Shown here: in pieces, positions 1 to 21,992 of the stretch
Layout: every line of letters starts with the position of its first letter
Position numbering within the stretch: the stretch's first letter is position 1
The notes under the pieces: generated by a model
Told to the model about the DNA's origin: nothing
Seen by the model: only the letters and a program-made list of their open reading frames with translations
Databases searched by the model: none
Translations under genes and position numbers: made by a program
From: an uncultured Nitrososphaera sp.
GTDB taxonomy: Archaea; Thermoproteota; Nitrososphaeria; Nitrososphaerales; Nitrososphaeraceae
Length of the DNA: 21,992 nucleotides
Assembly: GCF_946478925.1 (NCBI RefSeq)
Contig: NZ_CAMLDP010000026.1
Location: 1 to 21,992, forward strand
Reading direction: 5' to 3'

Positions 1-423
1 AAAAAGGAAGACGCACTTCTCCTCGGCGCAGACGAGGTGGTCGTTACGCGGGATGCCAGTCAGATGAAAAAGCACGTTGGCAGCTTCGACTTTATTCTTG
101 ACGCAGTCTCGGCCGAACACGACATCAATGCATACATACAACTTTTACGCCGTGACGGCAACATCACGCTTGTCGGCGCACCGCCAAAACCTCATGCCAT
201 CGCTGCTTTTGGTCTTATATTTGGACGTCGCAGCCTCTCTGGTTCACCAATCGGAGGCATTGCCGAAACGCAGGAGATGCTCGACTTTTGCGGCAAACAC
301 AACATCACTGCAGATGTTGAAGTCATCCCCATCCAGAAGGTCAATGAGGCTTACGACAGACTGGCCAAGGCGGATGTAAAGTATCGCTTCTCCATAGATA
401 TGGCTTCTCTTAAATCACGTTAA
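1..423 (+). CDS. Zinc-type alcohol dehydrogenase (MDR, YahK/CAD-like), C-terminal part
   Basis: The frame is open from the first base, so the gene begins outside the window and only the last 140 residues are seen. They contain the second half of a Rossmann fold (FDFILDAVSAEHDI, then RRDGNITLVGAP) and the characteristic end of the cinnamyl-alcohol-dehydrogenase/YahK branch of medium-chain dehydrogenases (NEAYDRLAKADVKYRFSIDM). Members of this branch are zinc enzymes that reduce aldehydes with NADPH in the cytoplasm. The zinc ligands and the GxGxxG motif lie upstream of the window and cannot be checked. The gene converges on the PAP2 gene. The family call is firm; the substrate is unknown. Confidence 0.9.
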   Translation, partial: KKEDALLLGADEVVVTRDASQMKKHVGSFDFILDAVSAEHDINAYIQLLRRDGNITLVGAPPKPHAIAAFGLIFGRRSLSGSPIGGIAETQEMLDFCGKHNITADVEVIPIQKVNEAYDRLAKADVKYRFSIDMASLKSR

Positions 424-444
424 CACAGCATTGAGGATCATTTG

Positions 445-461
445 ACTATCTGTTAGATAGT
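445..461. terminator. Short hairpin between convergent genes
   Basis: A perfect 7-bp inverted repeat (ACTATCT, GTT loop, AGATAGT) lies in the 64-bp gap between the convergent alcohol dehydrogenase and PAP2 genes. There is no long T tract. The position fits a termination or 3'-end stability role for the dehydrogenase transcript, but that is inference. Confidence 0.4.
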
Positions 462-487
462 GTGCTGGTGCAAACGAGGAGAATTTC

Positions 488-1177
488 TTATCTTTTGTTT
501 CTCTTCAGGACGTTTGCCACGGGCCGCATCATCGCAACTTCTATCCTTCCGGCCACACCTACAAAGATAAAGGCAACTCCGACTCCCAAGAGTATGCCGC
601 CAAGCACGTCCAGAGGATAGTGCCCGCCGACGTACACCCGGGACAAACATACTAGAGCAGCCTCTGCCGCCAACCCTAGCGATACCGCAGTTTTCCTGCC
701 AGAGTCCCTAAAGAGCGCCAGCGCGGTAGCGGCGCCGGCCGATACTATCACTGCATGGCCCGACGGGAACGAGAAATCCGGCTCTGCCGCAACAAGTAGG
801 TCGGATTGCGGGACCACAGGTCGCGGTCTTGCAACAATTTCCTTGGCAATGCTTCCAATCGGGATAAGAACCAGCAGTGCTATGGCCATCACGACGGCAG
901 TTTTTCTGCCGGTCCACCCGCCAAAGACAAAGATAAGGACGCCTGCCACAGTCCATACGGCCTCCCTCCCGTACTCTGTCAAGAGCATCATGAACCGGTC
1001 GAAAGGACCGGAGAGATGCGAGTTGTTGACTGCAAGAAATGCAGACGTATCGCCCTTGGCTATTCCTGAATTGCTGTCAGGATTTACTTTCGGCGAAACC
1101 AAGGTGGCCAAGACTAGGAATGACGCGATTAGCACCATCGAAATTGCAAGGTATTTTTTGCTGTTATTGTTATTCAA
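488..1177 (-). CDS. PAP2-family membrane phosphatase
   Basis: The protein has 229 residues and several hydrophobic segments. All three motifs of the PAP2/lipid-phosphatase superfamily are present in order: KX6RP (K112 to R119-P120), PSGH (138-141) and SRX5HX3D (S179-R180, H186, D190). The last two histidines are the catalytic pair. Members remove phosphate from lipid phosphates or polyprenyl pyrophosphates at the outer face of the membrane; in archaea undecaprenyl-type or isoprenoid pyrophosphatase roles are common guesses. The start is TTG at 1177; an internal ATG at 1138 is possible but would cut into the first membrane helix. A TATA-like stretch at about 1208-1220 (reverse strand) would give a short leader. 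The substrate cannot be told from sequence. Confidence 0.88.
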   Translation of the reverse strand: MNNNNSKKYLAISMVLIASFLVLATLVSPKVNPDSNSGIAKGDTSAFLAVNNSHLSGPFDRFMMLLTEYGREAVWTVAGVLIFVFGGWTGRKTAVVMAIALLVLIPIGSIAKEIVARPRPVVPQSDLLVAAEPDFSFPSGHAVIVSAGAATALALFRDSGRKTAVSLGLAAEAALVCLSRVYVGGHYPLDVLGGILLGVGVAFIFVGVAGRIEVAMMRPVANVLKRNKR

Positions 1178-1321
1178 GGAAATGTATGTTTGATAAAGAT
1201 CGAGTTGAGTTATAATAGTTAGCTCTGCTATATGTTGACGGTCTTTTTAGGATTCGCGCTCCGACAATTTTACAATTGTAAACTATTATTGCTATATGCG
1301 CATCATTCCCTAATAGGCCCA
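1178..1321. promoter_or_regulatory. Divergent promoter region, PAP2 and DUF4396 genes
   Basis: An AT-rich 144-bp divergent intergenic region. A TATA-like element near 1208-1220 can serve the leftward PAP2 gene, and GCTATATGCG at 1291-1300 lies about 27 bp before the ATG at 1322, the expected spacing for a leaderless archaeal transcript. These are pattern matches only. Confidence 0.45.
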
Positions 1322-1813
1322 ATGCAAGAACGTCATAACGCGCACGCACATGCGCATAATCACGGCGGCAGCCTGAGATGGGCAACTGCCAAGCACGCCC
1401 TCAGGTGCCTGATAGGATGCAACATAGGCGAAGGCATTGGAGCCGCAATCGGTTTTCTGCTCGGCTGGGACATGGCCTCCACTCTTGCCCTGGCAGTTGG
1501 GCTTGCGTTTACAGTCGGGTACGCCTTTACCATGATACCCATGTTAAGGACTATGCCGTGGAAACAGGCCGCAAAAGTCACGGTCATCGGTGACACTGCA
1601 AGCATCTCGGCGATGGAAGTCACCGAGAACCTGCTTGCCTTTGTGATACCGGGTTTCATGATGGCCTCGCTTGCCGACGCGGTATTCTGGCTTGGAATGG
1701 GGATAATACTGCCGGCGGGATTTGCAGTTTCATACCCTGCCATGTACTGGGCCATGAAGAGCGAACAGCAAAAGACGGCGGTGCACAAGCAGCAGCACTA
1801 CCACCATAACTGA
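1322..1813 (+). CDS. DUF4396-family membrane protein with His-rich ends
   Basis: The protein has 163 residues. An N-terminal histidine-rich stretch (HNAHAHAHNH) is followed by hydrophobic segments (about residues 28-75 and 105-145) typical of DUF4396 proteins (TAKHALRCLIGCNIGEGIG, then helices with GFMMASLADAVFW). The tail is again His-rich (HKQQHYHHN). An upstream ATG at 1232 in the same frame would add 30 residues, but the TATA-like element at 1291-1300 fits initiation at 1322 better. DUF4396 has no established function. Histidines at both ends suggest metal binding, which is inference. Its stop codon abuts the stop of the convergent downstream gene with no gap. Confidence 0.8.
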   Translation: MQERHNAHAHAHNHGGSLRWATAKHALRCLIGCNIGEGIGAAIGFLLGWDMASTLALAVGLAFTVGYAFTMIPMLRTMPWKQAAKVTVIGDTASISAMEVTENLLAFVIPGFMMASLADAVFWLGMGIILPAGFAVSYPAMYWAMKSEQQKTAVHKQQHYHHN

Positions 1814-2377
1814 CTACAGAACAGGCACCGCTTCCTCGCCTTTTTTTATCAGGTTGTAGTGGAGGTATATCCGCCTGTTCAGCCCCACAAGGAGTCCCGC
1901 TCCAAGCACCAGCATAAAGTCCGAGACAATGAACTCAAGGGCCGTCGCAGAGCCGGTTGCCTGCGCGCCTTCTGGGCTGTAGACAAAAAACATCGATGTC
2001 GAAGACCCTAGCAGGAGCATCGAGACAATGATGCGCACGGCCATTGCGCCCACGTACGTCATGTATATCGCCGTGCCACCCTTTGAATAAATGACTCCGT
2101 CGGCAGTCTTCCAGAACCTTAGCGCCTTGTCAGAGTAGCGGTTTGAGAAATACTCTGCAGCAAAAAAGGTCAGGACATAGGGCGTGGAGTAGATTATCGG
2201 AACGCCGCCTGCAAACGAATTGAGCACGAGATAGGAAGCAAACGCCACGTAAAAGATGCCAAGGCCGTACGTCTTTGCCCTGCTCACTTTGGAGCCGCGC
2301 ACTGCAGTCCTAGTCCGGACATAGCCTATGAGCCCCATCACCACTATCGCAAACACGACAGAGTAAACCTGCGGCAC
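1814..2377 (-). CDS. Multi-pass membrane protein of unknown function
   Basis: The protein has 187 residues with about five hydrophobic segments: around 5-18, 38-57, 62-74, 105-130 and 148-165. A basic stretch follows the first segment (RTRTAVRGSKVSR). I do not recognise a family with confidence; the layout is loosely like CcdC/DUF1453-type small membrane proteins, but no signature residues support that. The start is GTG at 2377, with a TATA-like GCATAAAAG (2399-2407, reverse strand) about 25 bp upstream, so the transcript is probably leaderless. It converges tail to tail, without a gap, on the DUF4396 gene. Confidence 0.7.
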   Translation of the reverse strand: MPQVYSVVFAIVVMGLIGYVRTRTAVRGSKVSRAKTYGLGIFYVAFASYLVLNSFAGGVPIIYSTPYVLTFFAAEYFSNRYSDKALRFWKTADGVIYSKGGTAIYMTYVGAMAVRIIVSMLLLGSSTSMFFVYSPEGAQATGSATALEFIVSDFMLVLGAGLLVGLNRRIYLHYNLIKKGEEAVPVL

Positions 2378-2583
2378 GCACAGGGTAGAGACTGATTACT
2401 TTTATGCCTTCAGCGAAAATGTCATAGAAAAAAATGCGTTATATTAGTCAGCAGCGCTTGATACAAGGCAGACGCAGACACGATTTTTTGCAAGCGTTGC
2501 AGTCAATTTCAGGCCAGAGCAAAGTCGTCTAAATAGGATTTGAGCATCGTTTATGGTAACTGTGCACAATATTAGCACTGTCA

Positions 2584-2688
2584 ATGTTTGAACAAATACT
2601 CTGGGTAGTGTTGGGGTTCGCGCCGACACTCGCCGCCTTACACGCGGCAGACAAGATAGCGAAGAAGCCGCTAGAGGTGGAAGCATAG
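2584..2688 (+). CDS. 34-residue membrane peptide, coupled to the next gene
   Basis: A short ORF starts with ATG at 2584 and ends in a TAG whose G is the first base of the GTG start of the next gene (TAGTG), a one-base overlap typical of translational coupling. The peptide has one hydrophobic stretch (ILWVVLGFAPTLAALHAA) followed by a charged tail (DKIAKKPLEVEA), so it would be a single-span membrane peptide. The GAGGTGG inside its 3' end can act as ribosome-binding site for the downstream gene. No family is recognised. The overlap and the amphipathic layout argue for a real gene; only conservation in relatives would prove it. Confidence 0.5.
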   Translation: MFEQILWVVLGFAPTLAALHAADKIAKKPLEVEA

Positions 2689-3227
2689 TGTCGTCGGGCA
2701 AGTATTTCAACAAGGGCGTCAAGGCTCTGGATTCACCGCACGTCGGCCATGTGGTCCGCGAGGCCGATGAGACGATAGTGGTTTTCGGCGAGGGCGGCGA
2801 CAGGTACGACATACCCAAGTCAGAGGTCAGGTTTGCAGCAGCAAACGTGCTGGTCGACCTTCCCTTCTCAGAGATAGCGAAAAAATACAAGGTCAGCAGA
2901 GACGCGCCTCTGCCGGCAAGCGCGGAGATCCACGAGGAAGCCGCCGGCGACGTCGACCTTGCGGCGTACGAGAAAAAGTACCCCAGATCGCTCTTTAACA
3001 AGGGAGTAAGGTCGCAGGACGAGGAACACGTCGGCCACGTCATGAAAGAGACAAGCGAGACGATAATAGTCTGGGGCCACCGTGACTGGCGCTTTGACAT
3101 ACCCAAGTCGAGGATAGTCGCAGTGGGAAGAAACGTCATCGTCGGCCTCGACTACAAGGATGTCTTTCAGTACAAGGTAGACAGAGACGCGCCGGTTCCG
3201 GCAGAAGAAGAAGCAGCAGAAGAGTAG
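2688..3227 (+). CDS. Internally duplicated protein, two PRC-barrel-like repeats
   Basis: The protein has 179 residues and is built from two copies of a roughly 70-residue module (about 6-76 and 102-170). Both carry the same ordered blocks: FNKGV, HVGHV, an ETI-V strand, DIPKS and YKV-RDAP. Short beta-strands with alternating hydrophobics resemble PRC-barrel/DUF2171-type domains, but that resemblance is inferred, not tested. The linker and tail are acidic (EIHEEAAGD, EEEAAEE). There is no signal peptide or membrane segment, so it is probably cytoplasmic, perhaps held at the membrane by the coupled peptide upstream. The start is GTG at 2688, with GAGGTGG a few bases upstream. It converges on the antiporter gene with a two-base gap. 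Confidence 0.8.
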   Translation: MSSGKYFNKGVKALDSPHVGHVVREADETIVVFGEGGDRYDIPKSEVRFAAANVLVDLPFSEIAKKYKVSRDAPLPASAEIHEEAAGDVDLAAYEKKYPRSLFNKGVRSQDEEHVGHVMKETSETIIVWGHRDWRFDIPKSRIVAVGRNVIVGLDYKDVFQYKVDRDAPVPAEEEAAEE

Positions 3228-3229
3228 GC

Positions 3230-4486
3230 TCACTCTGCCTTTTGTTCTGCCGCCGGAACCGCCGGCTCGGGCGGGTCCTTTCTGTACGCCGACTTTAGCC
3301 ATACCGGCGTGATTATCGTAGTAGCCGCGACCATGATGATTATGGCAGTATAGATGTTGCCTGTGAGCGCGCCTGAAGACACACCGACTCCTGCAACGAT
3401 GAGCCCGACTTCTCCCCGCGATATCATGCCTATCCCCACCTTCATCGACTTGTTGCGGCTCTTCAGGAACAGCAATGCAGGCAGGCCGCATCCGGCCATC
3501 TTTGACACTATCGCCACCGCTATCATGGCACCTGCGATGAGCATCACCTCTGCGTTGACGCCCCGCAGGTCTACTTGAGCGCCAATTATCGCAAAAAAGA
3601 GGGGTGCAAATATTATCTGCAGTTTGTCGACATACTCTTCGATCCTGTGGATAACCCGCGTGCTTGCGATTGCCATGCCCACGGCAAAAGCGCCCACGAT
3701 GGGCGACAGGCCCACGAACGCGGCTATGCCGGCGGCCGCAAAGAACGCGGCAGTGGCGATGCCTTCAATGCTTCCCCTAGACTTCCACAGCCTTTCGACG
3801 TGTAGTAGCCGCGGTATGAGAAATATCGCGCCCACAAGAAGGGCGGCAAATATTCCAAGGATCTTTAGTATCAGAAACACGATTTCCGTTATGTCTGGCG
3901 CAGTGTTGCCCGTCTGCACCATCGTAGTCACTACGGAAAGCACGGCTATGGCAAGTATGTCGTCGACTATGGCCGCACCAAGTATCAGCCGGGCCTCTTT
4001 TGTCCGCATACGACCTAGCTCCGTCAGCACCTGCACCGAAATTGCGATGCTAGTGGCGGTGAGCGCAGTGGCGATGAGCATCGATTCTAGCGCGGCGAGG
4101 CCAAACTGCAAAAACACAAAGTAGCCTAGAAAGAAGGGCACCACGACTCCTATCGCGCCAACGGTGAACGCGGACGCGCCTCCCCTCAGGAATTCCCTCG
4201 GCGTTATTTCCAAGCCTGCGATGAACAATATGACCACCGCAGACATCTCGCCAATAGTCCTGACGGTCTCGTCAAGGTCCACGATGGGCCTGTCCTGAAA
4301 CATGACAAGGCCGCCGAGCGCAAACGGCCCCACTATGATGCCTGCCACGAGCTCTCCGAGCACGACTGGCAGCTTTATCCGAGCAAACAGCTCGGCAAAT
4401 ATCTTGGCGGCAAAGAGCAGTATGCCAAGAGAGATCATGACGTGCAAAAACGCGGCCTCGACTGCCAAGGAAAATAATAACCGCAA
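3230..4486 (-). CDS. CPA2-family Na+/H+ antiporter (NapA/KefB-like)
   Basis: The protein has 418 residues and about 12 membrane segments. It begins like other CPA2 exchangers (KLPVVLGELVAGIIVGPFALG at about 38-58). It has the TATSIAIS stretch of the discontinuous helix at about 143-150 and a paired aspartate, VDD (D175-D176), in the core helix. A double aspartate is typical of electrogenic Na+/H+ exchangers, so proton-driven sodium export at the cytoplasmic membrane is the likely role. There is no C-terminal TrkA-N domain, unlike KefB/KefC. The first codon is TTG at 4486; TTG at 4468 and ATG at 4438 are in-frame alternatives and the true start is unclear. It is transcribed leftward. Confidence 0.9.
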   Translation of the reverse strand: MRLLFSLAVEAAFLHVMISLGILLFAAKIFAELFARIKLPVVLGELVAGIIVGPFALGGLVMFQDRPIVDLDETVRTIGEMSAVVILFIAGLEITPREFLRGGASAFTVGAIGVVVPFFLGYFVFLQFGLAALESMLIATALTATSIAISVQVLTELGRMRTKEARLILGAAIVDDILAIAVLSVVTTMVQTGNTAPDITEIVFLILKILGIFAALLVGAIFLIPRLLHVERLWKSRGSIEGIATAAFFAAAGIAAFVGLSPIVGAFAVGMAIASTRVIHRIEEYVDKLQIIFAPLFFAIIGAQVDLRGVNAEVMLIAGAMIAVAIVSKMAGCGLPALLFLKSRNKSMKVGIGMISRGEVGLIVAGVGVSSGALTGNIYTAIIIMVAATTIITPVWLKSAYRKDPPEPAVPAAEQKAE

Positions 4487-4512
4487 TAAAGTAACGACGG
4501 CGTCTTAAAAGA

Positions 4513-4875
4513 CTAGCTTCTCTTGGCCTGCTCCGACTTGAGCGTCTCAGTCAGCTGGAAAAATATTGGGTTTGCGCTCACGTCTACAAGGTTGAGCGTG
4601 CCGTTTTCCTTCACCACCTGCCGCTCGAACTTGTCCTTTCTCGCAAACACCACCGACGAATAATGTATTGTCCCTTTCAGTTTTTCCTGAACCACGCTTT
4701 CGGTATCAGGGAACGTCGCGTGCTGGAACACGAGGCCGTTGCACCAGTTCATCGACGCGATGCCGCCTCCTGCAGCGCGCGACTGCGAGAGCACGATGCG
4801 CACGAGATCCTCAAAGCCGTACTCTATCACTTCGTGCACTACCAGCTTTTTCCACGGCTCGATAGAGATTTCCAA
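4513..4875 (-). CDS. Conserved-looking protein of unknown function
   Basis: A 120-residue soluble protein with no membrane segments and no motif I recognise. It looks like an alpha/beta fold: WKKLVVHEVIEYGFEDLVRI, then a glycine-rich turn (AAGGG), a strand (GLVFQHATF), and a late strand (GTIHYSSVVFAR). The start is TTG at 4875; a TATA-like GTTATTACTC (about 4898-4907, reverse strand) sits about 27 bp upstream, matching a leaderless transcript and supporting the start. It lies 26 bp upstream of the antiporter in the same direction, so the two may be co-transcribed. Codon use resembles its neighbours. Function unknown. Confidence 0.65.
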   Translation of the reverse strand: MEISIEPWKKLVVHEVIEYGFEDLVRIVLSQSRAAGGGIASMNWCNGLVFQHATFPDTESVVQEKLKGTIHYSSVVFARKDKFERQVVKENGTLNLVDVSANPIFFQLTETLKSEQAKRS

Positions 4876-5047
4876 GCCGGATGCAGTCTGCGGGCTAGAG
4901 TAATAACCCTAACTAATGCTGTACAGAGCATGTCAGAATATCACGGCGGCGACTGCGACCGGGCCGGGTCGGCCGGTCAAGCAACCACAGCTAGCTTTAT
5001 TTCCAACATCCATCTTCTTCCCACGTACATACATACACAAACATACG

Positions 5048-5116
5048 CAGGCTATGGCATTAGCCTTGGCGCAAGCCTGAACCGCCCTTTTCCAGAGGTG
5101 CTGATAATGCCTACCA
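5048..5116 (+). promoter_or_regulatory. Fluoride riboswitch (crcB motif)
   Basis: The sequence matches the fluoride-sensing crcB RNA. P1 is AGGCU/AGCCU (5049-5053 with 5062-5066). Its loop AUGGCAUU carries GGCAUU, which pairs perfectly with AAUGCC at 5106-5111 to form the known pseudoknot. The hallmark 3' block GCUGAUAAUGCCUACC (5100-5115) is present, as is the AACCGC joining block (5080-5085). A GGC-GCAA-GCC mini-hairpin (5068-5077) lies between P1 and the AACC block. The RNA ends 43 bases before the start of crcB, the fluoride exporter this RNA class normally controls. A TATA-like AGCTTTATTT (about 4991-5000) would place the transcript start just upstream. The class is known from archaea as well as bacteria. 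Confidence 0.93.
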
Positions 5117-5129
5117 GAAAACAGAGGAC

Positions 5130-5162
5130 ATGAAGAAAATGGTGGGCACAAGAGAAAAATGA
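5130..5162 (+). CDS. Possible 10-codon leader ORF before crcB
   Basis: ATG at 5130 opens a 10-codon frame (MKKMVGTREK) whose TGA overlaps the crcB start codon as ATGA. It lies between the riboswitch and crcB, where the expression platform must act. It could couple crcB translation to an upstream start, or be chance. An alternative is that the GGTGGG at 5141-5146 simply serves as ribosome-binding site for crcB. Confidence 0.25.
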   Translation: MKKMVGTREK

Positions 5163-5539
5163 AAGGAATAGAATTTGCGCTGCTTGCGGCAGGTGCGGTC
5201 GCTGGCGCGTTTCTGCGCTACAAGATGGCCGAGTCGCCGGTTGTGCTAGGCACGCTACCAGTAAACGTGCTGATAATCAACATTGCAGGCAGTTTCATCC
5301 TGGGCGTGTTTTCGATACTTGCCGCGGTATGGAACCTGGACTCTCGCTACTCATTGCTGGTGGCAATCGGCTTTTGCGGCTCACTCACCACCATGTCATC
5401 GTTTGCGCTAGAGACGAACAACCTTCTTGAGAACAGGCAGCTTGGCCTAGTTGCGCTTAACATAGCAGCCAACGTCGGCCTGTCGATAGGCGCGGTGATT
5501 GGCGGAAGGGCGATTGCAAGCGTGCTCTTGAAAGGATAA
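5159..5539 (+). CDS. crcB: Fluoride ion channel CrcB/Fluc
   Basis: The protein has 126 residues and four membrane helices, the usual size for a Fluc channel, which works as an antiparallel dimer and lets fluoride leave the cell. Family signatures are present: GAFLRY near residue 20, NIAGSFILGVFS near 42-53, and GFCGSLTTMSSFALE (about 78-92) with the conserved glycine-rich turn and TT/S residues of the third helix. The start is ATG at 5159, overlapping the stop of a tiny leader frame. The fluoride riboswitch immediately upstream makes the assignment strong and points to induction by fluoride. Confidence 0.95.
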   Translation: MKGIEFALLAAGAVAGAFLRYKMAESPVVLGTLPVNVLIINIAGSFILGVFSILAAVWNLDSRYSLLVAIGFCGSLTTMSSFALETNNLLENRQLGLVALNIAANVGLSIGAVIGGRAIASVLLKG

Positions 5540-5579
5540 AATGATTATGACAACTATGGCTATCCTGCGCACATATCGA

Positions 5580-5593
5580 CGCACTGCGGTGCG
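5580..5593 (+). terminator. Hairpin after crcB
   Basis: CGCAC-TGCG-GTGCG forms a tight hairpin about 40 bases after the crcB stop. A larger competing pairing of GCGCAC (5567-5572) with GTGCGC (5589-5594) is also possible. There is no T tract, so a role in 3'-end formation is only suggested. Confidence 0.35.
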
Positions 5594-5648
5594 CGCACAC
5601 ACACGCTAAGTATAATAGGCTACTTTAAGCATCAACCATAACCACTTT

Positions 5649-6512
5649 TTGGACAAGTCTACGGTTTTCAACGAGGCAAGGAAGGCGGCGTGGGTCTCCA
5701 TATGGACGCTGATAGCAATAGGCGTCGCCGAGGTCATGCTCTCGTTTTTCACAAGCAGCCTCACACTCTTTGCAGACGGCCTCGACTCGCTTGCTGACGC
5801 GCTAGTCTCGTTTGTCGTGTGGTTTGGCATACGGATGATCCACAAGCCAAAGAGCAGGCTGTTCCCCTTTGGATACACCAAGATAGAGAGTTTTGCAGCG
5901 TTCGTCGCCGCGGTCATCATCCTGTTCCTCGGCGGCTTTATCGTTTACAACGCGTACCAGCATTTCCTCCACCCCGAGCCGGTCGGCAACTATCCTGTCA
6001 CGATGGCGGCCCTTGCAGGCGCCGGCGCGGTTTCGCTGCACCGTGCGTTCAAGGTGAGGAGCGTCGCCAAAAAGTACGACCTCATATCGCTCAACCTCGA
6101 CGCCAAGAACTCGATAAAGGACGGCACCGCGTCGTTCGTGGGTCTTGCAAGCGTCGTTGCGGCATTCTTTGGCATCCCCTACATGGACGCAATAGGCAGC
6201 ATCATGATAGCAGGGTACATCTTTTACATGGCGTTTACCGCGCTGAAAGAGTCGGCGCTCGTGCTTGTCGACGCGGTAAAGAACCCAGAGATGCAAGCCG
6301 AGATGATTCTCCACATCGAGAAAAAGTTCAACGTGAGGGTTGAAAAGATACTGCTCCGGCCGGCAGGGCAGGAATTCTATGCGCAGGTGCACGTGGAGCT
6401 TGACAGGAACATGAGCCTCGACAAGGCAAACGAGCTGATGTCCAAGATACGGGCGTCTGTCATGTCAGAGTTTGACACGGAAGACACGGTGATAATACCA
6501 AAGCCGGTCTAG
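5649..6512 (+). CDS. Cation diffusion facilitator (CDF) metal transporter
   Basis: The protein has 287 residues and six predicted helices, followed by a cytoplasmic ferredoxin-like C-terminal domain (about 215-285, EKKFNVRVEKILLRPA then YAQVHVELDRNMSLDKANEL). Family landmarks are FADGLDSLADALVSF in helix 2, with the metal pair D46/D50, and PFGYTKIESFAAF after it. In helix 5 the usual HxxxD reads N154-SIK-D158. CDF proteins export divalent metals such as Zn, Fe, Mn or Co in exchange for protons. The start is TTG at 5649; AAGTATAATA at about 5609-5618 lies 30 bp upstream, fitting a leaderless message. The metal specificity is not clear. Confidence 0.9.
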   Translation: MDKSTVFNEARKAAWVSIWTLIAIGVAEVMLSFFTSSLTLFADGLDSLADALVSFVVWFGIRMIHKPKSRLFPFGYTKIESFAAFVAAVIILFLGGFIVYNAYQHFLHPEPVGNYPVTMAALAGAGAVSLHRAFKVRSVAKKYDLISLNLDAKNSIKDGTASFVGLASVVAAFFGIPYMDAIGSIMIAGYIFYMAFTALKESALVLVDAVKNPEMQAEMILHIEKKFNVRVEKILLRPAGQEFYAQVHVELDRNMSLDKANELMSKIRASVMSEFDTEDTVIIPKPV

Positions 6513-6652
6513 GACGTGGATCGGTATATTATAGAAATTATATTAAATCAATAGTAATTATAGATATAAAGCTGTCATGATGAGAAATAGCATAATTGTT
6601 ATAATAAATATAAAGAGAAAGCAGAAATATTAAAGTCACGAATAAAGGGCAT

Positions 6653-7246
6653 ATGTTGCCGCAGTCATCGTTCAGAAGAGAGGCGTTGCGGAGTGGCGCC
6701 AAGTACGGCGCGATTGCAGGGCTGATAGCGACGTGGTCAATATCGACGGCGATAGCGGCGTCGGAACTGGAGCTCGGTCTTCCCATAGGGACGTTCTACG
6801 CGGTGATGGGTATGAGCCTTGGCGCCGGCGGCTTTGGCCCTGCCGCGTACGTTGGCTTTGGCTTGCACCTACTGACCGGGACCCTGCTTGGCGCAGTCAT
6901 AGGGTTTGCGATGTCCCGGTTTGCCATCATGAAATTCTTAAACCCGTACAGGGCGGTCGCCGCAGGCATTGGAGCAGGAGTCGCGGTGTGGCTTGTCCTG
7001 TTCCTCCCGGTGACTGAGCTCTTGGTGCAGCCCTCGATGGCAAGGATAAGCCACCTGCTTGCGCAGAGCATGCCGCTGCAGAGTGCGGCGCTTGGCAACG
7101 CAGACCAGTTCGTATGGGGAATTGCGCTCAGTGCAATCGTGTTCCACCTAGTATGGGGCGCCATATTTGGCTACATGACAAGCGCGTTTCTGCGCATCAA
7201 GGCGTTTCGCGCGGCGCATCCTGGTGAAGGAGGGATGATGCACTAA
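6653..7246 (+). CDS. Four-helix membrane protein, first of two tandem paralogues
   Basis: The protein has 197 residues with about four membrane segments (around 18-36, 42-62, 68-87, 98-125) and a late one near 150-175. It shares with the next gene the blocks GLP-GTFY, a GL-LHLL-G stretch, and LFLPVT after an AAG-GAGVAVW-like helix, so the two come from a gene duplication. No family is recognised. The start is ATG at 6653; AAATATTAAAG at 6626-6636 is a good TATA element about 25 bp upstream. It is separated by one base from its paralogue, so the two form an operon and may act as a heteromeric membrane complex (inference). Confidence 0.75.
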   Translation: MLPQSSFRREALRSGAKYGAIAGLIATWSISTAIAASELELGLPIGTFYAVMGMSLGAGGFGPAAYVGFGLHLLTGTLLGAVIGFAMSRFAIMKFLNPYRAVAAGIGAGVAVWLVLFLPVTELLVQPSMARISHLLAQSMPLQSAALGNADQFVWGIALSAIVFHLVWGAIFGYMTSAFLRIKAFRAAHPGEGGMMH

Positions 7247-7247
7247 A

Positions 7248-7835
7248 ATGACAATACAGGGCAAACATGCTTTACTGCAGAGCCGCGGCCTTGCCGTGGC
7301 TGGCGCAGGGGCCGCCTCGGGCCTCATAGGCTCGCTTGCAGTCTCGGCGCTGATACTGCTTGGAGAGAGGGTCGCGGGGCTGCCGGTGGGCACGTTCTAC
7401 CTGATGCTTGTCTCTGCAATTTCGCAGGCGCAGGACTATAACACGTACGCCATAGTGCAGGGCCTGCTCCTGCACCTGCTTGCGGGGGCCGCAATCGGCC
7501 TTGTCATTTCGGCGCCCTTTGCAGTTTCAAGAAAGGCTTATTCGTCGCTCGGCAGGTTTGCGCCGGCGTACGGCCTTGCTGCAGGCGCGCTCGTCTGGGC
7601 CGCGTTGTTCCTGCCAGTCACATACGGGACGATGGTGCCGCTCCTGCAGTCGCTTGACGGCCGATCTGTCGTAGACCAGCACACGCCCACCGGGATCCTG
7701 TTCCGCATTGCGGTTTCAGACATGCTCGCAATGATGGACAGAATTGTCTACAGCGCGCTTGCGTTCAACATGCTCTTTGGGCTGGTCGTGCTGGTGCTCA
7801 CTAGGGCTTTATCAGAGGCTGCAATGGGCAGGTAA
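7248..7835 (+). CDS. Four-helix membrane protein, second tandem paralogue
   Basis: The protein has 195 residues and the same plan as its upstream neighbour: an Ala/Gly-rich first helix (GAGAASGLIGSLAVSALILL), GLPVGTFY, a LLLHLLAGAAIGLVI helix, ALFLPVTYG, and a last helix near the C-terminus (ALAFNMLFGLVVLVLTRAL). Identity to the paralogue is limited to these blocks, so the duplication is old. It begins one base after the preceding stop. No catalytic residues are evident. Function unknown; a transport or membrane-scaffold role is possible. Confidence 0.75.
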   Translation: MTIQGKHALLQSRGLAVAGAGAASGLIGSLAVSALILLGERVAGLPVGTFYLMLVSAISQAQDYNTYAIVQGLLLHLLAGAAIGLVISAPFAVSRKAYSSLGRFAPAYGLAAGALVWAALFLPVTYGTMVPLLQSLDGRSVVDQHTPTGILFRIAVSDMLAMMDRIVYSALAFNMLFGLVVLVLTRALSEAAMGR

Positions 7836-7867
7836 TTTTATAAAGCCAACCAAGTCTTTCTCCGCAC

Positions 7868-8035
7868 ATGGTCCAGAGGCGCATCCTGAAGAGCCAGAGA
7901 AGATTAGGCGAGGCAGTCATGATAGCTTGCGGAGTCGGCCTCGGCATATTGGGCCTTGCGCTCAACATCCCGCAGATCTCGTTTGGCGGCCTCTGCATAA
8001 TTGGCCTAGGCATATTCTCAATATTCTGGAGATAG
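7868..8035 (+). CDS. 55-residue two-helix membrane protein
   Basis: A short ORF from ATG at 7868 to TAG at 8033-8035. The first 13 residues are strongly basic (MVQRRILKSQRRL). Two hydrophobic segments follow (VMIACGVGLGILGLAL and GGLCIIGLGIFSIFW), joined by a short NIPQISF loop. TTTTATAAAG at 7837-7846 is a clear TATA element 25-30 bp upstream, giving a leaderless transcript. Only four bases separate it from the DsbA-like gene downstream, so they are very likely one operon. No family is recognised; two cysteines (C21, C43) lie in or near the membrane segments. Confidence 0.65.
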   Translation: MVQRRILKSQRRLGEAVMIACGVGLGILGLALNIPQISFGGLCIIGLGIFSIFWR

Positions 8036-8039
8036 CCAT

Positions 8040-8750
8040 ATGCGCAGCAAGAACATTATCATTGCGGTAATAGCGGTAGGCATCATAGTCTCGGCAGGCG
8101 CCGGCGCGTTCTTTGCAACCTCCTCTGCGCAAAAGCCACAGACCGACGAAGAATTTGCCAAGGCAGTATTTCAAAAGATGCAGTCGCCCACGATTGCAGC
8201 CGCCCCCGTGCTCGGCAACGCAAACGCCCCGGTGACGGTCGTAGAGTTTGGCGACTATTTGTGCACTTTTTGCCACAGGTTCCACCAGGACACCAAGGAC
8301 AAGCTCATGGCCGACTATGTGCAGACAGGCAAGGCCAAGTTCGTGTTCAAGGACTTTCCGATAAACGACCACCTAGACGGCGGCTCGTCCCTCGGCGCGC
8401 AGGCGTCGTACTGCGCCGCTGACCAAGGCAAATTCTGGGAGTTCCACGATTTCATGTACAACAACTGGGGAGGCGAAAAGGCAGGATGGATAACCAAAGA
8501 GAACATGGCCGACTTTGCCCAGAAGGTAGGCATTTCAAACATCGATCAGTTCAAGTCGTGTCTTGACTCTGGCAAGTATGCAAGCGTAGTCAAGGACAAT
8601 TTTAATCTGGCCAAGACCGTCGGGCTGAACGCGACGCCCAGCTTTGTGATAATCCCGGCAAACGGCCGGCCTGAGCCCATCGTGGGCGCTCAGCCTTACC
8701 AGGTGTTCCAAGAAGTGCTGAACAAGTACACCACTACTACTAGCGGCTGA
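8040..8750 (+). CDS. Membrane-anchored DsbA-like thiol oxidoreductase
   Basis: The protein has 236 residues. An N-terminal hydrophobic segment (residues 5-28, after MRSKN) acts as signal or anchor. A DsbA/thioredoxin-fold domain follows, with FGDYLCTFCHRF containing the redox motif C75-TF-C78, a helical insert (YCAADQGKFWEFHDFMYNN) and the cis-proline loop NATPSFVI (P200). C125 and C174 are further cysteines and may form a structural disulfide. The enzyme should make or exchange disulfides outside the cytoplasmic membrane. It sits four bases after a small membrane protein in the same operon. Its 3' end overlaps the convergent coiled-coil gene by 11 bases. Confidence 0.9.
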   Translation: MRSKNIIIAVIAVGIIVSAGAGAFFATSSAQKPQTDEEFAKAVFQKMQSPTIAAAPVLGNANAPVTVVEFGDYLCTFCHRFHQDTKDKLMADYVQTGKAKFVFKDFPINDHLDGGSSLGAQASYCAADQGKFWEFHDFMYNNWGGEKAGWITKENMADFAQKVGISNIDQFKSCLDSGKYASVVKDNFNLAKTVGLNATPSFVIIPANGRPEPIVGAQPYQVFQEVLNKYTTTTSG

Positions 8751-10026
8751 CCGCGTACCTCTTGCCGGTTAGTGAGAACAGCGTTTCCGAGACTTCCTTC
8801 AAGAGCGCGTCCACTTCAGAGTTTGTTTCTGCCACCTGCTTTTTCAGCTGGTCAAGCCATTGCCGCTCTCTTGCAAGACCCTCCTCGTGCTGGGCTATGA
8901 TGGTCTCGGCCTCCCTTGCGTGCTGGACCGCGTGGATTTTGCCCTGGCGCAATGTCGCAATCTCTGCGGAAATAGAGGCCGCGTCCTTTTGCAGCTGCGG
9001 AAGGGATGACTGGATGGACGCAAGGTGCGAGAGCGCCCTGTCCGAGTCCTTCAGCTGTATCTGGCCGGAGGCGACTGACTTGTAGACCTCTGCAAGGAGC
9101 GCAGAGTAGGGCGATATGTCCTGCTCGGCAAGCGCTGACCACGGCTCCTCCGACAGCACCCGAAGACGCCTCTCGGTCTCTTTTGACACGCCGTACGAGT
9201 ATTTCGACAGCGCCCTTGAAACGTGCGAAAACATCTCGGCAAGCTGCGCATTGAACTGCTCCTGCCTCTTTTCAGCCTGCGCGAGTTTTTCGGCCGTGGC
9301 CTTGGCCTCTGCAAACTCGGACGAGCTAGAGAGCGCCGCAAGCTCTTCTTTCAGCCTTGCAAGGTCGGATTCAATTACAGAAATGCGCTCCTGCGTGGCC
9401 TGTGCGGCCTGCTCGTCCGCCCTTGCCGACGAGATCTTTTGCAAAACGGTGTTGAGCGTATTTGAGCACCTTACCGCCGGCGCGCGCTCTTGCTCAAACG
9501 CAGATATCGCGGCCTTGGCGTCTTTCAGAAGGTCTTCAAGCTCGCCAAGCTCGCCCTTCATGTTGGAAGCGTGCTTTTTGAGGAAATAGTTGAGCATCTT
9601 GCTGTGCGAGCCGGTGACCTCGCCAAAGCGATGTATCATCGACTCCATCCTCTCCTTGAACTTTTTCGCGTCTCCTAGCGTCTGCACCTGCGGCAGTTCG
9701 GATGACGCCTCGCGCCTGAGCGCGGACACCACCATCTTTTTGGTGTTTTCGATGTTGGAGCCGAACCTCTTTTCAAGCTCCTCAAGTTTCAGCTTTTCCT
9801 TCTCCATCCCGTCGGCGATGGCCGCAAGGGACGCAAGCGTGCGCGCCGCAGAGTCCCTCGCCGGCGCAAGCCGGGAGGAGAGCGACTGCACTCGGGCCGA
9901 CTCGATGCTGTCAAGAAGCGACTGAACGTCCTGTATGGAGAGCGTGCCGGCCTGCGGCATGTCCGGCGCAACGGTGGCCGTCCCGCTTTTTTCGGCCTCT
10001 TTCTTTTTGAATAACCCAAATGGCAC
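8740..10026 (-). CDS. Long coiled-coil protein of unknown function
   Basis: With the GTG at 10026 as start (MPFGLFKKKEAEKSG), the protein has 428 residues. An upstream extension would run into the start of the divergent membrane-protein gene and is poor in coding character. Almost the whole chain is heptad-like and rich in A, E, K, L, Q and S (for example KEKLKLEELEKRFGSNIE; SDLARLKEELAAL), with no globular enzyme motif. A short basic N-terminus (FGLFKKK) could touch membrane or nucleic acid. It resembles SMC-like or scaffold coiled coils only in composition. There is no membrane segment. It is transcribed leftward and overlaps the DsbA-like gene tail to tail by 11 bases. Confidence 0.75.
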   Translation of the reverse strand: MPFGLFKKKEAEKSGTATVAPDMPQAGTLSIQDVQSLLDSIESARVQSLSSRLAPARDSAARTLASLAAIADGMEKEKLKLEELEKRFGSNIENTKKMVVSALRREASSELPQVQTLGDAKKFKERMESMIHRFGEVTGSHSKMLNYFLKKHASNMKGELGELEDLLKDAKAAISAFEQERAPAVRCSNTLNTVLQKISSARADEQAAQATQERISVIESDLARLKEELAALSSSSEFAEAKATAEKLAQAEKRQEQFNAQLAEMFSHVSRALSKYSYGVSKETERRLRVLSEEPWSALAEQDISPYSALLAEVYKSVASGQIQLKDSDRALSHLASIQSSLPQLQKDAASISAEIATLRQGKIHAVQHAREAETIIAQHEEGLARERQWLDQLKKQVAETNSEVDALLKEVSETLFSLTGKRYAVSR

Positions 10027-10107
10027 GAGAATCTCTGACGCATCATGAACAAAAAACTGTTGCGGATCAGGGGAAAGGCTTAATGCGCAGTTTGAGGCTA
10101 TTTTCTC

Positions 10108-10878
10108 ATGGCCGAGGGGCTTGCCTCTGCTCCAAAGCACCCGGTACTTGCTCGTGCCAAGGCGTGGTTTGTGCGCCACGAGCAGACACTTTTGATAGTA
10201 AACTGCGTAAGCATAGCGCTCTTGTTCTTCCTCCACATGTTCGGCTCTTTCGTCCCGGTGTCTGCGCCGGCGCTTGCAAGCATCGTCAACGCCTTTGCGA
10301 TAGTGCTTGCAGCGTTCATCTTTGCAAGCGTGGTGTGGAAGGGAGTAGTGCCGGCGGTGATATGCCTGCTAGGGGTAGTCCTCATGCACAACGCGGTAAT
10401 CCTGCCGTACTACCCGGCCGCAAATCCGGCGTTTACCGACTTTATGATGAGAGGCGAGGATATTACGAGGGGATCTGCAGAGGTCTCGTCGCAGGTCGCC
10501 TCAACCATGCACTTTTTCCTCGGTCTGGGCATGGTGGCCTTTGCCATCACCCTTGCATACAAGCCCGGCTTTCTTTTCGCGAGGAACCGCCCGCGGCAGG
10601 AGGAAGAGGACGATTCCTGGTCAAAGTATCCGATATGGTACGACAATGTCAAGCTGGTGGGCGACCACAGGGAACAGATGGTGCAGGCAAAGACCCTGAT
10701 GGAGGACAGAGACAGGTATCTCGTATGGCGCTATGAATACGTGCTTGCGTATGTTTACGGCACGGCCCATCTCGTCAGGCCGGACGGGCTTGTGCCCAGA
10801 AAAGACACGACGTTTGTGAGGGACGAGGAAAGTGGATTGCTTGTGGGCAAGGCCCGCTACAGCGGTTACTTTACCTGA
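10108..10878 (+). CDS. Four-helix membrane protein with soluble C-terminal domain
   Basis: The protein has 256 residues. Hydrophobic segments lie at about 27-46, 50-75, 77-98 and 130-150. After these comes an acidic linker (RQEEEDDSWSKYPIWYD) and about 80 soluble residues rich in Trp, Tyr and charged residues (DRDRYLVWRYEYVLAYVYG) up to the C-terminus. I do not recognise a family. ATG at 10108 is the likely start. The divergent coiled-coil gene starts 81 bp away, so the pair shares a short intergenic promoter region; GCTTAATGC at about 10078-10086 is a possible TATA element. Confidence 0.7.
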   Translation: MAEGLASAPKHPVLARAKAWFVRHEQTLLIVNCVSIALLFFLHMFGSFVPVSAPALASIVNAFAIVLAAFIFASVVWKGVVPAVICLLGVVLMHNAVILPYYPAANPAFTDFMMRGEDITRGSAEVSSQVASTMHFFLGLGMVAFAITLAYKPGFLFARNRPRQEEEDDSWSKYPIWYDNVKLVGDHREQMVQAKTLMEDRDRYLVWRYEYVLAYVYGTAHLVRPDGLVPRKDTTFVRDEESGLLVGKARYSGYFT

Positions 10879-10943
10879 TGATAATGACAAGAATGATGAT
10901 GATAATGCAAAATTTTTAAAGGGTCGTACACACACCGTTCTTG

Positions 10944-11144
10944 ATGATTTCCACCGTCGTCATATTCGTGCTTGCCTTTGCCGCGCTCGGCCTACTTCTG
11001 GGCTTTGCGGCCACGTTTGACGTCCATCCGCAGCACGAGCGCGCAACCAGTGCAGGCGTTGGCCCAAGCAGCAATAACGGTAGCAACACGTCAATCACGT
11101 TTGGCGATCAGGTAAACGTGCAGGTAAAGCCGGCTGGCCAATAA
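10944..11144 (+). CDS. 66-residue single-span exported or anchored protein
   Basis: One hydrophobic helix at residues 3-24 (STVVIFVLAFAALGLLLGFA) is followed by a polar, low-complexity tail rich in Asn, Ser, Gly and Thr (GPSSNNGSNTSITFGDQVNV), typical of surface-exposed archaeal peptides. AATTTTTAAA at 10911-10920 is a TATA element about 27 bp before the ATG at 10944, supporting a leaderless gene (a TTG three bases earlier is an alternative). No cysteines, no lipobox, no recognised family. Confidence 0.6.
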   Translation: MISTVVIFVLAFAALGLLLGFAATFDVHPQHERATSAGVGPSSNNGSNTSITFGDQVNVQVKPAGQ

Positions 11145-11175
11145 TAGCCCCCTCCCTCTGTTTCGAGGCTTGGCG

Positions 11176-11205
11176 CCAACGTTTTAACCGGCGGGCACCA
11201 ACGTT
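11176..11205 (+). promoter_or_regulatory. Direct repeats CCAACGTT flanking a TATA-like box
   Basis: CCAACGTT occurs at 11176-11183 and again at 11198-11205, 22 bp apart (about two helical turns). Between them lies GTTTTAACC, the probable TATA element for the gene starting at 11212. Identical octamers around a promoter suggest a regulator binding site. This is direct observation for the repeats and inference for the role. Confidence 0.45.
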
Positions 11206-11211
11206 CTGGCA

Positions 11212-11757
11212 TTGGACGCTGAGAGGCAAAAAGTCGCAGAGCAGATGATATCTCAGGAGGTAGACGCCGTAGGCTCCAACCCGGCAAGGGTAAAGGGCAA
11301 CGGCTGCGCCGCGTGCCATGTCCTTTTCACGCTCGTAGACAGGATGGGACTAAGCGAGACCGACGCGGCTGACCTCCTGTCAGAAATCTTGACTGAAAGG
11401 CCGGCGCTGAACGACCGTTTTATCGAGATGGTGGAGAGCATACACATGAAGCAGCGGATGGCGGGCGTCACGTTTTCCATAAAGACGCGGGAGGCAAAGG
11501 ACCGCTACATCGACTCGCAGTTCAAAAACGCGCTGGACGAGCTTTTGAGCGACTCTGCAAGTTTTGGCGCAGAGCTGGCAATCCGCAAGCTGGTAGTCGC
11601 GCACATTTCCCTGCAGGTAGCCCAGAATCTAGGGATAGACTATCACGCCGCGACGGAGGAACTGTACTACTACATGAGAAAGCATGGCGAGGAGACGCAC
11701 GACCAACTTATGCAGCTTGTCAGGTCCATGATAGAGAGGGGCGCCAAGGAAAAATGA
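11212..11757 (+). CDS. Helical protein with a CxxCH motif, function unknown
   Basis: The protein has 181 residues, mostly helical and charged, with no signal peptide or membrane helix. Near the N-terminus is NGCAACHVL (C32-AA-C35-H36), the spelling of a c-type heme site; without an export signal, metal binding or a redox pair is at least as likely. The rest consists of amphipathic helices (AADLLSEILTERPALNDRFIE; LAIRKLVVAHISLQVAQNLG). The start is TTG at 11212, 22-30 bp after a TATA-like box; ATG at 11245 is an alternative. It overlaps the following cupin gene by four bases (ATGA), so the two are co-translated. No family recognised. Confidence 0.65.
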   Translation: MDAERQKVAEQMISQEVDAVGSNPARVKGNGCAACHVLFTLVDRMGLSETDAADLLSEILTERPALNDRFIEMVESIHMKQRMAGVTFSIKTREAKDRYIDSQFKNALDELLSDSASFGAELAIRKLVVAHISLQVAQNLGIDYHAATEELYYYMRKHGEETHDQLMQLVRSMIERGAKEK

Positions 11758-12071
11758 AGGAAAAAGGGCGGGTGTTCGACCTTGACGATCTCCTTGGAAA
11801 AATAGACAAGGACGGCTACTGGGTGGATTTCATAAAGGTGAGGCACCTTGAGGCAGGCGTGCTCCGGCTGTTTCCCGGTGAGGAGGACACCCAGACCCCG
11901 CACGACGCGGACGAGTTGTATTTCGTAGTCGAGGGCAGCGGGTTTCTCAGCATGGGAAAAGAGAACATGCCGATAAAGAAAGGCTCCGTGCTGTTCGTGC
12001 CTGCGCACATGCCGCACCAGTTTTACGGCAACAGAGACACGCTCGTGGTGTTGTACGTGTTTGCGGAATAG
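11754..12071 (+). CDS. Small cupin-domain protein
   Basis: A 105-residue single-domain cupin. Motif 1 reads TPHDADELYFVVEGSG (H50, E54), where the first histidine of the usual HxH is Thr48. Motif 2 is GSVLFVPAHMPHQF with H88. Three of the usual four metal ligands are therefore kept. Single-domain cupins bind a metal and act as isomerases, dioxygenases or sensors; no substrate can be inferred. The ATGA overlap with the CxxCH protein gene suggests that the two proteins work together. Cytoplasmic. Confidence 0.85.
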   Translation: MKEKGRVFDLDDLLGKIDKDGYWVDFIKVRHLEAGVLRLFPGEEDTQTPHDADELYFVVEGSGFLSMGKENMPIKKGSVLFVPAHMPHQFYGNRDTLVVLYVFAE

Positions 12072-12079
12072 GTATAAAT
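12071..12079 (+). promoter_or_regulatory. TATA element for the L40e gene
   Basis: GGTATAAAT immediately after the cupin stop is a near-consensus archaeal TATA box. It predicts a start near 12098-12102 and a short leader that includes AAGGAGA (12098-12104), a strong ribosome-binding site before the ATG at 12112. Confidence 0.6.
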
Positions 12080-12111
12080 CAGCCCTCGCCTGAATGAAAG
12101 GAGAATACAAC

Positions 12112-12279
12112 ATGCCGATAGCCGATGCGACAAAGAAACAGATCGCTCAGCAGCGCAGGCTCTACTTCAAGATATGCTTCCGCTGCGGTGGCAAGAACCC
12201 AATATCTGCGTCAAGGTGCAGAAAGTGCCACAGCGACCAGATGCGCCTGAAGAACAGGACACTGGGTGCCAAGAAGTAA
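12112..12279 (+). CDS. rpl40e: Ribosomal protein L40e
   Basis: A 55-residue basic zinc protein matching archaeal L40e: MPIADATKKQIAQQRRLYFK, then a zinc finger with C22-x2-C25 and C36-x2-C39 (CFRCGG, CRKC), ending in a Lys/Arg-rich tail. It is part of the large ribosomal subunit. The start at 12112 is chosen because AAGGAGA precedes it by a few bases and because the family begins there; an in-frame ATG at 12094 would include the ribosome-binding site. It has its own TATA box and is followed by a terminator-like hairpin. Confidence 0.95.
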   Translation: MPIADATKKQIAQQRRLYFKICFRCGGKNPISASRCRKCHSDQMRLKNRTLGAKK

Positions 12280-12280
12280 G

Positions 12281-12298
12281 AAAGGGTTCAACCCTTTT
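12281..12298 (+). terminator. Terminator-like hairpin after L40e
   Basis: AAAGGGTT-C-AACCCTTTT is an almost perfect inverted repeat starting two bases after the L40e stop codon, ending in a T run and followed by more T-rich sequence. It marks the right edge of the dense core-gene block. The 317 bases from here to 12596 hold no supported protein gene, only the tRNA-like remnant described below. Confidence 0.6.
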
Positions 12299-12356
12299 CA
12301 CATTTTACGTTTTCAAGGTTTTCGTACTAGTTATTGAAAAAGTAGATTATGGAAGG

Positions 12357-12430
12357 GGAGGAAGAGAGATTCGGACCCTCGACTACCTGTCATGGCAGCA
12401 GTCGGTCGCGATCAAATAGTAGCAGCCTCC
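12357..12430 (-). pseudogene. Degenerate tRNA-like sequence / tRNA 3' fragment
   Basis: On the minus strand, bases 12390-12364 read like the T arm and variable loop of the intact tRNA-Val at 14824-14898: 25 of 27 bases agree, including GTCCGAATCTCTC. Counting back 74 bases gives GGAGG...CCTCC acceptor ends (five pairs, two mismatches), but there is no D arm and the anticodon stem has only three pairs, with no U at position 33. So it is either an eroded tRNA or an att-type copy of a tRNA 3' end with chance pairing beyond it. A T5 run follows on the minus strand, as after a tRNA gene. It is not expected to be functional. Confidence 0.6.
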
Positions 12431-12596
12431 TATCGCAAAGAAGACAGTCGTCGAAAACAGCTATCGGATCTATAAATTATGCACATAGACCATGCTCAGC
12501 AAAAGATTGTCGCAGAGACAAAATAAACCATCTCGGTATTATTACATCGAATTTGTCATTTCGTCATCGAGCATGCCGCCCAAAAACATCAGACGA

Positions 12597-12809
12597 CTAG
12601 CGCGTATGCAATGACAAAACGACAAAATCAAAGGCCGAATCGAGCTGCCTAATGGTTGGCTGTCTGGTGCGGGTCTCGATCTCGCTCAAAACATCTTCGG
12701 CCTGTTCGATTTGAGCGAATTTTTCGCGGTCCAGGCCGCAATTACGACATGAACCCAGCGAATATTCATTCGGTTTACCGCAACTGGGGCAATCGATCTC
12801 TCTAATCAT
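12597..12809 (-). CDS. 70-residue zinc-ribbon protein
   Basis: From ATG at 12809 the peptide begins MIREIDCPSCGKPNEYSLGS and has two CxxC pairs (C7/C10 and C21/C24), a treble-clef or ribbon zinc site. An acidic helix follows (KFAQIEQAEDVLSEIETRT), then a short tail. GTATAATATGG on the reverse strand (about 12828-12838) is a TATA element some 25 bp upstream, giving a leaderless message. A longer frame extends upstream to 12953 but crosses the promoter and has poor coding character. Such proteins often bind nucleic acid or other proteins; the precise role is unknown. It lies inside the putative integrated element. Confidence 0.55.
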   Translation of the reverse strand: MIREIDCPSCGKPNEYSLGSCRNCGLDREKFAQIEQAEDVLSEIETRTRQPTIRQLDSAFDFVVLSLHTR

Positions 12810-12819
12810 GAGAACAAAG

Positions 12820-12899
12820 TACACAGCCATATTATACAAGAGTACCGATTTGCATGATAGTATGTCTTTAGAGAAAGTCATTTTTAATATGGCTGTGTA
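12820..12899. repeat. Perfect 15-bp inverted repeat around mirrored promoters
   Basis: TACACAGCCATATTA at 12820-12834 and TAATATGGCTGTGTA at 12885-12899 are exact reverse complements, 50 bp apart. Each arm holds a TATA-like AATATGG facing outward. The left arm covers the promoter of the zinc-ribbon ORF. A second inverted block, TGATTAGA, follows on each side (12801-12808 and 12919-12926). An operator pair or an inverted duplication are both possible. Confidence 0.7.
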
Positions 12900-13048
12900 G
12901 CTGAGCAAGCAGGCTACGTGATTAGACCGGCATACACCTGGCTGCCCACACACGTATGTATTGTCGTAATTGCTTCTCCAAATATGCGCACAAATAGGAT
13001 AGCGGCTCGTCCAGTAATTAGCAGACTAGGCCATCGTACTTGCGCTAT

Positions 13049-13220
13049 GCACTTATTCATGAATAAGCAAATCTTAAGAGCGATACTGCTTACCGGTTTG
13101 CTATCAGGCATGATAGCAAACGTGCCTGAGCAAGTCACAACGTAGCATAACCTGCGTACTGCATTCAGCCAGACCCCTGCCGGTTTTTGCCTAATCGCGG
13201 CAGGGGCTATAATTTTTAGT
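13049..13220 (+). ncRNA. Candidate structured RNA, copy A
   Basis: The unit starts with a 16-bp palindrome (CTTATTCATGAATAAG, 13052-13067). A 10-bp stem follows (GTTTGCTATC 13096-13105 with GATAGCAAAC 13112-13121), whose loop AGGCA (13106-13110) can pair with TGCCT (13123-13127) as a pseudoknot. It ends in a GC-rich stem, CCCCTGCCG 13174-13182 with CGGCAGGGG 13198-13206, followed by a T-rich tail like a terminator. A diverged second copy at 13663-13888 keeps the pairing with different bases. The strand is inferred from the terminator-like end. No known RNA family is recognised, and no good promoter was found right before it. A structured DNA element, such as an origin or MITE, is the main alternative. 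Confidence 0.4.
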
Positions 13221-13345
13221 CAAGCATGAGTCAGGACGTCATGCCAAAGCAAGTTCTCACAGAACAACCTACATACACATACATATTGAAAGCAATGCCG
13301 GCCCGTGAGCTTACAGGTAAATGATCAGGTGTTAGAAAAATTTCA

Positions 13346-13363
13346 CTAGCTCAAAAGAGCTAG
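13346..13363. repeat. Perfect hairpin CTAGCTC-AAAA-GAGCTAG
   Basis: A 7-bp perfect stem with an AAAA loop, between the two RNA-like copies. It is followed by further GCTAG/TAGC sequence but no T run. The role is unknown. Confidence 0.5.
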
Positions 13364-13502
13364 CTGTAGCTTCATCTTAGAGCTGACTTGTGTACGAGAA
13401 GTTTTTCGCTTTGCAAACCCATTATATTTTGACAATCGTATAATATTTTACCGCAAGCAAGAACGGGGTGACTTGCAGAAAGGCATCGAACAGCACACGG
13501 CA

Positions 13503-13539
13503 CCTAACCGGCGACGGTTATATCGCCACGCCGGTTAGG
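13503..13539. repeat. 11-bp GC-rich hairpin
   Basis: CCTAACCGGCG (13503-13513) and CGCCGGTTAGG (13529-13539) pair perfectly around a 15-base loop, and an alternative inner stem GGCGA/TCGCC (13510-13514 with 13523-13527) competes with it. It is preceded by another small stem, GCAAG/CTTGC (13457-13461 with 13472-13476), and by a TATA-like stretch at 13438-13451. A third, unrelated structured RNA or a terminator is possible. Confidence 0.5.
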
Positions 13540-13662
13540 GCAGTAAATTATTTTCAGAATAAAACATTTTGTAGAGTAAAATGGTTCGTTTCAATCATGT
13601 TTACTGCATAAAACGCACGAGTGTAGAATTATACCTTTTCGATTATGATTGTATTACATTGT

Positions 13663-13888
13663 ACACTTACCAGCCAATAAGCAATCCTTAAGAACGATAT
13701 TCTTTGATAGTTCGCAATCAGGCATTGCACAACCGTGCCTGAGAACATCAAACGTAACGCGGTGCTTGACTTGGTCGGCCGCGCCCCTGCCGGTATAGTT
13801 GTTGTCTGGTATCGGCAGGGGCTAATTATGATTTACCCCTGCCGCGATTAAACGATCGGAGGTAGCAGCGGCAGGGGCTTTTGCCATG
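13663..13888 (+). ncRNA. Candidate structured RNA, copy B with a double GC hairpin
   Basis: This is homologous to copy A: it shares CACTTA, AATAAGCAA, TTAAGA, ATCAGGCAT, CGTGCCTGAG and CCCCTGCCGG in the same order and similar spacing. The pseudoknot hairpin is rebuilt with different bases: GCAAT (13714-13718) with ATTGC (13724-13728), extended by GTT/AAC; loop CAGGC pairs with GCCTG (13737-13741). Two GC-rich stems follow, GCCCCTGCCG/CGGCAGGGGC (13783-13792 with 13813-13822) and CCCCTGCCGC/GCGGCAGGGG (13836-13845 with 13868-13877). The inner arms can also pair with each other, and the last arm runs into CTTTT. Function unknown. Confidence 0.4.
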
Positions 13889-14082
13889 TTCATGAATTCA
13901 GCTTACATCATTACATGCTCGGGCACGATTGCAGACATGCTCGATACTATTAGTTAGAAGGTCCCATAATAATGAGTATCGTGCAAAATATAGTCGCTAA
14001 ATGTGTTATTGGACTGTTGCATTGTGCAAATACAACAAGTCTACAGGCAAACATGCATTTTTAGACCAAATATTTGAAACAA

Positions 14083-14173
14083 GCCCCTACTTTCAAAGTT
14101 AGCAAGCAGGGGCGCACCTTTGTACGCGTGCCCCCGAGCAAGCCTCCGCAGTGCAAACTCTAATGGGGGAGGC
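14083..14173. repeat. Cluster of GC-rich hairpins before the regulator gene
   Basis: GCCCCT (14083-14088) pairs with AGGGGC (14108-14113), a weak relative of the CCCCTGCCG hairpins upstream. The following GGGGC/GCCCC arms (14109-14113 with 14130-14134) share bases with it and would compete. GCCTCC (14142-14147) pairs with GGAGGC (14168-14173). These lie about 110-200 bases before the winged-helix gene and might be part of its leader or a terminator for upstream RNA. Confidence 0.4.
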
Positions 14174-14235
14174 CACCTTGCAAATTGTGTTTAGCTAGTT
14201 ACGAAAGCGAGTCTCTTGATTATTAGTATGCCGTT

Positions 14236-14289
14236 ATGAACGACAACATGAACAAACTATTTTCGTTTGTAACGAGGGGTGCCAGATGA
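14236..14289 (+). CDS. Possible 17-codon leader ORF before the wHTH gene
   Basis: ATG at 14236 opens a 17-codon frame (MNDNMNKLFSFVTRGAR) whose TGA overlaps the start of the next gene as ATGA. GAGGGGTG at 14274-14281, inside this frame, is a good ribosome-binding site for the downstream gene. It could be a leader peptide coupled to the regulator, or chance. Confidence 0.25.
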   Translation: MNDNMNKLFSFVTRGAR

Positions 14290-14609
14290 AAAAGCGTGCC
14301 AATAACCGCACCAGGTTCGAGATTGTACACGATATTCTAGCGCTGTGTCTGTCACCGCAGAAACAAACTCAAATTATGAGCAGCGTGCGCCTAAGTTATA
14401 ACCAGACAATTTACTACTTGGCTGTCTTGCTTGATAACGGCCTAATAGAAAGCGAGCTGCGCGAAAGTGTGACAGACTTGGGGCAAACACGGTACGCAAA
14501 GACTACCGAGAAAGGTCGTGAGTTATTACAAATGTTGGCCAGCACAATCAAAGCGACAGAATCAATTTTCGAGACAATATCAAAAGCCAAATTGCAAGCT
14601 ATGGTCTAA
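14286..14609 (+). CDS. Winged-helix transcriptional regulator (HTH_45/COG3432-like)
   Basis: A 107-residue protein with the pattern of small archaeal winged-helix regulators: a basic start (MKKRANNRTRFEIVHDILAL), then a helix-turn-helix (KQTQIMSSVRLSYNQTIYYL), a recognition region and wing (LLDNGLIESELRE, then GQTRYAKTTEKGRELL), and a last helix likely used for dimerisation. Relatives occur widely on archaeal chromosomes, viruses and plasmids and bind DNA as dimers. The start is ATG at 14286 with GAGGGGTG five bases before it. It is the only recognisable regulator in the putative integrated element; the inverted repeats around could be its targets (inference). Confidence 0.8.
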   Translation: MKKRANNRTRFEIVHDILALCLSPQKQTQIMSSVRLSYNQTIYYLAVLLDNGLIESELRESVTDLGQTRYAKTTEKGRELLQMLASTIKATESIFETISKAKLQAMV

Positions 14610-14632
14610 TTTGCAATATTGCCACCAATAGT

Positions 14633-14665
14633 CGAGCAAGTTCGTCTGTTTTGCCTGCTCGTTTT
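14633..14665 (+). terminator. Terminator-like hairpin after the regulator gene
   Basis: CGAGCA (14633-14638) and TGCTCG (14656-14661) form a 6-bp stem followed directly by TTTTC, 24 bases after the regulator stop codon. The remaining 150 bases to the tRNA hold no gene; a CTCCG/CGGAG pair (14779-14783 with 14800-14804) is the only other structure noted. Confidence 0.5.
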
Positions 14666-14823
14666 CATAAAAGACATCTTCTGGCAATCGGGCTAGTATT
14701 GGTTAGATCTCTTTCTGTCAAAGTCAAGACAGATACACAAACGACAGCAAAACCGTATACAGCCGAACGAGCAGGTAACTCCGGCGGTCTTAAGTTCTGC
14801 GGAGGAGACAAGCGAAAAACAAG

Positions 14824-14898
14824 TGGATGGGGAGAGATTCGGACTCTCGACCACCTGTGTGTGAGACAGGTATCCTAACCAGACTAGACCACCCATCC
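14824..14898 (-). tRNA. tRNA-Val (anticodon CAC)
   Basis: Read on the minus strand, a full cloverleaf is present: acceptor GGATGGG (14898-14892) with CCCATCC (14831-14825), a D arm with TAGTCTGGTTAGGA, an anticodon stem CCTGT/ACAGG around CTCACAC (anticodon CAC, reading GUG), variable loop TGGTC, and T arm GAGAG-TCCGAAT-CTCTC. The discriminator is A. CCA is not encoded, and there is no intron. A T5 run (minus strand, 14819-14815) follows as terminator. Its 3' half is partly duplicated at 12364-12390, marking it as a likely integration target. Confidence 0.95.
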
Positions 14899-14931
14899 AC
14901 TGCGAGCGTGTGTGTTTGCTTTCGATTGACC

Positions 14932-14944
14932 GATAATATATGTT
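14932..14944 (-). promoter_or_regulatory. TATA element for tRNA-Val
   Basis: CATATATTATCGG on the minus strand lies about 35-45 bp before the tRNA 5' end, giving a short 5' leader to be removed by RNase P. It sits directly after the stop codon of the SAH hydrolase gene. Confidence 0.5.
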
Positions 14945-14947
14945 CAG

Positions 14948-16219
14948 CTACGTTCCTTCCGCAAACCCGTCGAGGTATGCCTTTTGCTCCGGCGTGAGCT
15001 TGTCAATGTCGACGCCCATCGACTGCAGTTTTGCCAGCGCAATTTCCTGGTCCTGCTGCTTGTCGATATTATAGACAATCGGTTTCATCGTGCCTTTCGA
15101 CTGCGCCAGGCGCAGCACAGACAGGAACTGGTTTGCAAAACTCATGTCCATGACCTCCGACGGGTGGCCTTCTGCTGCTGCCAAATTGACGAGCCTTCCC
15201 TCGCCGATGAGGTAGACACGGCTTCCGTTCTTTAGGCTGTACTGCATCGTGTGCTGGTTGATTTCCTTCGTGCCGGTGGACTGCTTTTCAAGGTCAGGAA
15301 TCGAGATCTCGACGTTAAAATGGCCAGCGTTTGCAAGTATCGCGCCGTCCTTCATCTTGGCAATGTCGTCTGCCACAATCACGTCCTTGCAGCCCGTAGT
15401 TGTGATGAAAACGTCTCCTACTTCTGCAGCGCTGTTCATTGGAGCCACGGAAAAGCCGTCGAGCTTTGCCTTCAACGCTGCAATTGGGTCTACTTCAGTC
15501 ACTATTACGTTTGCCCCAAGGCCGGACGCCCTTTTTGCCACTCCCTTGCCCACGTGGCCGTACCCCGCTACTACGACGCTCTTGCCAGACAGGAGAACGT
15601 TCGTGGCTCGGATTATGCCGTCAAGCGCCGACTGGCCGGTGCCGTACACGTTGTCAAAGTCATGTTTTGTTTCAGCGTCGTTTACCGCGATTACAGGATA
15701 GAGCAGTTTTCCGGCCTTTTGCAGCGCGCGCAGGCGCACCACGCCGGTAGTGGTTTCTTCGGTGCCTCCGTACAGAGGGCCGGCAAGGCCGCCCTTTTTG
15801 CCCTGCTCAAGGGCCTTGTGCATCTCTACAGTCAGGTCCGCCCCGTCGTCGATTGTAACGTGCGGGTTCAGCTTCATCGAGTTGTGTATGTCATCATAGT
15901 ATTCCTTTGTGGAAACTCCGCGGCTTGCGAAAACTGAAACGCCGTCGTGCTTGACCAGCGACGCCGCGACATCGTCCTGCGTTGAAAGCGGATTGCAGCC
16001 GCACCACGACAGCTCTGCGCCTGCCGCCTTTAGCGTCCGTGCAAGGACGCCGGTCTCTTTGGTCACGTGCAGGCATCCTGTCACCCTGATGCCTTTCAGT
16101 GGCTTGGTCTCGCTGTATTTCTTTCTTAGCGCAACAAGGACGGGCATGTGCGCCTCTGCCCAGTCTATTCGCCTCTTGCCTTCCTCGGCAAGCGCAAGGT
16201 CTTTGACGCGGTATTCCAT
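14948..16219 (-). CDS. ahcY: Adenosylhomocysteinase (SAH hydrolase)
   Basis: From ATG at 16219 the protein has 423 residues, the length of the archaeal form. It reversibly splits S-adenosylhomocysteine into adenosine and homocysteine with a tightly bound NAD, clearing the by-product of methylation. Signatures include GCLHVTKETGVLARTL and SWCGCNPLSTQDD in the substrate domain, FDNVYGTGQSALDGIIR at the hinge, and the NAD site VAGYGHVGKGVAKRASGLGA. The C-terminus is short (YLDGFAEGT), lacking the KPDHYRY-type end of eukaryotic enzymes, as is usual in archaea. An ATG at 16243 would add eight residues, but it lies in the TATA-like CGTAATATATGG, about 25 bp from 16219, so 16219 is preferred. Confidence 0.95.
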   Translation of the reverse strand: MEYRVKDLALAEEGKRRIDWAEAHMPVLVALRKKYSETKPLKGIRVTGCLHVTKETGVLARTLKAAGAELSWCGCNPLSTQDDVAASLVKHDGVSVFASRGVSTKEYYDDIHNSMKLNPHVTIDDGADLTVEMHKALEQGKKGGLAGPLYGGTEETTTGVVRLRALQKAGKLLYPVIAVNDAETKHDFDNVYGTGQSALDGIIRATNVLLSGKSVVVAGYGHVGKGVAKRASGLGANVIVTEVDPIAALKAKLDGFSVAPMNSAAEVGDVFITTTGCKDVIVADDIAKMKDGAILANAGHFNVEISIPDLEKQSTGTKEINQHTMQYSLKNGSRVYLIGEGRLVNLAAAEGHPSEVMDMSFANQFLSVLRLAQSKGTMKPIVYNIDKQQDQEIALAKLQSMGVDIDKLTPEQKAYLDGFAEGT

Positions 16220-16257
16220 GAAAACTGCAAGGGCCGGCGCCATATATTACGTGTTCG

Positions 16258-16896
16258 CTAGAGGAGACCGCGCCGGAGCATTATCGCCATCACGTGCTCG
16301 TCAGTCACGGGCGCAAAGTCCTCGTAAAACTCGCCTACCGCGCCAAAGTCCGCCGGCGCCGCAAGCACGGTCACGGAATCTGCCTCGTGCCTCAGCGCAT
16401 CGACCGTCTGTGCCGGCGCCACTGGCGCGGCTATAGTGAGAGACGCCGGCTGGTGTTTCCTTATCCACCTTGCGGCGGCAATTGCAGTCGCGCCGGTGGC
16501 AACCCCGTCGTCGACAAGGACGACTTCTTTTCCCCGGATGTCGTAGGGCAGGCCGGCCTTGCGGTACTTGGACAGCCTTCTTTCTATCTCGGCCACTTGC
16601 CTTTCCTTTTCCTTCTCTATGTACTCCTCCTTGACCCTGAGTGCAATTACTACGTAGCGGTTGACATAGTCGGTGCCGTCGGCCATGACCGCGCCGATTG
16701 CAAGCTCCTCGTTTCCGGGCGCGCCTAGCTTTCTTGGTATGACGATGTCAAAGCCCGCCCCCAGCTTGCCGGCGACAATGTCCGCAAGGACGACTCCGCC
16801 CCGCGGTATTCCTAGTACGAGTGCGCCCTTTTTCACCGCCGGCGCAAGCACTTCTGCAAGCGCGTTGCCCGCGTCTGCCCGGTTCTGAAACTTCAC
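16258..16896 (-). CDS. Phosphoribosyltransferase-family protein
   Basis: A 212-residue protein with the type I PRTase fold. An early GALVLGIPRGGVVLADIVA segment is followed by IVIPRKLGAPGNEELAIGAV and a long charged helical insert (KEEYIEKEKERQVAEIERRL). The PRPP-binding motif VVLVDDGVATGATA lies at 125-138. This pattern matches the family of stand-alone PRTase-like proteins often annotated as predicted phosphoribosyltransferases, whose base substrate is unknown. The start is GTG at 16896; CTTAAAAACTG on the reverse strand (about 16915-16925) is a TATA element some 25 bp upstream. It lies 38 bp upstream of ahcY in the same direction, but ahcY has its own TATA box. Confidence 0.88.
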   Translation of the reverse strand: MKFQNRADAGNALAEVLAPAVKKGALVLGIPRGGVVLADIVAGKLGAGFDIVIPRKLGAPGNEELAIGAVMADGTDYVNRYVVIALRVKEEYIEKEKERQVAEIERRLSKYRKAGLPYDIRGKEVVLVDDGVATGATAIAAARWIRKHQPASLTIAAPVAPAQTVDALRHEADSVTVLAAPADFGAVGEFYEDFAPVTDEHVMAIMLRRGLL

Positions 16897-16976
16897 GAGA
16901 TAGATCCGGCCGGCGCAGTTTTTAAGCGTTCAGCTGTCCAAAACTATAATTCACTGCCCTGCCGTCTCTTGCACCT

Positions 16977-17528
16977 GTGCGCAGGCTCCAGATAGCAGTC
17001 ATCGGCTACAACAAAGATAGGTGCACTGACGCGGCAAGAAAGGCGGCGTACGAGGTGGGAAGCGAGATAGCAAGGGCCGGCGCGGTGCTGGTGTGCGGGG
17101 GCCTCGGCGGGGTCATGGAGGAGGCTTGCAGGGGCGCCAAGGACAACAACGGCACTACTGTCGGCATCATCCCGCAGGACGACTTTTCCTATGCGAACAA
17201 GTACTGCGACATCGTAATCTGCACGACCATCGGGCTTGCCCGCGACTTTATCGTGGCCGGCTCTGCCGACGGAATAATCGCAGTCGGCGGCGGGGTCGGC
17301 ACCCTGACCGAATTGACGGTCGGCTACATGATGAAAAAGCCGATGGCCGCAGTAAAGGGAAGCGGAGGGACTGCAGACGAATACGGCGGCAGGCATCTAG
17401 ACGAGCGCAAGCGCGTAGAGATAACCACGTCATCAAGCCCGAGAGAAGCTGTCAATACAATATTGGATAAAATCCAGAAGAATAATAATGCCGGGCTGGG
17501 GCACGACAGCCTGCCGGACACAACGTGA
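16977..17528 (+). CDS. SLOG/LOG-type nucleotide-binding protein (TIGR00725-like)
   Basis: A 183-residue Rossmann-like protein. It opens with a strand (LQIAVIGYNKD), then VLVCGGLGGVMEEACRGAK with the GGxxGxM loop (41-48), GIIPQDDF, and the second phosphate loop AVGGGVGTLTEL (about 102-113) that corresponds to PGGxGTxxE of LOG phosphoribohydrolases. Those enzymes release cytokinin-type bases from nucleoside monophosphates; related SLOG proteins only sense nucleotides. The exact activity here is open. The start is GTG at 16977, with AAACTATAATTC (16941-16952) as TATA element 25-30 bp upstream. It diverges from the phosphoribosyltransferase gene with 80 bp between them, a possible functional link in nucleotide salvage. 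Confidence 0.85.
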   Translation: MRRLQIAVIGYNKDRCTDAARKAAYEVGSEIARAGAVLVCGGLGGVMEEACRGAKDNNGTTVGIIPQDDFSYANKYCDIVICTTIGLARDFIVAGSADGIIAVGGGVGTLTELTVGYMMKKPMAAVKGSGGTADEYGGRHLDERKRVEITTSSSPREAVNTILDKIQKNNNAGLGHDSLPDTT

Positions 17529-17571
17529 CGATGTCACGCGTGCTTCAGTAGATTCTGCCGTTACTTGCACA

Positions 17572-17589
17572 CCTGTCCCGAGAGACAGG
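17572..17589. terminator. Hairpin between convergent genes
   Basis: CCTGTC-CCGAGA-GACAGG forms a 6-bp stem in the 204-bp space between the convergent SLOG and hydroxyacyl-CoA dehydrogenase genes. There is no T run on either strand. Nothing else is evident in this spacer. Confidence 0.35.
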
Positions 17590-17732
17590 AGGGCGTTCTG
17601 GCAGCCACATGAACTTGCGCCAAGAGCCTATACCCTTTGCGTAGTTTTCTGACGGATCGTGCTTTTCCAGTTCGGCACCTTCTATACACAGAAAAACGAT
17701 TTAAGACTTTCTGTCATTTTGTGCAGCAAAAG

Positions 17733-18881
17733 CTAGGCCCGATAGTTGACTAGGTATGGGTCTGGCTGGTAGAACTGCCCGTATTTTGCCGCCAGGTCCC
17801 GAAGCATCTTAACCACGTCCTGCGGACCAAATTCTTGCACAGTCGCAAACAGCTCTTTCTTCAGGCCCATGCCGAGCCTTAGCGCCTTTTCAAGTTCTGC
17901 CCTGTCGCAGACGCCGTTTGTTATGAGCCACGCCGCATTGTTTGCAGCTACTGCAAGCAGCTTTATCGGATTGTAGGTTGCAGCCTCTTGCTCTGTCAGG
18001 TTGACGCGCTCGTACTTGTCGCCGCTGTACTGGTAAAAGCCCTTGCCGGTCTTTTGACCCAGGTTCTTTTCGTCGAACAGCTGCTTGACTTTGGGGTGCG
18101 GGAAAATGACCTTGGTGTCGCGCATGTGCATCTCTAGCGTCGCCTTGTGTATCACGTCAAGGCCGGTATAGTCTGCCAGCTCGAAAATCCCCATCGGAAA
18201 AGACATCCTGAACTTTACTGCCGAGTCTATCTGCGTCATAGACGCGTTGTCGCGCTCCATGCAATACACCGCCTCATGCACCAGCGGGATAAAGACGCGG
18301 TTTACGATAAAGCCCGGCACATCCTTTTTGCACAGGACCGGCTGCTTGCCCACCTTTTTGCAATAGTCCATCGCCATGTCCACCATGCCCGAGTTGCTCT
18401 TTGCGCCAGGTATCACCTCCACAAGCGGCATCAGCTGCGGCGGGTTGAAAAAGTGCAGACCGATAAAGCGCTCCGGCCTGTTCGTGAGCGCGGCCATGTC
18501 GGTTATTGGGAGCGTGCTGGTATTGGAGGCATAGAGCGTCTTTTCTTCTGCAAAGCTGTCCACCTCTGCATACACTTTTTTCTTTAGGTTCATGTCCTCC
18601 GGCACTGCTTCTATGAGCAGGTCTGCGCCTTTCAGGGCAGTCTTCAAATCAACGATGGGAGTGATGCGCGCAAATATCCTGTCCGCGTCCTCCTGCGACA
18701 GCTTTTGCTTTTCGACCAGCTTGCCCAGCGACCACTTTATCTTTTCCATTGCCTTGTCGAGGAACGACTGCTCGATGTCGCGAAGCGTAACGTTGTAGCC
18801 AGCCATCGCGGAAACCTGCGCTATGCCGTGGCCCATCACGCCGGAGCCAAGGACGGTTATCTTGTTTATTGAGACGGACAT
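17733..18881 (-). CDS. 3-hydroxyacyl-CoA (3-hydroxybutyryl-CoA) dehydrogenase
   Basis: From ATG at 18881 the protein has 382 residues. The N-terminal NAD domain starts INKITVLGSGVMGHGIAQV (GxGxxG at 12-17). Catalytic-domain landmarks follow: EAVPED (91-96), NTSTLPIT (S122), HFFNPPQLMPLVEVI (H143, N146) and DVPGFIVNR (N194). A second 3HCDH domain follows (about 290-370). The enzyme oxidises (S)-3-hydroxybutyryl-CoA to acetoacetyl-CoA with NAD. In ammonia-oxidising Thaumarchaeota this step belongs to the 3-hydroxypropionate/4-hydroxybutyrate CO2-fixation cycle; that role here is inferred from the lineage. An upstream extension to 18932 crosses the TATA-like ATTAAAAATC (18905-18914, reverse strand), so 18881 is preferred. 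Confidence 0.92.
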   Translation of the reverse strand: MSVSINKITVLGSGVMGHGIAQVSAMAGYNVTLRDIEQSFLDKAMEKIKWSLGKLVEKQKLSQEDADRIFARITPIVDLKTALKGADLLIEAVPEDMNLKKKVYAEVDSFAEEKTLYASNTSTLPITDMAALTNRPERFIGLHFFNPPQLMPLVEVIPGAKSNSGMVDMAMDYCKKVGKQPVLCKKDVPGFIVNRVFIPLVHEAVYCMERDNASMTQIDSAVKFRMSFPMGIFELADYTGLDVIHKATLEMHMRDTKVIFPHPKVKQLFDEKNLGQKTGKGFYQYSGDKYERVNLTEQEAATYNPIKLLAVAANNAAWLITNGVCDRAELEKALRLGMGLKKELFATVQEFGPQDVVKMLRDLAAKYGQFYQPDPYLVNYRA

Positions 18882-18967
18882 GTTATGCACACATGATTGC
18901 ACGGTGATTTTTAATGTTGCTATTACGAACACTTAAAAGACGGAGAAAAAGAATCGAACAGACGTAT
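18882..18967. promoter_or_regulatory. Divergent promoters: dehydrogenase and L39e operon
   Basis: In 86 bp there are two outward TATA-like elements: ATTAAAAATC on the minus strand (18905-18914), about 25-30 bp before the dehydrogenase ATG, and ACTTAAAAG (18930-18938), about 30 bp before the L39e ATG. Both match leaderless or nearly leaderless transcripts. Confidence 0.55.
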
Positions 18968-19126
18968 ATGGCTGCGCGTAAGAACACGTCGCGCAAAAAG
19001 CGACTGATGAAAAAGACCAGGCAGAACCAGCCGGTTCCAGCGTGGGTTATCATCAGGACCAGCAGGAAGGTCAGGACCAACCCCAAGCGCAGGCTTTGGC
19101 GCAGGTCTGACGTCAAAGTTGGATAA
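18968..19126 (+). CDS. rpl39e: Ribosomal protein L39e
   Basis: A 52-residue, very basic protein: [20 protein letters not shown], then [19 protein letters not shown] and [12 protein letters not shown]. This is the standard size and sequence of L39e, which lines the exit tunnel of the large subunit. The start at 18968 is set by the family; an in-frame upstream ATG at 18914 overlaps the promoter. It is the first gene of a three-gene operon with L31e and a small Cys protein. Confidence 0.95.
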
Positions 19127-19147
19127 TAGATAGGTGAAATAAAAGAA

Positions 19148-19531
19148 ATGTCAGTAGAAGAAAACATTACCCGCGTTTACACCATCAACCTCGGAAGGGC
19201 CTGGATAACACCAGAGTACAGGAGGACCGACCGGGTTGTCAACATGATCAGGGAATTCGCAGAAAAACACATGAAGTCCGGCGAGATCAAGCTGGACCAG
19301 GATCTCAACAGGCAGATCTGGTCTCGCGGCAAGACTAACCCGCCAAGGAAGGTCAGGGTCAAGATGGTCAAGGACGAGGACGACGTCGTCACGGTCTCGC
19401 TGTACGAAGAGCCGACCGAGTCTGCGTCAGCCCCGGCACCAGCTCCAGCGTCAACAACTGAAGCGCCGGCCGCAGCAGAAACCAAGCCAGCAGCAGAAGA
19501 GACGAAGGCAGAAGTAGAAAAGACGCAGTAA
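19148..19531 (+). CDS. rpl31e: Ribosomal protein L31e with acidic Ala/Pro tail
   Basis: A 127-residue protein. The first 90 residues are a typical L31e domain (RVYTINLGRAWITPEYRRT, IREFAEKHMKS, LNRQIWSRGKTNPPRKVRVK). The last 35 or so are a low-complexity Ala/Pro/Glu/Thr tail (ASAPAPAPASTTEAPAAAE and further), longer than the core family needs. L31e sits near the exit tunnel, so the flexible acidic tail may reach factors there (inference). AGGTGAAA at 19132-19139 is a ribosome-binding site before the ATG at 19148. It follows L39e by 21 bases. Confidence 0.95.
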   Translation: MSVEENITRVYTINLGRAWITPEYRRTDRVVNMIREFAEKHMKSGEIKLDQDLNRQIWSRGKTNPPRKVRVKMVKDEDDVVTVSLYEEPTESASAPAPAPASTTEAPAAAETKPAAEETKAEVEKTQ

Positions 19532-19663
19532 ATGATAGACGTCTGCCCCTTCTGTTACAAATTTTTACAGACAATCTACGACAAGAAAAAGATGAAAGAA
19601 GTCAGGCTCGCGCAGGACGGCGAATGCAAGAGCATGTATCACAAGAAACTGACAGACAGGTAA
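19532..19663 (+). CDS. 43-residue Cys-containing protein in the L39e-L31e operon
   Basis: ATG at 19532 is the very next base after the L31e stop codon, and the frame runs to TAA at 19661-19663. The peptide begins MIDVCPFCYKFLQTIYDKKK, with C5-PF-C8, a third cysteine at C32 and H37 near the end, enough for one zinc site. It is basic in its second half. Zero spacing to L31e and the zinc-knuckle look support a real, co-translated gene, possibly ribosome-associated. No family is recognised. A run of A bases follows the stop. Confidence 0.65.
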   Translation: MIDVCPFCYKFLQTIYDKKKMKEVRLAQDGECKSMYHKKLTDR

Positions 19664-20097
19664 AAAAACACATACTAGAAGAACGGGATTAGCAAGCATA
19701 GATCACATTGCAGGCAAATCCTTGCAATCTGCGCCTGCCACTTTTGGTCTTTTTTTAGAAAAAAATCCGCCCAACCTCTCTCTGCTTCGTAACTCCAAGC
19801 GTGAAGATGAACCTAGTTAATCGAACCTCTTATACTCCGGCAATTAGCAGGACATGCCTCAACGTCATCGAACCATATTACGGGCCGCCGTCTTGTGGGT
19901 ACGAGAGGCGAACCATGGCAAAGGCGGCGGCCTAATTCACTACTCACCCGTGCTTTTTTTGGATCCGATTTCGTTCAATTGACAATTCGTAACAATTAGT
20001 ACACAACGGCTGCAACCCTATTGCTTCCTGCTGCCAATAACAGGCAGAGGCAGCATGATAGAGTGGCATTATATTTAGGGACAGGTATCATACATCG
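19664..20097. other. 434-bp gap with a possible small RNA
   Basis: No protein frame is supported. The gap has T-rich stretches near 19747-19756, a TATA-like CTCTTATACTC (19825-19835), a GC-rich hairpin with a T7 tail (candidate RNA, separate entry), and at its end the promoter of the next gene, CATTATATTTAG (20067-20078). Confidence 0.5.
19850..19965 (+). ncRNA. Candidate small RNA with sarcin-ricin-like decamer
   Basis: GGCCGCCG (19883-19890) pairs perfectly with CGGCGGCC (19925-19932), enclosing 34 bases that include GTACGAGAGG (19899-19908), the decamer of the 23S rRNA sarcin-ricin loop, followed by CGAACC. A T7 run (19955-19961) after CCCGTGC ends the candidate transcript, and a TATA-like CTTATACT lies about 25-30 bp before its predicted start near 19853. 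It is unlike its AT-rich surroundings. No known RNA family is recognised, and similarity to rRNA is limited to the decamer. Confidence 0.35.
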
Positions 20098-20577
20098 ATG
20101 TACCTGGCCGATACGATGATGTACGTAATAACCGATACGACGACTTATCTCGTCATCATCCTGGCGTTCCCAATTGCCGCTCTGGCGGGCATCCTAGCCT
20201 ACCGCACCACCAAGAAGCAAAAACCAATAGTGGCGGCTATGCGTGAGTATGCATTCTGGAATTTACAGCAGGACAGCTCCAAAGTCTATGACATAGACGT
20301 CACGGTTAGCCTGCAAAATATGGGAGCAAATACGACTATTCGCCGAGCCAGACTAACAATAACACACGCGGGTCGGGAATATTACCCTGATCCAGAGGCA
20401 GACACACCTGTCGAGTTGAGCGTTGGAAAAACAGTAAAACAACAATACAGGTTCCATCTTTCCCAAGCAGACATCACCCTTACTGACGTAATAGACAGCG
20501 CGACTTTGAGACTGACAGATACGTTCAACAGGGATTATGTCGTGACCTTTGAGCGCATTCCGCGGCATTCCCAATGA
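20098..20577 (+). CDS. Single-span membrane protein with a beta-rich domain
   Basis: The protein has 159 residues. One membrane helix (about 17-35, TYLVIILAFPIAALAGILAY) is followed by KKQK and a roughly 115-residue domain of alternating strands (DIDVTVSLQNMG, RRARLTITHAG, KQQYRFHLSQADITL, SATLRLTDTFNRDYVVTFE), resembling an immunoglobulin- or C2-like sandwich. Basic residues after the helix suggest that the domain may face the cytoplasm. CATTATATTTAG lies about 25 bp before ATG 20098, fitting a leaderless transcript; ATG codons at 20116 and 20119 are alternatives. No family recognised; flanked by spacers on both sides. Confidence 0.7.
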   Translation: MYLADTMMYVITDTTTYLVIILAFPIAALAGILAYRTTKKQKPIVAAMREYAFWNLQQDSSKVYDIDVTVSLQNMGANTTIRRARLTITHAGREYYPDPEADTPVELSVGKTVKQQYRFHLSQADITLTDVIDSATLRLTDTFNRDYVVTFERIPRHSQ

Positions 20578-20605
20578 GGCAAGAACTAGACAGCTAACGG
20601 AAAAG

Positions 20606-20634
20606 GTATGAGGGCAGGTATTCTGGCCTCATAC
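20606..20634. terminator. Bidirectional hairpin between convergent genes
   Basis: GTATGAGG (20606-20613) and CCTCATAC (20627-20634) pair perfectly around a 13-base loop. On the minus strand it is followed by CTTTTCC, a terminator-like end for the zinc-ribbon gene. Confidence 0.5.
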
Positions 20635-20677
20635 TTGCTTGTGTGTGTGCGTGCGAGTCTTTCGACTGACAGCCAGT

Positions 20678-20869
20678 TCAAGGTTTTTTAGTATAGCTGC
20701 AGATCTCGCATTTTTCAAAAACGGTGCCGTCGAGGTGGTCGAAATGGGCGCCGCAGTCCTTGCAGGTGTGGTGTATGTCAAGGTATCCGTCGGGCGCGTT
20801 AAAGCTCTTGCCCTCAAGCTTTTGGCCCTTGCAGACAATGCACCGGCAGCCGCACTGGATTATTTCCAA
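20678..20869 (-). CDS. 63-residue zinc-ribbon protein
   Basis: A small protein with eight cysteines: C6, C8 and the pairs C10/C13, C36/C39 and C54/C57, plus several histidines (HHTC, AHFDH). It reads as a zinc ribbon with perhaps two metal sites; GYLDIHHTCKDCGAHFDH is the central part. The start is TTG at 20869; a TATA-like TTATTATAG lies about 25 bp upstream on the minus strand, with a palindrome between it and the start. It lies 32 bp downstream of the FtsZ-like gene in the same direction, but it has its own promoter. No family recognised; a nucleic-acid or protein adaptor role is typical. Confidence 0.65.
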   Translation of the reverse strand: MEIIQCGCRCIVCKGQKLEGKSFNAPDGYLDIHHTCKDCGAHFDHLDGTVFEKCEICSYTKKP

Positions 20870-20886
20870 CGCCTCTCAGAGAGGCG
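20870..20886 (-). promoter_or_regulatory. Palindromic operator-like site at the zinc-ribbon promoter
   Basis: CGCCTCTC-A-GAGAGGCG is a perfect 8-bp inverted repeat with a one-base centre. It fills the space between the TATA element (20891-20900) and the TTG start at 20869, exactly over the predicted transcription start. That position suits a repressor site. Followed by T5 on the plus strand, it could also end a rightward transcript, but no rightward gene leads into it. Confidence 0.45.
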
Positions 20887-20901
20887 TTTTTCTATAATAA
20901 C

Positions 20902-21870
20902 CTATTCTAGGATTGGGATTGCAAGCTCTAGGTCCGGCGCAGAATCCGGCTCATCCCAGTCAAGGTGGCTGTCTGCGTCAAAGATCTCGCCGAGCGGGTC
21001 GTACGCGTCAAAGCGAGTCTTTTGCGGCGCCGAGGCTACGACATGCACGCGCACGCCGTCGGTTGCCGTCGCAAGCGATGACATGGCGACCTCCGTAGTC
21101 CCTTCTTCCTTGAATATGCCCTGCGCATAGCCCACTAGCTGGTTCAATTGTGATATGGGGAGCGTCTCGCCTCCCATGACGTACACGACTGTGCGCCTTA
21201 TGGCGCCTGAATCGATGACATTTTGGTACAGCATCGAGACAGAGTCCCGGAGGCACGCCTGCGAGTCTCCCGACGCCTTGCTGGTCGAAAGTATGTTCAT
21301 GTCCGGCCTGACGCCCCTTGAGGCAAGGGACGATGCCACCTCGATTATCGCGCCGTTGGTGGCAGAATAGCATTCCTCCTTTGAGAGCTCGGGATTATTA
21401 TCAAGAAACGCGTCGTTGTCCATGACTACAATAGAGTGAGACGCTTCGCGCATCCGTCTCAGCGACACGCCTGCCGTAAACATGCGGTCCTTCTCGAAAC
21501 CAAAAGGCATGATGGCAAAAGAGATCACGGTGCTGGTCTTGCGGGCGACGCTGCAGACCACGGGCGCCATTGCCGCGCCTGCCCTGCCGGCAAGGTTTGC
21601 GATGACAATTATGGTGCCAAAGCCCTCAAGCTTGGAGCGGATCTGCTCTTGCTTTGCAGACGCAAAAGACCTCAGCTTGTACGTCGAGGGATTGACCCAC
21701 TTGCCTGAATTAACAAGAATAGAATTGTTGTCGTCAAGGTCGCGTTTGTCGTTGCTCACAAGGAGGCACTCGCAGCCTATCGCTTCGCTTGCCTTTTTTG
21801 CCAGCCTGCTTCCTGCGCCGCCTATACCTACGACAAGTAATGGATTTTTGATCAAAACGTCTTCCGACAC
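20902..21870 (-). CDS. Divergent FtsZ/tubulin-superfamily protein
   Basis: The protein has 322 residues. It starts like FtsZ (LLVVGIGGAGSRLAKKA, GxGGAG at 15-20), then NLAGRAGAAMAPVVCSVAR (92-110) where FtsZ has GGGTGTGAAPVVA, MPFGFEKDRM (121-130, FtsZ LPFxFEG) and VVMDNDAFLD (148-157, FtsZ IPNDRL). The C-terminal domain also matches (TVVYVMGGETLPISQLNQL; DGVRVHVVAS). The tubulin GTP signature is broken and the T7 catalytic NxDFAD is replaced by PDMNILSTSKASG (about 189-201), so it probably does not hydrolyse GTP like FtsZ. Thaumarchaea divide with Cdv proteins, so its role is open. The start is GTG at 21870, with GGGAGA upstream. The acidic tail (residues 289-318) is rich in Asp. Confidence 0.85.
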   Translation of the reverse strand: MSEDVLIKNPLLVVGIGGAGSRLAKKASEAIGCECLLVSNDKRDLDDNNSILVNSGKWVNPSTYKLRSFASAKQEQIRSKLEGFGTIIVIANLAGRAGAAMAPVVCSVARKTSTVISFAIMPFGFEKDRMFTAGVSLRRMREASHSIVVMDNDAFLDNNPELSKEECYSATNGAIIEVASSLASRGVRPDMNILSTSKASGDSQACLRDSVSMLYQNVIDSGAIRRTVVYVMGGETLPISQLNQLVGYAQGIFKEEGTTEVAMSSLATATDGVRVHVVASAPQKTRFDAYDPLGEIFDADSHLDWDEPDSAPDLELAIPILE

Positions 21871-21947
21871 TGTCCCCCGCTCTCCCTTTGCAACAGTAGC
21901 TCGCGAAAGTTAAAAAGCTTTGGAGATTAGCAGCCGGCCGCGTCGGG

Positions 21948-21970
21948 TGTAACAAGTTTGAGCTGTTACA
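21948..21970. repeat. Short inverted repeat TGTAACA/TGTTACA
   Basis: TGTAACA (21948-21954) and TGTTACA (21964-21970) are exact inverted repeats 9 bp apart in the region upstream of the FtsZ-like gene. Could be a regulator site or belong to a gene outside the window. Confidence 0.35.
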
Positions 21971-21992
21971 GAATCGCGCGGGCTTTCAAAGA

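Follow-up and report, generated by a model that had tools for sequence, protein, structure and literature searches.

The window analysed here, a stretch of 21,992 nucleotides of DNA from an uncultured Nitrososphaera sp., likely contains three small RNA genes, each free-standing and with its own promoter, that belong to a multicopy family specific to this lineage. The unit consists of a BRE/TATA-like promoter, a hairpin P1 at the predicted 5' end, usually the sequence GCAAGT, a variable linker and a GC-rich hairpin P2. At least 25 copies were collected in all, three of them in the window, at least 16 in the related genome G028 and at least six in the related genome G044, both from soil ammonia-oxidizing archaea. 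The structure of the unit, its promoter spacing and its conservation were computed, and transcription is what we infer. The RNAs would probably act in trans, and a function as regulatory RNAs appears most likely.

Three copies of the unit in the window

The first-pass annotation of this DNA had described two diverged copies of an RNA-like unit with shared ordered blocks. Both are present at a spacing of about 614 nt, with 76% identity over the 50 nt of block D1 and with blocks D2, D4 and D5 also in common. These copies (A and B) lie on the plus strand; facing copy B, the minus strand carries a third one (C). The array and the gene beside it comprise the following features.

13062 to 13081, plus strand: promoter-like box of copy A, upstream element AATAAGCAAAT and TATA-like CTTAAGAGC, with a spacing that is fixed across copies
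13103, plus strand: predicted transcription start of copy A, a purine that follows a pyrimidine and immediately precedes P1
13104 to 13129, plus strand: hairpin P1 of copy A, 9 bp with the 8-nt loop ATAGCAAA
13130 to 13173, plus strand: linker of copy A, opening with GCAAGTC
13174 to 13206, plus strand: hairpin P2 of copy A, CCCCTGCCG/CGGCAGGGG, terminator-like, with a T run behind it
13676 to 13695, plus strand: promoter-like box of copy B, AATAAGCAATC / CTTAAGAAC
13718 to 13742, plus strand: hairpin P1 of copy B, 8 of 9 pairs, 7-nt loop
13743 to 13782, plus strand: linker of copy B, GAACATC..., diverged
13783 to 13822, plus strand: hairpin P2 of copy B, GCCCCTGCCGGTAT/GTATCGGCAGGGGC
13836 to 13877, minus strand: hairpin P2 of copy C, CCCCTGCCGC/GCGGCAGGGG
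13919 to 13944, minus strand: hairpin P1 of copy C, TCGAGCATG/CGTGCCCGA, 8 of 9 pairs
13966 to 13974, minus strand: TATA-like element of copy C, CATTATTAT
14286 to 14609, plus strand: HTH_45 winged-helix protein beside the array (Pfam PF14947, E 1.4e-15)

GC-rich stems had also been noted at the end of both copies. They are present, but the stem at 13836-13877, within the interval that had been assigned to copy B, belongs to copy C on the minus strand. Copies B and C are convergent, tail to tail. In copy C, pair 3 of P1 is G-C instead of A-T and pair 4 is A.C. Copies A and B are found by the family covariance model described below with 53.3 bits (E 8.3e-11) and 34.4 bits (E 3.9e-6), both copies being part of the model's own alignment, and copy C, which is absent from that alignment, with 29.5 bits (E 6.3e-5, filters off). 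The three predicted RNAs fold with z values of -3.58, -3.95 and -2.52 for A, B and C, respectively; the fold of copy C was equalled by 4 of 200 shuffled sequences.

A further GC hairpin (CCTAACCGGCG/CGCCGGTTAGG, 13503-13539) is located downstream of an AT-rich stretch in the region 13435-13545, where GCAAGTCACCCC at 13465-13476 on the minus strand resembles the family linker. The covariance model gave no match to this region at E<=5; it may be a relic or a different small RNA. Elsewhere in the window, a fluoride riboswitch aptamer (5041-5120, plus strand, Rfam RF01734, 42.2 bits) is located just upstream of an ORF of 126 amino acids (5159-5539), whose product we take to be a CrcB/Fluc fluoride channel, and a protein of 322 amino acids with a Tubulin/FtsZ-family GTPase domain is encoded at 20902-21870 on the minus strand (PF00091, E 3.7e-17).

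Members of the family in related genomes

As the first-pass annotation had proposed, related genomes were searched with a covariance model, and further copies were found in G028 (2,954,373 bp, presumably N. evergladensis) and G044 (2,527,938 bp, which we take to be the cultured N. viennensis). The genomes compared were 70 members of one family, reached through the adenosylhomocysteinase gene that neighbours the array in the window. With copy A as query, eight places were found in G028 (E 2.1e-8 to 0.0104) and one in G044 (E 3.2e-5); matches at E<=1 occurred in 36 of the 70 genomes, the best E outside G028 and G044 being 0.011.

The list of copies was built from a scripted scan together with a covariance model of 39 positions (R1). 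The underlying alignment (A2) was made when 19 copies were known and comprised 16 of them, leaving out G028:1984336, G028:1705014 and G028:2559290. At E<=1, R1 yielded 17 rows for G028 and seven for G044; in three of the 24, the near-palindromic stem had been matched again on the reverse strand. Fourteen of the 16 copies in G028 are R1 rows; 1984336 was obtained by the script and a 19-bit covariance model match, and 2559290 by the script alone. Two of the 25 copies are doubtful, namely G028:2559290, which has no covariance model match at E<=0.5 and a P2 score reached by 53 of 60 shuffles, and G044:1644271, which is devoid of a TATA-like core. Since scoring covered 150 candidates per genome (95 in the round at E<=0.1), whereas the first look yielded up to about 1600, the copy numbers are lower bounds.

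At E<=0.1, R1 matched at least three of the 70 genomes. The match in G035 (E 0.024) sits within an ORF of 574 amino acids and was dropped as a copy. At E<=1, matches were also obtained in G001, G039, G041 and G042 (E 0.48-0.98) and, at E 0.31, at G028:2751416; all of these remain outside the count of 25. In G029, presumably N. gargensis, no R1 match was found among the candidates scored, and nothing exceeded 10.8 bits around its adenosylhomocysteinase gene. A strict sequence pattern of the unit was present in two of the 70 genomes, again G028 and G044 only, where the reversed pattern used as a control gave two matches, both in G044, versus three real ones there. Among 400 sampled genomes of the class, drawn from a larger group, the strict pattern was likewise restricted to G028 and G044, and the reversed pattern gave one match, in G044. 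The copies are clustered: five neighbour pairs are less than 1.5 kb apart in G028, versus 0.12 for random placement, and one in G044, versus 0.02. An apparent ORF of 4.7 kb that opens the locus L173 reflects masked sequence rather than a gene.

Predicted promoter and transcription start

Upstream of P1, an AT-rich core is found at a near-constant distance in most copies, and the promoter sequences are of several unlike types. The 24 copies used for all tests of the promoter, of the base at -1, of P2, of the linker and of the pseudoknot exclude copy C and the G035 match. When these were scored with the 9-column core of a TATA matrix derived from 25 tRNA upstream regions, the mean score peaked at -32 from P1, and none of 2000 row rotations reached this value. 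The next-best offsets, -15 and -6, scored -0.12 and -0.29 compared to 0.41 at -32. With 14 mutually dissimilar upstream regions the peak was again at -32 (13 of 2000 rotations). A 14-column promoter matrix was discarded as over-fitted, its best mean being inside P1 (+2), followed by -9.

Within the window, the TATA-like core of copy A starts 31 nt before P1, and its score with the tRNA-derived matrix (1.85) ranks fourth of 102 upstream positions; that of copy B (2.21) ranks sixth of 102. The element CATTATTAT of copy C recurs at the same distance to P1 at G044:919127 and G028:2003325. The base directly before P1 is a purine in all 24 copies, preceded by T at -2 in 20 of them. Given this purine and the TATA core at a fixed distance, we infer that transcription starts at the purine before P1. 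In G044 the predicted starts are the following.

near 370665, plus strand: predicted transcription start
near 897521, plus strand: predicted transcription start
near 919130, plus strand: predicted transcription start
near 574049, minus strand: predicted transcription start

In a mechanical ORF map, the P1 matches lie between ORFs except for three that are inside or overlap short ORFs, namely those at G028:2003325 (101 amino acids) and G044:919127 (89 amino acids) and that of copy A, which is overlapped or contained by the window ORF 12918-13145 (75 amino acids). The TATA core at its fixed distance thus predicts for the unit a promoter of its own in an intergenic region. In front of two copies, upstream of position 1542 in L084 and of 1929 in L113 (minus strand), a second AGTAAG..CTTA(A/G)G-like box is found tens of bases further upstream, which is perhaps a regulatory DNA site.

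Structure of P1, P2 and the linker

P1 has the consensus TCAGRCRYG / CRYGYCTGA with a loop of 7-20 nt; in copy A it is the hairpin TCAGGCATG/CGTGCCTGA. Over 25 copies, 214 of 225 cells are paired, a fraction that is inflated by the way in which copies were selected (at least 7 of 9 pairs in the script; covariance model). When the 3' arms were swapped among the copies, a mean of 203.3 and a maximum of 211 paired cells resulted in 2000 trials. Changes on both sides of a pair occur at six of the nine positions, at pairs 3 and 7 (A-T to G-C), 5 and 9 (G-C to A-T) and 6 and 8 (C-G to T-A). Furthermore, the given strand has 18 G.T as compared to 6 A.C cells, in keeping with an RNA of that strand. 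In the 16-row alignment, 97.9% of the P1 cells pair; this percentage, the number of two-sided cells and the covariation score were not reached by any of 500 shuffled alignments, and two of the five measures, two-sided pairs (2; 222 of 500) and further pair types (6; 442 of 500), were not above the shuffles.

P1 is followed by GCAAG in 19 of 24 copies and by GCCAA in two, and GCAA occurs in 8 of 24 P1 loops. In the linker, the motif (A/T)ACCC, which was picked after looking at the sequences, is present in 13 of 24 copies versus 2.8 expected; more broadly, about half of the copies carry a CAU-n(1-3)-ACCC-like motif. The exact motif is missing from copies A and B and, by reading, from copy C; GCATAACC in copy A is a near match.

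P2 is GC-rich, and its stem sequence differs between the copies while the pairing stays. As the first MAFFT alignment left P2 unaligned, each copy was tested on its own. Fifteen of the 24 copies, with stem sequences unlike each other, had a stem score above that of all 60 shuffles. P2 is unremarkable at G028:1455228 (45 of 60 shuffles), 2557255 (15), 2874210 (8) and 1741728 (7). A consistent terminator-like T tail after P2 was not found in the 24 copies (mean 31.7% T), and because the T runs are inconsistent, termination at P2 remains presumptive.

A coding function of the unit was considered and discarded. An ATG is present at base 7 of P1 in 9 of 25 copies, the loop lengths modulo 3 are distributed over 16, 7 and 2 copies, and the predicted products are unlike each other. 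Thus, by the alignment shuffles, the P2 shuffles, the comparison of loci described below and this coding check, the unit has the properties of a structured, conserved, non-coding RNA.

Conservation at orthologous loci

Three loci are orthologous between G044 and G028 by their neighbourhood: 370662/1455228, 897518+897734/1984122+1984336 and 919127/2003325. For the first members of these loci, in this order, the identities are 0.38, 0.53 and 0.53 at -150..-101, 0.44, 0.62 and 0.78 at -100..-51, 0.96, 0.89 and 0.74 in the promoter (-50..-24) and 0.90, 0.93 and 1.00 in P1, so that in the pair 919127/2003325 the region -100..-51 is more alike than the promoter. In the tandem second copy 897734/1984336, the promoter identity is 0.89 and that of P1 only 0.64, owing to a loop insertion of 12 nt; its stem shows a double change from C-G to T-A. 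A fifth, looser pair (574011/1705392) gave 0.81 for the promoter and 0.63 for P1. Conservation is therefore non-uniform and centred on the promoter, P1 and parts of P2.

Proposed mechanism and alternative explanations

According to the model that we favour, the BRE/TATA-like archaeal promoter of each copy would direct a start at the purine directly before P1, and the resulting RNA, predicted to comprise about 105-115 nt in the window, would contain P1, usually GCAAGT, and the linker, and would end in or after the terminator-like P2. P1, whose stem bases are near-invariant, may in every member protect the 5' end or bind a protein, a shared one given its constancy; the variability of the linker points to differing partners. 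The linker might base-pair with mRNAs, with CAU-n-ACCC as a possible seed for ribosome-binding sites rich in G. This step is a tentative one that we consider rather unlikely; the low rating reflects the absence of the exact motif from all three copies in the window. Against 204 ORF start regions (from 337,502 bases), the seed was equalled by 7 of 60 shuffled sets.

The same RNA genes could instead encode a protein sponge or a scaffold of a ribonucleoprotein, where P1 binds one protein that is titrated by the number of copies and the linker is a mere spacer. We regard this as possible, if still improbable. It would fit the conservation of P1, which in sequence as well as in structure ranks with the least variable parts of the unit, unlike linker and P2, the many and partly tandem copies, and the recurrence of GCAAG directly after P1 and of GCAA in its loops. 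However, each RNA offers a single P1 site and not many, the recurrent linker motif suggests that the linker has a role in some of the members, and the protein bound by P1 would be a hypothetical one.

A riboswitch-like leader or attenuator of downstream genes, with P1 as the sensor and P2 as the terminator, would likewise combine a 5' hairpin with a terminator-like hairpin, and for many copies the next downstream ORF in the mechanical map is indeed on the same strand. The arrangement of the genes makes this explanation improbable. Copies B and C converge, so that neither of them leads into a gene; G044:919127 is followed by a tRNA and G028:2559553 by an ORF of 183 amino acids, both on the opposite strand. 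The Pfam matches of the neighbouring proteins also differ (HTH_45, PNPOx-like, HTH_24 and DUF308; three of ten proteins scanned had no match). Thus, the copies were not found to be located upstream of, and to read into, a common class of genes.

Among the neighbours, genes for HTH_45 proteins recur near the RNA loci (the window gene at 14286-14609, L162, L165 and L175). Relatives of the window protein with 66% and 52% identity adjoin copies in G028. Of 15 loci, 5 have an HTH_45 gene at a distance of up to 2 kb, compared to 0.70 at random (1 of 5000), in a post hoc comparison that counts one orthologous pair of loci twice; this association may reflect shared duplication. A tRNA-Val(CAC) gene (14823-14898, minus strand) adjoins the array in the window, and tRNA genes are also found near G044:919127 and G044:574011 and about 5 kb from the cluster at G028:1705014.

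That the unit is a DNA element, i.e. a MITE, the end of a transposon or a site of folded single-stranded DNA, appears very improbable. Scattered and clustered hairpin-bearing copies in unequal numbers (16 versus 6) would be expected of such an element, but the promoter spacing is fixed across several unlike promoter sequences, three loci are orthologous by neighbourhood, the G.T wobbles are strand-asymmetric and the sequence of P2 differs between the copies. Moreover, the exact pattern had no match in viral contigs, and copy A had no blastn match in plasmids.

Least probable of all is the H-type pseudoknot that the first-pass annotation had proposed around a central hairpin (GTTTGCTATCA/TGATAGCAAAC in copy A): this hairpin is indeed an exact 11-nt inverted repeat with a readable, diverged counterpart in copy B, and the loop of P1 pairs with upstream sequence over 7-8 nt in copy A, G028:163100 and G028:1705014, but only in these three (6 nt in G028:2874210), and the mean over 24 copies is 4.25 nt with the 25 nt upstream versus 3.93 nt with shuffled upstream regions. 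The stem read as the second one of the pseudoknot, TCAGGCATG/CGTGCCTGA, is P1, the hairpin conserved throughout the family. As the upstream strand falls in the interval from the predicted TATA box to the predicted start, it is probably absent from the RNA; since, in addition, its pairing is not kept, the change of paired bases in the central stem between A and B, which had been taken as compensatory, is most likely coincidental. The more general suggestion of a folded RNA kept through sequence change holds at the level of the family, with covariation in P1 and retained pairing in P2.

Returning to free-standing small RNAs with their own promoters as the preferred explanation, one could speculate that the family is a radiating paralogous regulon, in which P1 is read by one dedicated protein and the diverging linkers have mRNA targets of their own, spreading together with the HTH_45 regulators. 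At present we consider this extension doubtful.

Relation to known RNAs

Screening of the whole window against Rfam returned only a tRNA and the fluoride riboswitch, both away from the unit, and nothing was obtained for the region 12900-14000 at E<=1. For eight loci with copies, the matches at E<=0.5 were a tRNA at the edge of a locus and, as the sole non-tRNA match, CcsR1 (RF02791; L147:2451-2517), which is off the unit and below threshold (23.9 bits versus a gathering score of 65.3). No Rfam family thus exceeded its gathering threshold on the unit, which agrees with the first-pass annotation, where its layout was not recognized as that of any RNA family. Among the papers listed in a search for non-coding or small RNAs of Nitrososphaera and of ammonia-oxidizing archaea, none appears, by title and the beginning of the abstract, to describe the family, subscription journals and preprints lying outside this search. 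In a term search, the main text of a study of the copper transcriptome of N. viennensis contained none of the terms ncRNA, non-coding, small RNA, intergenic or antisense (PMC7785015).

We are therefore probably dealing with a new, so far undescribed family of archaeal small RNAs. The predicted 5' ends in G044 are precise and make riboregulation in ammonia-oxidizing archaea directly testable. If it were present in only a few close genomes, the family would also exemplify RNA genes that arise and spread rapidly.

Like the family described here, sRNA154, sRNA162 and sRNA41 of Methanosarcina mazei are intergenic RNA genes. For sRNA154, stem-loops and an anti-RBS loop are described (PMC5867862). 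The M. mazei RNAs stem from an unrelated organism, and their regulation and targets are based on published experiments, whereas the present family is known from its sequence. In the Firmicutes, small RNAs of the RoxS/RsaE and IsrR type act through C-rich seeds. They share with the family linker a C-rich unpaired stretch as a possible seed for pairing with mRNAs; they are bacterial, while the family here is archaeal, carries (A/T)ACCC in about half of its copies and has hypothetical targets. Sponge RNAs of the CsrB type titrate an RNA-binding protein via many binding sites. In CsrB these sites are combined in a single RNA, whereas the family described here has one P1 per RNA and many genes.
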